Shown here: one piece after another, positions 1-64,000 of the stretch | Layout of the letters: the number at the start of each line of letters is the position of its first letter | Position numbering within the stretch: the stretch's first letter is position 1 | From: Deltaproteobacteria bacterium ADurb.Bin207 | Lineage (GTDB): Bacteria > Myxococcota_A > Polyangia > Polyangiales > Polyangiaceae | Direction: 5' to 3' | Assembly: GCA_002070115.1 (NCBI GenBank) | Contig: MWCO01000023.1 | Location: 1 to 64,000 of the forward strand | DNA length: 64,000 nt | The notes under the pieces: generated by a model | The model's database searches: none | Seen by the model: the letters and a program-made list of their open reading frames with translations, nothing else | Told to the model about the DNA's origin: nothing | Position numbers and translations under genes: made by a program

Positions 1-222
1 CGTTCCCCCTGTAGCTCCACCAACCCCAGCGGCACCGGCGGCAGCACCCGTTCCCCCTGTAGCTCCACCAACCCCTCCGGAACCGCCCATCGCTCCCGCC
101 CCCCCGGCATCCGCTTCCCCTTCTCGACGGTCGAAACTGACCCCATCGTAGCCCGCAACCAAGCCACAGCCAAGCGCCACCAGAGCCAAACCCGCAACCC
201 ACGCCGCCGTCGTTGTCTTCAT
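1..222 (-). CDS. Gly/Ala-rich lipoprotein (N-terminal part, runs off the window)
   Basis: Partial gene; 74 codons are visible from an ATG at 222. The N-terminus has a basic start, a hydrophobic stretch and a lipobox-like LVALGC ending at Cys19, so it is probably exported and lipidated. After about 30 residues it becomes a low-complexity Gly/Ala/Thr linker (GGSGGVGG, GGATGGTG), like the linkers of the Cys-rich lipoproteins at 5693-7291 and 8606-9499. A 48-bp unit in the linker is repeated (27 identical bases start at 1 and at 49). The functional domain lies outside the window, so no function can be assigned. It is transcribed divergently from the lytic transglycosylase at 369. Confidence 0.8.
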   Translation of the reverse strand, partial: MKTTTAAWVAGLALVALGCGLVAGYDGVSFDRREGEADAGGAGAMGGSGGVGGATGGTGAAAGAAGVGGATGGT

Positions 223-244
223 GACGAATGACCCGTTTCGTTGG

Positions 245-265
245 GGTCCCGTTCGTTGTGGGACC
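245..265. promoter_or_regulatory. Inverted repeat between divergent genes
   Basis: GGTCCC at 245-250 and GGGACC at 260-265 form a perfect 6-bp inverted repeat with a 9-nt spacer, just upstream of the lipoprotein start at 222. There is no T-run, so an operator or 5'UTR hairpin is more likely than a terminator. No binding protein can be named. Confidence 0.3.
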
Positions 266-301
266 ATCGACTTCGGAGGATAGCGTGCCGGAAGGCGTGA
301 T

Positions 302-329
302 TCAAGGAAGGGATCTCAAGGAAGGGATC
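302..329. repeat. Two perfect 14-bp tandem copies upstream of the lytic transglycosylase
   Basis: TCAAGGAAGGGATC occurs at 302-315 and again directly at 316-329, 40 bases before the start at 369. It may be a duplicated regulator site or simple slippage. Confidence 0.6.
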
Positions 330-368
330 TTGGTGCATTAGACCGACTCATGGTAACGCCTGCATCCC

Positions 369-992
369 ATGTTCCGCCCCATCACCGTGATTGTAGCCGC
401 TCTGCTCCTCGCCAGGCCTGGCATACCCCAAGGCGAAGCCCTTCGTTACGCTACGGCTCTGCAAAATGAGGCGAAAAAACACGACTTTGACCCGCTCACG
501 GGCGTAGCCCTCATCTGGCGCGAAAGCCGCTGGCTGCCCTCCGCTATCTCCTCCGATCGGGAAGATTACGGCCTTGCCCAAATTCGCGCCCGGCATATCG
601 GCGCCTGCCGCCATGATACCGACCCCGTGAACCATCCCAGCCCGGAATGTCAGGCCGTGAAACAAGCCCTTTTGAATGGAGTTTATAATATCCGCGTCAT
701 GGGAACCCTGATTTCTAGAAATCGAGAATTATGTCATGATAAAATTGGGACCGCTCGCTTCGAACAATGGCTCGCAAGTTACGAAGGACGCAATTACCCG
801 CATCGAAATCAATGGTGCCAGCCTTCCGATGCCACCCGTGAAGTCATTCGATACCGGCAATGGCTTCTCGGAAAAATCGAACCTCCTCCACGAAAACCAG
901 CGACTGCACGAAATTCCCCAAAAAGGGGTAAACAACGCGTAGCCGCGCATCCTCAGGCCGAAAAAACAAAAAATAATACCCGATCCCCTTGA
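369..992 (+). CDS. Lytic transglycosylase-like (SLT family) exported protein
   Basis: A 207-aa protein with an N-terminal hydrophobic signal (residues 1-23). Next comes a lysozyme-like SLT fold segment: ALIWRESRW with the candidate catalytic Glu at 52, and YGLAQI at 67-72, which matches the family's G-L-x-Q motif. Such enzymes cleave the MurNAc-GlcNAc bond of peptidoglycan in the periplasm. Several Cys residues (80, 94 and further on) could form disulfides. The last 40 residues are basic and Pro/Lys-rich, probably a disordered tail. No strong ribosome-binding site precedes the ATG. The gene stands alone, divergent from the lipoprotein at 1-222. Substrate and physiological role are inferred only from the family. 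Confidence 0.75.
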   Translation: MFRPITVIVAALLLARPGIPQGEALRYATALQNEAKKHDFDPLTGVALIWRESRWLPSAISSDREDYGLAQIRARHIGACRHDTDPVNHPSPECQAVKQALLNGVYNIRVMGTLISRNRELCHDKIGTARFEQWLASYEGRNYPHRNQWCQPSDATREVIRYRQWLLGKIEPPPRKPATARNSPKRGKQRVAAHPQAEKTKNNTRSP

Positions 993-1311
993 TCCTTTTT
1001 GCCTCACCAGGGGGCGTCCTTCCTGCATATTGCATTTTTGTCGTCCTTTCGTGTTCCTTTCCCAAATAATCACGATGAATTCGTTGCTCCCTTCGCGTTT
1101 CAAGGGTGGAAAAGCCTGGCCGCTTGCGCTACGGCAGCTTAGGTGAGCGTAGGTACGACAGCTCGATTCACCAAAGACGATGGCCCTGGCAGCCCCTTCG
1201 TCGTCGACTGTCTCGCCCCTACTTCCCACACGCTGGAACGTTTGCCTCGGCCTTCTCCGATGCATCAGGCCGTGTGCTGGTTCTCAACCCGGGGGGTTGA
1301 AAGGAGGATCG
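993..1311. other. Intergenic gap, no supported gene
   Basis: 319 bases between the transglycosylase and the M29-like peptidase. I see a short T-rich stretch after 992 and the ribosome-binding site AAGGAGG at 1301-1307, but no convincing promoter, terminator hairpin or RNA gene. Open frames crossing the gap lack recognisable protein character. Confidence 0.5.
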
Positions 1312-2322
1312 ATGGGATCCTTGAGGTTCGGTGCCGAACAAGCTGTACGGAAATGCATTCGTGTTCAACCCAATGATACGGTCGTCCTCGTTACGGACCG
1401 CGAATGCCTCGAAATCGGAAAAGAAATCGAAAACGTCGTTCGCGAAATCACCCCGTCCATCACCACCTTCATCATGGAGGACTTCGGTGAACGACCAGAC
1501 GATGGAAGCCGTCCGCTTGCCTTCCCCCAGGCCATCGCGACGGCTCTCGAAACGGCTACGGTTTCCATCTATGCCGCTTCCGGAAAACGCGGAGAACTCA
1601 AGTCCTTCCGCTCCCCCATGCTCGCCGTCGTCGATAGCAAACCCAACCTTCGACACGGTCATATGATCAACATCACCAAACAGGTCATGGAACTCGGCAT
1701 GTCCACGGACTACGACGAGATCCAAGCCCTGTCCGCCAAAGTCTACGATATCGTTCACAAAGCCCGACGTATCCGCGTCACCTCTCCGGCGGGGACCGAC
1801 TTCACGGTAACCCTCAACCCCGAATGGAAATGGATCATTTCGGATGGGCAAATCACCCCCGCCCAATGGAAAAACCTACCCGATGGCGAAGTCTTCACAT
1901 GCGCGCAAAGCGCCGAAGGTAAAGCCGTCATCGATGGCTGCCTGGGAGACTACTTCTCCGAGCTGGGAACCTGCGAAACCTTTCCCGTCGTCGTCGAAAT
2001 GGCGAACGGAATCGTTACCCGACTGACCTGTGAAGCGCGACCGGAACTCGAAAAAGAACTCAACGACTATATCCACCAAGACGAAAACGCCAAGCGCGTC
2101 GGTGAGTTCGCCATCGGCACGAACGTCGGCCTCGATCGTATCATCGGTAACCTTCTTCAAGACGAAAAATTTCCTGGCGTTCATATCGCCCTGGGGCACG
2201 GTTACCCTGAAAAAACAGGCTCACCGTGGGCTTCCGACGCCCACATCGACCTGGTGATGCGTCGCGTCACCATCGAAGTGGAAGACCAGGTCATCATGCG
2301 CGATGGCAAATTCCTGATCTGA
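1312..2322 (+). CDS. M29-family-like metallo-aminopeptidase
   Basis: 336 aa from the ATG at 1312, chosen because AAGGAGG lies 4-5 bases upstream; the frame is open further upstream but without family character. The C-terminal third has the M29 (thermophilic aminopeptidase / NicX-type) signature: LPDGEVF near 190, GEFAIGTN with Glu265, DEKFPG followed by H-x-x-L-G-H at 291-296, and HID at 311-313. In this family these acidic residues and histidines bind a divalent metal pair. No signal peptide is present, so it should act in the cytoplasm, removing N-terminal residues from peptides. M29-like proteins also include ring-cleaving dioxygenases, so the substrate is open. Confidence 0.8.
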   Translation: MGSLRFGAEQAVRKCIRVQPNDTVVLVTDRECLEIGKEIENVVREITPSITTFIMEDFGERPDDGSRPLAFPQAIATALETATVSIYAASGKRGELKSFRSPMLAVVDSKPNLRHGHMINITKQVMELGMSTDYDEIQALSAKVYDIVHKARRIRVTSPAGTDFTVTLNPEWKWIISDGQITPAQWKNLPDGEVFTCAQSAEGKAVIDGCLGDYFSELGTCETFPVVVEMANGIVTRLTCEARPELEKELNDYIHQDENAKRVGEFAIGTNVGLDRIIGNLLQDEKFPGVHIALGHGYPEKTGSPWASDAHIDLVMRRVTIEVEDQVIMRDGKFLI

Positions 2323-2389
2323 TATCTCATTCAAATCACTGTTCTTGATGCAGCCCGACGAGGCGTGCGACGCCACGCTTCTGAGTGTA

Positions 2390-3133
2390 TCAGTGTCTGG
2401 TGGGTTCTTGCATTCCCTCGACAAGGACAGGGTCACTCTGCTCGTTGACGTGGGGCTTGCCCCCGAAGTCGATATAATGGCCGGAACGATTCGCCTTGGT
2501 TTCAAGATAAAATCGATTGTGTGGGTTGGGGGGCAGCAGATGAGGAATGCGTCCGGCAACCTGCACGCCGTAACCTTCGAGCTGGCGAATTTTGTTTGGG
2601 TTGTTGGTCATGAGACGCACGGACTTCACGTCCAGGCTGTGGAGCATGTGGGCCGCCACGGCATAATCTCGTTCATCATCCCGAAAACCCAAGGCAAGAT
2701 TCGCTTCCACCGTGTCCAAACCCTGGTCCTGCAACGCGTAAGCGCGGATCTTGTTGATCAATCCAATGCCTCGCCCTTCTTGACGAAGATAAAGCACGAT
2801 TCCGCGATCCAAAGAGCCGATTTTTCGAAGCGCCGCTTCCAGTTGGTCCCGACAATCACAACGTAGAGAACCAATCACATCTCCCGTCAAACACTCGGAA
2901 TGAATGCGCGTGGGCACTTGGGATGCCCCAACGACGTTGCCATGAACGATCGCCACATGCTCTTTGGCATCTCGGTTATTCCAAAATGCGACGATCCGAA
3001 AGTTGCCAAAGCGGCTTGGCAAGTCCGCGACGCTGACGATGCGAACACAAACTTTTTGCGCTCCCAACCCAGGACACTCATGATCCTTGTCGCGTCGCAC
3101 CAATTCGAGCAACGCTTGTTTATCTTCCGTCAT
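2390..3133 (-). CDS. ribA: GTP cyclohydrolase II
   Basis: 247 aa. Catalyses the first committed step of riboflavin synthesis, opening GTP to 2,5-diamino-6-ribosylamino-4-pyrimidinone phosphate, formate and pyrophosphate. The zinc ligands Cys81, Cys92 and Cys94 sit in the typical S-E-C-L-T-G-D ... L-R-C-D-C arrangement; YLRQEGRGIG (115-124) and the NNPNK loop near 177-181 are the GTP-handling motifs. It is a stand-alone RibA, not fused to RibB. Three consecutive ATGs lie at 3139, 3136 and 3133; AAGAGG sits directly before the first, so the third has the best spacing and is used here. The start overlaps the end of the upstream FAD oxidoreductase, implying translational coupling. No other riboflavin gene is in view. 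Confidence 0.93.
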   Translation of the reverse strand: MTEDKQALLELVRRDKDHECPGLGAQKVCVRIVSVADLPSRFGNFRIVAFWNNRDAKEHVAIVHGNVVGASQVPTRIHSECLTGDVIGSLRCDCRDQLEAALRKIGSLDRGIVLYLRQEGRGIGLINKIRAYALQDQGLDTVEANLALGFRDDERDYAVAAHMLHSLDVKSVRLMTNNPNKIRQLEGYGVQVAGRIPHLLPPNPHNRFYLETKANRSGHYIDFGGKPHVNEQSDPVLVEGMQEPTRH

Positions 3134-4184
3134 CATCATCCTCTTGCAGCAAACGGTGGGCGAGGGCTTTTCCCGCGCAATAGGCCGCTTCCACACCGCC
3201 TCCCGGTGCAAACGCATCGCCCGCCAACCCGAGCGAGGCTCCTCCAGGCATCGTGATGCGTACCGGACCCGACAACTCATTGCCCAAATCCACGCGCGCA
3301 TGACGCCATGCATGCGGCTTGATCCATTGGGGATGCGCCGCCCATTCGCCCACCACCTTCGAAGCTTCCGCCAGCAACTGTTTTGCCCATTGCTCCGGAG
3401 CCATCGCTAGATGCTGCCGCGACCACGCGGGCGTCGCCTGAAAAACCAATACGCGCCAAGCCGGCTCCCTTCGCTTCGAAGAGTCATGGGATACCAGCAT
3501 CAATCCATCCGATGTTTCCGGATACAGCACATCCCACCCCGGATCCGGAACCGCCGCCTCATACCCCGCCATCAGCGTCAAACAAGGCAGCGTTCCCAAT
3601 GTGTCGAGCAATGTCGCGATCGCTTCGATGTCCTGGGAGTGCTTGCTCAAAGGCCAAAGAAACGCAAGCGTTGGCTCCACCGGAAGCGTGAGCACCAAAC
3701 TCGTCGTATTCCACTGCTCCCCCCGCTCCGATTGTACATGAAAGCCCGTCGACCCCGTCCAGGAAATCTCAGACACTCGCGTGTCCAGAACGATATCGAG
3801 ACCCCGGGCCAAGTGCTCGGGAAATGCGGCCACCCCCTGCGCAATCGCAAACCTCTTTTCCGTCATCGAATAAGCTTCATGCTGGCAAGGCTTGCCAGCA
3901 CCTCGTCGACGTACCGGCCAGTCTTCCAGCAGCGTGATTCCTTGGATGGACCGGATCTCTTCCTCAAATCCACAGGCCCGACCGTGAAGAAGAACGGGCC
4001 CGTAATCCATGGGCTGCCCTTGCTCCCAATGCGTGGCGCAACGACCTCCCACCGCTCGATCCTTTTCGAGGATACGAACCGTATCGCCGGCTCGTGAAAG
4101 CTCTCGAGCACACGAAAGCCCCGCCAGTCCAGCTCCCACCACCAGATGGTTGGTGTTCCTGTTGGTTCTCATGCCGTTGCCCAT
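3120..4184 (-). CDS. FAD-dependent amine oxidase / renalase-like oxidoreductase
   Basis: 354 aa from the ATG at 4184. The N-terminus has a Rossmann dinucleotide motif, VVGAGLAGLSCAREL (GxGxxG at 17-22), followed by an acidic residue in ILEKD and VGGRC, the classic FAD start of the amine oxidase/renalase group. The C-terminus has LAGDAFAPGGGVEAAYCAG, the second FAD-contacting motif. There is no signal peptide. The substrate cannot be told. Its last codons overlap the ribA start, so the two form an operon; a flavoenzyme next to a flavin biosynthesis gene is suggestive but not proof of a link. The start is uncertain: the frame opens at a TTG at 4250 and another ATG lies at 4172; no site has a strong Shine-Dalgarno. 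Confidence 0.8.
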   Translation of the reverse strand: MGNGMRTNRNTNHLVVGAGLAGLSCARELSRAGDTVRILEKDRAVGGRCATHWEQGQPMDYGPVLLHGRACGFEEEIRSIQGITLLEDWPVRRRGAGKPCQHEAYSMTEKRFAIAQGVAAFPEHLARGLDIVLDTRVSEISWTGSTGFHVQSERGEQWNTTSLVLTLPVEPTLAFLWPLSKHSQDIEAIATLLDTLGTLPCLTLMAGYEAAVPDPGWDVLYPETSDGLMLVSHDSSKRREPAWRVLVFQATPAWSRQHLAMAPEQWAKQLLAEASKVVGEWAAHPQWIKPHAWRHARVDLGNELSGPVRITMPGGASLGLAGDAFAPGGGVEAAYCAGKALAHRLLQEDDDDGR

Positions 4185-4296
4185 CTCGTCTTTGACCCTG
4201 AAACCATCACCACGACCTGCCTTACGCCCTTTTATTCGCGAAGGTGGCAAGGAGCAATCCTAGGATGCTCCAGCGATAGGTGTTGTCGCGGAAATA

Positions 4297-5553
4297 CTAG
4301 AATTCGAACGTCTTGTGGACCGTGACGAGCGGACCCGAAAACGGACTCACTCGAATCGAACGGAACTTCGCTACGATGCATCGCGTGGTATCCGTTCCCG
4401 CAATCCAAGGACTATCCACCGTCGCCGTCGTCACCCCGCCAGTCTGCGGCGCAAAGGTAACCGATACTCTCGCCGGGAACCGACCGACGCCTGCTGGCGC
4501 ACATGCCCGCGCCGCCTGCGCGGCGGACAACATCGCCGCCGAGGCTGCCGATGTGTCGAACGCGGGCTCAGACGGTGTCTCCGATGGCTGAGACGATGCA
4601 GGGGGTTGAGAAGGTTCAGGCTCGTTTTGCGGCTCGGAAGTAGAAGGAGAAACCGGTTCGTCCTTCGCGTTCGAATCTGAAAAATGACTTGGAAAAACAA
4701 CACCTTCTGTCAATTGGAGGGAGTCGTCGATCAGCACGTCTTGCTTCGGTTCCCAACGCTTCGGAGATTGACCTTCTTCCAATACCGAAGCTGATTGGCT
4801 CGCGGATGGCATGCCATCACCAACGATGATCACCGGCTCGAGTTCATGGACCACCGACTCGATGGACGCGGGTTGTATCTCGTTTTCGAAATCATGGGCC
4901 GAGACGATCGCGGGCGAATCCACGGCATTGACGGTTTGGGGAGGGTTCGTTGCGGCCATGATTTCCGGCAAGGTCCAGAACCCAACGACAGCGGCAGCCA
5001 CCGCAAGCGCGCCCACCGTGGCCGAATACAGGTTCGTTCGTGGTTTTGCTGGCCGAACGACCGGAAGACGAGGTTGCGAATTGTCTTCGTCGAATTCCGT
5101 CGCGAGGGTTACCGGAGCGATCGAAGACATCCGTGGTGAATCCGTTGCTTGTTTTTTCGGAGGCGGCACCACCTTCGGCAGGATGACACCTGCCGGAATT
5201 ACCTCACGCATGCCCAAACGATCGTCATCCACCACTTCGAGACGCGGGAGCGATGGGTCACTGTTGGGCAAAAACAACGGTTGATTGGCACGAGGATGAA
5301 AACGGAGATCGAATCGCGTGGGCTCGTCATCCTCTTGCCGCGCGTCCAGGATGTCTTCCTGCCCAAGGGGTTGGATCAACTCGGAAGACATGACCCACAT
5401 CGCATCGTCGTTCGAACAAGTATTTTCTTTGGGCGGATCTTCGTCTTCAGGGATCAACTCGATGTCATCGAGCGTCTGAAGCGTGTCCAATAGCCCCATT
5501 TCTTCTATTTCAATCTGAGGATCATCGGTGACGATGGTTGGTGTTTTCTGCAT
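4297..5553 (-). CDS. AgmX/PglI-like membrane protein with TonB-like C-terminal domain
   Basis: 418 aa from the ATG at 5553, preceded by GGAGG with 7-bp spacing. Layout: an acidic, disordered cytoplasmic segment (1-170), one membrane helix at about 175-197, a Pro/Ser/Glu-rich periplasmic linker (about 200-330), then a C-terminal domain (about 335-418) with the pattern of AgmX/PglI C-terminal domains (Cys near its start, G-x-V-T-T-A-x-V-D-S, a central R-C-I). In Myxococcus such proteins belong to the gliding/secretion Agl-Glt machinery or act like energy transducers. No partner genes of that machinery are in view, so the role is inferred from architecture. The longer upstream frame overlaps the neighbouring gene and is rejected. 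Confidence 0.7.
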   Translation of the reverse strand: MQKTPTIVTDDPQIEIEEMGLLDTLQTLDDIELIPEDEDPPKENTCSNDDAMWVMSSELIQPLGQEDILDARQEDDEPTRFDLRFHPRANQPLFLPNSDPSLPRLEVVDDDRLGMREVIPAGVILPKVVPPPKKQATDSPRMSSIAPVTLATEFDEDNSQPRLPVVRPAKPRTNLYSATVGALAVAAAVVGFWTLPEIMAATNPPQTVNAVDSPAIVSAHDFENEIQPASIESVVHELEPVIIVGDGMPSASQSASVLEEGQSPKRWEPKQDVLIDDSLQLTEGVVFPSHFSDSNAKDEPVSPSTSEPQNEPEPSQPPASSQPSETPSEPAFDTSAASAAMLSAAQAARACAPAGVGRFPARVSVTFAPQTGGVTTATVDSPWIAGTDTTRCIVAKFRSIRVSPFSGPLVTVHKTFEF

Positions 5554-5692
5554 GGCCGACCTCCGAGGTCTTAGAGGTGTAATGGGTACAAGCTTACCCA
5601 ATGTCACCCCGTGTGCTACATGGATGGCACCGAAGTCAGGGTTCGTCAAGGGGGTGATAGCGAAGGGGCGGGAAAGGGGAAAAAAGGCTTGG

Positions 5693-7291
5693 TTATTCGC
5701 AGGCGACAGGATCTGTGCAATAAAATGCGGTGCCATTCCAGGCGCAGACCTGGGGCACGCATTCCGCGTCGGAAAAACAAGTCTTTGTGCCCTGGAAGAT
5801 ATCCCGACAACAATATCCCTCCCCATTCCACGAACATACCTGGCCGTTGGGACAATCATCGGCTCCAAAACAATCCTTGCGTTTGTAGACCTGGCATCGG
5901 CCATCTTTGCAACGTTCGCCCGCAGCGCATTCCCAATCGCTGTGACAGCCGGAACCCACCGTATTCGTGTTGCCGCACTCGTGAAGGAAGTCGATGCAGG
6001 GAGCACACACGCCATACTCACCAAGCACGGGCTCGCAATACATATTCAACTCGTGGGGCGCATCACCAAAGGCCATTTTGATGAGCACCTTCGCGACAAG
6101 GCTGCCCACCGGTCCAAAGGCTTGTTCAATCAACGGGTCGAATTTGATCGGTTTGCAGTCATCGTCTTTTCGACAAGGAACGCATACGCCACAAGCGTAA
6201 TCCTTTCCCATGACCGAAACGCTGGCCGCGGCACATACGTTCATCCCGTACGGCAGCACGGCGTCTTTGATCTGGTCCAATCCCGTCAAATCCCGAAGGA
6301 TCTTGCCCACGTTCAAATCGAGACTGACCCCGGAGCAATCGCCATCTTTCGAGCAGAGGTTGGTCACCTGCGACCAAGGTTCGGGCAATACGGCGAAGTT
6401 GCCCGGGATATCCGAACATCCACTGGCGGGCACGCCACAACGACCGTCACCCCCATTGATAGGTTTGTGGCAGGCGATGAGGTCGCCTTCACAACCTTTG
6501 CAATCATCATCGGATTGACAGGTTCCTTTGGGTTTGTCCAAAGCCCCGCATACTTTGATGCACATGCCCTGCGGCCCACACACGGTGCCACTTCCCGCGG
6601 GACAAGGATGGGAGGCCGAGCATTCACTGCAATGCCGCGATGTTTCATTGCAAGCATGCCCCGTGTTCACCATCGTTCCACACGATGCGCAATCCTCGTC
6701 CATCGTGCAGGGATAAGGGCATTTATCCATGCACTTGCCCTGTTTGCAGGAGGCTTGGGAATCACAGGCAAATAGGTTGGTGTCACTGCAGGCTACACAT
6801 TTCCCCGATGCCGTATCGCATACCTGATGCATCGTATCACAAGCAAAACAGTCGTTGTCCGTCGTGCATGTCACCGTGGGCTCGCCCGTCGCATCCGTGG
6901 GACAGGTCATCCCTTCCGGAATACACGTGCCGTATTGAGAACATACCTCGCCGTCATCGCACGCATCCGGCGGTTCCCCTGGCACGCACTTCACACAGCG
7001 TTTCGAAGACTCATCACAGACAACCCGGCCATTCGGGCAACCCACGCATTCATCGTCGGATTCACAATCATGCATGAAACAGATCTCGTCGAGCCAATCC
7101 TCTCCGCCACTTCCCCCTTTCGCGGAAGAACCTCCGGAACCCGATTTTCCCCCTCCGCTTCCTGATTCCCCTGTGGTGCCAGCTCCGCCGTCCGCGCGGT
7201 TGCCTCTGGCTCCCGCGTCTCCGGTAGCACATCCGGCCATACCGAATATCAACCCACCGATGATAATCAACGAGGAAAAAATAAGCTTCAT
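5693..7291 (-). CDS. Cys-rich repeat lipoprotein
   Basis: 532 aa from the ATG at 7291. Signal peptide with lipobox FGMAGC (Cys21), then a Gly/Ser-rich linker to about residue 65, then roughly 450 residues dense in cysteine. Repeats of the type C-x-x-D-x-D-C-x-x-C (CESDDECVGC, CTTDNDCFAC, CTMDEDCASC, CQSDDDCKGC, CRKDDDCK) resemble the Cys-rich repeats common in myxobacterial surface proteins, and should form disulfide-bonded modules outside the cytoplasm. No enzymatic motif is visible; a surface or scaffold role is likely. It lies upstream of, and on the same strand as, the AgmX-like gene, 139 bases away, so the two may be cotranscribed. Open frames on the opposite strand are mirror images of this region. 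Confidence 0.85.
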   Translation of the reverse strand: MKLIFSSLIIIGGLIFGMAGCATGDAGARGNRADGGAGTTGESGSGGGKSGSGGSSAKGGSGGEDWLDEICFMHDCESDDECVGCPNGRVVCDESSKRCVKCVPGEPPDACDDGEVCSQYGTCIPEGMTCPTDATGEPTVTCTTDNDCFACDTMHQVCDTASGKCVACSDTNLFACDSQASCKQGKCMDKCPYPCTMDEDCASCGTMVNTGHACNETSRHCSECSASHPCPAGSGTVCGPQGMCIKVCGALDKPKGTCQSDDDCKGCEGDLIACHKPINGGDGRCGVPASGCSDIPGNFAVLPEPWSQVTNLCSKDGDCSGVSLDLNVGKILRDLTGLDQIKDAVLPYGMNVCAAASVSVMGKDYACGVCVPCRKDDDCKPIKFDPLIEQAFGPVGSLVAKVLIKMAFGDAPHELNMYCEPVLGEYGVCAPCIDFLHECGNTNTVGSGCHSDWECAAGERCKDGRCQVYKRKDCFGADDCPNGQVCSWNGEGYCCRDIFQGTKTCFSDAECVPQVCAWNGTAFYCTDPVACE

Positions 7292-7353
7292 GCGATTAGT
7301 GTAGCACAAACGTAGCCGCGGGTTGACATAGTATCCGCACGCTTGGCTGAGCC

Positions 7354-7618
7354 ATCCCCTCATTTTTTCCGAGTCTTTCCTTCACGATCACCGTCCCGGC
7401 CACGGCCCACGCAAACCGGTCACGGTCACGGTCACGGCGCACGGCACACAAAACCGGCGTCGGTAATCCCATATCGTCCACCGCAGAACGCCAGTCCAAT
7501 GTGTAGTAGCCCGGGGCAACTGTTGGGGGTGCTCCAAGGGGGGCCAGGGCCGAACCAAAACCAACACCCAAGAATCCCAGCTCGTATCCCTTTAAAACTC
7601 AGGAAAAAATGAGGGGAT
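7354..7618. mobile_element. MITE-like element with 17-bp perfect terminal inverted repeats
   Basis: ATCCCCTCATTTTTTCC at 7354-7370 is the exact reverse complement of 7602-7618, and the match continues (GAGT / ACTC) after one unpaired base. The 265-bp unit between has no convincing gene; it contains a GGTCAC/GGTCACG short tandem run near 7417-7437. The size and terminal repeats fit a non-autonomous miniature transposable element, or a very long stem. No clear target-site duplication is visible, and there is no transposase in the window. A similar end-like sequence occurs at 13826-13840. Confidence 0.4.
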
Positions 7619-7632
7619 CTGTCAGTACGCTT

Positions 7633-7789
7633 GGAGCTGGCACACGCGGGGATTTCGTGGCTCCGGAAGCTTTCGATGGACAGCCAGGCTCAGGCTACGG
7701 AAAGACTCCGGAACCGAGGAGTTCGCCAGGGCCAGCCCGAAAGGCTAGCCACATGCCGTCCCGATGGCTCTTATCCTTCCCGAGCCTGG
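7633..7789 (+). ncRNA. Candidate structured RNA (several nested hairpins)
   Basis: Hairpin 1: GGAGC 7633-7637 with GCTCC 7660-7664, plus CACG/CGTG inside. A perfect 8-bp outer stem, CCAGGCTC 7684-7691 with GAGCCTGG 7782-7789, encloses two hairpins: ACTCC 7705-7709 with GGAGT 7718-7722, and GGCCAGCC 7730-7737 with GGCTAGCC 7743-7750 (one mismatch, CGAAA loop). It matches no riboswitch, RNase P, tmRNA or SRP consensus that I know. The strand is uncertain because stems pair on both. The small open frames here have no recognisable protein features. Confidence 0.35.
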
Positions 7790-7862
7790 ATATTGCGCTT
7801 TTCGAATCGTGAACGGAAAGAGGTCGTATCGGTTCGAAGTGCTATAACTTATTGAAATCACA

Positions 7863-7868
7863 TATAAT
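7863..7868 (+). promoter_or_regulatory. TATAAT -10-like box in an AT-rich island
   Basis: A perfect TATAAT at 7863-7868 inside a roughly 30-bp AT-rich stretch, placed so that transcription would start near 7875, at the 5' end of the hairpin RNA candidate. The -35 region (about 7840-7845, TGCTAT) is poor. Confidence 0.35.
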
Positions 7869-7874
7869 ATTTAG

Positions 7875-8022
7875 GTATGGGCGTCGGCGCTCCGGTGATC
7901 GACGTCAGGCCTTGTCGGTGCGCTGCTCCCAGGACGGTATTGGGCCTCGAGGGATCAGCCGTGGGAGGGCCGAACGAAGGGTGAGGCTGAAAACGTTTGG
8001 AATGGCGGTGTTACGAGAGGTC
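7875..8022 (+). ncRNA. Candidate ncRNA: long, interrupted hairpin (6S-like shape)
   Basis: The segment folds on itself as one long rod: ACG 7902-7904 with CGT 7994-7996, TCAG 7905-7908 with CTGA 7987-7990, TCGG with CCGA, CTCCCA with TGGGAG, and CGG with CCG toward the tip, separated by internal loops. A long helix with internal bubbles is the general shape of 6S RNA, but I see no primary-sequence match to known 6S families. A TATAAT lies 7 bases upstream of the proposed 5' end. No protein-coding frame is convincing here. Confidence 0.35.
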
Positions 8023-8598
8023 TCATGACCGGGAGGAGGGGCGTGATGCGCTGGCCTCCCAAATATCACGTAAATGCGCTTCTTTTTCTTGAGAAAGCCG
8101 GATAAACAGGCCTTGTGCCCTCGCGAATAGGGTCTTATCGGGGCCTTTTAGTGTGGCTGTCAGGAATATTTTCCTGTTTTCTACATGGTGGAGGGATGTT
8201 TCCATGATTGCGACGGTTCCAAGGGGCAGCATGGCGATAAAATCCACTTCCAAGCGCGCCGCAACCACCCGATGACCCGCCAGCCAGGCGGCCAACCCCA
8301 TCGTTTCATCAAGGACAGCCGCCATGCTCCCGCCATGCGCATGGCCTGGTGGTCCAAGGCTGCCAGGGCCAAACCATGCTTTTCCCACGAGGGCGCCATC
8401 GGACGAGCGCCGATAATAGCGCACACGAAGCCGATGGCTTTCCTCCTCACCGGAAACGAAGGAATTAGGTGGGGAAGCCGCGAGTTCAGCAATCTCTTCC
8501 CATTGCGGTTCCGGTGCAAGGCAGGGGGAGGCTTCTGCGGTGGTGTGGGATGGATTCATGAGTAACGTGTTGAGGAAAGATGGTGGCAGCGTTTCCAT
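8023..8598 (-). CDS. PaaI-type hotdog-fold thioesterase
   Basis: 191 aa. The central motif HAHGGSMAAVLDETMG is the hallmark of PaaI/YbgC-type hotdog thioesterases (the H-G-G segment plus a downstream acidic residue that polarises water). They hydrolyse acyl-CoA or aryl-CoA thioesters in the cytoplasm. The first 50 residues (rich in Pro, Ser and Glu) are poorly conserved. The ATG at 8598 lies only 7 bases after the stop of the upstream lipoprotein, so the two are likely cotranscribed; an alternative ATG is at 8559. The acyl substrate cannot be deduced. Confidence 0.85.
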   Translation of the reverse strand: METLPPSFLNTLLMNPSHTTAEASPCLAPEPQWEEIAELAASPPNSFVSGEEESHRLRVRYYRRSSDGALVGKAWFGPGSLGPPGHAHGGSMAAVLDETMGLAAWLAGHRVVAARLEVDFIAMLPLGTVAIMETSLHHVENRKIFLTATLKGPDKTLFARAQGLFIRLSQEKEAHLRDIWEASASRPSSRS

Positions 8599-8605
8599 GC
8601 CACGC

Positions 8606-9499
8606 TCAAGAGCGGGAACGACGGTGAATCAGGGCAGCGACAAGCGCGAGGGCAAGCCAGTAGGCATGAGAGGAGGGATGGCTTTTGACGGCCTGGATAC
8701 TGCACCAACTCGGATCCGGCGGATCAGGACACTTGCTATCGCAGTTCGTGTCCAGGCAACCATCTTTTCCTGCCAGGGCTTTGGCATCGTCCTGTCCGTC
8801 TTCATTGTTTTTCCAGCAGTTTTTTTTGCACTGATCGTTTGAGCACTTGAACACGCATTGAACGAGTGTCTTGCAGTCAGGGTTTTTTGCGCATGCAATG
8901 CATGTGTCCTGACAGTATTCTTGCATACAAGTATCGCATTCGGCGAATAGGGTGGAAGTGAGTCCCAGAGTAGCAGCGGTACATTTTTCTGGTGTTCCAC
9001 CGTCGACCGTGGCAGCTCCACCGGTTCCACCCAGTCCGCCGCCACCAGTTCCGCCCGGTCCAACGCCACCAGTTCCGCCCGCTCCGCCGCCACCAGTTCC
9101 GCCCGCTCCGCCGCCACCGCTTCCACCCGGCTCGCCACCGCTTCCGCCCGTTCCGCCGCCACCAGTTCCACTTGCGCCAGCGACGCCTCCCGTGCCGCCC
9201 GATTGTCCACCGCCAATTCCACCCGCACCGGCATTGCCCCCTGAACCGCCTTCTTCGGCCCCCCCTGAGCCTCCTCCACCTGTGGGTTCATCGCCGCCAG
9301 AACCTCCTTGGGCAGCCGTGGCTCCACTACCCCCGGCTCCCGTGTCAGGCCACTTGCCGACATCCCCATTTCCACTATCATAAGCGCCGCCCGTCGCTGC
9401 CCCAGGGTCGATATCGTATCCCGCACCTTCGCGGTCCAAGGCGCAAGCGCCAAGAAGCAATCCCGCCCACGCCCAATAGCGCAATCCTTTTTCTTTCAT
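8606..9499 (-). CDS. Gly-rich lipoprotein with Cys-rich domain and C-terminal membrane/Arg tail
   Basis: 297 aa. Lipobox LLLGAC (Cys19); a long GGxGG/TGG/AGG low-complexity region (about 45-165) encoded by short tandem DNA repeats at about 9007-9240; then a Cys-rich module (about 170-250; CDTCMQEYC, CIACAKNPDC, CKTLVQCVFKC). The very end is a hydrophobic stretch (AYWLALALVAALI) followed by HRRSRS. A hydrophobic segment plus Arg cluster at the C-terminus resembles sorting tags such as MYXO-CTERM, but the upstream small-residue/Cys motif of that tag is not evident. It is probably a surface protein of unknown function, first gene of a two-gene unit with the thioesterase. Confidence 0.8.
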   Translation of the reverse strand: MKEKGLRYWAWAGLLLGACALDREGAGYDIDPGAATGGAYDSGNGDVGKWPDTGAGGSGATAAQGGSGGDEPTGGGGSGGAEEGGSGGNAGAGGIGGGQSGGTGGVAGASGTGGGGTGGSGGEPGGSGGGGAGGTGGGGAGGTGGVGPGGTGGGGLGGTGGAATVDGGTPEKCTAATLGLTSTLFAECDTCMQEYCQDTCIACAKNPDCKTLVQCVFKCSNDQCKKNCWKNNEDGQDDAKALAGKDGCLDTNCDSKCPDPPDPSWCSIQAVKSHPSSHAYWLALALVAALIHRRSRS

Positions 9500-9744
9500 G
9501 GTTTCTTACCCTGTACGACGAACGAGCCTCGCCAAATCCACCGAGAACAACACAATTCGCCAACGATACGCTACAAGATGGAGTGTACCGCCGAAACCGT
9601 ATCAAATCCACCGCCTTTTATGCCCTGAACGTCGTTCGCCCCGGGGAGCCCCGGCATCCCGCGACAAGATGGCAACCCCAGGTTGTTTTGTGCAGTGATG
9701 CGCGAACTTGGACCTCAAAGCGATTCCATGATGATATGAACCTC

Positions 9745-9803
9745 GTGCATCCGTCACGGCTCAAACCGTGCTTTCGTTCGATTCCCATCGGACCGTGATG
9801 CAC
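9745..9803 (+). promoter_or_regulatory. Leader hairpin with two alternative pairings next to the porin ribosome-binding site
   Basis: GTGCAT 9745-9750 pairs with ATGCAC 9798-9803, and CACGG 9755-9759 can pair either with CCGTG 9793-9797 (long stem) or CCGTG 9766-9770 (short hairpin). The long stem ends exactly where the Shine-Dalgarno AAGGAGG (9804-9810) begins. This arrangement could modulate ribosome access. Confidence 0.4.
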
Positions 9804-9818
9804 AAGGAGGTTTCGTTC

Positions 9819-10898
9819 ATGGCTCGGCGACCTGTTTTTCTCCCCGTATGGATTGGATTGTTCCTCGCCGCCCCATCCGCCTACGCCATCGAATTGGTCG
9901 AAGACGAAGACCACTACGTCAATCTCTCGGCTTTCGTTCAGCCGCGGCTCAGCCTTGCCATCGACGGAAACGACAATAGCGTTGCGCAGGATATGTATAT
10001 TCGTCGCGTGCGTTTGCTCTTCGATGGAAAAGTGCATGAAAACATCGGTTTTTATATCGGAACGTTGACGGCGGATATCGGCCGCGATGCCAATCAATCC
10101 CCGGCGACCGTCATTGGCGACGCTTGGATGGAGGGGGATATCGACCGGGCGTTCAAGATCAACGCGGGGTTATTGAAGCTGCCCTTCACACGACATGGCT
10201 CCCAAGGGGCTGGTGCCCTGCATGGTATTGATTTTCATGGTGCTTTTCTGGGACGATACCTCGGGGAGCCGGAGAAAACCGGGCCCGTACCCGTGCATCG
10301 GGATCTTGGGGTATTGGTCCGGGGTTTGGTCCTCGATGACGTTCTCGATTACCGGCTCGCCGTCACGGATGGCGTGGCACCCAACGCCGCCGGAGATTAT
10401 CCCCGCGTCGTTGGCCGTTTGGGCGTGAATCTGATGGATGTAGAGCCAGACTATTTCTGGAAAGGCACGTACTTGGGCTCCAAGAGCATCGTCTCGTTCG
10501 GTTTTTCTTTCGATATCGAACCCGGTGTCGGCGGCGATACGGGCAACAAGACCTTTTATGCTCTCGCTTTCGATGCTTTGGTCGATGTGCCCATCGGCGA
10601 AAATGGCATCGTAGCCACCGTCGCCGGTCACCATTACGGGTCTGGAGGCACAATCCCGAAAGGCGTGGGGATTTGGGGAGATTTGGGATACCGAATCAAA
10701 AAAATCGAGCCCCTCGTCGAGGTGGAATACTACCAACCATCCGAAGAGGGAAATCGTCGCATTGGCCTGTTTGGCGGTGCCAACTACTGGATCAAAGGCC
10801 ACCATGCAAACCTGAAATTGCAAGTCGGCGCCGTGGACGTGGAAACGAAATTGGATTGGGCCACCGAGGTGTTGATGCAGGGGCAAGTCATGTTCTAA
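9819..10898 (+). CDS. Phosphate-selective-porin-like (OprO/OprP type) outer membrane porin
   Basis: 359 aa from the ATG at 9819, preceded by AAGGAGG at 9804-9810. Signal peptide 1-24 (ending PSAYA). The rest is an alternating beta-barrel pattern: FVQPRLSLAIDG, MYIRRVRLLFDGKVHENIGFYIGTL, and a C-terminal strand ending in Phe, typical for barrel assembly. The R-R-x-R-x-x-x-x-G segment and the F-x-I-N-A-G-L-L-K-L-P motif near 90-130 are typical of the phosphate/pyrophosphate porin family; the ligand is not proven. It is monocistronic, with an unusual leader hairpin covering the ribosome-binding site region. Confidence 0.8.
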   Translation: MARRPVFLPVWIGLFLAAPSAYAIELVEDEDHYVNLSAFVQPRLSLAIDGNDNSVAQDMYIRRVRLLFDGKVHENIGFYIGTLTADIGRDANQSPATVIGDAWMEGDIDRAFKINAGLLKLPFTRHGSQGAGALHGIDFHGAFLGRYLGEPEKTGPVPVHRDLGVLVRGLVLDDVLDYRLAVTDGVAPNAAGDYPRVVGRLGVNLMDVEPDYFWKGTYLGSKSIVSFGFSFDIEPGVGGDTGNKTFYALAFDALVDVPIGENGIVATVAGHHYGSGGTIPKGVGIWGDLGYRIKKIEPLVEVEYYQPSEEGNRRIGLFGGANYWIKGHHANLKLQVGAVDVETKLDWATEVLMQGQVMF

Positions 10899-10951
10899 CC
10901 TATACCCAAACGGGACTACGGTTCGAATCAGCCGGGCTCCCTAAAAAACAG

Positions 10952-10970
10952 ATGATTCCTGAGAAATCAT
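10952..10970 (+). promoter_or_regulatory. Small hairpin overlapping a start codon
   Basis: ATGATT 10952-10957 is complementary to AATCAT 10965-10970, which includes the first bases of the ATG at 10969. Such a stem could dampen translation of the DUF4846 lipoprotein; it is short, so confidence is low. Confidence 0.25.
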
Positions 10971-11967
10971 GAAGGCGGATACGTTTCGAATTGGCCTCTT
11001 GCCCCTTTTCGCTCTGTGGGCAGCAGGTTGCCCATCGACGAAGAATGAGCCCAAAGAAGCATCGATGGCGCAGCCCACCCCGCAGGTATCCGAATCACCT
11101 CGAACGGTGCCAACCCCTTCTCCCGCGGCTCCGACCTCTGCCACGTCAGCCGTGGAACGAACCATCGGTCCCGTGGACCTTGCGCGCTACCTCTGGCACG
11201 CTGATTCATCCCTCGAACCCCTCGAAGCCGTCGATGATCTGCTGCTTCGCGTCAATACGGTCGAGGGCTATACGCGCGTGTCGTTGCCCGACGACTCCTG
11301 GGGGGCCTGGCTTCGGCGTCTTCCCCTCGCCGCGGCCGGCAGCCCCGTACGCTCCTTTTCAGGAACCGTGATCCTGCCCGGAGACCATGAAAACCTGGCC
11401 GCCGTGGCGACCCTCGACATCGGCAAAGCAGACTTGCAGCAATGCGCCGACGCCGTCATGCGTCTTCATGCGGAATGGGATTGGGCCAACGGAGTGAGGG
11501 AAATCACGTTTCAAGCCGCCAGTGGAATGGCTTTGCCTTTGGCCCGGTGGGAAAAAGGGGAGCGAATCGTACCAAAAGGTTCATCCATCATGTGGGTTCC
11601 CGCCGCGGCACCGAGCAAAGACGATCATCGGTCGTTTCGAAAATACCTGGATGCCGTATTTGCCTGGGCCAACACGGTATCCCTCGAAAGACAGGCGAAA
11701 AAAGTTGAATTGGACGATCTCCAGCCGGGGGATTTTTTTATTCTACCCGGAAATCCTGGACACACTGTCCTTGTGCTCGACTTGGCGGTCGATGGAAGTG
11801 GTCAGCGCATGGTTTTGCTCGGGCAAAGCTATATGCCGGCGCAGAACTTTCACGTGCTGCGGCCACGACGGGACACGGCTTGGTTCTCCCTCGACCCAAG
11901 GGCACCAGGTGTGCAAACCCCCTTTTGGCCCAAGCCCTTCCCCTGGTCATCCATCCGACGGCTGTAG
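10969..11967 (+). CDS. DUF4846-family lipoprotein
   Basis: 332 aa. Lipobox LWAAGC (Cys21), then a Pro/Ser/Thr-rich linker to about 62. The body matches the DUF4846 pattern as I know it: W-L-R-R-L-P-L, the motif KADLQQCADAVMRLHAEW, and a C-terminal LQPGDFFILPGNPGHTVLVLDLA that reads like the end of an NlpC/P60-type papain-like fold (the G-H-T-V histidine motif). The biochemical role of the family is not established; peptide or cell-wall processing is a guess. It lies 70 bases after the porin on the same strand. Confidence 0.75.
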   Translation: MKADTFRIGLLPLFALWAAGCPSTKNEPKEASMAQPTPQVSESPRTVPTPSPAAPTSATSAVERTIGPVDLARYLWHADSSLEPLEAVDDLLLRVNTVEGYTRVSLPDDSWGAWLRRLPLAAAGSPVRSFSGTVILPGDHENLAAVATLDIGKADLQQCADAVMRLHAEWDWANGVREITFQAASGMALPLARWEKGERIVPKGSSIMWVPAAAPSKDDHRSFRKYLDAVFAWANTVSLERQAKKVELDDLQPGDFFILPGNPGHTVLVLDLAVDGSGQRMVLLGQSYMPAQNFHVLRPRRDTAWFSLDPRAPGVQTPFWPKPFPWSSIRRL

Positions 11968-12058
11968 AAAAAATCTGTTTATTTTCAATTGGATAGGCTG
12001 ATTTGGCGGCAGGATATCCGCGGGACTTGGCCGTCGAACCGGGGTTTGTTTACACCAT

Positions 12059-12074
12059 CTCCTCGATCGAGGAG
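12059..12074. promoter_or_regulatory. 16-bp perfect palindrome over the ribosome-binding site
   Basis: CTCCTCGATCGAGGAG at 12059-12074 is self-complementary and includes GAGGAG, the likely Shine-Dalgarno of the gene at 12086. It could be a repressor operator or an mRNA hairpin that hides the site. Confidence 0.4.
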
Positions 12075-12085
12075 TCAAGATACTC

Positions 12086-12679
12086 ATGTATGGTAGGTCA
12101 AGACAGCATTGGGTGTTACGACGAGGGCAAGGGGCGTTATGTCTATTGGTGATGTTGTATTCCGGGGTAGCAAGAGCGGAATCGTTCATTGAACGACCCG
12201 ACGCGCATCCTGCTACGCAGGTCGAAGCGGAGCCGCATCTCGTATTCGGCTGGCTCGACCCCCCGGGGATAGCCGATGGGAGCGGATATGGGATGGGAAT
12301 TCGCGGGACCTTCGAACTCGTGGATCCTGGATTCATTCCTCGGTTGAACAATACGGTGGGGATAGGCGTTGGACTCGACTGGCTTCGTTATCACGCCGAG
12401 GACTGCCATCGAAATGAAGTCGGCGACTGGGAATGCGAAGACGATCGGGCGCGATACGTATGGGTTCCCGTCGTGCTGCAATGGAACTTTTTCTTGCACG
12501 AACAATGGTCGGTATTCGGGGAGCCCGGCGTGGCCCTGCGCTTCCAATCACCCGGCAACAATAAGTTTGATCCGTTCGTTTTGTACCTGGGAGGGCGTTG
12601 GCGTTTTTCCGATCAAGCTTCTCTGACCATGCGAATTGGTTATCCCGTCACCACCGTGGGCGTTTCTTTTTTCTTGTGA
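12086..12679 (+). CDS. Small outer-membrane beta-barrel-like protein
   Basis: 197 aa with a signal peptide (about 1-31, ending GVARA). The mature part alternates polar and hydrophobic residues in strands with short turns (GIGVGLDWLRYHA, YVWVPVVLQWNFFL, WSVFGEPGVALRF, FVLYLGGRWRF) and ends in VGVSFFL, consistent with an eight-strand-type barrel. Two Cys (in CHRNEVGDWEC) probably form a disulfide in a loop. No closer family is recognised. It converges with the proline dehydrogenase gene; only 6 bases separate the stops. Confidence 0.7.
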   Translation: MYGRSRQHWVLRRGQGALCLLVMLYSGVARAESFIERPDAHPATQVEAEPHLVFGWLDPPGIADGSGYGMGIRGTFELVDPGFIPRLNNTVGIGVGLDWLRYHAEDCHRNEVGDWECEDDRARYVWVPVVLQWNFFLHEQWSVFGEPGVALRFQSPGNNKFDPFVLYLGGRWRFSDQASLTMRIGYPVTTVGVSFFL

Positions 12680-12685
12680 ACGCCA

Positions 12686-13609
12686 TCAACCCGCAATCAA
12701 CGCTTTGGCAACGAACCAGGCGTTTTCGGGGCGTTCGGCGATTCGGCGAGAAAAATAGGGATACCATTGGGTGCCGAACGGCACATAGGCGCGGACGAAA
12801 TGACCTTCGGCGGCAAGGCGACGTTGCAAATCGCGACGGATGCCGTAAAGCATTTGGTATTCGACTCGCTCGGACGGGATGCCCTGCTCGGCGTTCCACG
12901 ATTGAAGCTGGTTGATGATCCGCTCGTCGTGCGTGGCAATCGCGGTATGATTGCCCTCGGCAAGGTTGGTTTTGACCAGGGAGACAAACGCGGCATCCAC
13001 CGTGGATTTGTCTTGGTACGCGACGGTGGGCGGCTCTTTGTACGCGCCTTTGACGATCCTCAGGTTGGGTTTCAGATCGAGAAGGGAGCGCAAATCCGAT
13101 TCCGTACGACGAAGACTCGACTGCAACACAAGCCCGAGATTGTCGAAGCCTTGCTCGCGAAGGAGCCGAAACGCGCGAAGAGTATCGTCCACGCGGGGAG
13201 AATCCTCCATGTCGATTCGCACGAAAGTGTCGTGTTCCCGAGCCGTGGATAGGATGGTTTTGGCCGATTCGATCATCAAATCGAAATCGAGGCCGAGCCC
13301 GATTTGCGTCAATTTGATGGATAAGTACCGGGGGTAAGGTCGGGAAGCGAAAGAGGTGACGTGCTGCCCAATCAATTGGGAGAACTCAAGCACCTCCTGT
13401 TGTGATGTCACCATCTCCCCCAGCAGGTCCAAAATACCGTGAATACCATCTTTTTCGAGAGCATCGATGGCCGTCAGCGCCTCGTCGATGGTCGTTCCTG
13501 CTACGAATCGTCGGGCAAAACGCCACGCCCGGCGAGTCACGAGATGCTGAACGGTTCGATGATTCGCGACGTTGAGTACGGCGGAACGGTACAGGAGGGT
13601 GGTATCCAT
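12686..13609 (-). CDS. Proline dehydrogenase
   Basis: 307 aa. It oxidises L-proline to pyrroline-5-carboxylate with FAD, passing electrons to quinone. The PRODH barrel motifs are visible: YLSIKLTQIGL, VRIDMEDSP, LGLVLQSSLRRTE, LRIVKGAYKEP, IATHDERII, EYQMLYGIR, and the C-terminal RAYVPFGTQWYPYFSRRIAERPEN, with paired Arg for the proline carboxylate. This is the short, monofunctional form; the P5C dehydrogenase partner is not in this window. The start is taken at 13609; a few more in-frame residues exist upstream. A leader of about 300 bases without a gene precedes it. Confidence 0.9.
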   Translation of the reverse strand: MDTTLLYRSAVLNVANHRTVQHLVTRRAWRFARRFVAGTTIDEALTAIDALEKDGIHGILDLLGEMVTSQQEVLEFSQLIGQHVTSFASRPYPRYLSIKLTQIGLGLDFDLMIESAKTILSTAREHDTFVRIDMEDSPRVDDTLRAFRLLREQGFDNLGLVLQSSLRRTESDLRSLLDLKPNLRIVKGAYKEPPTVAYQDKSTVDAAFVSLVKTNLAEGNHTAIATHDERIINQLQSWNAEQGIPSERVEYQMLYGIRRDLQRRLAAEGHFVRAYVPFGTQWYPYFSRRIAERPENAWFVAKALIAG

Positions 13610-13932
13610 GGCAGGCGATCTAGAGCCGGACACCCACGATGCAAGAGGGCAGAACGAGGCACGGTCCGTTTTGCCAGAGCCGGGGCGAGAGCAAGGTGCC
13701 CAACATCATGGGTCGGATGGGTCAGCCGGATGGGGGGGCTGCCGTCAGGGATAAGGCAATGGTCAACATCCACGATTTCAGGGGATATGAGCTGTTGTCC
13801 CCAGGATGTCGAAGGAAATGCTCGAGGGAAAATGAGGGGACGGGTCGGGCACGAGCCGAGCAGGGACACATGGCGATACGGTGCTTGCGACAGGTCGGCG
13901 TGAGTATAACTAAACGAAATGATTATAGTTTA
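13610..13932. other. 323-bp region upstream of proline dehydrogenase
   Basis: No supported gene. On the minus strand two TATAAT boxes overlap the end of the neighbouring gene (complements of 13932-13937 and 13922-13927), without a good -35; they may be the promoter for proline dehydrogenase, giving a leader of roughly 300 nt. GGGAAAATGAGGGGA at 13826-13840 resembles the end of the inverted-repeat element at 7354-7618. A minus-strand frame across most of the gap lacks protein-like features. Confidence 0.4.
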
Positions 13933-14658
13933 TTATAGAGGGCGCTCGGTCATCGCTTCGAAGTGGGGGGCAAACCACCCCAGAGTCATCAGCAAAGCGC
14001 CGACCCCAACGAGTGTAAGGCCGCGTAATTTCATGCCTTTTCTCTTCCACCCCAACAGGTGGATTCCATACGCTGCGACGACCAGGTTGAGGCATCCAAG
14101 AACGAGCGTGGTTCGAATGAGTCCGAGCGATGGCATGAACACGAAAGAAAAAGCGAGCGAACCGGCGAGGCCACCGGCGTAATCCAAGGCGAAGCCTCGT
14201 GCCACGACATCCGCGAATCGTTCGTTGCGTTTGAGAATCCGCAGCAGCAATGGGAGTTGTAGGCCGACGAGGGTCCCAATCAGCAGCGTTGCGGCATACA
14301 GGACGAATCGAAACGGCCCGTGGAGGCCGAATACAACGTAAAGCATCGGTGCGGAAGCGCCCCCCACGGTGGCTGTCGCGACCGCTGCATCGATGAACCG
14401 AAGTTCCAACTCGGTTTTGATCCAACTCGACAGATAAGAACCCAGTCCCAGCGCTACCATGGTGCCGCTGATGATCAACGCGAAGCTCGAAACGGGTTCA
14501 CCGAGCAAAAAGCTTTCTACCGCACCGAGCGATAGCTCATACGCCAAGCCGGTGGATGCCAAAACGACGAGCACGGCATACAAAAGGGCGACGTGGCGAG
14601 GGGGCGGAAGGCGAGGAGCAGCTACTGGGTTTCGGTGGGGCAGGGGAGCGGAGGACAA
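13933..14658 (-). CDS. Membrane domain of a spermidine/spermine-synthase-like protein, catalytic half absent
   Basis: 241 aa, about seven membrane helices. The sequence (LASTGLAYELSLGAVESFLLG, IISGTMVALGLGSYLSSW, LIGTLVGLQLPLLLRIL, FALDYAGGLAGSLAF) is the N-terminal membrane half of bacterial membrane-anchored spermidine synthases, which normally continue into a cytosolic aminopropyltransferase domain of about 250-300 residues. Here the protein stops at the end of the last helix, and downstream DNA shows no trace of the catalytic domain in any frame. The start is a TTG at 14658, 6 bases after the DUF350 gene. It shares an operon with AdoMet decarboxylase and DUF350. Confidence 0.75.
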   Translation of the reverse strand: MSSAPLPHRNPVAAPRLPPPRHVALLYAVLVVLASTGLAYELSLGAVESFLLGEPVSSFALIISGTMVALGLGSYLSSWIKTELELRFIDAAVATATVGGASAPMLYVVFGLHGPFRFVLYAATLLIGTLVGLQLPLLLRILKRNERFADVVARGFALDYAGGLAGSLAFSFVFMPSLGLIRTTLVLGCLNLVVAAYGIHLLGWKRKGMKLRGLTLVGVGALLMTLGWFAPHFEAMTERPL

Positions 14659-14664
14659 GGCGGT

Positions 14665-14949
14665 TCAACCGTGGATAGCGGCGGCGATGATGATGGCAAG
14701 ACCCAGCATCATGCAGCCCAACACGATACCCACCGCGGTGTTCTGATCTTCCTCCAATTCTTTTCGAATCGAAAACGGAAAGATGAACCCCAATACCTTG
14801 TAGGCCAAGGCAAACATGATGAGGCCAAGGAAGCTGTAGACTACCGAGGCACCAAAGGCTTTGAGAGCCGTGACGATGGCGGCCGTCGACCACAAGGCAT
14901 CGACTTCCCCTGGTTGTGCGGCAAGCATGACGTTGACCATCAGCCCCAT
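14665..14949 (-). CDS. DUF350 (UPF0719/YjfL-type) membrane protein
   Basis: 94 aa from the ATG at 14949, with GGGAGG 8 bases upstream; the start follows the stop of the AdoMet decarboxylase by 4 bases. Two or three hydrophobic helices (VVYSFLGLIMFALAYKVLGFIF; GIVLGCMMLGLAIIIAAAI) flank the motif P-F-S-I-R-K-E-L-E-E-D-Q-N-T-A-V-G, typical of DUF350 (E-x-x-x-D-x-N). These proteins often neighbour polyamine and membrane-stress genes; the biochemical role is unknown. Confidence 0.85.
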   Translation of the reverse strand: MGLMVNVMLAAQPGEVDALWSTAAIVTALKAFGASVVYSFLGLIMFALAYKVLGFIFPFSIRKELEEDQNTAVGIVLGCMMLGLAIIIAAAIHG

Positions 14950-14953
14950 GGCA

Positions 14954-15367
14954 TCATCCCTCCCGTGAGTGTTCCATTTTTGTAGGCATACCATTCGAAC
15001 TGGTCGTCGCGGGCAACCGGCCGCGCTCGACACGAACGATCGTGACCGTCGTTGCTCCTAACGCCTTTTTCAACTTTTCGTCCCAACTCCAACCACATCC
15101 GATTCTACAGCAATACAGGCTAAATGTTGCGATGCGATACTCGGGGTACGTATGCACTGCGAGATGTGACTCCTGCAACGCGACCAATCCAGTCACGCCC
15201 CCTTCGCCGGCGAACGTATGCCAGTACCCTTCGTGGAGCGAATGCAAAGATGTGTCCCGAAGAATGGATTTCACGATCGATTGGAGACAAGAAGCGTCAC
15301 GAAGAAGGTGAGGCTCACACCCGAAAGCATCGACTATCCACTCTTCGCCGACCTCCATTGTGGGCAT
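14954..15367 (-). CDS. speH: S-adenosylmethionine decarboxylase proenzyme
   Basis: 137 aa. It decarboxylates AdoMet to supply the aminopropyl donor for spermidine. The self-cleavage site is in ALQESHLAVHTYPEYR: the Ser of E-S-H becomes the pyruvoyl group, and the following His and downstream Cys in the CC motif are the usual processing and proton-donor residues. Length suits the bacterial class 1B (SpeH/SpeD-small) enzyme. An alternative ATG lies at 15358. It is the first gene of a tight three-gene operon with DUF350 and the membrane-only spermidine-synthase homologue. An extra Cys-rich patch (LYCCRIGCGW) is slightly unusual. Confidence 0.88.
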   Translation of the reverse strand: MPTMEVGEEWIVDAFGCEPHLLRDASCLQSIVKSILRDTSLHSLHEGYWHTFAGEGGVTGLVALQESHLAVHTYPEYRIATFSLYCCRIGCGWSWDEKLKKALGATTVTIVRVERGRLPATTSSNGMPTKMEHSREG

Positions 15368-15586
15368 TCCAAAACCCTAGCATGGGTTCGGCCCAAGTTG
15401 GAAGAGGGGGAAGTGCTAGCGCCGATGGAGAGAATCTGGTCGTCCGTTCGACGGCAAAGGATGAAAATGCGCTAGCCCCATGCGCGTACTCCAACAAGGA
15501 AAACGGCAATCGATGCGCAAGATGGCTCGGCGGGAGAGAATTATGCTTGACGCGTCTGCCTGTCGTTTGTCAGCACAGGATGGAAG

Positions 15587-17101
15587 ATGCGAATTTCACC
15601 GCGTGTGCTCGTGCTTTTTGCGCTGGTCTGGCTGCTTTGGGCTCCGGTGCAAAGCCACGCCGCGCCCACGTCACGCTCGACGGAAAAGAGCAGGGGGCAA
15701 GGAAAAAAGAAGTCGACTCCCCCACGTTCTGCACCGATCGTTCATCGCGCCGCGCCGGAGCGGCCTCACATTCCGGCAACACTGTCCTTTCCGGTGGTTC
15801 AACATCGATTGCCTTCCGGCATGCGTGTGATTTTACAGCCGGATTCTACAACCACCGCAGTGGCCGTTTCGCTAGCCTATCGCGCGGGTTCGTCTCAGGA
15901 AGCAGAGGGGGAGTACGGGTTTTCTTCCGCGCTGCGCGAACATTTGCGAGCCGCGCAACCCGCCGCAAGCACCTCGGTACAATACACACCTGACCTGTTG
16001 CAATTCACCACCGTGGTCTTGCCCTCGCGCCTTGCCAACGCGCTATGGCGAGAAGCCCATCGAATCCATCGTCCCATTCGACAAACCGGTGCCATCGCGC
16101 TTCGCAACCATCTCGATTTTCCTCCATCCCCTTCCGTTCGAGCCCAAACCTTGGCGTTTCAGGGATGCTCGCCCTACGGTCACCTCGCTCATGGTTGGAC
16201 TCCCGACCTTCAACAAGCTTCCGCCGAATACCTCGATGCGTATCGTCGTCGATGGGCCCAACCAGCGCTCGCTGCTCTCGCGGTTGCCGGAGCGTTCGAC
16301 CCCGACGCCGTGCTCGAGCAAGTACAACAATATTTTGCACCGATCCCGTCCTCGGCCATCCCGAGCGATCCTCCCATTGTCCTGCCCGATCAAACCAACC
16401 AACGAGTCGATATCGATCGATTCGACACACCCGTGCCGCAGGTGTTTTTGTACGGCTGGGCCGTCCCCCCGGCAGGACACGCGGACCTGGCTGCCATTCG
16501 TTTGCTCATCGAGCTGTTCGTCGATCGCCCTGATACCATCGGTTCGAGGCACAGTCCGAGGCTCGCGAAGCTTAGTACCGAAGCAAGTGTTTCCATGGAG
16601 CTGGAAGAGCGAAAAGGGCCGAGTTGGCTCACCTTCAGGGTGGATTTGCCAGCGAATGTAGACATGGACGCGACGCGCAAGGTAGTCGACGATGCGTTTC
16701 TCGATCTGGTTCAGCACGGTCCCACGCAAGAAGAGCTAGACGCTGGCTGGCGTGCAGCACAACGTCGGTTGCTTCGAAGCGTGGAACGTGTCGAGGGGCG
16801 AGCCTCGCTGCTTGCTCGTTCTGCGCTGCTGCGCGACGACGCGATTGAATTTTTCGAACAACCGGCGCAGTTGGCCGCGGTTCGTCGTGAGGACGTGCAA
16901 CGCGTGGCGCGGCAGATTCTTTCACCGATTCGTCGAAACTTGGTTGAGATACGTGGCCCGCGGATCGACTCCCCCAAAAAGGCCGAGCAAATCCAGAAGC
17001 CCAATCCTTTGCCGTCGCACGGCTCGAAACAACCCGCATCGAAGAAGAAACAACCCACCAAACAAGGTGCCCCGCGGCGCTCGAACAAGCCTTCGAGATG
17101 A
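15587..17101 (+). CDS. M16 peptidase-family protein, exported, catalytic motif degenerate
   Basis: 504 aa. Signal peptide to about residue 26 (ending SHAA), a basic linker, then an M16B (pitrilysin/processing-peptidase) fold from about 70: LPSGMRVILQPDSTTTAVAVSLAYRAGSSQE is the canonical first strand pair. The zinc motif H-x-x-E-H should follow, but reads A-L-R-E-H, so the first His is lost while Glu and the second His remain. It is therefore probably inactive or structural. The C-terminal 40 residues are Lys/Pro-rich. The stop overlaps the start of the next M16-like gene by ATGA, so the two are co-translated. Confidence 0.8.
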   Translation: MRISPRVLVLFALVWLLWAPVQSHAAPTSRSTEKSRGQGKKKSTPPRSAPIVHRAAPERPHIPATLSFPVVQHRLPSGMRVILQPDSTTTAVAVSLAYRAGSSQEAEGEYGFSSALREHLRAAQPAASTSVQYTPDLLQFTTVVLPSRLANALWREAHRIHRPIRQTGAIALRNHLDFPPSPSVRAQTLAFQGCSPYGHLAHGWTPDLQQASAEYLDAYRRRWAQPALAALAVAGAFDPDAVLEQVQQYFAPIPSSAIPSDPPIVLPDQTNQRVDIDRFDTPVPQVFLYGWAVPPAGHADLAAIRLLIELFVDRPDTIGSRHSPRLAKLSTEASVSMELEERKGPSWLTFRVDLPANVDMDATRKVVDDAFLDLVQHGPTQEELDAGWRAAQRRLLRSVERVEGRASLLARSALLRDDAIEFFEQPAQLAAVRREDVQRVARQILSPIRRNLVEIRGPRIDSPKKAEQIQKPNPLPSHGSKQPASKKKQPTKQGAPRRSNKPSR

Positions 17102-18426
17102 TCGTATCAGCGCGAAATATAAATATATTTTTCTTGATCGGTGCCTGCTCTCCCGCGCCTTCTTTGCCGGTTTCGACGCCCTCTACGCAACCGGTGGAAG
17201 CCGAGGATACTTCGACGATGCAAACCGCTCTTCCCCCGGCTCCCGAGGAAGCGACGGCGGCCATCGATTCGGTTCATCTAGCTCTTTCGCCCAGCGAAAT
17301 ACGCCCTTCGGGGGTCGGATTGCGGCATGGTCAACAGTCTGCGGTGCCCCTTGTTCACCTTCGGATCGTGTTGCCCGTGGGATGGTCCGCGGATGGTTCG
17401 CGGCCCGGCGTCAGTGCTCTTACGGCTTATTCCCTCGTGGAAGGAATGATCGGCTCCGATGCTGCCATCGGACGTGTTCATGGCATCGAAGAGATTGCTG
17501 AACCGGGCATCGAGGTGTTGTCGAATAGCACAATTTTTTCCGCTGAAATTCTGAGCCACGACGTGGAGGAGGCTGTCGACTCGTTGCGGGAAATGATGCG
17601 TGCGCCAAGCTTCCGAACGTTGGCTTTTCAGCGCGCGCAGACGAGAGTCCTGCAAGGGATTGGGGATACACAGCGGGAGATGCGGATGCAAGCAGCCCTG
17701 GCCGATCTATCCATTCCCACCGTTGAGCAGTGGGAACGCTCGGTCAAAGCGATGGAATCCTGGCAATGTCGTGCGTTTTACCAATCGTACTACCGCGCGG
17801 AAGGGGCCGTTGTTGTGTGGGTTGGAGATATTGGTCTCGAGCGCGCCCGCAACCTGACCGATCGGTTGTTCGAGGGGTGGAAGCCCTCGAAAACTGTGGC
17901 GACGCCACGTGTTGCTGCGGCTGCAACGCCGAAAGCCCCTGTGGTTGAACCGCTGGTAGGAAAGGCGAATCTCGTGCTCCTGGCATCGGGGCCACCGCTG
18001 GCTGACAACGACTGGCCGGCGTTATGGTTGATCGCAATGGCGATGGAATCGGAGTGTGACGTTCTTCCGTGGCATGCCGATTCGACGGCGTTTCGAATAT
18101 GCAAACAGATATCCGTTTTGCAGCGACAGCAGGAGGAAGCAGCGTTGCGCAAGCGTCTGGACGAAATCATCGCCGACGGCCTGAGCCTATCGGAAATGGA
18201 AAGCGCGAAGCGCAAGATCGTCGAGATGGAAGCGAGGCGCATGTCCGATCCGAAGGCGATAGCGAACATGCTTTCGCGATGGGATGCATCACAAGCCGAT
18301 GGGGTAGGCGACAGACTGCGTGCGGTCACGGATATCAGGTCGGCGGCGAGACGATTTTTGGATGCAAAAAGCGTCAAGGGGGTGCTTGTCCCCATGGAAC
18401 CCCAAAAGTCTAACATCGTGAATTAA
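17098..18426 (+). CDS. Second M16-like protein, lipoprotein partner
   Basis: 442 aa, starting in the ATGA overlap with the previous gene. A short hydrophobic N-terminus with lipobox FFLIGAC (Cys17), a Pro/Thr-rich linker, then a divergent M16 fold: GQQSAVPLVHLRIVLPVG, GVSALTAYSLVEGMIG in place of the zinc motif, and AFYQSYYRAEGAVVVWVGDI, the usual inter-strand landmark. No metal ligands remain. M16B enzymes commonly work as a heterodimer of a zinc subunit and a substrate-binding subunit; here both lack a complete HxxEH, so the pair may be a non-catalytic peptide-binding or scaffold complex in the periplasm. Confidence 0.75.
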   Translation: MIVSARNINIFFLIGACSPAPSLPVSTPSTQPVEAEDTSTMQTALPPAPEEATAAIDSVHLALSPSEIRPSGVGLRHGQQSAVPLVHLRIVLPVGWSADGSRPGVSALTAYSLVEGMIGSDAAIGRVHGIEEIAEPGIEVLSNSTIFSAEILSHDVEEAVDSLREMMRAPSFRTLAFQRAQTRVLQGIGDTQREMRMQAALADLSIPTVEQWERSVKAMESWQCRAFYQSYYRAEGAVVVWVGDIGLERARNLTDRLFEGWKPSKTVATPRVAAAATPKAPVVEPLVGKANLVLLASGPPLADNDWPALWLIAMAMESECDVLPWHADSTAFRICKQISVLQRQQEEAALRKRLDEIIADGLSLSEMESAKRKIVEMEARRMSDPKAIANMLSRWDASQADGVGDRLRAVTDIRSAARRFLDAKSVKGVLVPMEPQKSNIVN

Positions 18427-18538
18427 TTGAATAATTATAGGTTCCGGCGAACTGTGGGGTGGGATTGGGCTTGGCGGAACGAAAAGCGCCCAGGATTGTT
18501 TGCCAAGCAGGCATCGATCGGGTGTATGAACGGCATGG

Positions 18539-19195
18539 ATGAAACCGGAGGTGCGTTATTTAAGTGGTTTTGCGCTGATCGCGGTGGGCGCGGCAGGGCT
18601 TGTGGGCATGAACGTGTGGACGGTGCCGGAACTGCCGAAGGGCCGTGATGGGTGTCAGGAGCCCACGGGCAGTGAGCAGCGCGCGGTAGTCTCGGCGACA
18701 GTCGAACAGGCTGTATCGGCAGAGGCTCCCGTGCCGAGGCTGCAGGAAATGGCAGACGCTGGTGCCGTGATAGGCGATGCCGAAGCCGATGTGATGAGGC
18801 AAGAAATCACGTCGTGGACGACCGTGCCGGATGGCACCGAATTGCCATCGATTCGTTTCGAGCCTCAAAGCCAGGTTCTCAGTGCGGAGATGAGCCGGAA
18901 CGTGGAGCCGATCGCGGCCTATTTGCGCAACCATTTTGGGATGAAAGTGGTGCTCGTGGGGCATGGCGATGAGGGCATGGATGCAGCGGAGTATGTTCAG
19001 CTTGGCCGGCGTAGGTCTTCTGCTGTGCTGCGCATGCTCGTGGATTTGGGGGTTACCGTGGCACGGATTGGTATTGAACCGCCTAACGTGGAAGAGGGGC
19101 GGATCGTAACGAAAGGCATACCACCAGGGGCGATGGAGCTGCGCATTGAACCTCGGTTCGTGCAACCGAAGAAAGGGGACAACGATGGCCCCTGA
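18539..19195 (+). CDS. Membrane-anchored OmpA-like domain protein
   Basis: 218 aa. One N-terminal membrane segment (YLSGFALIAVGAAGLVGM), a linker, then an OmpA/MotB-like domain from about 100: IRFEPQSQVLSAEM ... IAAYLRNHFGMKVVLVGHGDEG ... LGRRRSSAVLRMLVDLGV ... RI. The pattern V-x-G-H-x-D and L-x-x-x-R-x-x-x-V matches the peptidoglycan-binding family, although the usual second Arg region is weak. A role in linking a membrane complex to the cell wall is likely. It overlaps the coiled-coil gene that follows by 11 bases. An AT-rich stretch just after 18421 may hold the promoter. Confidence 0.7.
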   Translation: MKPEVRYLSGFALIAVGAAGLVGMNVWTVPELPKGRDGCQEPTGSEQRAVVSATVEQAVSAEAPVPRLQEMADAGAVIGDAEADVMRQEITSWTTVPDGTELPSIRFEPQSQVLSAEMSRNVEPIAAYLRNHFGMKVVLVGHGDEGMDAAEYVQLGRRRSSAVLRMLVDLGVTVARIGIEPPNVEEGRIVTKGIPPGAMELRIEPRFVQPKKGDNDGP

Positions 19196-19937
19196 GTGGG
19201 TGATCCTCGTAACCAGCACGGTATGTGCTCTACTCATGACCCTTGGAGGGGTGCTCGTTGGGTGGGCGAAGGGGGAGATGGGGTGTTGGAGCCATACCCA
19301 AAAACTGCAGGCATCTCTATCTTCGGCGCAGAGGAGCGCACAAGAAGCCCTGGCGAAGGCGGATGCAGCCAAGGTCGAGGCAGATTCTCTTCGCACGAAG
19401 GCCAATCAACACGCGGAGGACATATCGCGCGATACGAAGGCTCCTGCTTCGGAAGAACTGATGGCTCGTCTCGAAGCGACGGAAGCCAAACTGAGCAAGG
19501 CATTGATTTCCGCCGACGAAGCCGACAAAGAGTTTACGATCGTACGCGAGAAACTCGACAAGACAGAGAAAAGACTCGCCGAGGCCAATCGTCGTTTGGC
19601 GGATCGCGGAGATGACGATGGGGGGATGGCTGGCGCGCTCGAAGCCGAGCGAACCACGACGAAACGGCTTACGGAACGACTCGAAAAGGTGGAAAAAGAG
19701 CGTGATGACGCCATGGAGAGGGTCAAGTCATTGGCTTCCAAGTTGAGAGCACAAGAGGATGCAGCGACCAAGGCGCCCTCGGAACAGCAGATGGAGGCAT
19801 TGCGTCAAGAAGTGGAAGTCGCCAAAGAGCGAGTTGCGGTTTCGGAAAGAGTGATGGAGGGAGTTCGGGCGCGGTCGGCGATGCTTTCTCAAGAACTCAA
19901 AAAGGTGAAAGCGGAACTTGCGGCGCTCAAAGGTTGA
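19185..19937 (+). CDS. Membrane-anchored coiled-coil protein
   Basis: 250 aa from the ATG at 19185, preceded by GAAAGGGG. One N-terminal membrane helix (WVILVTSTVCALLMTLGGVLVGWA), then about 200 residues of heptad-rich Ala/Glu/Lys/Leu sequence, broken by a short Gly/Asp patch (DRGDDDGGMAG), so a long rod outside or inside the membrane. No enzymatic motif. The start overlaps the OmpA-like gene; the two probably make one envelope complex. A longer in-frame start exists at 19146, but it lies deep in the previous gene. Confidence 0.7.
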   Translation: MAPEWVILVTSTVCALLMTLGGVLVGWAKGEMGCWSHTQKLQASLSSAQRSAQEALAKADAAKVEADSLRTKANQHAEDISRDTKAPASEELMARLEATEAKLSKALISADEADKEFTIVREKLDKTEKRLAEANRRLADRGDDDGGMAGALEAERTTTKRLTERLEKVEKERDDAMERVKSLASKLRAQEDAATKAPSEQQMEALRQEVEVAKERVAVSERVMEGVRARSAMLSQELKKVKAELAALKG

Positions 19938-19958
19938 GAACGTCGTGTGCGGCGGGGG

Positions 19959-22193
19959 TCATTCCATCTGCACGCCTTGAGAGCTGTGTTCATCGGAAAC
20001 GACGATCACGGACAATATCTTGGTGACGCTGCCACGGATACAATGAACGCGGTAGGAACCGGGCTGCATGGGAACTCGGGAGATCGAGCCGGAGAAGGTT
20101 CTTCCACCGGCCACGATCTGGTCGCATGCGGGTTTGCAATGAATGGAAAGGAACCCCGGGCGTGCGGTTTCGTCGAGACTGCCTGGATCGATGGGAGGAT
20201 CAGGGGTTTTGGAAGCAGAGGTTTTTTTTCGATCCCCGCTGGGATACGTAGATTGATCTTGTGTAGAGCGTGCCGACGGTACGGAAGGGGTGGGTTGTTC
20301 GGACGGAGTTGGGGGCGATGCGACGGTTCGAACGGTTTTCGTGGTAACGGGCAATTGCGTGGACAGTGGTGGGGAGGCAAGTGGTGACGATAGCGTTACC
20401 GAGGGCGGGTCGTTTGGTGTTTCGGTTTTGTTTTTTACGATCCAGATGGCGCCGAGCCCTGCAGCGATGAAACCAGCTCCCACGGCGGCGGCGAATACGA
20501 CCAGCGGTGAAATGCCTGGTCGTACTGCGGAAAGTTGCATGGTAGGAGCCGCGGGCGAAGAATGGACATCGAAGGTGCGCGGGATGGGTCTGGGAGATGC
20601 CCAATCCGTGGCGCTTGGTTGAGGACGACGGGATGGGTCGAGGATTGGCGCGGGAGCGGTGAATTGTGCGGGTTGAACGCGCGTTTCCATCCCATCGGTC
20701 GAAGCGGTAGGATCGCCCAAAGGACTGCCGATGGGGCTTCGCAATAGCTCCGTGGCGATCGCTTGCATGGCAAGCGGGGAGTTCGCAACGAGCGTGGCAG
20801 CCTCTTCGTCGTCGTCATCATGCGCATTCTCCACGGATGGGTCGGAAATGATGACTGCTTCCGTGGATGAAAGGCTGTCGCTGTGGCGTGGTGGCGGCGT
20901 AAACAAAGCGGAGGCAGGCGATGGTGAGGCAAGGCCTGCGCGCTGTGCTTGGGTTTTTTCGAGTTCGGGAGGGTTGTCGCCGGAACCCAGGGGGGAAGGT
21001 ATTCCGTGGACTTCGGGAGCTGGTTGATCGCGCAACGTGTCGAAGTCCAAAACGTCGGATTCGCCCGTGTCCCGCGGAAGCTTGGACAGATCGAGCATAT
21101 CGCCGGGAGCTTCCTCCGTGAGAGCTTGCCGAATCGAGATGGTTTGTGTGACTTCCGCAGCCCAACGCAAATGGTCCTCTCGCTTTCGGATGCGATCGGA
21201 AAACATATCCGAGACGTAAGCGGAGATGTCCTCGGGACCGACGAAGGTGCGGGCGCCCATCAGGAAGTGTTGAAGGGCTCGCGATAGTTCTCGGGCGGTT
21301 TGGTAGCGCGTTTCAGGCTCCCGTTGCAATGCCTTGAGCACGACGGCTTCGAGTTCCGGGGGATAATCTGCATCCAAAGCGGAAGGAGGTGGCACCACAC
21401 AAGCTTCGACACGACTCAAGGTGGCCAAATCCGAATCCACTCGGAAGAGCCTCCGCCCCGTTGTCATTTCCCACAGCACCACACCAAGCGCGAACACATC
21501 GGCTCGACGATCGATCGGACGGCCTCGCACTTGTTCCGGAGACATATAGGCCACTTTGCCTTTGATGGTGCCGGCATGGGTGCTCGAAAGACTGCCGGTG
21601 ACTTTGGCGATGCCAAAATCCACTACCTTGACGACGCCATCGTAGGTGATGAAAAGGTTGTGAGGGGTGACATCGCGATGAACCAGGTTCAACGGTTGAC
21701 CATTTTTCCCGCGCAACTCATGCGCCGCGTGAAGCCCTTCGGCCGCGTCTGCGATGAGTCTCGCCGCAAGCTCGGGTTGGATCGACGTCTCTTGTTCTTC
21801 GTTGATCCGCATGATTTCCCGCAACGGCTCGCCGTGCAGGTACTCCATCGCGATCCAATAGGTGTTTCCGTCTTTGCCAAGGTCAAAGACCTGCGCGACA
21901 TTGGGGTGCGAGATGCTTGCGGCGATTCTCGCCTCATCGAGAAACATGTTGATGAACTGCTGTTCCTCGGTCAGATGCGGATGAATTCGTTTGATCGCCA
22001 CCCATTTTCGAAAGCCGCCCGCGCCGTCCATTCGCGCAAGCTCCACCGTGGCCATCCCTCCCACACCGATTTCATCCACCACGCGATAGGGGCCAAGAAA
22101 ATAGGTCCCCCAAGCGTCCGCGCCGGAACTGGAAGTTCCTTCTGCATCCGTTGGCCCCATGGGCGGCTTTTTGGCTTTTGGCTCTCGACTCAT
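19959..22193 (-). CDS. Hanks-type Ser/Thr protein kinase with membrane anchor and PEGA-like C-terminus
   Basis: 744 aa. Kinase domain about 35-310: glycine loop IGVGGMATVELA (42-53), Lys68 (VAIK), Glu87, HRDVTPHN (172-179) and DFG (192-194), then GKVAYMSPEQVRG; all catalytic residues are present. A Pro/Ser/Asp-rich region (about 370-550) includes an acidic stretch, followed by a membrane helix (about 555-585) and an exported Ser/Thr/Pro linker. The last 80 residues (GFLSIHCKPACDQIVAGGRTF ... PMQPGSYRVHC) resemble a PEGA domain. The layout fits a transmembrane kinase sensing the envelope. The HRDVTPHN variant is typical of myxobacterial kinases. No substrate is indicated; the start lacks a clear ribosome-binding site. 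Confidence 0.9.
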   Translation of the reverse strand: MSREPKAKKPPMGPTDAEGTSSSGADAWGTYFLGPYRVVDEIGVGGMATVELARMDGAGGFRKWVAIKRIHPHLTEEQQFINMFLDEARIAASISHPNVAQVFDLGKDGNTYWIAMEYLHGEPLREIMRINEEQETSIQPELAARLIADAAEGLHAAHELRGKNGQPLNLVHRDVTPHNLFITYDGVVKVVDFGIAKVTGSLSSTHAGTIKGKVAYMSPEQVRGRPIDRRADVFALGVVLWEMTTGRRLFRVDSDLATLSRVEACVVPPPSALDADYPPELEAVVLKALQREPETRYQTARELSRALQHFLMGARTFVGPEDISAYVSDMFSDRIRKREDHLRWAAEVTQTISIRQALTEEAPGDMLDLSKLPRDTGESDVLDFDTLRDQPAPEVHGIPSPLGSGDNPPELEKTQAQRAGLASPSPASALFTPPPRHSDSLSSTEAVIISDPSVENAHDDDDEEAATLVANSPLAMQAIATELLRSPIGSPLGDPTASTDGMETRVQPAQFTAPAPILDPSRRPQPSATDWASPRPIPRTFDVHSSPAAPTMQLSAVRPGISPLVVFAAAVGAGFIAAGLGAIWIVKNKTETPNDPPSVTLSSPLASPPLSTQLPVTTKTVRTVASPPTPSEQPTPSVPSARSTQDQSTYPSGDRKKTSASKTPDPPIDPGSLDETARPGFLSIHCKPACDQIVAGGRTFSGSISRVPMQPGSYRVHCIRGSVTKILSVIVVSDEHSSQGVQME

Positions 22194-22316
22194 GCTGGCA
22201 ACGGCACCACGTACACGTAGAAGATAACATTAGCCTCAAGCCGCGGTGGGAGGCTAGTCGCTAGCGAAAGGAAACGCTCCTTGGAATGACCGATTTGTCC
22301 AATCATGAATTAATTT

Positions 22317-24632
22317 TTACATGGGACGCTCACATACATAAGACCGCGTAGAAGCACAGCTAAGGTCATTCCAGGTGCCTGCGGTATTCATTTCCACGCA
22401 CTTTTCCGCTGAACTAGAGTTGTTGGGCTCGTCGGAAGCCCAATTTGCCCATTGGTGAATCGTACCGTCCACGAGGTCGAAACGGCGTACATCCAGTTGG
22501 TAGCTACCCCAGGAATAATAGTAGCCGTCCAACACCAGCGTGTACGAGCCCGTGTCCAAGTAACGGATGATCAGCGATCGGGTACCAGGTCCCGAGTCGT
22601 CGTCACAGGCCAGGTTGGATCCTAGGCAAGATGTGTATCCTGACGTATTGGCGACGCGGCGATACAGTCCGAGAATCGTGTCCCAACTCGTGTTGGCGGT
22701 GGAAAATACGTAGATTCCCGGAGTCGTTACCTCAATACCGAAGATATCGTCACTGTCGGAGGAAATATTGCAGGGATCGATGTCGTCCCAACTATTCGTC
22801 GTGGAGCCGAAATAGGTTCCTCCATCACCGCTAAGCATGATATTTTGCGTGCAATCATCGGCTTTGGAGAAGGTTCGTTGATCCGTCGAATGATCGCGTA
22901 ATCCAATCCAGATTCTGTCGCTTCCCAGGCTCCGTACGAAGGTGTTTTCCGCCGAGTTGGCGATCGAGGCAAGATAACCGCCTTGTGCCGCGCAGTTCGC
23001 CTGCGCTTGATCCCAGGTGGCTGCCGTGCCCACATACCAATAGCAACTCGAACCGTACGTGCTTCCGAGACAAGCCGTTACGCACTCTCCTCCCACTTCC
23101 GTGTAGCCGTTGTCACAGATGCATTGATTTCCAGATTTTTTCCAATGTCCGGAAGCATCGCAAACGAAACTGCAGGCCCCCGCATCGCATATCGCCGTGG
23201 CATGGGCCGGTGTGGGGCATGGATCGCAGGATGGTCCCGCGCAACCGTTGTTTGGTGTCGAAGCGCTGACGCAACTGCCATTGCAGTATTTCAATCCGGG
23301 TTCACAACCGCATGACGTGCCATTGTCGAATAAGCCGCTTGGGCATACGCAGTCGGTGCCGGACGAGTTCTTGATGTACCCAGAAGCGTCGTCACACGTA
23401 AAATCGCATTCGCCCGAGGCGTTGCAGAATGTCGTCAGCGTATGAGGGGGAGTTGGACACGCCAAACAATAGGTATGGGAACAGCCGTACGCGGGGTCTG
23501 TCACGCTGGCGCAAAACGTACCGCATCCTTTGAAACCGTTTTCGCATACGCAAAGCGGAAGCGTGGGGTGTTTGACGAAACCATGGTCCGCATCACATAA
23601 ACACTGGCTTCCGACCTTGATGAATCCAGCGGGCGTGTCACAAACGATATCGCAGTTGCCCATCGAACAAATCGAATCGCCGTTCTCAGGGATCGGACAA
23701 GGTTGATCGTCGCATGTATAAGCGCATCCCAGTGCCGGGTCATCCTGCCCATCGATATGACAACCGTTGGGACAAGCGTGGTATCCGGCTGGGCATTCGA
23801 GACAGCTACCGGAGCAGGAACTGCAAGTGCTCAGGCACTCGTGGGTCGTTTCACAGGTAGCTTGTTGCCCCGCGCAACTCATGCATGAGGCGATACAAGC
23901 GCCTTGGCAAGAATAGTCGGCGCCAGCGCATTGCGCACATTCCGACACGCATGTTCCTTGGCAATCGAGGGGCTTGTTGTCGCAAGTCGCGCACGAAGCC
24001 AAGCACGCTTGCCCGCAGGTGGCTGGTTGCCCTGGGCATGCATTGCATGTCGCCACGCATTTTGCGTTGCATTGCAAGGGTTTTTCGGGACAAGCATCGC
24101 AATTGGCGATGCACGTTCCCTGGCAATCGAGGGGCTTGTTGTCGCAAGTCGCGCACGAAGACATGCACGTTTGCCCACAGGCGGCTGGTTGTCCCGGGCA
24201 AGTATGGCAAGCCGTCACGCACTGTCCGTCACAGTTAAGTGTTTTTCCCGGGCAATCTTCGCAGTTTTCAATGCAGGAGGCTCCGCATTCGAAGTATCCG
24301 TCGGCACACGCATCACAATTCGGTCCCGTGGTTCCCGTAGGGCATCCTGCCTCGGCTTCCGCTTCTTGTTCGACGTCGGGCGTGGTAGTTTCCGGCCCCG
24401 TTTCCACCACATCGGCAGGCGTATCGGGCTCGGTATCCGCTGAAACCTCCGGGCCCGTCTCTTTCGGGGGGGGAGTGTCTTTGTCGAGCGATGGGTCGCC
24501 GGTGGCATCGATGATGACATCATCGGCCGCGTCGGGTTTTGCGGATGCGTAGTTTCTCGTGTTATCCCCCGCTGTACCGCAGGCAGTCAGGCATCCCACG
24601 AGCAGTCCAAACCGAAGCCAACGGTTGCTCAT
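22317..24632 (-). CDS. Modular lipoprotein: Cys-rich repeats plus C-type lectin domain interrupted by a beta-rich insert
   Basis: 771 aa from the ATG at 24632 (lipobox CLTAC). Asp/Glu/Thr/Pro linker to about 105. Next come roughly ten disulfide-type repeats (C-P-G-Q-P-A-T-C-G-Q-x-C, C-D-N-K-P-L-D-C-Q-G-T-C) with DNA-level duplication of 162 bp, then EGF-like CPTPxHA...C modules. A C-type lectin-like domain begins near 560 (WDQAQANCAAQGGYLASI ... WIGLRDHSTDQRTF) and ends with WASDEPNN ... CVEM ... WNDLSC ... YVCE. Between RTF and VDGTIHQWANW lie about 105 extra residues with a jelly-roll/PPC-like pattern (GIYVFSTANTSWDTILGLY; LDTGSYTLVLDGYYYSWGSYQL). It is probably an outer-surface glycan-binding or adhesion protein. 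The long upstream extension of the frame antisense to glmM is rejected. Confidence 0.88.
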   Translation of the reverse strand: MSNRWLRFGLLVGCLTACGTAGDNTRNYASAKPDAADDVIIDATGDPSLDKDTPPPKETGPEVSADTEPDTPADVVETGPETTTPDVEQEAEAEAGCPTGTTGPNCDACADGYFECGASCIENCEDCPGKTLNCDGQCVTACHTCPGQPAACGQTCMSSCATCDNKPLDCQGTCIANCDACPEKPLQCNAKCVATCNACPGQPATCGQACLASCATCDNKPLDCQGTCVSECAQCAGADYSCQGACIASCMSCAGQQATCETTHECLSTCSSCSGSCLECPAGYHACPNGCHIDGQDDPALGCAYTCDDQPCPIPENGDSICSMGNCDIVCDTPAGFIKVGSQCLCDADHGFVKHPTLPLCVCENGFKGCGTFCASVTDPAYGCSHTYCLACPTPPHTLTTFCNASGECDFTCDDASGYIKNSSGTDCVCPSGLFDNGTSCGCEPGLKYCNGSCVSASTPNNGCAGPSCDPCPTPAHATAICDAGACSFVCDASGHWKKSGNQCICDNGYTEVGGECVTACLGSTYGSSCYWYVGTAATWDQAQANCAAQGGYLASIANSAENTFVRSLGSDRIWIGLRDHSTDQRTFSKADDCTQNIMLSGDGGTYFGSTTNSWDDIDPCNISSDSDDIFGIEVTTPGIYVFSTANTSWDTILGLYRRVANTSGYTSCLGSNLACDDDSGPGTRSLIIRYLDTGSYTLVLDGYYYSWGSYQLDVRRFDLVDGTIHQWANWASDEPNNSSSAEKCVEMNTAGTWNDLSCASTRSYVCERPM
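23953..24200. repeat. 162-bp period internal DNA repeat
   Basis: About 84 bases starting at 23953 recur at 24115 with only scattered differences, for example an identical block around GGCAATCGAGGGGCTTG at 23960 and 24122. It encodes 54-residue Cys-rich units of the lipoprotein above and suggests recent unequal recombination. Confidence 0.8.
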
Positions 24633-24735
24633 GGAAGGGATCATACCATGAGTCATGCCTCGATCGAACGTGGGAGCCGTTCTTAATTCAGTTCCCCCTT
24701 GGCGTCCAAGGGCGAGATTGTGTAACGTCCCGGAG

Positions 24736-26127
24736 ATGACGTCCGAAAACGCATCCACCGACCGGGAATTATTTGGAACAGATGGGATTCGTGGCGTGGC
24801 GAATGTCGCGCCGATGACTCCGGAGCTGGCTCTGCGCCTGGGCCGTGCCATTACGTACGTGGCAGGCAAAGGCAAGTCTCGCCGACCGCGGATCGTCATA
24901 GGAAAAGATACGCGATTGTCGGGGTATATGCTTGAAACGGCCATGGCGTCCGGTATTTGCGCCATGGGGGGCAGAGTCATGCTCTCGGGGCCCATCCCAA
25001 CACCCGCGGTAGCCCACCTCACCGTCAGTATGCGCGCCGATGCGGGAGTCGTGATTTCCGCCAGCCACAATCCGTATTCGGATAACGGTATCAAAGTCTT
25101 TGGCAGCGATGGCTTCAAGCTGCCGGACGAACAAGAAGCCGAAATCGAAAGATTGCTGCGTTCGAGCGACATCGATGCCAGCGCTCCTACCGGAGAAGGA
25201 ATCGGTTCGGCGATTCGAGTCGATGACGCAAAAGGGCGTTACATCGTTTTCGCGAAACAAAGCATTCCCAAAGAATACACCCTCGATGGCCTGCGTATCG
25301 TCGTCGATGCAGCCCATGGCGCGGCCTACAGCGTGGCACCCTCGGTTTTCATGGAGCTTGGCGCCGATGTCATTTCCCTTGGTTGTGAGCCCGACGGAAA
25401 AAACATCAATGATAAGGTGGGGGCTTTGTATCCGGCCTCCGTGCAACAACAAGTCGTCAATCATCGAGCGCATATCGGTATCGCGCTTGATGGTGATGCC
25501 GATCGGGTCATCATTGTCGATGATGCGGGGCATATCGTGGATGGCGATGCCATCATGGCGCTATACGGTATCGAGCGGCTGCGAGCGGGGACGTTGCCGA
25601 AGGCTACGGTCGTGGCCACGGTGATGTCGAATCTCGGACTTGAACGAGCCATCGAAAACGCTGGAGGAAAGCTTGTTCGAACGGCCGTGGGGGATCGGTA
25701 CGTTGTGGAGGAGATGCGCAAATCCGGCTATATGTTTGGAGGGGAGCAATCGGGTCACCTCATTTTCCTCGAACATGCCTCCACGGGCGATGGGATCATT
25801 GCGGCTTTGCAGGTTCTGTTGATCATGCTGCGGCGCGGTCGCGCTCTTTCGGAACTCGTGCCGGGATGCCTGCAGCGTGTTCCCCAACTGCTCAAAAACG
25901 TTTCGCTTTCCGATCGAAAGCCCATTCAGGAAATGCCGTTGTTGATGCGTGCTATCCAAAAGGTCGAAAACGAACTTGGGCGTGAAGGTCGCGTGCTCGT
26001 TCGATGGAGCGGAACGGAACCCAAATTGCGCGTCATGGTCGAAGGTCCCGATGAAGCTCGCATTGCAACCTACGTCAACGATATGATCGAACAAGCCTCT
26101 CGCGACATCCCTCCCAGCAAAAACTGA
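24736..26127 (+). CDS. glmM: Phosphoglucosamine mutase
   Basis: 463 aa. It interconverts glucosamine-6-phosphate and glucosamine-1-phosphate for UDP-GlcNAc synthesis (peptidoglycan and lipopolysaccharide). Motifs in order: LFGTDGIRG (12-20), VVISASHNPYSDNGIK with the phosphorylated serine Ser110, metal-binding DGDADR near 252-257, sugar-specificity loop GGEQSGH, and the C-terminal phosphate loop RWSGTEPKLRVM. Length is normal for GlmM. The ATG at 24736 sits just after CGGAG; an upstream extension to 24655 has no family similarity. One base separates its stop from the ABC transporter gene, so it heads that operon. Confidence 0.95.
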   Translation: MTSENASTDRELFGTDGIRGVANVAPMTPELALRLGRAITYVAGKGKSRRPRIVIGKDTRLSGYMLETAMASGICAMGGRVMLSGPIPTPAVAHLTVSMRADAGVVISASHNPYSDNGIKVFGSDGFKLPDEQEAEIERLLRSSDIDASAPTGEGIGSAIRVDDAKGRYIVFAKQSIPKEYTLDGLRIVVDAAHGAAYSVAPSVFMELGADVISLGCEPDGKNINDKVGALYPASVQQQVVNHRAHIGIALDGDADRVIIVDDAGHIVDGDAIMALYGIERLRAGTLPKATVVATVMSNLGLERAIENAGGKLVRTAVGDRYVVEEMRKSGYMFGGEQSGHLIFLEHASTGDGIIAALQVLLIMLRRGRALSELVPGCLQRVPQLLKNVSLSDRKPIQEMPLLMRAIQKVENELGREGRVLVRWSGTEPKLRVMVEGPDEARIATYVNDMIEQASRDIPPSKN

Positions 26128-26128
26128 C

Positions 26129-26800
26129 GTGGACATGATTCATGCGCAGGGGCTTCGACGCGCTTTCGGAACCGCTCAGGCGCGAAGATGGGTCGTCGAC
26201 AACGCCACCTTGAAAGCGGAGCCCGGAGAATTTTTGGCGGTAGTGGGCCCATCCGGATCCGGCAAAAGCACGTTGCTTGGTATTCTCGGTACCCTGGATA
26301 CGCACTACGAAGGACAATTGACCATCGATGGACGCGATATCCGTTCGCTTTCCGACCGTGAGCTTTCAAGCCTGCGCGGCGAAAAAATCGGTTTCGTGTT
26401 CCAATCGTTCCACCTGTTGGAAAACCGATCCGTGCTCGACAACGTGGCCGTTCCCTTGTTGTTTGCCCGTCATCCACCATCGCGCCGAAAAGCTTTTTCC
26501 GTACTGGAACAGGTCGGTTTGTCGGACCGCGCCCAGGAGTTGACGGCAAATCTATCTGGCGGTCAGCGCCAACGCGTGGCCATCGCTCGTGCTATCGTTC
26601 ATGGCCCGTCCTTGCTGTTTTGTGACGAGCCGACGGGAAATCTCGACGCCGTGACCGCAGAACAAATCATCGATCTTTTCGTATCGCTTCATCGGCAAGG
26701 GGGAGTGACGGTGCTATGTGCGACCCACGACGAGCGGATTGCCAACATAGCGACGCGAGTATTGCGAATGGACGAAGGTCGTTTGCGGGAGCAGAGGTAA
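26129..26800 (+). CDS. ABC transporter ATP-binding protein (LolD/MacB type)
   Basis: 223 aa with a GTG start at 26129 (or the ATG at 26135). Walker A GPSGSGKST, Q-loop VFQSFHLL, signature LSGGQRQRVAIARA, Walker B LLFCDEPTGNLD and H-loop CATHD are all intact. The E-P-T-G-N-L-D form and the length are typical of LolD/FtsE/MacB-type ATPases that pair with FtsX-like permeases. The partner gene follows 3 bases later. The likely task is extraction or export of lipoproteins or other envelope molecules rather than small-solute import. Confidence 0.9.
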   Translation: MDMIHAQGLRRAFGTAQARRWVVDNATLKAEPGEFLAVVGPSGSGKSTLLGILGTLDTHYEGQLTIDGRDIRSLSDRELSSLRGEKIGFVFQSFHLLENRSVLDNVAVPLLFARHPPSRRKAFSVLEQVGLSDRAQELTANLSGGQRQRVAIARAIVHGPSLLFCDEPTGNLDAVTAEQIIDLFVSLHRQGGVTVLCATHDERIANIATRVLRMDEGRLREQR

Positions 26801-26803
26801 GAG

Positions 26804-28195
26804 GTGCGAATTCGTGAGCTTACGCGTTTGGTGGGGCAAGACGTGCGCCGCACCCGGGGCGCGCTTGCCACCGCGGGGTTTGGGATCGTTGCGGGCACGG
26901 CGGCTCTGGTGTTTTTTTTATCGCTGGGACTTGGCGTGCGGGCGGTGTTGTTGGGAGATGTATTTCCGTTGGACAAGATCGAATTGGAGCCGAAAAAAGG
27001 GGCCGATCCGGGATTGTTGGCTCTGGTTCTCGGTGGAGGCTCCGCGCCCAAGATTCGGATGCAGGTTGTCCAGCAATTGCAAACCATGCCGGAAGTCAAG
27101 CGAGTCTATCCCAAGCTACGGTTTGCTTTTCCTTGCAGCGCCAAAGGTGGTCGGGACCTCCTCGGTCAGGATATCGGAACGAGCGAAATGATGGGCGACG
27201 GGGTCGATCCTGCCTTGGTCGAATCCGATGTGCATCCCTCGTTTCCCTTCGAAGATCCATGGAAACAACCGGGAAAGGCTTGTACCTCCGATGATCAATG
27301 CGAGCAGCCGCAGTATTGCGAACATCCTACGGGCGCGACCGAAGGCAAATGTGTAGCGCCAGTACCCGTTTTGGTGAGCCGCTACTTGGTCGAAGTGTTC
27401 AACAAAGCGATCGCCCCAGCGCATGGCTTGCCCCCCGTGGGGAGCGTGCTGATCGACAGAGCCAACGGTGTCGTATTCACCATGCGATTGGGGGAATCGC
27501 TGCTCGGAGCTTCGAAAAAAGGCAACGTTCGCAGCGTCAAAGCCCGCGTGGTGGGCATATCTTCACGCGCGATCGATCTTGGACTCACCTTGCCGATCGA
27601 CACGGTTCGAAGATGGAATGAAGAATACTCGGAAACGGAAAACGACGGCGTATTCACGTCGCTGCTGGTGGAAGCCACGGATGCGAGGGATATAGGTGCT
27701 GTCGTTGCCAAAGCCGAAGAGTTTGGGCTCATGCCTCACGATACGCGAGCCAGAGACGTGGGTGTGCTCGTCAACGGTGTGACGGCCCTGCTATCTCTGG
27801 TGGCGATAGTGATACTTTTCATGGCAGGGGCGAATATCGCGTATTGTTTTCGAGCCTTATTATGGGAACGGCGCGGAGAGATCGGACTTTACCGAGCGGT
27901 GGGGGCTGCCCGAGGCGATATCATGGCTTGGCAGCTTTCCCTCGCGGCGGTGGTGGGTTCGTTGTATGCCGTAGGGGGCCTTTCGCTCGGCTGGATAGCC
28001 ATGATACTCGCGGATTGGCTAGCAGCCACCCGTCTGCCGAACTTCCCTTTCAAACCTGAGAGTTTTTTTGATTGCCCGTGGTGGCTCATGATGGCAACTG
28101 TCGTTTTTGGCGCGCTATTTGCTTTGGCCGGTGCGGCAAAACCCGCATGGCGAGCCGCAACCCAAGATCCTCGCGAAGGACTTATCGGCCCTTGA
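26804..28195 (+). CDS. FtsX-like permease (LolC/MacB family) with Cys-rich periplasmic insert
   Basis: 463 aa, GTG start at 26804 with AGGTAAGAG just before it. Four membrane helices: one near 22-48, and three at the C-terminus in the FtsX arrangement (about 322-347, 370-397, 425-447) with the conserved RRGEIGLYRAVGA loop. The large periplasmic domain between helices 1 and 2 resembles MacB-PCD but carries an extra segment with four Cys (CTSDDQCEQPQYC ... GKC), the same repeat type as in the window's Cys-rich lipoproteins. It works with the ATPase encoded immediately upstream. The insert suggests disulfide-stabilised recognition of exported cargo. Confidence 0.87.
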   Translation: MRIRELTRLVGQDVRRTRGALATAGFGIVAGTAALVFFLSLGLGVRAVLLGDVFPLDKIELEPKKGADPGLLALVLGGGSAPKIRMQVVQQLQTMPEVKRVYPKLRFAFPCSAKGGRDLLGQDIGTSEMMGDGVDPALVESDVHPSFPFEDPWKQPGKACTSDDQCEQPQYCEHPTGATEGKCVAPVPVLVSRYLVEVFNKAIAPAHGLPPVGSVLIDRANGVVFTMRLGESLLGASKKGNVRSVKARVVGISSRAIDLGLTLPIDTVRRWNEEYSETENDGVFTSLLVEATDARDIGAVVAKAEEFGLMPHDTRARDVGVLVNGVTALLSLVAIVILFMAGANIAYCFRALLWERRGEIGLYRAVGAARGDIMAWQLSLAAVVGSLYAVGGLSLGWIAMILADWLAATRLPNFPFKPESFFDCPWWLMMATVVFGALFALAGAAKPAWRAATQDPREGLIGP

Positions 28196-28540
28196 CATTC
28201 CGTGCTTATCGCAGCGGCCAACAATATCGTCGTGGCTCGACTCAGCGCTCGCGAAATGACGGTTTGAAAGCGATGCGGTTGGAAGGGTCGAGCCTGCGAA
28301 AGAGGAAGGGAGAATGGTGCCGTTTTGTGGATAAGTATTTGTTTTATAATTATTTTTTGTACTTCTGCCAAAACCTTTTTGGAAATGATGGCTTGCGGTG
28401 TTCTGTTGGGTTGCAAGAGCACATAGGACAGGGGTAGGGTATGTGTTCGAATATGAGTTTGCTCTGAATCCGCGAAAATTCGTACTTTGAAAGTCGGAAG
28501 GAAACGCGTTCTACCGCACCGAAGGGTGCAGGAGGCTTGC
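28196..28540. other. 345-bp leader/promoter region of the OmpA-like gene
   Basis: No gene supported. It includes an AT-rich block at about 28335-28370 containing TATAAT (28345-28350), and further downstream TTGCAA ... TAGGGT near 28414-28443, either of which could be a promoter. AGGAGG precedes the start at 28541. Confidence 0.5.
28345..28350 (+). promoter_or_regulatory. Probable -10 box for the TSP3-OmpA gene
   Basis: Perfect TATAAT in the only strongly AT-rich stretch of the gap; the -35 about 17 bases upstream is weak (GTTTTG). It would give a leader of roughly 180 nt. Confidence 0.4.
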
Positions 28541-29917
28541 ATGAAATTGTCGCATCGGTTGGTCGGCATCTTGGCAGCGGCCACAGTCGGAGTGCTAGGT
28601 ATGCCGTCCGAAGCCCGCGCGGAATACCCCGATCCGGGATTGTACGTGGGTATTTATGGTGGCGGAACGCTCAAGCTCAATGACTGGAACCTCGGTGAGG
28701 CGCCTCGTTCGGATAGAGACCTGCAACCTAAGTCCGCGCCGGTCGTTGGCCTTCGGCTTGGTTACCATATTCTCCCCCAGTTGATCGGTGAAGTGGGTGG
28801 CGCCTACATGCCGCTGGAATCCACCAACGGCGAACCCAACACCGGCTTCAAGTATGACGTTGACCTGTTTTATCACTTGCTGTCGAGTGATTTCAGCCCC
28901 TTTTTAGGCCTTGGAACGGGCGCTCACTTGACCAAGGATGATGGGGATTTGGGCGGAGACAACGACATCCAAGTGCATGTCTCCCTTGGCGCGCGAGGGC
29001 TTCTCACGGACCATATCGCCCTGCGCGGGGAGGTGCGTGACTATTGGGTCGACTCCTACTCTACTTTTGGAGGCAACAACATCGAACTCACCCTCGGGTT
29101 GGATATCTACCCGTTCGGTTCTTCAGCTCCCCCTCCGGCACCCGCCGATAGCGATGGCGACGGCGTAGTGGATGCGGACGATGCTTGCCCGGATGTCCCG
29201 GGATTGGCCATCCACAAAGGGTGTCCCGATCGGGATAATGACAGCGTTCCCGACCACTTGGATCAATGCCCGGATGAGCCCGGAGATCCGGCACGCAATG
29301 GCTGCCCCGCCCCGGATAAGGACGGCGATGGCGTTTTGGATGCCGATGACCTTTGTCCCGACGTCCCCGGCGAGGTTGCTTTCCAGGGCTGTCTCGATTC
29401 CGACCGGGATGGCGTCTACGACCACGAAGACCGATGCCCCCAGGAGCACGGCCTCAAAGAGTTCAAGGGCTGTCCGGATAAGGATGGAGACAAAGTCCCT
29501 GACATCGATGATAAATGCCCCGATCAACCCGGCCTGCCAGAGCACAATGGCTGCGTCCCCGAAGAAGTTGCCAAGTTCACCGGGGCCATCAAAGGCATCA
29601 ACTTCGAAACGGGAAGCGCCAGAATCCTTCCGTCGTCCTTCCCCGTTCTCGATGATGCCGTGAAAGTGCTCACGGAGTACAAAAGCCTGCGCCTGAAAAT
29701 CGATGGTCATACGGATAATCAAGGACTAGCGGATAAGAACCAAAAGCTGTCGGAAGAACGCGCCGCCAGCGTCAAAGCTTATCTCGTCTCCAAAGGCATC
29801 GACGAAAGCAGGCTCGTTACTGCAGGCCACGGCGACACCAAGCCCGTCGAGGATAACGCAACTCCCAAGGGGCGCGCCGCCAACCGTCGAATCGAGTTCT
29901 CCATCCTAGCCCAATAA
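28541..29917 (+). CDS. OmpA-family outer membrane protein with thrombospondin type 3 repeats
   Basis: 458 aa from the ATG at 28541 (AGGAGG 6 bases upstream). Signal peptide to about 29 (EARA). Residues 30-195 form an OmpA-type eight-strand barrel. Residues 205-340 are five or six calcium-binding TSP3 repeats of the type D-x-D-x-D-G-x-x-D-x-x-D-x-C-P-D-x-P-G. The C-terminal OmpA domain (about 350-458) has the peptidoglycan motif IDGHTDNQG ... LSEERAASVKAYLVSKGI ... GRAANRRIEF. It resembles OprF. It tethers the outer membrane to the cell wall and is probably abundant. Confidence 0.93.
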   Translation: MKLSHRLVGILAAATVGVLGMPSEARAEYPDPGLYVGIYGGGTLKLNDWNLGEAPRSDRDLQPKSAPVVGLRLGYHILPQLIGEVGGAYMPLESTNGEPNTGFKYDVDLFYHLLSSDFSPFLGLGTGAHLTKDDGDLGGDNDIQVHVSLGARGLLTDHIALRGEVRDYWVDSYSTFGGNNIELTLGLDIYPFGSSAPPPAPADSDGDGVVDADDACPDVPGLAIHKGCPDRDNDSVPDHLDQCPDEPGDPARNGCPAPDKDGDGVLDADDLCPDVPGEVAFQGCLDSDRDGVYDHEDRCPQEHGLKEFKGCPDKDGDKVPDIDDKCPDQPGLPEHNGCVPEEVAKFTGAIKGINFETGSARILPSSFPVLDDAVKVLTEYKSLRLKIDGHTDNQGLADKNQKLSEERAASVKAYLVSKGIDESRLVTAGHGDTKPVEDNATPKGRAANRRIEFSILAQ

Positions 29918-30092
29918 CCTTCCCTCCGTTTCCCATCCCTCCCGAAAACACCCGTCTTTATCGCTAGTGGTCTGTTCGATGGGGGTGAATCCCCAAGGCC
30001 AACAGCTCGCCCCCGCACTTGTGCTGCTGGGGCCTCAGAAAACGAGGCAATGGCTCGATAGCAAGGGCCGTATCATGCCATCGTGTCGACGA

Positions 30093-32894
30093 TCAGGCTT
30101 TGGTGGTGGGGCTTTTTAGAGTTGCGGTCTTTTTGGCAGAGGCGGATTTGGTTGTCGTTTTTTTTGCCGTGGCTTTCTTGGCAGCAGCTTTCTTGGTCGG
30201 AGATTTTTTCGCCGAAACTTTCTTTTTGGCTGCTTTTTTCGCGGTGGCCTTCTTGGAAGCCGTGGGGCCAACCCCCTGCTTACGCGGTTTTTTCGGATTC
30301 GTAGCCAGTTTTTCTCGTCGAAGAACCAATAACTCCGCCGCCCGCTCGAGCGTAATCCCGTCAATCGTATCGCCTTTGCGCAACGAGGCATTGGTCTGAC
30401 CATCCGTCACATAAGGCCCAAAACGCCCTTCTCGGACGGTGATTTTCCCTCCAGATACTGGGTCATCCCCAAGTTCCCGAAGGGGCCCTGAAGCCGTGGT
30501 GCGCACCCGACGATTCGGTTGAGCCAACAAGGCCAACGCCTCCGAAAGCGAAATGGTAAAGATTTGCTCTTCCGTTTCGAGGCTCCGTCGCTCCTTGCCT
30601 TTCAAAATATAGGGGCCATATCGACCATGATGCGCCTCCAGGCTCTCCCCTTCGGAAACCCCAATGATGCGGGGCAAGCGGAGCAGCGACAAAGCTTGTT
30701 CCAAGGTGACCGTATCGGGACTCATGGAACGAAATAGGGAAGCACGTTTCGGTTTGCCCTCTTCCGAATCCGTCTCCCCAAGTTGCACATAAGCACCAAA
30801 TCGACCCATCCGTAACCAAACGTCGAGCCCGGTGTCCGGATCCGTTCCAAGCTTTCGTTCGCTTGCAGCCACCTCGATCAGAGAAAGCGCTTTTTCGACC
30901 GTTAGCTCGTCGGGCGGCAAATCCTCCGGTATGCTTGCCGTTGCATCACCATACGCCAAATAGGGTCCGTATCGGCCCACCCGAACCATGATCGGAAGCC
31001 CATCGGGACCTTCCCCAATGGGCAGGGAGTTGATCGCCCGGGCATCGATTTCTCCTAGATTATCCGATACGAGGGCACGCAATCCGACGGCCAGATCTTG
31101 ATGCGCCGAAGCGGTAAGACCTGCCGATTGATTGCCGAAATAGAACTTGCCAAGCCAAGGGACCATCTCCTGCGTGCCATGGGCAATCGCATCGAGATCG
31201 TCCTCCATGCGAGCCGTGAACTCGTAGTCCACCAACACGGGAAAATGCTGTTCCAATAAGGCGACGACGGAGAAAGCCACGAACGAAGGGACAAGGGCGG
31301 TGCCCTTTTTCCACACATACCCGCGGTCCTGGATCGTGGCGAGGATCGAAGCAAACGTCGAGGGTCTTCCCACGGCTTTGGCTTCGAGATCGCGGACGAG
31401 GGAAGCCTCGGTGAATCGGGCGGGAGCCAGGGTTTCGTGTCGTCGCGGTGTCGCGCTTTCGATGATGAGCTGTTCGCCGCCGTGGAGTTCTGGAAGGGGT
31501 TTTTCCATGTTGGCGAGACTGTCTTCCGGATCGTCGTTACCCTCCACGTAGGCTCGAAGAAAGCCGGGGAAGGTGATGGTGTTGCCGGAAACAGCCAATT
31601 CTGCTTTTTTGCCGTCGGCGAAAGCTTCGATTTGCATTTGGACCCGTTCGCCCCGTGCATCCGCCATTTGCGAAGCCACCGCGCGCATCCAAATGAGTTC
31701 ATAGAGTTTGGCTTCGTCTGAACCGACGATCTGGGCGACATCCTCCGGTCGTTGAAATACCTCACCAGCCGGTCGAATCGCTTCGTGAGCTTCCTGCGCG
31801 TTTTTGACTTTGTTGTAAAATTTTCGAGGCTTGGGGGGAAGGAAGGCGTCGCCGAAAAGCGTTCGAATATGCTCTCGAGCCGACCGCACCGCCACATCGG
31901 ACAAGGCAACGCTATCCGTTCGCATATACGTAATGAAGCCGCTTTCGTACAATCGCTGCGCGGCTTGCATCGTTCGGGCCGCGGAGAACCGAAGCTTTCT
32001 TCCCGCTTCCTGCTGTAGCGTCGAGGTCATGAAAGGCGGCGCGGGGCTACGCTGGTACGCTTTGCGTTCTACCTTGCGAACCGTCGCTGTCCCTCCCTTC
32101 ATCGATTGCGCCGTGAGCTTGGCTTGCGCCCCATCCATCGCTAACACGTTGGAACGATTGAGTTTTCCGTCTTCTCCGTAGTCTTTGCCTTGGGCCAAAC
32201 GCGTGCCGTCCAGGCTGACCAGAGCCGTGGCAAACGGTGGCGTTTTCGATCCACCATTCGCTTGAAGGACCACTTCGAGATCCCAAAAGGAGGCAGACCG
32301 AAAGCGCATTCGGGCACGCTCCCGTTCCACGATCATTCGGGTAGCCACGCTCTGCACACGACCGGCCGAGAGCCGAGGAAGCACTTTCTTCCACAACACC
32401 GGCGAAACCTCATACCCGTAAAGCCGATCGAGAATTCTGCGTGCCTCCTGGGCGTTGACCAATTGCGTGTCGATATCTCGGGGATTTTTCAGGGCCCGCT
32501 CGATCGCTTCCGGCGTGATCTCGTGGAACACCATTCGCTTGATCGGAACCTTGGGCGCCAACACCTGAACGAGATGCCACGCGATCGATTCACCCTCCCG
32601 ATCCTCATCCGTCGCCAGTAGCAAACGATCTGCCTTTTCCAGCAGTGTTTTCAGCTTGGTGACCTGAGCCCGCTTCTCGGGACTCGTCACGTACAGTGCC
32701 TGAAAGCCGTTATCGACATTGACGCCCAGTCGTGACCAGGGCTCCCTTTTGTACTTCGACGGGATCTCACTCGCATTCCTCGGTAGATCACGAATATGTC
32801 CAATGGATGATTCGACGATGAAACCGTCCCCCAAAAAGCCTGCAATGGTGCGGGCTTTGGCGGGGGATTCGACGATGACCAACGATTTCTGCAT
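30093..32894 (-). CDS. topA: DNA topoisomerase I
   Basis: 933 aa. Relaxes negative supercoils. TOPRIM domain at the N-terminus (LVIVESPAKARTI; DEDREGE), linker LSAGRVQSVATR, and the active-site tyrosine in SGFITYMRTDS near 320. Instead of zinc fingers the C-terminus has several topoisomerase C-terminal repeats of the form GRYGPYLAYG / GRFGAYVQLG / GRYGPYILKG / GRFGPYVTDG, followed by a long Lys/Ala/Thr tail (about 60 residues) like those of actinobacterial enzymes, which help DNA binding. The gene converges with the TSP3-OmpA gene. The ribosome-binding site is weak. Confidence 0.95.
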   Translation of the reverse strand: MQKSLVIVESPAKARTIAGFLGDGFIVESSIGHIRDLPRNASEIPSKYKREPWSRLGVNVDNGFQALYVTSPEKRAQVTKLKTLLEKADRLLLATDEDREGESIAWHLVQVLAPKVPIKRMVFHEITPEAIERALKNPRDIDTQLVNAQEARRILDRLYGYEVSPVLWKKVLPRLSAGRVQSVATRMIVERERARMRFRSASFWDLEVVLQANGGSKTPPFATALVSLDGTRLAQGKDYGEDGKLNRSNVLAMDGAQAKLTAQSMKGGTATVRKVERKAYQRSPAPPFMTSTLQQEAGRKLRFSAARTMQAAQRLYESGFITYMRTDSVALSDVAVRSAREHIRTLFGDAFLPPKPRKFYNKVKNAQEAHEAIRPAGEVFQRPEDVAQIVGSDEAKLYELIWMRAVASQMADARGERVQMQIEAFADGKKAELAVSGNTITFPGFLRAYVEGNDDPEDSLANMEKPLPELHGGEQLIIESATPRRHETLAPARFTEASLVRDLEAKAVGRPSTFASILATIQDRGYVWKKGTALVPSFVAFSVVALLEQHFPVLVDYEFTARMEDDLDAIAHGTQEMVPWLGKFYFGNQSAGLTASAHQDLAVGLRALVSDNLGEIDARAINSLPIGEGPDGLPIMVRVGRYGPYLAYGDATASIPEDLPPDELTVEKALSLIEVAASERKLGTDPDTGLDVWLRMGRFGAYVQLGETDSEEGKPKRASLFRSMSPDTVTLEQALSLLRLPRIIGVSEGESLEAHHGRYGPYILKGKERRSLETEEQIFTISLSEALALLAQPNRRVRTTASGPLRELGDDPVSGGKITVREGRFGPYVTDGQTNASLRKGDTIDGITLERAAELLVLRREKLATNPKKPRKQGVGPTASKKATAKKAAKKKVSAKKSPTKKAAAKKATAKKTTTKSASAKKTATLKSPTTKA

Positions 32895-33063
32895 GCTACA
32901 TATTGGTTTTGTGTGAGAGGTTCCCCAAAGCGGGACGCGCGGGCTCGGGACTTGTGGCGTGAGGCGGGAAGAAAATCAAGTCAATGGTATGAAAGTCGTC
33001 GCTGGTGCGGGTTTTTGGAGGTTTCTTCGATGGGACTCGTCAACCGTTCAGTGGCCTTTTGTG

Positions 33064-33447
33064 CTATCTCGCTTCTTCTTCGGCAAGGGAATGTATTTCT
33101 TGTTCGCATCCGTGCAATGGATGCTCGAACACCACCGCCACTCGACGCCGCCAGAGCGTTTCCGCACCATCAAAGGGCAACAACCGAACGACACGCGCCA
33201 TCACGATCGTGGGAGCTTCGTTCGTGCCTGATAAATAGAGGCTCAAACGGAGATTTTCGCCCATCTCGGGTTCGCAGCGGGTCAGCAGCCGCGCTCCCGT
33301 GAGCGAGATATCCTCGATGAGCGATAGCTTATCCACCCCCTCCCGCGGGCTTACGCGCGCTGGGACACATACGACATTGCGCGCTGCTTTTCGTCGTTCA
33401 TCCGTCGATGGGGGAATGGAGTCAGGTGGTTTCGAATCCGCCGACAT
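33064..33447 (-). CDS. PilZ-domain protein (c-di-GMP receptor candidate)
   Basis: About 127 aa from the ATG at 33447; alternative starts at 33459 or a TTG at 33564 would lengthen it. The PilZ signature is complete: DERRKAARN supplies the R-x-x-x-R motif and EDISLTGARLL the D-x-S-x-x-G motif, both of which contact cyclic di-GMP. The rest is a compact beta-barrel pattern (LRLSLYLSG, TIVMARVVRLLP, RVAVVFEH). It is the last gene of the run of propeller lipoproteins on this strand, about 110 bases after the preceding stop, so cotranscription is likely but unproven. It may set the activity of that surface system through c-di-GMP. Confidence 0.75.
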   Translation of the reverse strand: MSADSKPPDSIPPSTDERRKAARNVVCVPARVSPREGVDKLSLIEDISLTGARLLTRCEPEMGENLRLSLYLSGTNEAPTIVMARVVRLLPFDGAETLWRRRVAVVFEHPLHGCEQEIHSLAEEEAR

Positions 33448-33560
33448 GAGCGGAAGCATAGGGCCATGTGTATTGGGTTTCAACGTGAACTCTCGGGGAA
33501 AGGGACTCGCCGCCAAGCCCAATTCGTCCTGCTTCGGGTGACCCAACGCTTCGCCGCTTC

Positions 33561-35153
33561 TCAAGGGTTCACTACCCTCGCTCCCAATTCGAATCCCGTC
33601 AGAGTACGGATCAGACCCGTTTCCAGATCCACGAAAGTAATCCGGCCCTCCGGATGCTTCTGGGCCACATAAGCCCGTTTGGCCTCGGCAAGGGTGCCTA
33701 CCGCAATCGGCGGACTCGCCAACTCAAATCGGTCCACCTGTTGATTGAACATCTTGATGAGATACGCCCCAAATACCTTCTTCGCATCGTCGCGCTCCGC
33801 AACGACCCCATACTCGCCAGACGGACTGATCGCTACCGCACTGGGAGGAGCCGTCATTCCCACGATTTTTGCCGGAAGCTTCGGCGAAAGATGCAATACG
33901 CTGAACGCGCTCACATACGACGATTCCAGCGAATTCGTGGGGGGGTGGAGCACGATCGAACTGATTCCCGTGGGCGCCAAAAAGGCTGCCAACACGGGAG
34001 CATGAAGTTTGATCGCGTCGGACGTCGCTGGCGAATTCTCATAATGAAGCGCCGCTATCCGATCCTGTTGACTCGCATTCGAATACAACAACGCAACCTG
34101 GGCTTCCGACGCCATCGTGGCCGACCCCACCACCATATTCGTGATCTTCACCGTTTCATAAGCCGTCGGCGCTTCGACAATCCCAGGAATCGGAAGCACC
34201 GCGACCTCGCCTTGCTCCCGTATCACCGCAATTGCCTTTTTCCCATCCGACGATAAATCAAGATCCGTTACCGTTCCAGACAGGTTTACCTCCGTTCGCA
34301 TACCGTTTTCGAGGGATACCACCACGATCCGATCGCTGTTTTCCCACCGAACCAACGCATACATACCATCCGCGGTGATCGATACGTCACGGCTTGCAGG
34401 GTCGTCGAAAGGATCGTCGGATACGGGGATCAAGCCAACGATAACCGGATTGCCCGTGGACAGGTCCATCACCGAAATGCCGTCTTGCGTCACCGCGTAA
34501 GCATGCATTTCATCAGCGGAAAACTGCAGAGCCACCGGACGATACCCCACGGAAAGCCGCGTTGCCTTCTCTGCTCCTTCGCTCAAGTCGAGCACCGCGA
34601 TGTCCTGGAAACCATGGGTTTCATTGGCTTCCGCGATCTTGCGACTGTCCGTCCACGCAATGGCCCAACGTCCTGTGGACGATATCGCCCAAGCATTGTT
34701 TTGTTGCGCAATCGGCAGCGAAATACTGTCAATTGTATCCGAAGCGGTGGCCCGAAGAACCGTGGCATCCGAAGAAACCTCATTGATGACCACCGCCACG
34801 TCTTCCGAAGGATGAGGCACGGGCGCAAGATACGATGGCCCATTACCCGCTTCCGTCGTACTTACTTCCAGCGTGACGGCATCGATGAACGCCACGCGGC
34901 CACTCAACGGATTGGCGATCCACACGAAACGTCCAGTGGCCACCGGCGATTCGTAGGCGCTTTCAACTTCTTGTTCGGGGGGAAGCTGGCCGGAGCCAGC
35001 TTGACCGCCCCCAGCCGGCCCTTCATATCCTCCCGAACCGCCCGTATCGTTCGGATAAGGAGCCGTATTTCGCAACGAATCCGTTTCGTTCGCTCCACAG
35101 GCTACCATGAACAATCCCACGCCCAGGCATCCGTACCATCGTAGCTTCGACAT
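33561..35153 (-). CDS. Beta-propeller lipoprotein (paralogue of 37657-39273)
   Basis: 530 aa, ATG at 35153 with GAGGAGG nearby. Lipobox FMVAC (Cys19), Gly/Ser linker, then from about 60 a repetitive domain with YncE/PQQ-type propeller blades: GRFVWIANPLSGRVAFIDAVTLEV, DVAVVINEVSSDATVL, HAYAVTQDGISVMDL, RDVSITADGMYALVRW, AVAISPSGEYGVVAERDDAKKVFGAYLI, ending RITFVDLETGLIRTLTGFELGARV. It is closely related over its whole length to the lipoprotein at 37657-39273, with many identical strings (LPPEQE, NPLSGRVA / NPVSGRVA, TLTGFELGARV / TLTGFELAARV), so the two arose by duplication. It probably acts as a surface scaffold; no enzymatic residues were recognised. Confidence 0.85.
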   Translation of the reverse strand: MSKLRWYGCLGVGLFMVACGANETDSLRNTAPYPNDTGGSGGYEGPAGGGQAGSGQLPPEQEVESAYESPVATGRFVWIANPLSGRVAFIDAVTLEVSTTEAGNGPSYLAPVPHPSEDVAVVINEVSSDATVLRATASDTIDSISLPIAQQNNAWAISSTGRWAIAWTDSRKIAEANETHGFQDIAVLDLSEGAEKATRLSVGYRPVALQFSADEMHAYAVTQDGISVMDLSTGNPVIVGLIPVSDDPFDDPASRDVSITADGMYALVRWENSDRIVVVSLENGMRTEVNLSGTVTDLDLSSDGKKAIAVIREQGEVAVLPIPGIVEAPTAYETVKITNMVVGSATMASEAQVALLYSNASQQDRIAALHYENSPATSDAIKLHAPVLAAFLAPTGISSIVLHPPTNSLESSYVSAFSVLHLSPKLPAKIVGMTAPPSAVAISPSGEYGVVAERDDAKKVFGAYLIKMFNQQVDRFELASPPIAVGTLAEAKRAYVAQKHPEGRITFVDLETGLIRTLTGFELGARVVNP

Positions 35154-35163
35154 CTCACCCTCC

Positions 35164-36066
35164 TCAAAACGTCATGGCAACACTGATTCGCATCATCATG
35201 CCCCGCATCGACAACATGCCAAGGTCGAGTGTCGTACTTGCTCGCGGGTCGTCCTCATCCACATCCGGTGAAAAAGCGAGGTCCTGGTTCATCGACCATC
35301 CGTAACCGAATTCGCCCACGACCCAAAACTGCGGCACGACGTCATCAACGCCCAAGGTACGGGGAAAATTCCAGGCCGCTCCCGCCGTCGCATCCACTCC
35401 AAACCGCCAGGCATTGCGAACCAAGACGGCAGTCGCGGAATCCTCCTCGATCGAAGCGCCCGTGTATACCGCCTGCGGTACGAGTTTGGCCAGCACGTAC
35501 AAATCTCGGTCAAGGTGAAGTCGGCCCTCCGCGACAGCGCCCAATCGATGGACGGACAATTCGGTGGGGGCGTTTCGAGCTTTGCTAGCTGCGTTTCCGT
35601 ATTCCCACAGCAGGCCAGGCGCGAAAGAAATACTGTCGGACAGGACAAAGGCACGGGTGGCCCCCATGGAAACCTGCGAAAAACCATCATTTTCGCTAAA
35701 AGGATCGTAGCCTTCGCTGGTAACCCACCCCACGCGAACGCCAAGATGTACCTGCCAAAAATCCCGGGACATATCCCGAGAGGGACCATCCACCGCATCC
35801 GACATCGGAGGGGGAGCATAACCCTGCCGTGAATCGATGGCTCCGGCAGGGTGTGATGCATTCACGGTGGCGGAAGGTGCCGCGGAGGCCGCGGAGGAAG
35901 GAGCCGGGGTGGTCGGTTCAGCCATCGGAGCCGGCTCGAGCGCTGGAAGCTCCTGTGTCGCCGAATCCGAGGGGGCCGTCGTGGGCTCTTGTTCTTCTTG
36001 AGCCATGGCAGTCGCGGACACCAAAAGGGTCAACACCGACGAACAGACAAATCTGAGCGCACGCAT
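35164..36066 (-). CDS. Outer-membrane barrel-like protein in the propeller operon
   Basis: 300 aa from the ATG at 36066; GGGAGG lies 8 bases upstream and one base separates it from the previous stop. Signal peptide to about 23 (ATAMA), a long Pro/Ala/Thr/Glu linker to about 90, then a beta-strand-rich domain (WQVHLGVRVGWVTSEGY, RAFVLSDSISFAPGLLWEYG, VAEGRLHLDRDLYVLAKLVPQ, WRFGVDATAGAAW, WVVGEFGYGWSM) that ends MMMRISVAMTF with a terminal Phe, the barrel-assembly signature. It sits between two propeller lipoproteins, suggesting a transporter- or export-like complex across the outer membrane. The next gene starts 10 bases after its stop. Confidence 0.75.
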   Translation of the reverse strand: MRALRFVCSSVLTLLVSATAMAQEEQEPTTAPSDSATQELPALEPAPMAEPTTPAPSSAASAAPSATVNASHPAGAIDSRQGYAPPPMSDAVDGPSRDMSRDFWQVHLGVRVGWVTSEGYDPFSENDGFSQVSMGATRAFVLSDSISFAPGLLWEYGNAASKARNAPTELSVHRLGAVAEGRLHLDRDLYVLAKLVPQAVYTGASIEEDSATAVLVRNAWRFGVDATAGAAWNFPRTLGVDDVVPQFWVVGEFGYGWSMNQDLAFSPDVDEDDPRASTTLDLGMLSMRGMMMRISVAMTF

Positions 36067-36067
36067 T

Positions 36068-37660
36068 TCAAAACCCTCCCTGAAGCAAGCCGACATGCAT
36101 TCGGGCGGAGGCTTCATCTGGCGAAAATGCATCGACCACCGTGGCACCCATGTTTCCCTGGTAGTGCAAAGCCACCATCGCGCGGCCGCCTCCCGCGCGG
36201 CCAATATCGAATACACTGGTGATTGGCTGTTCGAGCACAAGGTTTTGAGGATGCATGGTGAGCAGGTCGACCACCGCCATCTCTCGAGAATTACGCTGGA
36301 AAAACCAGGCCCGCTGCCCGTCCGCCGATACCGTCAACGAAAGCGAGGAAGCACTGGTGAGCAAGGGCGACGCCGTGCGATTGGCAAGGTTCAGCACGTA
36401 AAAACGTCGGCCACCATAACCAGCATCATTCGGTACAAGGATTTTCAGCGATTGATTGGGGGCCGGAACGCTCACCACGTTACCTACCGACGAGTCAATA
36501 TCCGGAAGCACTTCGATGCTTCGGTACGCCTGCCCCACCGACTTACCAAGCGACCAAAAGGCCACCCCTTCGTAGCCCCAAAGCATGGCCACATCACTGC
36601 CACCGGCCGGAGCATCGCTAATCTCGCGCGTGACGAGCGAGATACGCCCAAAAGACGCGGGCATATCAACTTGAGTTTCCGTCGTCGTGTCCGGATCCAC
36701 GAGCGTCGCTCGACGCATTCCCGCCTCGAGCATGGCCAGCCGTAACCCCCCGTCCGTATTGACAAAAGCGAAATCCGACGGGGTGCTCGTCAACCCAATG
36801 ATGTTCACCGTCAGCCCAAAGTCGTTTTCCGCGGAAGCATTGGCTTGTGGAACGAATGTCAGCAAAAACACGCTGTTCTCTTTGGTGGTGCGCACCGCGA
36901 GACGAGCGTCATCGTTGCGCTGTGGAACCCCGTCCGTGTAGGTCACTCCCGCGGGAACGACTTTATAATCATTACTCAACCTGACCGTGACCTCTTTGCG
37001 ATCGAGATGGTCGAGATCGAGAAGAGACAGGTCTTGGTCCGTTTCGATGATCAACAGGCGCCGCTGACCCGAGGGAAGATTCAGTGGCGACGTAAACGTT
37101 AGGCGCTGGGGTGTACCTCCGAAGGACCGGATGGTGCGAGGAAGGGGATTGGTATCACCGGGAGGCAGGCTCGTATCGATGACGAGGAGTTCATTGCGGT
37201 TGGTCACGAAAGAGCCCGAGGCTCCCGAAGAGTACAGCACGACAAAGCGGCCTTCCGGATCGACAGCGATGCTGTCGAGAGGGTTGGACAAGGTGTATTT
37301 GGAGAGCAGGTTGCCAGAACCCGAGCCGTCATAAACCCAAAGGGCGGGGCGTTCATCGCTGCTTTTTCGCCGTGGCTGCTCACCTTTGCTCAGAACGAAG
37401 AGGCGGTCCGCCTGGGGAGAGGCCATGACCGCAACCACATTTTTACCTGTATTTTTGCGTACTTGCGACAGATTCAGAGACTCGTCCACGGAAAATAGAT
37501 GCACGGAATGCATCGATTCATCGATCAGGGCGAAAGAGTTTTCGAGCCCCTTGTCGAACCGAACGACAGCGGGAGTATCCCAGGATTCAGGACGGTCCCC
37601 GCAGCCCGATAAGAGTGTTATGCTCGCGATTCCCACAAAGATGGCATGAGAGTATTTCAT
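36068..37660 (-). CDS. Divergent beta-propeller lipoprotein
   Basis: 530 aa, ATG at 37660 in an ATGA overlap with the preceding gene's stop. Lipobox ITLLSGC (Cys20). The body shows repeated blades: NSFALIDESMHSVHLFSVDESL, KNVVAVMASPQADRLFVLSKGE, LDSIAVDPEGRFVVLYSSG, QDLSLLDLDHLDRKEVTVRL, SLSLTVSADGQRAWFFQRN, EMAVVDLLTMHPQNLVLEQP. It is similar in architecture to its two neighbours but clearly more distant in sequence. Function unknown; position and coupling imply it works in the same complex as the barrel-like protein encoded next. Confidence 0.82.
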   Translation of the reverse strand: MKYSHAIFVGIASITLLSGCGDRPESWDTPAVVRFDKGLENSFALIDESMHSVHLFSVDESLNLSQVRKNTGKNVVAVMASPQADRLFVLSKGEQPRRKSSDERPALWVYDGSGSGNLLSKYTLSNPLDSIAVDPEGRFVVLYSSGASGSFVTNRNELLVIDTSLPPGDTNPLPRTIRSFGGTPQRLTFTSPLNLPSGQRRLLIIETDQDLSLLDLDHLDRKEVTVRLSNDYKVVPAGVTYTDGVPQRNDDARLAVRTTKENSVFLLTFVPQANASAENDFGLTVNIIGLTSTPSDFAFVNTDGGLRLAMLEAGMRRATLVDPDTTTETQVDMPASFGRISLVTREISDAPAGGSDVAMLWGYEGVAFWSLGKSVGQAYRSIEVLPDIDSSVGNVVSVPAPNQSLKILVPNDAGYGGRRFYVLNLANRTASPLLTSASSLSLTVSADGQRAWFFQRNSREMAVVDLLTMHPQNLVLEQPITSVFDIGRAGGGRAMVALHYQGNMGATVVDAFSPDEASARMHVGLLQGGF

Positions 37661-39273
37661 GGTTGGCTCCCGTCGATCACACGCGCGGCAAGTTCGAATC
37701 CCGTCAGGGTTCGAGACAATCCCGTGTCCAGATCGATGAATGTCAAGCGGCCTTCTGGGTGTTGTTGCGCAACGAACGCGCGTTTTGCACCAAGGACGGT
37801 GCCTACGGCGATAGGGGGGCTGAATAAGGGATAACGGTCTATCTGCAGGTTGTCGCGTCGAACCAGATACGCGCCGAATATTTTCGAGGCATCATTGCGT
37901 TCGGCCACGACGGCTCGGTCTCCGGATGGGGTGAGCGATACGCCGAACACCTCGGCTTGGGTAGCCACGATTTTGGCAGGCAGTTCCGGGTCGAGGGTCA
38001 ATGCGCTGAACGCTCTCGCATGGCTGTTTTTGTCTTTGTGGACGACGATGGCACTGGATGCGTTTTCAGCAAGAAAAACAGCGAGTACGGGGGAGTGTAA
38101 GGCCATGGTTTGCACACGTATGGGGGTGACATCCCATCGAATTTTGGCCATCCGCTGTTCCACCGCCGCGTTCGAAAACCCAAAAGCAACTGGAGCACCA
38201 GCCGCGATCACCACGGAACCGACCGTCACGTTCGGAATGGACACCACCTCAAAATCCTCCGGCGCTGTGGCGATCTGCGGCACGGGAAGAATTGCGATTT
38301 CGTGTTGGTCGCGGATGGCGGCTATCGCGCGAGTCCCATCCGCGCTCAAGTCCAGGTCCGTGCATTCTCCAGAAAGTTGAACACGTATTCGATGACCGTC
38401 CGTGAGGGAAACGACCGTGACATCCTGGGAACCGTTTTGGCGAACGAAGGCCAGGGAACCATCGGGCGTAATAGAAACGTCGCGTGTGTCACTCGTTTCG
38501 AAGTCATCGTCCGAGGTAGGGATGAGTTTGGAAACGGAAGGCCCTTGGGGAAGCAGAAGATCAATGACGGAAATACCGTCTTGCGTTACCGCATGAGCAC
38601 GTTCTTCCCCCTTCGAAAACGAGAAGGCGATGGGCCGATAACCGATGGATAATCTTGAAACTTTTTCGGTTTGGACGTCTATGACAGAGATGTCTTGGAA
38701 GCCTTGGACAGGGTTTGGATTTGGGTACAAGTCTGCGTTGGCCCAGGCGATAGCCCAGCGGCCAGACGGGGAAATGGCCCAGGAATTGGCTTCGTTGGCG
38801 ATGCCGAAGGTGGTTGTGGACACGTTGCCGGCGTCATCGGCTTGCAGCAAGGTGGCATCACCGGATAATTCGTTGATGACGATCGCGGTGTCGCGGTCCG
38901 GATTGGGAACGGGGGCAATGGCTTTTGGGCTATTTCCGGCGGGGACGGTGCGGACTTCGAGGGTGGTGGCGTCGACGTAGGCGACCCGGCCGCTGACCGG
39001 GTTGGCGACCCATACGTACCGTTCTGTAGCAACGGGAGAGCCGTATTCGCTTTCCAATTCTTGTTCTGGGGGAAGGGCAGCGTCCGCCATGGCGCCTCCT
39101 CCGGAGCCCCCCCCGTCAAGAGATGGGTATTCATTTCCGGGGTAGCTGGGTGGCATTTGGCTTCCTTCCTCATCCATGGCGTCGGATGCCTGGCATGCGA
39201 CCAAGACGCCGACGAAGCCGGCGATTCCTATCATGGAGCTGAATAGGAGCAGCCATCGTGGTTGTGTCATCAT
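37657..39273 (-). CDS. Beta-propeller lipoprotein (first gene of the operon)
   Basis: 538 aa from the ATG at 39273 (GGAGG 6 bases upstream; a second ATG follows at 39270). Lipobox GVLVAC, Gly-rich linker with LPPEQELESEYGSPVAT, then a propeller of about seven blades in the same order as the paralogue at 33561-35153 (YVWVANPVSGRVAYVDA, DRDTAIVINELSGDATLL, HAVTQDGISVIDL, RDVSITPDGSLAFVRQ, GVSLTPSGDRAVVAERNDASKIFGAYLV, RLTFIDLDTGLSRTLTGFEL). It heads the set 39273 to 33064: propeller, divergent propeller, barrel, propeller, PilZ. The repeated propeller gene suggests copies specialised for different partners. Confidence 0.85.
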   Translation of the reverse strand: MMTQPRWLLLFSSMIGIAGFVGVLVACQASDAMDEEGSQMPPSYPGNEYPSLDGGGSGGGAMADAALPPEQELESEYGSPVATERYVWVANPVSGRVAYVDATTLEVRTVPAGNSPKAIAPVPNPDRDTAIVINELSGDATLLQADDAGNVSTTTFGIANEANSWAISPSGRWAIAWANADLYPNPNPVQGFQDISVIDVQTEKVSRLSIGYRPIAFSFSKGEERAHAVTQDGISVIDLLLPQGPSVSKLIPTSDDDFETSDTRDVSITPDGSLAFVRQNGSQDVTVVSLTDGHRIRVQLSGECTDLDLSADGTRAIAAIRDQHEIAILPVPQIATAPEDFEVVSIPNVTVGSVVIAAGAPVAFGFSNAAVEQRMAKIRWDVTPIRVQTMALHSPVLAVFLAENASSAIVVHKDKNSHARAFSALTLDPELPAKIVATQAEVFGVSLTPSGDRAVVAERNDASKIFGAYLVRRDNLQIDRYPLFSPPIAVGTVLGAKRAFVAQQHPEGRLTFIDLDTGLSRTLTGFELAARVIDGSQP

Positions 39274-39435
39274 CCGCGACCTCCAATCACCCGCTGGTGT
39301 GGGCAAGTAGCAAAGCAACAGTTGTGCCGATACGAATACAACTTGGAAATGGTAGGCATGAATCGCGGGAGTGGGGGTAGAAGCGGGCAGGGGGGTGACA
39401 ATTCTGTCGTGCGAGCCAATGTGCCAAATACGATA

Positions 39436-40683
39436 TTAGCGCAGGGCAGGGGGCGAGACACCGGGGGAGCCGTGGCTCGCGAAGTAGGCGCGAAGCACTT
39501 CTCGGCACAGGAAGGGGGCTTTGGTTCTCCATTTGGGGCCATTGTTGACGAGTACGGCGAAGGCCACCTCGGGTTCCGTGGCACCGGCGAACCCGATGAG
39601 CCAAGTGTAAAATCGTTGGGATTTGCTGGTCAAGGTTCCGGTTTTCCCAGCGAGTTGGATGTTGGGCAGGTAAGCTCTTCCACGTTTGTCGAAAAAATCG
39701 CCGTGGGCAGTCCCATTGGAGAACGTTTCGGCCATCATATCCCGCACGGTATCGGCGACCTGCGCTGAAAAAGCCTGGCGTATCGTTTGAGGGGCCGCCG
39801 GAGCGTGGTAGATCGTCTTTCCTTTCTTGTCTTTGATGGCATTGACGAGAACCGGTCGCGTGACGAGCCCTTTTTGTGCCACGGTGGCTGCGATGACCAC
39901 CCCTTGCAAAGGCGATAAGGTGGTATTCCAGAACCCTGCCGCAGTGCGAGCGAACTTCAGATCGTCGTCCGCGGGCAAGTGGAAGGTACTTGGTTGCACG
40001 GGAACATCGAAGGGAATCGGTTCTCCGAAACCGTAGGCGCGCGCCACACTGCCAAGGGAATCAGGGTCGAGATGGCGAAGCGCCAGACGTCCCATGATCA
40101 CGTTGAGGCTTCGTCCCATGGCCCCGGCAAGGGTCGCGCACCATTTGTCGCGTTGTTCGTCTTCGATCAGGTCTTCCAGCTCGAAACCGTGCAGACCGCC
40201 GAGATAACACTGTTTATGATCGCTGGTTAGGCCTGCTTTTTCTACGAGCGCGGTGCCCGTGACGACTTTGAAAACGCTTGCCGCCGGGGCTTTGGCTTCC
40301 ACATTGGTGTCACGACGCGCTCCTTCCGTGATGGAAGCGTAGACCAACAATCGCGACGAGCGCAGATCCATGAGCACCACGTTGCCTTCCGTGACACCTC
40401 GGCTGATAAAGAGTTGTTGCACCGTACGTTGCAAGTCCGGGTCGATGGAAAGATGTGCCGTGCGATCGTCAGCAGCCGGTGCTGTGGTTTCGGTTTTGCT
40501 CAACGTGATGCGCGACAGGTCGATACCCTCGAGAGCCGGAGGGTCGAGAACGTCGGGATTGGTGGGGATACCGTGTTCTAACCGGGCATTGGCTGCTTGG
40601 GCGTCGGCCACGAAGTGGTGGACGGTGGCTGCGACGCCCGCGGTGGCTGCGAGAGCGATGAGAATGGCCTTCCAATGTCGCAT
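39436..40683 (-). CDS. Penicillin-binding protein transpeptidase
   Basis: 415 aa. N-terminal membrane anchor (WKAILIALAATAGVAATVHHFV), then a short linker and a penicillin-binding transpeptidase domain: S-x-x-K as ASVFK (in PAASVFK) near 136, S-x-N as SLN (in GRSLNV) near 192, and K-T-G as AGKTGTL near 345. All three active-site motifs are present, so an active D,D-transpeptidase of the class B/PBP2-FtsI lineage is expected, although the usual large N-terminal non-catalytic domain is missing. It cross-links peptidoglycan in the periplasm. AAGGA precedes the ATG. Divergent from the membrane protein at 40797. Confidence 0.88.
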   Translation of the reverse strand: MRHWKAILIALAATAGVAATVHHFVADAQAANARLEHGIPTNPDVLDPPALEGIDLSRITLSKTETTAPAADDRTAHLSIDPDLQRTVQQLFISRGVTEGNVVLMDLRSSRLLVYASITEGARRDTNVEAKAPAASVFKVVTGTALVEKAGLTSDHKQCYLGGLHGFELEDLIEDEQRDKWCATLAGAMGRSLNVIMGRLALRHLDPDSLGSVARAYGFGEPIPFDVPVQPSTFHLPADDDLKFARTAAGFWNTTLSPLQGVVIAATVAQKGLVTRPVLVNAIKDKKGKTIYHAPAAPQTIRQAFSAQVADTVRDMMAETFSNGTAHGDFFDKRGRAYLPNIQLAGKTGTLTSKSQRFYTWLIGFAGATEPEVAFAVLVNNGPKWRTKAPFLCREVLRAYFASHGSPGVSPPALR

Positions 40684-40796
40684 GTCGCATAAGTCCTTAC
40701 CTGCTGAACGAGGGGGAGGCCAAGTTTACGCCTATTCGTTTTCTCCGTTTCGATGTTGACTTCCCGTACCGAAAACCGCGGGGTATAGGTGCCGCC

Positions 40797-43157
40797 ATGG
40801 TGTTCAATGTTTCGTCGATGTTGCTGCGTGTTGGACGGCGATTTCGCGAACGGCCCGAAACGGTTGTTCTGCTCGCGGGAATGATCCTTTCCGTTTGGCT
40901 GGCAACCGAAGTCTTTCGACCTGCCCTACGGCCCGTGATTCAGACAACGACGGCTGGGAGCGATAGTTTGATTCATGGTCTCGCTCCTTCCCAAGCCGTG
41001 GGGCTCAACCGCGCGCATGTGTTGACGGATGGCGTTGCGCCGCGGCGTGGGGATATATGGAATTCCGATCTTACGGCTACCTTTCGATCGAGTTCGTCCA
41101 TCGTTTTCGATCTCGGTGCTTCGAAGGATATTCGAGCGGCGTACATGGTGGGCGATGGTAACGATGAGTATGTGTTTTCCGTGTCGGAGGATGGTTCGAA
41201 GTACGATCCTCTTTGGCGGGCCATGCCCGAGTCGGGCAGCGGCATGCAGCCTCGGTCTTCGAGCGAGCTGCATGGGCATGGGCGCTATGTACGCATCACG
41301 GCGCGGGGCGGAGACAATTTATACTCTTTGGGTGAGGTACAGCTTTTTGAAACGGTACCGAACGTGATTCCATCTCGGGTCGTGTATCGTACGGGGCTAC
41401 CGGAGGGAGAGCGAATACGAGGGCATTTTTTGCACTTCCTTCTAGCGCTAGGAATCACGCTGTTTGCAACGCAAAGGAAAAACTCTTGGGCGTGGAAACT
41501 TGCGGCCACGATTCCCTCGCTGGTTGCTTTGGGTGTGTTGGGTTACGAGATCGCGGGCGGATGGCCGGTAGATCAAAGCGTTGTGTCGATGGCGCGAGCC
41601 ATATCGGCGGCAATTGCCATCGTCGCGCTCGTGAGGGAAGCGCTGGGGCGAGTTCGTTGGCCGGCGAGTCGCGCCACGGTTCTGGGGGCCCTCGCCGTGG
41701 CGGGTATTCTTGGGGTGGGATCGTTCTACAACCTCGGTCATCTTCAATTCCACGATAGCGAGAAGAATCGTCCCACCTTCGTTCACACGTTCGATATGCG
41801 CGTCTACTACCCGGTGGCGAAGTACTTTCATGAACTTCGTTTCGATGGGCTGTACCTGGCGAGTGTGGCTGCTTATGTGGCGGATGCTCCTGGTGCGACC
41901 CGGGCCACGATGTCCAACGTACAATTTCGCGACTTGAAGACGCATCGAATGTTGAAGGCTGGGGAGGTGTGGGATCAGGTCCTTGCGATGGAAACGCGTT
42001 TCACACCGGAGCGGTGGCAAGCGTTTTTGAAGGATATGCGGTATTTTCGTCTGACGATGGGGCGAGATTATTTGGGGAGCATGGTGGATCATGGCGCCAA
42101 CGCCACGCCGGTGTGGTTGGCGCAGGCGCATCTATTGTTTTCTCTGACGGAAGCGGATGAATTGACGCTCGTATTGGGTGGGCTACTCGACCCGGCGCTT
42201 TTGTTGCTTGCCTTCGCGGCGATAGCGCGGGCTTATGGCTGGCGTGCCTCGCTATTATGCATGGTTGTATTTGGCGCCAATGATTACGTGATGCTGGGGA
42301 CCAACTGGGCGGGCGCGACCCTGCGTCATGATTGGCTCGCGTACTTGATGCTGGCGATGGCGGCCCTTCGAATGAAAAAAACGTGGTTGGGTGGGGGATT
42401 GTTGGCGCTGGCAGCGGCGCAACGGGCTTTTCCTGCCATGGCGTTGGTCGGGCTCGCTTTCCCCATGGTTGGTTGGTGGATAGACACGCTAGCACAGACC
42501 GGCACCCGGCCAAAACGACGCGCTTGGTACGAAGCCAATCGCGATATCCTTCACACCTGGGGCGCGGCCATTGTCGTCGGAATCGTCCTTTTTCTCTTTG
42601 CTTCTCTGGTGGTGTCGTTCGGAGCCTGGCCCGAATGGATGAGAAAAGTCACGCTCTTGGACTCGGAACCGCACGTCAATCAAGTCAGCCTCAAAGCGTT
42701 CGTGGGAGGGAATGACTTTTCCCAAGATGCCAACGTGCTGGCCCGTTGGCCTTTGTTTGGATTCGTGGGCGGAGCGATTGCTTTGGGAGCCGCCTACGTG
42801 GCTTGGTTGCGTCGCGAGCATCTGGATCAAGCCGCGATTCTTGGCTGTTTGCTCATTCCAATTTTGTTCAATCCCGCCAACTACTATATCCACTTCATTA
42901 CTTTTCTTCCGCTGCTTGGCTATCCGCTTTCCCGCGAGGATGACCCGCGCGCCATTCCGACCTGGACTCAGGTTGCCGTTTGGCTGTCGATGTTGCTGCT
43001 GTGCGTCGCCCAGTATTGGACCACCAAAACCGATGACCGGACGGTTCACTTCGAAACATCGTCCGCGCTTCTGTTTTTCGCCTTTGGCGCAATGTTGATC
43101 GCGTGTCATCAAGCGACCAAGCAAGCACGAAGTCTTCCACAGCAAGCCGCGGGTTGA
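40797..43157 (+). CDS. Polytopic membrane protein with discoidin-like domain (glycosyltransferase-C-like)
   Basis: 786 aa. One helix near 23-40, then an extracytoplasmic domain (about 70-190) with F5/8 type C features (SIVFDLGASKDIRAAYMVGDG, YVFSVSEDGSKYDPLW, GRYVRITARGGDNLYSLGEVQLFE). From about 210 there are about 10-12 helices with loops containing DMRVYYPVAKYFHE and NPANYYIHFITFLPLLGYP. The overall plan resembles lipid-linked-sugar GT-C enzymes, whose first periplasmic loop carries acidic catalytic residues (here D and E residues near FHDSEKN and FDMRVYY), but I cannot name the family. The radical SAM gene follows 31 bases later, so cotranscription is possible. A TTG or later ATG start is possible but 40797 is reasonable. 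Confidence 0.65.
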   Translation: MVFNVSSMLLRVGRRFRERPETVVLLAGMILSVWLATEVFRPALRPVIQTTTAGSDSLIHGLAPSQAVGLNRAHVLTDGVAPRRGDIWNSDLTATFRSSSSIVFDLGASKDIRAAYMVGDGNDEYVFSVSEDGSKYDPLWRAMPESGSGMQPRSSSELHGHGRYVRITARGGDNLYSLGEVQLFETVPNVIPSRVVYRTGLPEGERIRGHFLHFLLALGITLFATQRKNSWAWKLAATIPSLVALGVLGYEIAGGWPVDQSVVSMARAISAAIAIVALVREALGRVRWPASRATVLGALAVAGILGVGSFYNLGHLQFHDSEKNRPTFVHTFDMRVYYPVAKYFHELRFDGLYLASVAAYVADAPGATRATMSNVQFRDLKTHRMLKAGEVWDQVLAMETRFTPERWQAFLKDMRYFRLTMGRDYLGSMVDHGANATPVWLAQAHLLFSLTEADELTLVLGGLLDPALLLLAFAAIARAYGWRASLLCMVVFGANDYVMLGTNWAGATLRHDWLAYLMLAMAALRMKKTWLGGGLLALAAAQRAFPAMALVGLAFPMVGWWIDTLAQTGTRPKRRAWYEANRDILHTWGAAIVVGIVLFLFASLVVSFGAWPEWMRKVTLLDSEPHVNQVSLKAFVGGNDFSQDANVLARWPLFGFVGGAIALGAAYVAWLRREHLDQAAILGCLLIPILFNPANYYIHFITFLPLLGYPLSREDDPRAIPTWTQVAVWLSMLLLCVAQYWTTKTDDRTVHFETSSALLFFAFGAMLIACHQATKQARSLPQQAAG

Positions 43158-43188
43158 CCGCCGGCCACGCAACCCATACGAATACCAC

Positions 43189-44877
43189 GTGTCCTTTCGC
43201 CGTCGAAACCTTACCCTGGTGGGAACCGGGCTTACACTACCCCACGTGGATGGTGAGGCGCAGCGTTACAACTTGGCTACTGCTCACCTGCATGCGGCAG
43301 TACATGCCGACCCTGCCTTGGGCGGCGTCGAAGTGCGACGGCTCGATTTGCCGTTTTCCTTGAATGCCCCTTGTTTCGACCAGGCGGTGGTCGATGAGGT
43401 GCTGTCGACGGAACCGGATTGGCTAGGTTTGTCTTGTTATTGCTGGGATTTGGCGCCGCTTCTCGCGCTTGCCGCACGCGTCAAAGCGTTGCATCCGCCA
43501 ATTCGTATCGTAGCTGGGGGTCCTTCGGCTACGTTTGAGGCTTCTTCGTTGCTGGTCAACCATGCGTGTCTTGACGCGGTCGTGCGGGGGGAAGGGGAAC
43601 TGACTCTTCGCCAGATGTTGCTGCGGGATGATTATCGCGGTGTTGCTGGAGTGACATGGCGGGACGAGCAAGGGCGGGTGGTCGAGGAATTGGATCGCGC
43701 TGCCGCGGATTTATCCGACTTGCCTTCCCCGCTCCTCGAGGGTGTGTTGACCCCACCGCGTCAGAACCTGATGTTCGAGTTTTCCCGAGGGTGCATATAT
43801 CGATGTACTTATTGTGCTTGGAAGGGGCAGGGGCCCGGGATGCGCTTCGTTTCCGACGAACGCGTAGGTCATGAGGTGGGCTGGGCGGTGGAGCATGATT
43901 ATGAGCATGCCTTCATCATCGATAGCGCCATCAATCATGACGACTCCCGGCTGGAAAGATTTTCCGCGCAGATCGCCCGTGCCGATCCTACGCGACATCT
44001 GGCGTTTTCGTATTTCGTGAACCATTCGCTGCTCTCGAAAGACCAAGCACGCGCCTTGGCACGTCTTCGACCCCATGAGATCACGGTGGGGCTCGAAACC
44101 GTCAACGTGCGAGCTGCCCGAGCGGCAGGCCGCAGGCCGGTGGACCGCGATGAATTCATTCGCGCGATGGATTTGCTGTCGGAGGTAGCGCCCGCGACCC
44201 TGTCGATCATGCTTGGCATGCCGGGCGACGATCTCGAGGGTTTTCGCAGTACGTTGGATTTCGTGGCGGAGGTGGCGGAGCGAAAAGGAAAACCAAGGGT
44301 TCGAATGGCGAGGGTGCATTGGATGCTCATTGCTCCAGGCTCGAAGATGTGGTCGTTGGCCGACCGCCACGGGCTTGTGATTGCGCAACCGGGTGTCCCC
44401 TATGTGCTTGGATCTTCGACGTTTTCTCGGGATCAGCTCATCGCCGCCTTGCATGCGATGCGTGAGCATCCGCGTTCGGATTTGTTCGTATGGGAAGATG
44501 CGGAACCTCTTGGCATGCTCGATCCTGCCTTGCCTTCCATGTTCGTGGCCGGTGGCGACCATATTGGCGGAAGAGTCGCCAGACAAATTTCACAGACCGA
44601 AGTCCTTCAGGCCATTCGTCCCCTCGAGCCGGGCCGATGGCTTCGTCATGAATGGAGGGTTGGCGCCTTCGAGCATCGGCACGGTTGGCCGGTCGTGGTG
44701 TTGGAAGGCCCTGGGAACAAACGTGTTATGCTGCAAATTCGGCCCAGAGATGCGGAGCCTCGTCCTTTGGCGAGAACACGGCGTTTCGACCTCGTCTGGT
44801 TGCCATCCGGTGGCGAGGGACCAGAGCAGCATCGATTGGTGAAAGCGCTGGTGGAGTTGATTCGCAGCAACGAATAG
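43189..44877 (+). CDS. B12-binding-type radical SAM protein
   Basis: 562 aa, GTG start at 43189. The N-terminal about 150 residues have the cobalamin-binding Rossmann pattern (ALGGVEVRRLDLP, EPDWLGLSCYCWDL, IVAGGPSATFEA, DAVVRGEGELTL), although the classical D-x-H-x-x-G histidine is absent. The radical SAM domain follows: SRGCIYRCTYCAWKG with the [4Fe-4S] ligands Cys202, Cys206 and Cys209, then GLETVNVRAARAAGR and MLGMPGDD. A C-terminal tail (about 480-562) reappears in the neighbouring gene. The family includes methyltransferases and other C-C-bond-forming enzymes acting on peptides or small molecules; the substrate here is unknown. It converges on 44891-47485 with 13 bases between the stops. 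Confidence 0.88.
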   Translation: MSFRRRNLTLVGTGLTLPHVDGEAQRYNLATAHLHAAVHADPALGGVEVRRLDLPFSLNAPCFDQAVVDEVLSTEPDWLGLSCYCWDLAPLLALAARVKALHPPIRIVAGGPSATFEASSLLVNHACLDAVVRGEGELTLRQMLLRDDYRGVAGVTWRDEQGRVVEELDRAAADLSDLPSPLLEGVLTPPRQNLMFEFSRGCIYRCTYCAWKGQGPGMRFVSDERVGHEVGWAVEHDYEHAFIIDSAINHDDSRLERFSAQIARADPTRHLAFSYFVNHSLLSKDQARALARLRPHEITVGLETVNVRAARAAGRRPVDRDEFIRAMDLLSEVAPATLSIMLGMPGDDLEGFRSTLDFVAEVAERKGKPRVRMARVHWMLIAPGSKMWSLADRHGLVIAQPGVPYVLGSSTFSRDQLIAALHAMREHPRSDLFVWEDAEPLGMLDPALPSMFVAGGDHIGGRVARQISQTEVLQAIRPLEPGRWLRHEWRVGAFEHRHGWPVVVLEGPGNKRVMLQIRPRDAEPRPLARTRRFDLVWLPSGGEGPEQHRLVKALVELIRSNE

Positions 44878-44890
44878 CCACGACGATCGT

Positions 44891-47485
44891 TCAGGCGATT
44901 TGCTTTCCGGACAAAAGACGCGTGATGACCCGGCGCAATCGATCGAGTTGTTCTTCGGGGGGTCGTTCGCCGCGCACTTCGAACGAGGCTTCGATCCGAT
45001 TGTCTTGGGTGGAAAGACGGATGTGGACGAGGGTATCGCGTTTCCAAAAAAACTCTAATCGCGCGTTCTGATCTTGGGTGTGCCATGGTCCCGGGGACCA
45101 TCCGGCAAGGGCATCGGAACGGCGCAAAGGAGCCAGTTTTCGCATGAGTTGATCTATGGATAACAGGTGTGATTTCGATAGGTTACGAATTTTTTGTCCC
45201 CATGCATGCGCGATACCTTCCGCTTCTGAGAGCCAGAGGGGGTCCACGGTAGCCGTCACGGTCAAGGTATGGGTGGGTAAGGCTCGAAGGGCTTTCAAAC
45301 AGGCGATGGATTGTGTGCCATCCAACCGATAGGAGTGTCGGATGCTTCCTTGCGGATCGGCTCGTCGAAGCGTATCGATCCACGTGCCAAGGCGGGAAGG
45401 ATCGGAGGGGAGGCTGTCATCGAGCCAGACGACGTGGGTGTGACGCTGTTCCAGGGCCCATCTCATATCGCGAAAAATCCGCTCGTCGCTCCAGGTTCGA
45501 GGGGGTGAAGGGCGACCGAGTTGCATGGCGATGGTGGAGCCGGGGCGCCGGATGAATCCCCATTGAAAGGGGGAAGGAATGTCGTCGAGGTCGGCTAGTG
45601 TTTGTGGTGAATCGCTTCTTACGAGGCCATGGGGCTGTCGCGTGACGAGGCCGGGAGCCGGTTGTCCACGAAGAAGAGCGCGCAATGCGATTTCGCTTTC
45701 ACCGAAGGTGGCCGCGTATGCGCTGGGGATGGCAGTCATCCAGGCTTCGGCCTGGGCAAGCGATGAGGCGCCTTCGAGAAGCAAGCGGGGTATCTTTTGC
45801 TGGGTCAGCAACGACTCCAACCACGGGGAGGGGGGGAGTCGGAGGCAGGAGGCAATGAGCCATTGGGGGTGGAGATTGTCGAATCGTTCGACGATATTTT
45901 CGGATTCGAGGGCTGTTTCGAATCGGTAGGCCTGGCGAATATCGTTGTGTTTTTCAAGAAAAGCGCGGAGTTGGGCACCTCGAAGATGGTAGGGGGTCAC
46001 ACCGAAGTCGCGGAAGGATTCATCCAATTCACCGACGAAAAGGACGGTGGGACGAGTATCGTGTTCGACCCGGAGGATGGGGATGGTGCGGTCTGGGGCA
46101 GGGGCATCTTGGGCGAGGTATTCTTTGTGGAAGTGTTCGACGCGGAGTTTGGGGTGTGCGAAGTGTCGTTCGATGGCCTGTCGTGCCATGGTGAGGAGCG
46201 CGTCGGGGCTGTGTTCGTGGCTTTGGAGCAGGTAGGGGGTTCCGCGGGGGGAGCATCGCAGGCCAAGTTCGTTGTGTCGCGCATGGAGTCCGGAACCGGG
46301 AAGTACCGCGAGCCAGAAAAGGCAAATCACATGGAGATAGCCTGGATGGTTGTCGTCGAATTCGCAAATCCACGACAGGGTTTGCTCGAGTCCTTCGGGC
46401 GAATCGCCTGGCAGTCCGAGGATGAACGAACAGGTGACGGGGCCGACTCGTTGGAGCCACGAGAGCTGTTCGGTGAACGTTTCGGGGGAAAACGGGGGTT
46501 TTCCCGCGAGCGCTCGGGCGGCGGGGGTCAGGCTTTCCGTGCCGATGATGACCTCGTCGGAAGGGATTTGGGCCAGCAGGTCGATCTGCTCCAAGGTGAG
46601 CCGTTCGGGTTTTAGAAAATAGGTAAACCGCAAGGTTTGGTGAGGGTCCGCCCGGTGGATGGCCCGGGTGAGTTCGCGCAATCGGCTGGTCTGGAAATTG
46701 ATGGCGGTGTCGGCGAACTTGATGCCGCGAATACCATGTTCCACGGCCCAGCGGAGTTGCTCTTCCACACGGTGGGCGGGCACGTAGCGCAACCGCCGGT
46801 TTGCCCCCATGCAAGAGCAGAAACGGCATTGAAACGGGCATCCCCGGCTGGTTTCCAGCAGCATCGACGTGGAAGGCGGGCGCAGGATTCCGAGTTGATA
46901 CGCCGAGGGCAAGGTGGACAAATCCACCGGTTCCCCATCGGGGTTTTCGTGCAATACGCCGTCAGAGGCTCGCCAGGTCAGACCTTGTACGGTGTGAAGG
47001 GATTGGTGGTTTCGTCGTGCTCGCAACAAGGCAATGAGCGTGTTTTCCCCTTCGCCTCGCGCCACGGCGGAAATGAATGGACGTTCTAGGAGCAGTTTTT
47101 TTGCGACAGGGCCCGCGGAAGGGCCCCCGGCAAACAGAAAAACGTCGTTTGCGCGTTGGTGAATCTCTTCGGCCACATCGACAAGAGCGTCGATGCTCCA
47201 ACAATAACAAGACAGACCCACGAGGTCCGGCTCGAGAGCGACGATGTGGTGAACGACATCCATGCCCAGCGTTTGCGTGCCCTGGGAGATGTCGAGATCG
47301 ATGCGATGAACGTCGAAATGATTTGTGAGATCGCTGGTGTTTCGAACGCTGGCTTCGAGAGAAGCGAGCGCGAGGTTGTAATTCTCGGAAGCGAAGTCCG
47401 AGAGCGATTCATAACCCGGCAGTTCGGTTTCCCGTTGAATGGAGGCTCCCAGGAGCACAAGGGTGAGTTTGGTGGGGGGGCTCAT
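44891..47485 (-). CDS. Tandem B12-radical SAM protein: intact N-terminal copy, degenerate C-terminal copy
   Basis: 864 aa. Residues 1-470 form a complete B12-binding radical SAM protein (EPDLVGLSCYCWSID; GGPSAGPVAKK; SRGCPFQCRFCSC with Cys216, Cys220 and Cys223; GTESLTPAARALAG; LGLPGDSPEG). Residues about 478-760 repeat the plan: a Rossmann half (TVLFVGELDESF ... LHPQWLIASC), FGESEIALRALLRG, DLDDIPSPFQWGFIRRPGSTIAMQLG, then RWALEQRHTHVVWLDDS ... TLRRADPQGSIRHSYRL, which parallels RWAVEHGIRGIKFADTA ... AIHRADPHQTLRFTYFL of the first half. No cluster cysteines remain in the second copy. The last 80 residues resemble the tail of the gene at 43189. The degenerate half may bind substrate or partner. 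Divergent from the repeat lipoprotein at 47716. Confidence 0.87.
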   Translation of the reverse strand: MSPPTKLTLVLLGASIQRETELPGYESLSDFASENYNLALASLEASVRNTSDLTNHFDVHRIDLDISQGTQTLGMDVVHHIVALEPDLVGLSCYCWSIDALVDVAEEIHQRANDVFLFAGGPSAGPVAKKLLLERPFISAVARGEGENTLIALLRARRNHQSLHTVQGLTWRASDGVLHENPDGEPVDLSTLPSAYQLGILRPPSTSMLLETSRGCPFQCRFCSCMGANRRLRYVPAHRVEEQLRWAVEHGIRGIKFADTAINFQTSRLRELTRAIHRADPHQTLRFTYFLKPERLTLEQIDLLAQIPSDEVIIGTESLTPAARALAGKPPFSPETFTEQLSWLQRVGPVTCSFILGLPGDSPEGLEQTLSWICEFDDNHPGYLHVICLFWLAVLPGSGLHARHNELGLRCSPRGTPYLLQSHEHSPDALLTMARQAIERHFAHPKLRVEHFHKEYLAQDAPAPDRTIPILRVEHDTRPTVLFVGELDESFRDFGVTPYHLRGAQLRAFLEKHNDIRQAYRFETALESENIVERFDNLHPQWLIASCLRLPPSPWLESLLTQQKIPRLLLEGASSLAQAEAWMTAIPSAYAATFGESEIALRALLRGQPAPGLVTRQPHGLVRSDSPQTLADLDDIPSPFQWGFIRRPGSTIAMQLGRPSPPRTWSDERIFRDMRWALEQRHTHVVWLDDSLPSDPSRLGTWIDTLRRADPQGSIRHSYRLDGTQSIACLKALRALPTHTLTVTATVDPLWLSEAEGIAHAWGQKIRNLSKSHLLSIDQLMRKLAPLRRSDALAGWSPGPWHTQDQNARLEFFWKRDTLVHIRLSTQDNRIEASFEVRGERPPEEQLDRLRRVITRLLSGKQIA

Positions 47486-47567
47486 CGGTGGCGGTTTGCG
47501 CGGGCGGCGGCTTCGGTATACAGGAGCATGGTTTTTTCGATGCTACCATGGTGGAGGGCAGAGGGAA

Positions 47568-47588
47568 TTGGCTCGGGGTTCGAGCCAA
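47568..47588. promoter_or_regulatory. 8-bp perfect inverted repeat in the divergent promoter region
   Basis: TTGGCTCG 47568-47575 and CGAGCCAA 47581-47588 flank a 5-nt loop, between the divergent radical SAM (start 47485) and repeat lipoprotein (start 47716) genes. No T-run follows, so an operator controlling both genes is as likely as an RNA hairpin. Confidence 0.4.
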
Positions 47589-47715
47589 CTTGTGTCAATG
47601 CTGCGCCATGACCATCCAAACCAATCGAAAGATTATCAAAAAGATATGTTAATACATGTAGTTAAAAATGGAACGGGGTTTGCAGTTCTCTCTATTGTGC
47701 CAATGGAGGAGTGTG

Positions 47716-48330
47716 ATGTCGAACGATAACCATCCGAACCTCGCGAAAGCCTATTTGGAGGAACTCTGTCAGCGTCTCGACCGCAAGGAAAAGCTGGTTC
47801 GACGTCGTGAATGGTGGAAGATGCCCTGGATCGCGTCCGCTGCGGTAGGGTTGGCCTTATCAGGCTGCGGGGGCACCGTGGAAGCGGAAGATTGTGGCCC
47901 CAATGGCGATGCCTGTGGAACTGAAAACGTCGACAAGGGCGACAAGGGTAAGGATACGGATGCGGCGCCTCCTGTGAAAGAAGTATGTGACAATCGGGTG
48001 GACGATGATGGGGATGGGGCGGTGGATTGTGATGATGATGATTGTCTCAAAGATCCGAGTTGTATGATTTCGGCGGAGTACGCGGCGCCTTTTGAGGTCG
48101 AGGTCTGTGACAATCAGGTGGATGATGATGGGGATGGGGCGGTGGATTGTGATGATGATGATTGCCTCACGGAGCCGATGTGTATGAATTCAGCGGAGTA
48201 TGCGGCGCCATTTGAAGTCGAGGTCTGTGACAATCAGGTGGATGATGATGGGGATGGGGCGGTGGATTGTGATGACGACGATTGTCTAGGTTCGCCTACC
48301 TGTGGTGCCGGGATGTATGCTGCCCCTTGA
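47716..48330 (+). CDS. Repeat lipoprotein with DxDxDG acidic loops and YAAP motifs
   Basis: 204 aa from the ATG at 47716, preceded by GGAGGA. An unusual 36-residue N-terminal extension (SNDNHPNLAKAYLEELCQRL, then KLVRRREWWK) precedes the hydrophobic segment and lipobox LALSGC. After a Gly/Asp/Lys linker come three near-identical 40-residue units: V-C-D-N-x-V-D-D-D-G-D-G-A-V-D-C-D-D-D-D-C-L plus, in the first two, xSAEYAAPFEVE; the protein ends in GMYAAP. The acidic loops look calcium-binding and the Cys pairs probably bridge. The long N-region could be a leader for modification or a signal-peptide extension. It is divergently arranged with the tandem radical SAM gene, which may act on it (inference). 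Confidence 0.8.
   Translation: MSNDNHPNLAKAYLEELCQRLDRKEKLVRRREWWKMPWIASAAVGLALSGCGGTVEAEDCGPNGDACGTENVDKGDKGKDTDAAPPVKEVCDNRVDDDGDGAVDCDDDDCLKDPSCMISAEYAAPFEVEVCDNQVDDDGDGAVDCDDDDCLTEPMCMNSAEYAAPFEVEVCDNQVDDDGDGAVDCDDDDCLGSPTCGAGMYAAP
47983..48293. repeat. Three tandem 120-bp repeats
   Basis: The block around TGTGACAATC starts at 47986, 48106 and 48226, exactly 120 bases apart, and units two and three are almost identical. Recent duplication inside the lipoprotein gene. Confidence 0.9.
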
Positions 48331-48505
48331 GAGTATCTTGGCGTAATCTCGAATGTTTTTCCTTGCTCCGTAGAGAGTGTGGCGCTCATGAGGGTATTGT
48401 TGTAATTTATTTCGGAACTGGGAATTGACGCCGGTTTCGTTCGTGGGTTTTCTCTGGGGTCGGCATGCTTTGCCCCCTGCGTATTTGGTTGGCTTGGAGG
48501 CACCG

Positions 48506-49897
48506 ATGATATCCAAAGCATATGTCTGGTTCGTGTCGTTTTTGAGCATCTTGTCGGTGTTGGGTTTTTGTGCGGTGGGATGCGGAGGCGACGATTCATC
48601 CGAGGATGGGGCGCGTAAGGATACGATGACGTTTCATACGGAGGCCTCACCGTTATCGGATTTCGCTTATGATACGGGCCTCGTTCCCCCTGCTTCTCCG
48701 GCTCAGGTTCAGTTGCAATTTTCGGTCGGTGGGGGGCTCAAACTCGACACGGTTGCCGCGTTGCGGGATGGTGATTTCGTGGGGCGCTCTGGCGGCTCGT
48801 TCGCCATTGATTTTCGCCTCTTATTCAAAGGACGGTTGAAGATCGACTCGCCGTTGAGCAAAATTGATGGGGATATTCCGGGATTGGACGCTATCGATTT
48901 CCCTATCGCCGCTTCGGTACCGGTGGATAGCCTGCTTTTGGCTGAGGGGGAGCAGGCTGAGGTTACGGCGAATGTTCCCGAGACGCGGCTGCCGGAAATC
49001 CCTCTCGGGTCCGTGCCTGGCTCGCTTGCCCTCACGGTCGAGAAAGAGAGCGTGGTCACATCGAAGGTGCATGGTACATGCATCGATACAACCGATGGAA
49101 AGGCACGCTATTTGGGTGTGGCAGAAACCTCGGGAACGCTGGTCCTCAAGGGGACTCTCATGCTCAAGCTTCCACCGCCTCTCGACAAAAGCATCGACCT
49201 TCCAACGATAACCATCCCGATCGCTCCTGTGGTTACGGTGACGGAAAGCGAGCCGGTAAGTGTCAAAGGTCTGGGCGATCGGAAGCAGGGAGCCTGTGCG
49301 GCTTCGAACGACGGTGGCAGTGACGCCGGGTTGCCCGAGGGCGGCGAACAAGACGTTGGATTGCCCGAGGGCGGTGGGACGGACGTGGTCAATGAGGATA
49401 CGGTTTTGCCGGATAGCGCGAAAGATACCGCTGTCGAGGCTGAACAGGATGTGGGCAATCCGACACAAACGCGAGTTCTCGTAGGAACGCTTGCTTCGTC
49501 TCTCCCTGCTTCCTATGGAGGTCAACCCTATTGTCATTACTCGATGATTCTGTCGGATATCCGTATCACGCTTACGCAGGATGACACGGGAGCCATCATC
49601 AGCGGCGATGTGTCGAATATGGCCAAGGAGAGCACGACGACTCCGGCGTGTGAGGGAACGACCATTGCTCCCAATCAGCATCTTTATATCGTCGATGGGC
49701 CAGCCACGAAAGCCAACGGAGGGAATCCCATCTTTATGGGAGTGGCGGGAAACCAGCCGTGGACAGAACTGACGATGATATTGACGAACAAGACAACGAG
49801 TCAGCCGAAAGCGTATGTTGTCTGGCGACGTGCCGATGCGTCCCATGTACTTCTGGCGTGGGAGATTCGGGAAACCATCGTTTTGCACGAGAAATGA
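48506..49897 (+). CDS. Lipoprotein of unknown function
   Basis: 463 aa from the ATG at 48506 (GGAGG 6 bases upstream). Lipobox FCAVGC, then a beta-strand-rich region (about 55-280; QVQLQFSVGGGLKLDTVAALRDG, SFAIDFRLLFKGRLKID, TSGTLVLKGTLMLKLPPPL), a Gly/Asp/Glu linker with LPEGGEQDVGLPEGGGTDV (about 290-345), and a C-terminal module (YCHYSMILSDIRITLTQDDTGAIISG ... KAYVVWRRADASHVLLAWEIRE). I recognise no family. It lies 175 bases after the repeat lipoprotein on the same strand and could be part of the same unit; the two-domain surface design resembles other lipoproteins here. Confidence 0.78.
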   Translation: MISKAYVWFVSFLSILSVLGFCAVGCGGDDSSEDGARKDTMTFHTEASPLSDFAYDTGLVPPASPAQVQLQFSVGGGLKLDTVAALRDGDFVGRSGGSFAIDFRLLFKGRLKIDSPLSKIDGDIPGLDAIDFPIAASVPVDSLLLAEGEQAEVTANVPETRLPEIPLGSVPGSLALTVEKESVVTSKVHGTCIDTTDGKARYLGVAETSGTLVLKGTLMLKLPPPLDKSIDLPTITIPIAPVVTVTESEPVSVKGLGDRKQGACAASNDGGSDAGLPEGGEQDVGLPEGGGTDVVNEDTVLPDSAKDTAVEAEQDVGNPTQTRVLVGTLASSLPASYGGQPYCHYSMILSDIRITLTQDDTGAIISGDVSNMAKESTTTPACEGTTIAPNQHLYIVDGPATKANGGNPIFMGVAGNQPWTELTMILTNKTTSQPKAYVVWRRADASHVLLAWEIRETIVLHEK

Positions 49898-50110
49898 GCT
49901 TCATGGACATGGGGCCGAAGGGTAGGTAGGCTCATGCGACAGCGGAGGTGGGATAGGCCAGTGCTGGGAAGAAGCGTTGTCGCCTCGTTTTCTTGATGAT
50001 TCAGGATGGAAGCGTTTTTGTTCGAAGCTCTGTGGTAGGGGGAGGGGTTGTTTCGAGCGCATGATCGGGGTCATGGCGTTATGGTTTCTTGCGGGTAGAG
50101 CGAAGAAGAG

Positions 50111-50473
50111 ATGGATCGTCTTGCCTTGATTCCCATTGTGATTTCCTGGATTTTGATGGCGGCGCATTTTTTGCGTTCGGGGCATTGGGTGTGGGTTGGG
50201 ATATGTTTGATCGCTCCTGCATTGCTTTTGTGGAAACGAAGGTGGGTGGCTCGTGGGATGCAGGTGGGGTTGTTGCTGGGTGCGATCGAATGGTTTCTTA
50301 CGATGCTGGAGATTGTTGGCGTGCGTAGGGAATTGGGCATGCCTGCTGGGAGAGTGGGGTTGATTCTTGGCTTTGTGACTGTGTTCACCCTTGGATCCGC
50401 GTTGTTGTTCGAGACCAAAGGATTGCGAAAACGGTATGGTCTCTGGCGGGACAAGGATGCGAAGACGGGGTGA
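50111..50473 (+). CDS. Small four-helix membrane protein
   Basis: 120 aa, ATG preceded by GAAGAAGAG. Four hydrophobic helices (LIPIVISWILMAAHFL, WVWVGICLIAPALLLW, MQVGLLLGAIEWFLTMLEIVGV, RVGLILGFVTVFTLGSALLF) and a basic C-terminus. No family recognised. It lies 120 bases upstream of argS on the same strand. Confidence 0.65.
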   Translation: MDRLALIPIVISWILMAAHFLRSGHWVWVGICLIAPALLLWKRRWVARGMQVGLLLGAIEWFLTMLEIVGVRRELGMPAGRVGLILGFVTVFTLGSALLFETKGLRKRYGLWRDKDAKTG

Positions 50474-50596
50474 TCCGATGGGATGAGAGTGGGGGAGGCT
50501 TCCGATCACGTCGAAGATTTGAACTTTTTAACTTCGTAGGCGTTGGTGCGCTTGTCTTACGCGACAAGGACTCGTCTCTGCGCTATCAGCGAGGCT

Positions 50597-52327
50597 ATGT
50601 GCGACCCGCAATCGATTTTGCATGATCGTGTTCGAGAGGCGTTGGTGGTGGCGTTTGGTGCGGAGATGGCCGACGCGGATCCGATGGTGCGTCCATCCGA
50701 TCGCGCGGATTTCCAAGCTAACGTGGCGCTGGGGTTGAGCAAACGGTTGAAGCGTCCTCCGCGGCAAATCGCCGAAGCGTTGGTAAGCAGTCTTCGAGTC
50801 GAAGACGTGTGCGAACGGGTGGAGGTGTCGGGGCCAGGATTCATCAATCTGACGTTGAAGAACTCATTTTTGGGTGAGTGTAGTTCGCAGCAGCTTCGAG
50901 ATCCCCGTTTGTTGGTATCGTTGTCATCGCAACCGGAGACGGTGGTCATTGATTATTCCGCGCCGAATGTGGCGAAAGAAATGCACGTGGGGCATTTGCG
51001 GAGCACGATACTGGGCGATGCGCTGGCTCGGATTCTGTCTTCCCTCGGCCATCATGTGATACGGCAAAACCACTTGGGAGATTGGGGAACACCTTTTGGT
51101 ATGCTCATCGAACACTTGGTTGATCTTGGGGAGCAAAGGGCATCCGAAGAATTGGGGGTTGGTGATCTCAACAAGTTCTATCGTGAAGCACGTGCGAAAT
51201 TCGAGCAGGATCCGTCGTTTGCCGACCGATCGCGTCTTCGGGTGGTGCAGCTTCAGGCGGGTGATGAGCCGACGCGGGTGCTTTGGCAGCGTTTGGTCCA
51301 CGAATCGAAGAGATACTTTGGTGAGATTTACGCGCAACTCGATGTCTCGCTGACGGATGAGGACGTATGTGGGGAGAGCTTTTACAACCCTATGTTGGCG
51401 GATGTGGCGGAGGAGCTGGAGCAGCGTGGATTGGCGACGGTGGATGACGGTGCATTATGCATCTTTGTTCCGGGATTTTCGTCGCGAGAGGGAAGTGCTT
51501 TGCCGCTCATTGTGCGCAAGACGGATGGTGGGTATGGGTACGCGGCGACGGATTTGGCGGCGGTTCGTCATCGTGTGAAAACGTTGGGGGCGACACGATT
51601 GTTGTATGTGGTGGGGGCGCCGCAGCGGCAGCACTTGTCGATGGTATTTTCTGCGGCAACGATGGCTGGATGGCTTTGTCCTCCCGCGCGTGCGGAGCAT
51701 GTGGAGTTTGGTTCCGTGCTTGGCGCGGATGGAAAAATGTTCAAGACGCGTGCGGGCGATACGATCAAGTTGAGCGATTTGATTCAAGAAGGGGTGGAAC
51801 GCGCGCTGGCGGAAGTGACATTGCGCTTTCCCGAGTTGGATGATGAGACACGTCGACGAGTGGCCCGGCAGGTGGGGGTGGGGGCGTTGAAGTACGCTGA
51901 TTTATCCAACGACCGGGTAAAAGACTACGTCTTCGATTTCGATAGAATGCTAAAATTTGAAGGAAATACAGGCGGTTACATTCAGTATGCCCATGCGCGA
52001 TGCCGTTCCATCTTGCGTCATGCGAGACTACGACCGGAACCTGGGCCCATCGAAATCGTTCACCCCGCGGAGCGTACGCTGGCTCTTGTATCGTTGCGAT
52101 TGGGCGCGGTGATTCATCAGGTGGCGGAGACGTTGCAGCCTCATACCTTGTGCAGTTATCTATTCGAGTTGGCGGGAGCGTTGAGTGGCTTTTGGCATGA
52201 TTGTCCAGTGTTGAAGGCGGATTCCGAGCTGGTCCGCGATTCCCGGCTTCGGCTGGTCGAGTTGACGTCGCGGATTCTCGACCATGGGTTGGGTTTGCTG
52301 GGGATCCAGGCACCCGAGCGGATGTGA
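50597..52327 (+). CDS. argS: Arginyl-tRNA synthetase
   Basis: 576 aa from the ATG at 50597; the frame is open to a TTG at 50543. It charges tRNA-Arg. The N-terminal Arg-tRNA synthetase domain (about 1-100) is followed by the class I catalytic core with HVGH (130-133, HIGH motif in APNVAKEMHVGHLRST), QNHLGDWGTPFG, and ADGKMFKTRAG (KMSKS-type loop), then the DALR anticodon-binding domain (LKFEGNTGGYIQYAHARCRSIL). Length is normal. GAGG lies close to the ATG. It is an essential gene. Confidence 0.95.
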   Translation: MCDPQSILHDRVREALVVAFGAEMADADPMVRPSDRADFQANVALGLSKRLKRPPRQIAEALVSSLRVEDVCERVEVSGPGFINLTLKNSFLGECSSQQLRDPRLLVSLSSQPETVVIDYSAPNVAKEMHVGHLRSTILGDALARILSSLGHHVIRQNHLGDWGTPFGMLIEHLVDLGEQRASEELGVGDLNKFYREARAKFEQDPSFADRSRLRVVQLQAGDEPTRVLWQRLVHESKRYFGEIYAQLDVSLTDEDVCGESFYNPMLADVAEELEQRGLATVDDGALCIFVPGFSSREGSALPLIVRKTDGGYGYAATDLAAVRHRVKTLGATRLLYVVGAPQRQHLSMVFSAATMAGWLCPPARAEHVEFGSVLGADGKMFKTRAGDTIKLSDLIQEGVERALAEVTLRFPELDDETRRRVARQVGVGALKYADLSNDRVKDYVFDFDRMLKFEGNTGGYIQYAHARCRSILRHARLRPEPGPIEIVHPAERTLALVSLRLGAVIHQVAETLQPHTLCSYLFELAGALSGFWHDCPVLKADSELVRDSRLRLVELTSRILDHGLGLLGIQAPERM

Positions 52328-52415
52328 AACGTTCGTCGGGGTCGTTGGTTTGTCGGGTTGTATTGGGTTGAAGCGATGATGGGTTGCTCCTTGGGCTTGC
52401 TCGTGCGACCACTCG

Positions 52416-54290
52416 ATGGATCCGATGTCCATTCCACCTCTTCCCAACACGAAAACGCACGTCCTTGGAGGAAAAGTCGTTGCGGCGGGCGGGCAAGCAC
52501 GACAAGCCATCGCCGCGCTATTTGGATTCGATCCGAGCGAAGCGACAGCGGTTGCGTGGGTCGATCACGCTGTCGAGATTGCCATCGATGCGAACGGCAA
52601 CGTGCAGGTATTGCGTGTCGAACGTCGGGAATCTGGGTCTCGAGGGCTCGTTCGCACGGCGCATCTCAACATTTATGCGCGAGGCAAAGACCTACCTCAA
52701 TCGTTCGCTGAACGCGTTCGGCGAGCGGCGGAACGGCTTTCGGGTTGGACCGTCGATCATCTGGCTGTCCTAGTAGCGTCCGATCCGGAATCGGGCTCGC
52801 CGGGGCTTGCCATGCCTCCCGCTCGAGACGAGGCGAAACGTCCTCGATCGTTGTTGGATACGTGGGGAGCAGCGGACAGTTTCGCGGACTTTTTTGCGGG
52901 CGGGGAGATCGCGCGAAGCCAACTCGATTCCATTGATCCGTCCAAGCTATTTCACTTCGTACAGCATTGTGATGCGGAGTGTTTGTTCGTGAATCCTCAC
53001 TCGGTGGGGTTCATTGTGACGCTGGTCAATTTCCCATGGGATGATCGAGTACGGGAACCGGGACATCCGGGGGGACAAAACCTAGCGAACATCACGGACA
53101 GGGATTTCGTGGAGGAAGGGATGGTGACGACCGATCTGACGGAGGACGACGTCATCATGGGCAATCCGGGCAAGCTGACTTCATTGATCGAGTACGCGGT
53201 GTCTCGTCCTTCCTCGGGGGACAAGTTGCTCTTCGTGAGCAATACCTGCGTGCCGACGGTGATTGGGGAAGATGTGGAATCGGTCGTCAAACGGGTTCGG
53301 AATCGAACGGGCAAAGAGATCCTGTACTTGACGGTGACGCCTCGTTCGATGACGAATGTATTTCAAAGCCTTTTGGTGGATCGTCGATTGGAAGCGGAAG
53401 CGAAAGCGGTTGAAGCCGATGAACGCTCGGTGAATCTCATTGGTTTTGCGGGGGCCAAGGCGGTCGAGGAGTTGCGGGAGGCGTTGCGAGAGTTTGGTGT
53501 TGGGGTGAACGTGGTTCTGCTTCCGGACTTGAATGTCGATCGGGTGGATGCGCTGCCGCGCGCGCGGACGAATGTTTTTTATCCGAATCAACTTTGGCGG
53601 CACATGTACGATCAGGTATTGGATCGCAGTTCGCTCAAGGCTGTGGAAGTGCCGGGTCCTTTTGGATTCGAAGCTTCCCGCGCGTGGTTTCGACAAGTGG
53701 CGCAAGCCGTGGGTGAATCGGATGAGGCAAAGCAAGAGCGTGCCTGGGAAAAAGTCGTGGCGCCGTGGCAATCGCGTTGGGAAAACTTATGTGCTCAAGC
53801 TAGATCGTATCGTCTTGGTTTTGTGGTGCGAGACGAAGAAGCCTATTATCTCACCAATCCTGGAGCGTCGTGGGGGGTGCCTTTGCTCGAATTGGTGGAA
53901 GAGATGGGGTTTGGGATCGATGTGTTGGTGGGGGTAAGTGATGCGAAAATCGCTAAAAATGCAGCGTTAGCGATTCGTCGTCGGTTCCGAAAACCCGACC
54001 GGCATTCGGTGCGTGCTTTCGATAGTTTTTCGTTTTTGCGAAAAAGACTGCGGGATTGCCCAGCGAACGCATTTCTTTCCTATCACTTTTATGATTGGCG
54101 CTTGACCGAAGCGGGTAAGGCGAGTTTTTCGATTCAGCACTTCGAGATGGGGGTTGCGGGCGCGGTACGCACGATCGAGCGATTGCTTCGCGTGTGTCAA
54201 ACGACATTTTTCTCGCGCTATGGGCGTTATCTTGGTCGCGAGGAAAGCGGGTTGCGAACGGTGGGGCAAAAGGAAAAGTTGGATGGTTGA
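52416..54290 (+). CDS. Nitrogenase component-1-like protein (large subunit type)
   Basis: 624 aa. A unique N-terminal domain of about 130 residues (NifX-like spacing; LFGFDPSEATAVAWVDHAVEIAIDANGNVQVLRVERR), then a nitrogenase/protochlorophyllide-reductase-type oxidoreductase fold. Cys185 and Cys189 (QHCDAECLF) and Cys278 in SNTCVPTVIGEDVESVV, the counterpart of the conserved Cys of NifD/BchN before IGDD, could bind an Fe-S cluster. NifD's cofactor ligand motifs are not evident. NVVLLPDLNVD and the C-terminal FGIDVLVGVSDAKIAKNAAL with FLSYHFYD complete the fold. Overlaps the second subunit gene by 8 bases. It would need a NifH/BchL-like ATPase that is not in the window. Substrate unknown; similar to uncharacterised myxobacterial homologues. 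Confidence 0.75.
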   Translation: MDPMSIPPLPNTKTHVLGGKVVAAGGQARQAIAALFGFDPSEATAVAWVDHAVEIAIDANGNVQVLRVERRESGSRGLVRTAHLNIYARGKDLPQSFAERVRRAAERLSGWTVDHLAVLVASDPESGSPGLAMPPARDEAKRPRSLLDTWGAADSFADFFAGGEIARSQLDSIDPSKLFHFVQHCDAECLFVNPHSVGFIVTLVNFPWDDRVREPGHPGGQNLANITDRDFVEEGMVTTDLTEDDVIMGNPGKLTSLIEYAVSRPSSGDKLLFVSNTCVPTVIGEDVESVVKRVRNRTGKEILYLTVTPRSMTNVFQSLLVDRRLEAEAKAVEADERSVNLIGFAGAKAVEELREALREFGVGVNVVLLPDLNVDRVDALPRARTNVFYPNQLWRHMYDQVLDRSSLKAVEVPGPFGFEASRAWFRQVAQAVGESDEAKQERAWEKVVAPWQSRWENLCAQARSYRLGFVVRDEEAYYLTNPGASWGVPLLELVEEMGFGIDVLVGVSDAKIAKNAALAIRRRFRKPDRHSVRAFDSFSFLRKRLRDCPANAFLSYHFYDWRLTEAGKASFSIQHFEMGVAGAVRTIERLLRVCQTTFFSRYGRYLGREESGLRTVGQKEKLDG

Positions 54291-55647
54291 TCCAAAGGAG
54301 AGATGGGAGCGATCCGAGGGGCGCGAAGGCGATTTCAGCCAACGGGTGACGTTCACGTACATGATTGGCGTTTACCTTGCGGTCAATGCGATTTCGGATT
54401 TGTATCTTTTGGTCGAGGGGCCGGATTGCAGCTATATGAAGACGCAATACGTGCAGGGCAATCACGATTGGATGTCCACGTTGACGAGTGTGTCGGGCTT
54501 TCACCGAGTGGCTAACACGGCGCTGCACCCTTCCCAGATGGGCAGTTCCCGTGAAGAAGGCATTCGCGAGGTGCTGCTTCGAATGGCGGGTGACGCCTCC
54601 GTACCCGCGATAGCGCTGACATCGATGCCCATGGCGTTCATCACGGGCGCGGATTACGAGCGTCTTACGCGTTTGGTCCACAAGCAAACGGGCAAGTCGG
54701 CGGTTCACATACCGGGCAAGTCGCTGTCTGGGGATTGGCTGGATGGTTATGCGGAGACTCTGCTTGCGCTAGCCTCGCAAGTAGAGTTGCAGCTCGAGGG
54801 GCAACAAGACCATCGCGTGGCGATCGTGGGGTATTTATGGGATCGCAACGAAGGGGATCATGAGGGAAATCTGCGTGAACTAAGGCGGATATTCGACGCG
54901 CTTGGGTTGGAACTCGTATCGGTTTGGCTCGATGGTTCCCGGTTTGAAGACCTTGCGCGTGTTGCGCAAGCGAAAACGATCTTGTCGTTTCCCTATGGAC
55001 GAAAGGCTGCAAAGAAGCTTGCACGAAGAACGAACGCACGTTTGATCGAGATGCCGTTACCCTTTGGATTCGAGGACTCGGAACGATTCGTTCGACGGTT
55101 GGGAGAAGCATTTGCATGTGAGACTCAGGCGGAAGCGTTCATCGATCGGCAGTTGTCGACAATCATTCCAAAACTCGAATGGGTCGTTCCCTTTTTGTTT
55201 CAGAATCGTCGGTTTGCCTTTGTGGGGGAGCCGCACATCTTGCCTGGTTTCGAGGGGTTGGTATCGATGCTAGGAGGCGAATTGGCCTACGCGGTGATCA
55301 CGAATCATCCGCACCATGCGTCGACGTTGCGGGTGGGGCTCGAGGCTTCTTGCGTGCTTGTCTATCCAAAAATGAAAGAGATGGTGCGTTTCTTATTCGG
55401 AAAAGCGCGCGAGACGGACATTCATTTGGTGGTGACCAACAACGTGGGCATCATGGGTGCGGAAGGTGCCATCTTCGAGTTTGGGTTTCCCTCTTCGTTC
55501 CGGCACGCTTTGTATGACAGACCATTTTTGAGCTTCGCGGGAGCGCTGGCTTTCGTCGACTCGATGGCGAACACGATGCGAATGCACGAGGTTGAGCTAG
55601 CGCGAAGAACGATGTCGATGGGTTTGGGCAAGCTATTGGGCCATTGA
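54283..55647 (+). CDS. Nitrogenase component-1-like protein (second subunit)
   Basis: 454 aa from the ATG at 54283, inside the end of the previous gene. Nitrogenase-component-1-type fold: LYLLVEGPDCSYMKTQYVQGNHDW with Cys49 in the G-P-x-C position (equivalent of a P-cluster or BchB ligand), LTSMPMAFITGADYERL where other subunits have a Cys but here none, IPGKSLSGDWLDGYAETLLAL, RVAIVGYLWDRNEGDHEGNLREL, RFAFVGEPHILPGF ... ITNHPHHAST, and VTNNVGIMGAEGA. Two predicted ligands from the partner plus one here could complete a [4Fe-4S] cluster. It is shorter than its partner and lacks the extra N-terminal domain. Probably forms a heteromeric reductase of unknown substrate. Confidence 0.75.
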   Translation: MVDPKERWERSEGREGDFSQRVTFTYMIGVYLAVNAISDLYLLVEGPDCSYMKTQYVQGNHDWMSTLTSVSGFHRVANTALHPSQMGSSREEGIREVLLRMAGDASVPAIALTSMPMAFITGADYERLTRLVHKQTGKSAVHIPGKSLSGDWLDGYAETLLALASQVELQLEGQQDHRVAIVGYLWDRNEGDHEGNLRELRRIFDALGLELVSVWLDGSRFEDLARVAQAKTILSFPYGRKAAKKLARRTNARLIEMPLPFGFEDSERFVRRLGEAFACETQAEAFIDRQLSTIIPKLEWVVPFLFQNRRFAFVGEPHILPGFEGLVSMLGGELAYAVITNHPHHASTLRVGLEASCVLVYPKMKEMVRFLFGKARETDIHLVVTNNVGIMGAEGAIFEFGFPSSFRHALYDRPFLSFAGALAFVDSMANTMRMHEVELARRTMSMGLGKLLGH

Positions 55648-55926
55648 AGCGCCAGGCTACGAGAGTCGACATGGTGACTTTGATGGTGAGCGCTTCGGAT
55701 CGGCGCGTCGACCACAGCCGCGGAGCAAGTGACGATGGCGTTACTATACGTTTTTGCTTTGAAATCTCGCGCTCCGATGAGCGATTCACCTTATAAATAG
55801 CCGTGAGGGAACGATGACGCCATGAGTCTGTCCAATGAGGGAGCGCGAGGATAGACATTGAGGAAAAAGTCAAATATCTCTTTCTAGCCGGTTATGGCAT
55901 CTTGAAGCGGCCTTACCCATCGAGCC

Positions 55927-58900
55927 ATGTCACGGTCGTCGCAAGAGCATCAACTATCGCTGCCATCTCGCTTGGAGGTACGTCGCAAGCTGGGCGAGGG
56001 GGCGTTTGGCAGCGTGTATGAGGTGCATGATCGGGAGTTGCAGAGTCGTGTGGCTTTGAAGTGTCTCGAGCGTCTCGATGCGCATTCGTTGTTTCGCTTC
56101 AAGCGGGAGTTTCGTGAGCTGGCGGACATCGTTCATCCGAATTTGGTGCGTCTGCATGACCTATTCTGTTTTGACTCGCGATGGTGTTTCACGATGGAAC
56201 TCATCCATGGGGTGAGTTTTTTCGATCACGTTCGGCCGGGGGCGGCCTATCCGAACGACGCGCCGACGATTGATTCGGAGGATTATCAAACGGCCGTGTC
56301 TGGTGTGTTGGGGTCGGGGGGAACGGTGAATACGACGCGATTGCGTTCGGCGCTCATGCAATTGACCGAAGGGGTAGGGGCGTTGCACCGAGCGGGAAAA
56401 CTCCATCGTGATTTGAAGCCGCAAAACGTATTGGTGACGGAAAACGGGCGTGTGGTTGTTCTGGATTTCGGTCTTCTGGCGGACATCGATGAGAAGGGGG
56501 AGCAAGAAGCGGCGACGGAGATTGTGGGAACGCCCGCATACCTGGCACCGGAAGCGGCGGCTGGTCTCGTTCATGGGGCGGAATCGGATTGGTATTCCGT
56601 GGGCGTCATGCTGTACGAGGTGCTGACCGGTCGTCTCCCGTTCGATGGCAAGCCCGTATCGATGCTCATTCGGAAACAGATGGCGGATCCGGTGGACCCC
56701 GAGCCCTTGCTCGAACCCAATCAGCGGCATTTCGCCCGATTGAGCATGCAGTTGCTCGCGCGTCGTCCTCAGGATCGTCCCAAACTCGAAAGCATTCAAG
56801 CGGCGCTTGTGGCGGCTTCGGATCACGACGAGGACAGCGAGATTTCGTCGTTTCGAGGTGAGGATGTTGCTTCTCTAATCACCTATCAGCCATCGGAGTA
56901 TCTCGTTGGGCGTGAGGCGAGCCTCGAACTGATGTCGAAGGCTTTTGAAAACGTTGTGCAAGGAAAAGGGACGATGCTTCGGGGCTATGGGCGATCCGGC
57001 ATGGGGAAAACCTCGCTCGTCCGCTTTTTCGTCGATGATTTGCGTCGTGCGAAGCGGGCTCGTGTGCTCAGTGGACGATGTTTCGAATGTGAGTCTGTCC
57101 CGTACAAGGCGTTGGATTCTCTCATCGACGCGTTGACGCAGTGGTTGTTGGCTCGGTCTTGCGATGAGGTGGTTACGTATCTTCCGAAGGATATCTTGCC
57201 GCTCGCGAGGATGTTCCCTGTATTGCGCAGGATTCCGGTGATTGCGGCCATGGGAGATGGCGAGGAGTTGGAGGGGCTTGACTATCATGAGGTAAGAAAA
57301 TCGGCATTTTCAGCGTTGCGTTCGTTGTTTGGCGAAGTGTCACGGCGCAAGCCGGTGGTGTTGTGGATCGACGATTTGCAATGGGGTGATGAGGATAGTG
57401 CAGCGTTTTTTTCCAATCTTTTGCAGCCACCGGATGCTCCTCGGGTGCTTCTCATTCTGAGTCATCGTTCGGAAGACACGGAGACGAGTCCGATTCTTCG
57501 ACAGATTGTTCATGCTCAAACGCGCGCGGCCTACCGATGCTTCGAAGTGGAGGTTTCGCCTCTTTCGCAAGACGCTTGTGAGCGATTGGCGTCGCTCATT
57601 CTTCGGGAACAAGGCAGCCATGACAGCGCGCTGCCGTTTGCGTTGGCGAGTGAATCGGGCGGATGTCCACTATTTGTTTTGCACCTCGTTCGGCATGCTT
57701 TAAGGCTCGACGGTGGTTCAAGCCCTCCGACGGGGGTTCGTTTGGATGATGTGCTTTGGGAGTATTTGGGAACCTTATCCGCGCCGGCCGCGCGAATGCT
57801 TCGCGTGGTGGCCTTGGCTGGACGTTCCATCGAGTTGTCAGTCGCCCGAGAGGTGGCGGGGTTGTCCGGTGAGTTGCGAGAAGCGCTCGATGTGTTGCGC
57901 ACGCAGCGTTTGATACGGACGCAAGGAGTGCGATCGACGGATTTGGTCGAACCTTATCACGATCGGATTCGCGAGATCGTGACGTCGAGAATGAGTCTTG
58001 AAGAGCGTGTGTCGTTGCATCAAGCGTTGGCTCGTTGTTTGGAAAGTCGGGGTGCAGATCCGGAAACCCTTGTGGTTCACTATCGAGGTTCGGGAGATCG
58101 CGAGTCGGCCTGGAGGTGTGCGGTGGCGGCGGCGGAAAGGGCTGCCGAAGCCCTTGCGTTTCGCCGGGCAGCGGACCTGTATCGAGAGGCGCTGCTTCTC
58201 AAACCGGAGCGTCGCACGTACGAATTGAGAATCAAATTGGCCGACGCCCTCGCCAACGCTGGCCATGGTGCGGACGCCTCGGCGGCTTATCTCGAAGCGT
58301 TGGTTACGGCTCCTGCGCAAGACGTGTTGGAAATACGACGAAAGGCTGCGGAACAAGCATTGCTGGTGGGAAAGGTCGATGAGGGACTAGCTCTGATCGA
58401 CGACATGCTTGCGGCCGCGGGCATGAAGCTTACGAAAACATCGTTGGGGGCTCTCCTATCCCTATTGTGGCGAAGAGCATGGCTGCGTGTACGGGGGGTT
58501 GGATTCCGCGGCACCTATCACCATGATCCGGAGATACTGCGACGGATCGATGTGGGCTGGGCGCTTGCGGTGGGGCTTTCCAATTGCGATACGATTCGCG
58601 GTGCGGATTTGCAGGTTCGTGCGTTGTTGCTAGCTCTTTCGGCTGGAGAACCTTCGCGAATTGCGCGTGGTCTTGCGCTACAAGCCGGGATGCTCGCGGT
58701 GGCAGGGCCCAAGTGCCATGACAAATGCATGGAGTTGCTCGACGCATCCCGAGCGCTCACGAGCAAGCTTGGCGACCCGTTCACGCTTGGTTGGTACCAT
58801 GTGGGGGCGGCAGCCGTAGCCTACTTCGAAGGCAGATTTGGAGATTGTATCTCGGAAGGCGATAAGGCTATGGCAGCGTTTACCCATTGTTCCGGCGTGT

Positions 58901-59694
58901 CCTGGGAACGCACGACCATTCGACATTATGCCATCTGGAGCCTGATGTGGATTGGGCACGTCGGAGCGGCCGCCAAAAGAACCAAAGCGCAGCTCGAAGC
59001 TGCTTTTGAACGAGGAGACTTGTATTCCGCAACCGATCTACGGCTGTTCACGAGCAATATGGCATGGCTCGTGGACGACACACCGCAAGAAGCTCGTCGC
59101 GCTGTCGATGAAGCCATGGAACACTGGTCTCGTCGTGGTTTCCATGCCCAGCATTATTATGCACTATACGCATATGGACAGATCGACTTGTATATCGGCG
59201 ATGGGGAGTCGGCGTTGAAGCGCGTCGACCAAGCCTGGTCTCCCTTACGCGCTTCGATGCTGCTGCAAGTGCAAACCGTGCGCATCGAGATGCTGCATCT
59301 TCGAGCGCGAAGCGCGCTGGCAGCCGTTCATCAATGTCCAGAAAGAGCCACGAAACTGTTGCGTCGCGCCAAATCCGATGCCGCGGAGCTTGCCCGCGAA
59401 TACTCCATCGTGGCTCCTCCCATGGCGGAACTCATTCGCGCAGCGATCGCTTCCATCGAAAATCAATCCGAGCGTTGTGTGGCGTGCTTGCGGAAGGCCA
59501 TCGAAGGATTCGAAGCTGCCGAAATGGGTCAATACGCCAACGTGGCTCGTCGATGGCTGGCGATACGGAGTCATGATGAGGCGGCCTTGGCAGCCACGAC
59601 TGCCTATATGGAATCGGAAGGCATTCAGAACATCGAGCGGTGGACTCAAATGCTCGCTCCAGGGTTTGCCAACCCTCAGGATAGACCGCATTGA
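55927..59694 (+). CDS. Ser/Thr kinase fused to AAA ATPase and TPR-like domain (PknK-type)
   Basis: 1255 aa. Kinase domain about 15-300: LGEGAFGSV (22-30), Lys45, HRDLKPQN (160-167), DFG (180-182), GTPAYLAPEA; a loop of about 30 residues is inserted near 105-135. AAA_16-like ATPase: Walker A GYGRSGMGKT (353-362) and Walker B VVLWIDDLQWGDEDS (about 478-492). The remaining about 650 residues are Ala/Leu/Glu-rich helical repeats, probably TPR-like, ending near the C-terminus. The architecture matches the LuxR/PknK-type signal integrators, here without a DNA-binding domain. A 279-bp gap with an AT-rich TATAAA stretch separates it from the nitrogenase-like operon, so it may regulate those genes (inference). 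Confidence 0.9.
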   Translation: MSRSSQEHQLSLPSRLEVRRKLGEGAFGSVYEVHDRELQSRVALKCLERLDAHSLFRFKREFRELADIVHPNLVRLHDLFCFDSRWCFTMELIHGVSFFDHVRPGAAYPNDAPTIDSEDYQTAVSGVLGSGGTVNTTRLRSALMQLTEGVGALHRAGKLHRDLKPQNVLVTENGRVVVLDFGLLADIDEKGEQEAATEIVGTPAYLAPEAAAGLVHGAESDWYSVGVMLYEVLTGRLPFDGKPVSMLIRKQMADPVDPEPLLEPNQRHFARLSMQLLARRPQDRPKLESIQAALVAASDHDEDSEISSFRGEDVASLITYQPSEYLVGREASLELMSKAFENVVQGKGTMLRGYGRSGMGKTSLVRFFVDDLRRAKRARVLSGRCFECESVPYKALDSLIDALTQWLLARSCDEVVTYLPKDILPLARMFPVLRRIPVIAAMGDGEELEGLDYHEVRKSAFSALRSLFGEVSRRKPVVLWIDDLQWGDEDSAAFFSNLLQPPDAPRVLLILSHRSEDTETSPILRQIVHAQTRAAYRCFEVEVSPLSQDACERLASLILREQGSHDSALPFALASESGGCPLFVLHLVRHALRLDGGSSPPTGVRLDDVLWEYLGTLSAPAARMLRVVALAGRSIELSVAREVAGLSGELREALDVLRTQRLIRTQGVRSTDLVEPYHDRIREIVTSRMSLEERVSLHQALARCLESRGADPETLVVHYRGSGDRESAWRCAVAAAERAAEALAFRRAADLYREALLLKPERRTYELRIKLADALANAGHGADASAAYLEALVTAPAQDVLEIRRKAAEQALLVGKVDEGLALIDDMLAAAGMKLTKTSLGALLSLLWRRAWLRVRGVGFRGTYHHDPEILRRIDVGWALAVGLSNCDTIRGADLQVRALLLALSAGEPSRIARGLALQAGMLAVAGPKCHDKCMELLDASRALTSKLGDPFTLGWYHVGAAAVAYFEGRFGDCISEGDKAMAAFTHCSGVSWERTTIRHYAIWSLMWIGHVGAAAKRTKAQLEAAFERGDLYSATDLRLFTSNMAWLVDDTPQEARRAVDEAMEHWSRRGFHAQHYYALYAYGQIDLYIGDGESALKRVDQAWSPLRASMLLQVQTVRIEMLHLRARSALAAVHQCPERATKLLRRAKSDAAELAREYSIVAPPMAELIRAAIASIENQSERCVACLRKAIEGFEAAEMGQYANVARRWLAIRSHDEAALAATTAYMESEGIQNIERWTQMLAPGFANPQDRPH

Positions 59695-59749
59695 TGCGTT
59701 GCCGCGTCAAAGACATGCGGATGGATACCGGCGAGAAAGGGAGGGGACT

Positions 59750-60718
59750 TCAGGCCACGCGATGGGCTGGTTCGTTTCCCGCAAGGACTGCGATGACGGA
59801 TGATACACTCAACTCCGCCATTCCTTCGCGGGCAGGCAGGTCGGCGCTGCCGAGATGGGGAGCCAGCACCACATTGGGAAGGTCCAACAGCTCTTGATGA
59901 ATCATCGGTTCGCGTTCGTAGACGTCGAGACCGGCTGCAGCAAGATGGCCTTCTTTCAGCAATTTGGCGAGGGCAGCTTCTTCGACACACGTCCCTCGAC
60001 CCGTGTTGACCAATACGGAACCGGGACGCATCTGTCGCAGTCTCGTCTCATTCATCAATCCCCGTGTGCTATCCGTGGAGGGACAGTGAAGCGAGACGAT
60101 GTCGCTTTGCGCCAACAAATCGCCGAGAGACAGATAGGTGGCTTGTAGATCCTTCTCGATTTGGGGACTGACACGAATGGGATCGGAGTAAAGGACGCGC
60201 ATGGAAAACCCGCGGGCGCGCGCGGCTACGGCCTGACCGATTCGGCCAAATCCAACGATCCCGAGGGTTGATCCCGTCACCCGGGGACCAAGGAGCTGGG
60301 TGGGAGACCACCCTTTCCAAAGCCCTGCGCGTACCAGGCGGTCGCCCCGGCTTACGTTTCGACAAGCATCCAATATCAATGCCATCGCAAAATCCGCGGT
60401 CGCTTCCGTCAGCACGCCAGGTGTATTGGTGGCCACGATTCCTCGACGCTTCAATTCCACCAGATCGAGATTGTCGATACCGACGCCATAATTGGCCACG
60501 ATACGAAGGGAAGGCCCCGCATCGAGAACTCGTGCATCTACACGGTCGGAAACGAGAGGAATGAGAGCCGAAGTATCGGGGTGGTCGCGTAGTACACGGA
60601 TGATTCCTTCGTGTCCGAGACCTCCGGGTTGGTCCCCTTGAATGACGCGATGTCCAGCGGTGGTGAGTCTTGCGACGGCAGTGCCGGGCAAGGGTGCGGA
60701 AACAATCACAGTATGCAT
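59750..60718 (-). CDS. D-isomer-specific 2-hydroxyacid dehydrogenase (GyaR-like)
   Basis: 322 aa from the ATG at 60718; the frame opens earlier but without family character. NAD-dependent reduction of 2-keto acids (glyoxylate, hydroxypyruvate) to D-hydroxyacids. NAD fold GIVGFGRIGQAVAARARGF; catalytic Arg in NTGRGTCVEE, the Glu in REPM following YE, and His in LAPHLGSA. The N-terminal NYGVGIDNLDL motif is typical. The divergent FGE-like gene is 216 bases away. No partner pathway is obvious. Confidence 0.92.
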   Translation of the reverse strand: MHTVIVSAPLPGTAVARLTTAGHRVIQGDQPGGLGHEGIIRVLRDHPDTSALIPLVSDRVDARVLDAGPSLRIVANYGVGIDNLDLVELKRRGIVATNTPGVLTEATADFAMALILDACRNVSRGDRLVRAGLWKGWSPTQLLGPRVTGSTLGIVGFGRIGQAVAARARGFSMRVLYSDPIRVSPQIEKDLQATYLSLGDLLAQSDIVSLHCPSTDSTRGLMNETRLRQMRPGSVLVNTGRGTCVEEAALAKLLKEGHLAAAGLDVYEREPMIHQELLDLPNVVLAPHLGSADLPAREGMAELSVSSVIAVLAGNEPAHRVA

Positions 60719-60834
60719 GGCCCGGTTGTACGCCAAGAAGGGGCAATTCGAAACCGCAACGTGGCCGCCATGACTTGTCTTGTCGTCGACGCACCACCAT
60801 GGATGAAAGGAGGGAACCATGCGCTCGGGATAAT

Positions 60835-60863
60835 TTGAAAAACTATTATAAAACAATTAGTTA
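60835..60863 (+). promoter_or_regulatory. AT-rich promoter region of the FGE-like lipoprotein
   Basis: TTGAAA at 60835-60840, a 17-bp spacer and TAGTTA at 60858-60863, within a roughly 40-bp AT-rich stretch; the minus strand also carries TATAAT (complement of 60845-60850) facing the dehydrogenase gene. Confidence 0.4.
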
Positions 60864-60934
60864 CATGAATTCAGGCCGCGTTTTTGGTTCCTTCCGACAA
60901 GCCTGATACCTTCGAGCCACGTTTCGGAAGCATC

Positions 60935-62350
60935 ATGACAACCTCGCACTTGCCTCGTCGTCCCCGCACTGCACTTGGTATCAAAGTGGCTAAGAGCGTA
61001 CTGGTCGCCACCTGCTGCTTTTCCGCGTGTTGCGCGATTTGCTGCAACGATGGTGATGATGGCATGTCAGATCCGGATGCCGTGGCCGGATTGACTGACG
61101 GCCCCCGAGCGCGCGCGCAAAGAGATGCCGCGGAGGATATCGTCAACCAAGCAGATGCCTTCGAACAACGGGATGTTTGGAGGCAGGCGGATGCCGCCGA
61201 TGACAACGCTGGGGACGCTGTAGCAAAACCTTCCTTGGATGGCGCCGCGAAGGACGTGGTGGAAGAGCAAAACAAGCAAGACGATTCGAGCGGTCGATGC
61301 CCCGAGGGAATGGTGTATGTCGAAGGCGACTATTGCATGACGGTCACGCATCAATGTACCGACAGCTTGGCGGATAAAACGGCTGTCGGAGCGCTGGGGT
61401 TCGATGACCAATGTATCGCTTATGTGCCCGGGTCGTCGAAATGCGGAACGGCACGAAAAAAAGTATCCGTTCATCTCAAAGTCGTTCCTGGAGACAAACA
61501 CGATCAAGACCGGGCGGATACGAAACATGCATTCGGAAAGAAGTTTCTGGGTGCGAAAGCGGGCGATGTCATCAATGGATGCACGGTCGAACGAATCCTT
61601 GGCTTTGGGCGAGATTCGGCGGTGCCGGGCTCCATCGTTCAATTGGATTGTCCTTCGGTCATTCGTCTAGCGTTTTGCATGGATCGCTATGAATATCCGA
61701 ATCAGCCCGGTGCGACTCCAGCGCGTCTTGCCAGTTGGTACGAGGCCCAAGAAACTTGTGAAGCTGCTGGAAAACGGCTTTGTGAAGAGCAGGAATGGAC
61801 CCTGGCTTGCGAAGGGCCCGAACGCCAACCTTATCCGACGGGTTGGACGCGTGGCATTTGGACCGCAGACACGGAAGAATCCCGATCCGGATGCAATATC
61901 AGCCGTTGTTATTCCAATTGTCTTCCGAAGGACCAGGATGCCAATGGTCGATGCACGGAATACGATCCTCTGTTGAAGAGACAAGCATCACGGCCCGCGT
62001 GTTATACGGAGCCGAAGTGGATTTCGCAGCAGCTTCCCGGTCAATCGGAAGAGACCAAGAAAAAGTACTTCGATATGGTCGATCGTGCCTCCGGCGATCC
62101 GAACTATCCATTTTTGTTGCCTTCCGGATCCATGAGCCAATGCGTATCGCCCTATGGGGTCTTTGATCTCACGGGCAACGTGGATGAATGGGTGCAGAGT
62201 TTCGACTATCACGAGTCGAAGATTTCGAACTTGAAGGGGGGGCATTATCTGCACAATTGCCGTGCGCGCTGCCGTCCGGTAACGACGCAGCACGGGCCGT
62301 TTTATGTTCAGGCGAGCATTGGATTTCGGTGTTGTGCCGACCCGCGATAG
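60935..62350 (+). CDS. FGE/SUMF1-like domain lipoprotein
   Basis: 471 aa from the ATG at 60935 (GGAAG upstream). N-terminal signal with several Cys (SACCAICCND) for lipidation or export, a long Ala/Asp-rich linker to about 115, then a formylglycine-generating-enzyme-type domain: RLAFCMDRYEYPN, ASWYEAQETCEAAGKRLCEEQEWTLAC, VFDLTGNVDEWV, GGHYLHNCRARCRP and IGFRCCADP. These fit the SUMF1 fold (the L-T-G-N-V-x-E-W-V and G-F-R motifs), but the copper/Cys catalytic pair of true FGE (C-x-x-x-x-C before the GFR motif) is not clearly conserved. It may be a non-catalytic, C-type-lectin-related fold in a surface lipoprotein. Many Cys pairs suggest disulfides. Confidence 0.8.
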   Translation: MTTSHLPRRPRTALGIKVAKSVLVATCCFSACCAICCNDGDDGMSDPDAVAGLTDGPRARAQRDAAEDIVNQADAFEQRDVWRQADAADDNAGDAVAKPSLDGAAKDVVEEQNKQDDSSGRCPEGMVYVEGDYCMTVTHQCTDSLADKTAVGALGFDDQCIAYVPGSSKCGTARKKVSVHLKVVPGDKHDQDRADTKHAFGKKFLGAKAGDVINGCTVERILGFGRDSAVPGSIVQLDCPSVIRLAFCMDRYEYPNQPGATPARLASWYEAQETCEAAGKRLCEEQEWTLACEGPERQPYPTGWTRGIWTADTEESRSGCNISRCYSNCLPKDQDANGRCTEYDPLLKRQASRPACYTEPKWISQQLPGQSEETKKKYFDMVDRASGDPNYPFLLPSGSMSQCVSPYGVFDLTGNVDEWVQSFDYHESKISNLKGGHYLHNCRARCRPVTTQHGPFYVQASIGFRCCADPR

Positions 62351-62696
62351 TGTCGGTTTCATGGCAAATGAGCGTCGGGAAATCGGTGTGATGGGTTGCT
62401 TTGCATCGTAAGCTCGTGGGAGAGGCGTTACGGTTCGACACGATCGGTTCGAGCAGGACGATCGGTTGAATTCATTGGTTCGGCTCGCCGGGGTGTCATG
62501 GGGCCGTGCTCTATCGGAGGAGCGGGCGATGTTCGGAGGAGTCGTCCATCGCAAACCGTGCCAAGCCGAAAGATTCTGCCGTGAAACCAACGTGATCATT
62601 GTCGATGGGATTCGCAAATTGTACTCTGCGACCCGTCTATCGAAGATAGCAGAGTCTCTTTTTGGTCAACCCAACCCCATCGAGTGGAGTGCTTTC
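62351..62696. other. 346-bp gap with leader or extra coding possibility for the TerB-like gene
   Basis: Nothing certain. The TerB-like frame is open back to 62466 and contains an ATG at 62529 with a strong GGAGGAG 6 bases upstream, so part of this gap may be coding. Confidence 0.4.
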
Positions 62697-63242
62697 ATGA
62701 TCAATCTTCGCCCTGCCACCGTGTCCCGCCTTCGTGATCGTCTCAAGCAAACGGGTGCGCGCCCGAGTATCGTCATTTCGAGCGATCAAGACGTGCTTGC
62801 CAAAGCGGGACTGCTCCCTCCGGAAGAAAGAACCGCTGTGCAAGGTATCGATCCGATCGTCGAAACCATGTTTCTGATGATGGCCGCGGATGGAACCGTG
62901 GGTGAAGACGAATACAATGTCATTCGGGGCGCCGTTCGTGAACTCACCGAAAACAGTATTCGGACCACGACCTTGAACGCCATGCTCGAGAGTTACCAAC
63001 AAGCGTTGGAAAAAGAAGGGCAACAAGCGCGAATCGAGAGCATTGCGCACCGTCTTGGTGACGACGAGGCGGGATGTGAGTCCGCTTTCGTGTTGGCTGC
63101 GGCAGTGGCTTTTGCAGATGAAGTCATCGACGACACGGAAAACGAATTGCTCAATACGTTTGCGGAGGCCATTGGCCTGAGCGAGGATCGCGCCAACGAA
63201 TTGCTCGATGAATTGGAGGGGGATTGGCAGAATGATGATTGA
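62697..63242 (+). CDS. TerB-like (tellurite-resistance fold) protein
   Basis: 181 aa from the ATG at 62697 (GGAG upstream). The body is alpha-helical and acidic, with the TerB pattern VETMFLMMAADGTVGEDEYNVIRG, LLDELEG and a long Ala/Glu helix pair; helix-x-D-G-x-V-G is the usual metal-site neighbourhood. These proteins appear in stress-related membrane complexes; here no other ter genes are nearby. The alternative start 62529 (237 aa) has an excellent ribosome-binding site, and I cannot decide between them. Confidence 0.7.
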   Translation: MINLRPATVSRLRDRLKQTGARPSIVISSDQDVLAKAGLLPPEERTAVQGIDPIVETMFLMMAADGTVGEDEYNVIRGAVRELTENSIRTTTLNAMLESYQQALEKEGQQARIESIAHRLGDDEAGCESAFVLAAAVAFADEVIDDTENELLNTFAEAIGLSEDRANELLDELEGDWQNDD

Positions 63243-63251
63243 CTTGCGGCA

Positions 63252-64000
63252 CTAAGCCTCGGTTTTGGCCAACCCGTGAGTCGGCTCGTGCGATTCGTCC
63301 CTTGGTGAATGCGGGGGGTGCTGAACGCCTACCTGCTGCGCCAGACGCTTTTGTAATTCCTCCGGCCAAGCCACCCGATGGTTGAGGTGATTGAATATCG
63401 CGTCCTGAAGATGATCGATGGGAATGCGAATTCCCAGAGACTCCGTGAGCGAAAGCAAGGCCGAGGCATGTTGCGCCCGAGCCGTGGATCCGTCGGTTTG
63501 TAACTGCTCCGCGGCTTGATCGAGCCATTGTCGCAGACGCAGGGTGCTGCGCGGCACAACCAATCGAATGCCAAGCTCTTGCGCTTGATGAGCAATGTCC
63601 CGAACCGTTCGCTCGAGCCCTGGATCCGTGGGATCGCTTGCTTCTAGGAGCGCTGCATCCAATCGTCGCGCCAACGTGTACTCCGCGACCAATCGAAGTT
63701 CGACGGGAACTTCGGCACCCACGCGCTCGAACGTTTGCATGGTTTTTCGGTGTTCATCGTATAAGTAGCCGTAGGTGGTCGCCAATCGTTCGAGAAGGTC
63801 GGTGACGGTATGCTCGATGAATTCGGCTCGACCGGCATCGCTCAGTTCACGGACCGAGAAGAAATGGGGGGCAAAGAACGAATCAATGAGTCGGATGATG
63901 GCAGGGGTCGATGGTTGTTCGAATACCTTTTCGGCCTGTTGGACGATTCTTTCGAAATGTTTCTCATCGTTGCACTCGATGACTCCGCAGTGCATATCGC
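63252..64000 (-). CDS. DUF3536-family protein, C-terminal part (runs off the window)
   Basis: Partial gene; about 249 codons visible, and the frame continues past the window edge. The region HFFSVRELSDAGRAEFIEHTVTDLLERLATTYGYLYDEHRKTMQTFERVGAEVPVELRLVAEYTLARRLDAALLE matches my knowledge of the C-terminal part of DUF3536 proteins, which usually carry a glycoside-hydrolase family 57 domain upstream. The last about 60 residues are Pro/His-rich. The ATG at 63995 is probably internal. The stop lies 9 bases from that of the TerB-like gene, so they converge. Confidence 0.75.
   Translation of the reverse strand, partial: DMHCGVIECNDEKHFERIVQQAEKVFEQPSTPAIIRLIDSFFAPHFFSVRELSDAGRAEFIEHTVTDLLERLATTYGYLYDEHRKTMQTFERVGAEVPVELRLVAEYTLARRLDAALLEASDPTDPGLERTVRDIAHQAQELGIRLVVPRSTLRLRQWLDQAAEQLQTDGSTARAQHASALLSLTESLGIRIPIDHLQDAIFNHLNHRVAWPEELQKRLAQQVGVQHPPHSPRDESHEPTHGLAKTEA

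Follow-up and report, generated by a model that had tools for sequence, protein, structure and literature searches.

A repeat lipoprotein with a conserved leader and its probable radical SAM/SPASM partner encoded in trans in a Polyangia-like myxobacterium

The locus and the lipoprotein

The window, that is the whole 64,000-nucleotide stretch of DNA analysed here, belongs to the genome designated G000. The genes of interest in it are the following.

43189..44877, + strand: B12-binding radical SAM protein of 562 aa, GTG start (Pfam PF02310 and PF04055; TokK structure match; linkage)
44891..47485, - strand: tandem B12-radical SAM protein of 864 aa (Pfam; comparison of its halves)
47716..48330, + strand: leader-bearing lipoprotein of 204 aa, proposed radical SAM substrate (ATG start; NF033662; leader HMM match 47716-47874)
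52416..54290, + strand: nitrogenase component 1-like protein (NifD/NifE-like), partner of the B12-radical SAM set (PF00148)
54283..55647, + strand: nitrogenase component 1-like protein (NifK-like; PF00148)

The layout given in the initial annotation, with two convergent B12-radical SAM genes and a repeat lipoprotein gene divergent from the second, was found to be right in its coordinates and complete in its elements: the 562-aa gene (+) and the 864-aa gene (-) converge, and the lipoprotein gene diverges from the latter. The 562-aa protein matched the Pfam B12-binding (PF02310, E 6e-13) and Radical_SAM (PF04055, E 3e-16) domains and has an intact CxxxCxxC motif. The description of the 864-aa protein as a tandem enzyme held for its architecture, but not for its second half. 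The N-terminal half is an intact B12-radical SAM protein, 35% identical to the 562-aa protein, and the C-terminal half is a degenerate duplicate of the N-terminal one (23% identity, E 5e-13) with only two cysteines and no CxxxCxxC. Only one half can therefore be a radical SAM enzyme, and the possibility of two working enzymes in one chain was ruled out.

For the lipoprotein, a 220-aa reading from position 47668 was replaced by one from the ATG at 47716, where conservation among the relatives begins. This is likely the true start, given the GGAGG at 47705-47709, six bases upstream, and the product would have 204 aa. Its parts, all on the + strand, are listed below.

47716..47823: N-terminal leader, residues 1-36, MSNDNHPNLAKAYLEELCQRLDRKEKLVRRREWWKM (conservation; one predicted helix, 6-33)
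47824..47868: hydrophobic segment and lipobox LSGC, with the Cys51 codon at 47866-47868 (sequence; aligned Cys invariant)
47974..48063: acidic double-disulfide repeat 1 (NF033662 match)
48079..48090: YAAP site 1, Tyr122 (sequence; neither Tyr nor Pro varies in an alignment of 8 lipoproteins)
48100..48183: acidic double-disulfide repeat 2 (NF033662 match)
48199..48210: YAAP site 2, Tyr162 (sequence; Tyr and Pro likewise the same in all 8 lipoproteins of the alignment)
48220..48303: acidic double-disulfide repeat 3 (NF033662 match)
48316..48327: YAAP site 3, Tyr201, C-terminal (sequence; Tyr invariant)

The 36-residue extension before the lipobox, remarked on from the start, is real in the sense that it is conserved among the relatives, being found in the 3 lipoproteins of the window's genome and in 13 from six other genomes. 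In the AlphaFold model it forms a helix (H6-33), in a prediction of low overall confidence (mean pLDDT 61, with only this helix and parts of the repeats modelled at better confidence). The hydrophobic segment is followed by a bacterial lipoprotein lipobox, WIASAAVGLALSGC, whose Cys51 aligns with the lipobox Cys of the relatives. The acidic repeat NF033662 (acid_disulf_rpt) scored 65.6 bits, above its cut-off of 41, and covers three stretches. With a period of 120 bp or 40 aa, the region consists of three units of at most 40 residues, each an acidic repeat and then a YAAP site. Two unlinked paralogs in the same genome, on contigs C37 and C92, carry the same leader and YAAP sites and likewise end in YAAP or YAAPFSP. 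The recurrence of leader and YAAP in two paralogs puts these features of the lipoprotein far above chance.

Linkage of the B12-radical SAM genes

The adjacency of these genes had led to the proposal that the lipoprotein is a substrate of the B12-radical SAM enzymes, C-methylation being one possible modification. The domain content of the two proteins is compatible with this, since their best NCBIfam matches are C-methyltransferase families, RiPP maturases among them, although all are below cut-off; for TIGR03975 (B12-dependent RiPP C-methyltransferase) the scores were 69.5 and 65.3 bits and the cut-off is 281.85. Among solved structures, TokK and CysS come closest, the TokK methyltransferase 7kdx being the nearest for the 562-aa protein. 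The distribution of the genes across genomes points elsewhere. Relatives of the 562-aa protein, counted at E <= 1e-50 among 184 genomes of the order, were found in five (G000, G015, G022, G113 and G101), and in all five a relative of the NifK-like protein (54283-55647) was encoded on the same contig as the B12-radical SAM genes, from about 1 to 12 kb off. The NifD/NifE-like protein (52416-54290) had close orthologs, among 59 relatives, only in the clusters of G015 and G022. Further radical SAM proteins are common to these clusters, and three of the five also share a radical SAM-methyltransferase fusion and a beta-propeller protein. In G015, the orthologs of the 562-aa and 864-aa genes are likewise convergent, and another radical SAM gene stands in the place of the lipoprotein gene.

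By comparison, the leader-bearing lipoprotein adjoins the B12-radical SAM genes in only one of the five genomes, that of the window, and in none of the other four, so that a co-occurrence check of the B12-radical SAM families with the YAAP lipoprotein, as suggested initially, did not bear the proposal out. Both occur in the same genome in three of five cases (G000, G022 and G113, two of them of one genus), a weak genome-level association. No leader lipoprotein was found in G015 beside or apart from its cluster, an absence that is not certain in a genome 91% complete. Conversely, leader lipoproteins without a B12-radical SAM cluster were found in G029, G116, G121 and G133, and neither of the two paralogs in the window's genome has a B12-radical SAM gene beside it. 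The two window genes were consequently rejected as lipoprotein maturases on linkage and distribution across genomes, and a role for them in its modification appears very improbable. The 562-aa and 864-aa proteins belong to a NifDK-linked set of several radical SAM proteins and are probably not the enzymes of the lipoprotein. Adjacency alone misleads here, as the neighbouring enzyme is probably not the right one.

A candidate enzyme on another contig

A profile of the leader (A3) matched 16 lipoproteins in 7 of the 184 genomes, belonging to one family of genomes and six genera. The order of leader, lipobox and repeats is common to them. Some have YAAP sites (also YMAP and YSAP), others YGIP and some both, and YA and YG sites alternate inside single lipoproteins; one of two such proteins in G121 has mostly degenerate sites. 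Outside the window's genome, most of these genes are adjoined, usually divergently, by a radical SAM/SPASM gene whose product has about 375 aa. Such neighbours were found in G022 (contigs C58 and C27), G113 (C468 and C49), G029, G116, G133 and G121, the lipoprotein of the pair on contig C115 of G121 being absent from the matches of the leader profile. Four leader lipoproteins, on C13, C64 and C71 of G022 and on C80 of G113, have no such neighbour. In the window's genome, the candidate enzyme is encoded on contig C111 (locus L175, 5984-7159, minus strand), where it was found as a match at 6071-7159, minus strand, with 62% identity; its gene is beside none of the three leader lipoprotein genes, and no other lipoprotein gene adjoins it.

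Copies of the enzyme with at least 60% identity were present in exactly the same 7 of 184 genomes as the leader and in 0 of the 177 others, where the next best match was 48%. Each genome is one unit in these counts despite common descent, and several of the genomes are incomplete, G015 above all, which makes absences less than certain. Contrasts within genera speak against common descent as the full explanation. In genus g14, G116 has both leader and enzyme, and G117 and G013 have neither; in genus g66, G133 has both, and G132 has enzyme matches only near 41% and is absent from the leader list. The site type also follows the enzyme. In the enzyme tree, the YGIP-paired enzymes form one clade (support 91/99), and C111 lies outside it with the enzymes paired to YAAP lipoproteins, as expected if C111 serves the three YAAP lipoproteins of its genome; several other forks of the tree are weak.

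The C111 enzyme has an invariant radical SAM motif, C23xxxC27xxC30, and an invariant seven-Cys SPASM set (C257, C271, C319xxC322x5C328x3C332 and C349), and it matched the SPASM domain PF13186 with 24.5 bits (cut-off 21.5). Its best family was TIGR04103, nif11-class maturase 3, which we take to be the same family as IPR026482, at 310 bits under a cut-off of 725; the relative L209, paired with a zinc-ribbon type of leader, reached 480 bits. The second was TIGR03913 (GDL maturase; 262 bits, cut-off 592), and the third, TIGR04133 or 'rSAM_w_lipo' (171 bits), was far under its cut-off of 425. The predicted fold matched SkfB, BlsE, PqqE and SuiB, a likeness which is expected for any SPASM maturase and does not identify the reaction. 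Among the called genes beside C111 or its orthologs, none was recognised as a small recognition partner of the PlpY kind (a truncated RRE); very small genes could escape calling, and such a partner may be encoded elsewhere.

We consider it likely that the window lipoprotein pairs with the C111 radical SAM/SPASM enzyme, encoded in trans, and not with the adjacent B12-radical SAM proteins. This pairing is based on the co-occurrence in 7 of 7 genomes, the adjacency of the two genes elsewhere, natural fusions of enzyme and substrate described below, and the tracking of the motif type with the enzyme clade; against it stand the separation of the C111 gene from all three lipoprotein genes of its genome, the window's YAAP sites in place of XYG, at which the chemistry may be another, the score of C111 under the TIGR04103 cut-off and the failure to see a PlpY-like gene at its side. 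The original proposal thus survives in part. The lipoprotein is probably a radical SAM substrate, but the two B12-radical SAM genes, with their NifDK linkage in all five genomes, probably do not supply the enzyme. The extension probably does serve as a recognition leader, as had been suggested, since leader and specific enzyme occur together and are missing together.

The same observations bear on the simplest alternative, a structural lipoprotein without any modification, in which YAAP would be a plain linker between disulfide-bonded acidic repeats and the association with the enzyme a coincidence. The acidic repeat is indeed known and common, with 39 matches in the window's genome, and a lipoprotein on contig C31 of that genome combines acidic repeats with other linkers and lacks such a leader. 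An unmodified protein is nevertheless unlikely in view of the perfect co-occurrence, the adjacency, the fusions and the agreement of motif type with enzyme clade.

Wider occurrence, possible chemistry and comparison with known systems

Enzymes at a greater distance (identity about 40-48%, E <= 1e-80) occur in many genomes of the order. A gene with a lipobox and an XY[AG]xP motif no more than 1.5 kb away, or such a motif in a fused tail, was found at 39 of 60 distant-enzyme loci compared with 1 of 76 control genes (Fisher 1.4e-17). Altered motifs, with the final Pro kept or the motif reversed, were found at 2-13 of the 60 loci, and these together with the control genes counter a chance occurrence of XY[AG]xP near the enzyme. 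A looser motif with Ala or Gly replacing the final proline was present at 30 of 60 loci, so that proline is not the sole context. The lipoproteins at these loci have other leader types, one of a zinc-ribbon kind (IPCPxCxRHVRxxExxCPFC) and one of the IRxxIDxVCADLD kind. At more than a dozen loci, a single chain contains the SPASM domain, a hydrophobic segment, the lipobox cysteine and XYG repeats. One such fusion is in the assembly of the window's genome, on contig C68, which may be foreign or a contaminant, as its G+C content is 62.3% compared with 57% for the window.

For the window lipoprotein, the following working is proposed. The helical leader ahead of the lipobox, AYLEELCQRLDR...WW, would recruit the C111 enzyme in the cytoplasm, as the co-occurrence of the two suggests, and the enzyme would act on the Tyr of the X-Tyr-(Ala/Gly)-x-Pro sites, each of them lying between acidic repeats. 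By the general biology of the lipobox, export, lipidation of Cys51 and cleavage by signal peptidase II would then remove the leader, and a modified, disulfide-bonded protein would be left anchored in the envelope. The most likely reaction would be a tyramine excision of the PlpX type giving an alpha-keto-beta-amino acid, a case that is clearest for the XYG relatives and weaker for the window with its XYA sites. PlpX, a characterised splicease, has been placed in IPR026482 (PMC11002830). It excises tyramine (135.0757 Da) at XYG, with MYG and LYG as natural sites; splice tags for it contain LYGLPI or GYGLPI, and some tested tag positions were unmodified (PMC10533398).

By analogy with this enzyme, splicing at YAAP is possible rather than probable. 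A different chemistry of C111 at the YAAP tyrosines, such as cross-linking, epimerisation or oxidation, is likewise conceivable and has to be held just as tentatively. It would fit the lack in the YAAP sites of the glycine of XYG, the score of C111 below the TIGR04103 cut-off with similarity also to the GDL family, and the predicted fold, which resembles enzymes of other reactions (SkfB, PqqE, SuiB). To our knowledge no chemistry has been established for the GDL family TIGR03913. DUF1843 peptides encoded beside GDL maturases or their relatives in Azospirillum and Aureibacter have LYGG, PYGV, LYAA and MYAA motifs. YA and YG alternate among the peptides beside the Aureibacter relative, as they do in single lipoproteins, and this argues for one chemistry at both site types.

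Tentatively, and with somewhat less than even confidence, a broader picture can be drawn in which widespread envelope lipoproteins of Polyangia-like myxobacteria are rewritten at XY(G/A)xP by radical SAM/SPASM enzymes, several of them fused to their substrate. Signal peptidase II would remove the leader or the whole enzyme and anchor the product, and the YAAP sites of the window would extend the reaction to XYA. Most work on radical SAM maturases has dealt with small secreted peptides. The likely substrates in the present case are envelope lipoproteins with several sites each, and their leaders are of at least three styles within an order of myxobacteria. The natural fusions make the pairing of enzyme and substrate hard to doubt. 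Should the modification be confirmed, they would serve as single-gene test objects, editing of the ribosomal backbone or of tyrosines would be a routine feature of a bacterial cell surface, and one would have to ask what role reactive ketoamides or modified tyrosines play there. The YAAP subtype, if the picture is true, would lead to surface arrays of alpha-keto-beta-amino acids or to a new tyrosine modification.

The enzyme class, the XYG logic and a named radical SAM/lipoprotein family are already known, and the novelty initially claimed for a lipoprotein substrate is doubtful. NCBIfam already names TIGR04133 'rSAM_w_lipo', by its name the same idea of a radical SAM protein associated with a lipoprotein; C111 is far from this family, which, with its lipoprotein partner, presumably comes from Bacteroidetes. 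A literature text search on TIGR04133 and TIGR04134 found nothing, and an earlier description of such lipoproteins is possible. For the lipoprotein families, leader types, YAAP subtype and fusions, no curated NCBIfam or Pfam model matched beyond the acidic repeat and general radical SAM models.

The two B12-radical SAM proteins of the window share their domain make-up with the C-methyltransferases KedN5, TokK and CysS and the RiPP maturase TIGR03975, but score far under every family cut-off, and their conserved partner is the NifDK-like pair rather than a peptide precursor. The GDL family differs from the lipoprotein system in its substrates, peptides of about 60 aa without a signal sequence and with an N-terminal motif. 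The closest likeness is to the spliceotides of PlpX and PlpY, where a radical SAM/SPASM enzyme is also combined with a leader-bearing substrate in which a short Tyr motif recurs. The LYGIP and KYGIP sites of the sister lipoproteins are close to the LYGLP of the PlpX tags and of a Nostoc precursor ending in GGRGSIALYGLPPELF (LYGLP core). This precursor adjoins the Nostoc enzyme C057, annotated as nif11-class maturase 3, which is 50.5% identical to a zinc-ribbon-type enzyme found here and 38% identical to C111. In contrast to the PlpX system, no PlpY was seen beside C111, which scores below the TIGR04103 cut-off, and the leader is unrelated to Nif11/NHLP. The window sites are XYA at all three positions, compared with the established XYG of PlpX and the XYGIP of the sister lipoproteins. 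Finally, the proposed substrate here is a secreted lipoprotein with its lipobox after the leader, and in some relatives it forms a single polypeptide with its enzyme.

Enzyme-lipoprotein fusions and tandem lipoproteins

At the fusion loci, an rSAM/SPASM enzyme and XYG-type repeats are encoded as one chain with a lipobox inside it, and a cut at this lipobox would part the enzyme from its product. Elsewhere, an rSAM/SPASM gene is adjoined by small lipoproteins whose leader is of the zinc-ribbon type and which carry XYGxP sites, in up to five consecutive copies; these are present in many genomes of the order. In Myxococcales UBA1238, a 57%-identical enzyme lies close to a small lipoprotein in which YAAP immediately follows the lipobox cysteine (TACYAAPPAEEDCYDG).

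Loci with lipoproteins joined to or near rSAM/SPASM enzymes
L180 7060-8493 (assembly of the window's genome, G000:C68): fusion
L184-L188, L190, L194, L197, L206, L208, L255, L256, L259, L264: further fusions
L209, L216, L229, L236, L239: tandem zinc-ribbon-leader lipoproteins
L250 2865-3188: UBA1238 YAAP lipoprotein

Further lipoproteins of the window's genome

An acidic-repeat lipoprotein (L071/L054, G000:C31 51235-51777) carries five disulfide repeats with linkers such as VAPPPFE and GVPYPYE, and is without the leader of the window lipoprotein family. Two similar beta-propeller-like lipoproteins in the window (33561-35153 and 37657-39273) contain ESAYESPVATGRFVW and ESEYGSPVATERYVW; the second has one copy of EYGSP, a possible target site.

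The NifDK-linked gene set

A nitrogenase-like NifDK pair and many radical SAM proteins, several of them B12-binding, form a conserved gene set in 5 of 184 genomes. An rSAM-methyltransferase also belongs to it, as does a beta-propeller protein. In the window's genome the set is divided between contigs C23 and C25. No match of this set to a known pathway was recognised. Additional NifD/K-like pairs, each adjoined by a NifH-like ATPase, were seen in the window's genome (two sets) and in G022 (one).

Nitrogenase-like loci
Window 52416-55647; L038/L033, L034/L035, L301, L302: NifDK-linked rSAM gene set
L120 7583-12758; L121 6622-10723; L119 6779-10965: NifD/K-like pairs with NifH-like ATPase

DUF1843 peptides

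DUF1843 peptides adjoining GDL-type maturases or relatives (L298 3159-3872; L297 3034-3734) have N-terminal LYAAG, MYAAS and PYGAG in Aureibacter, and LYGGA, PYGVA and MYMAT in Azospirillum. These motifs suggest that the XY[GA] site is present in this family too.
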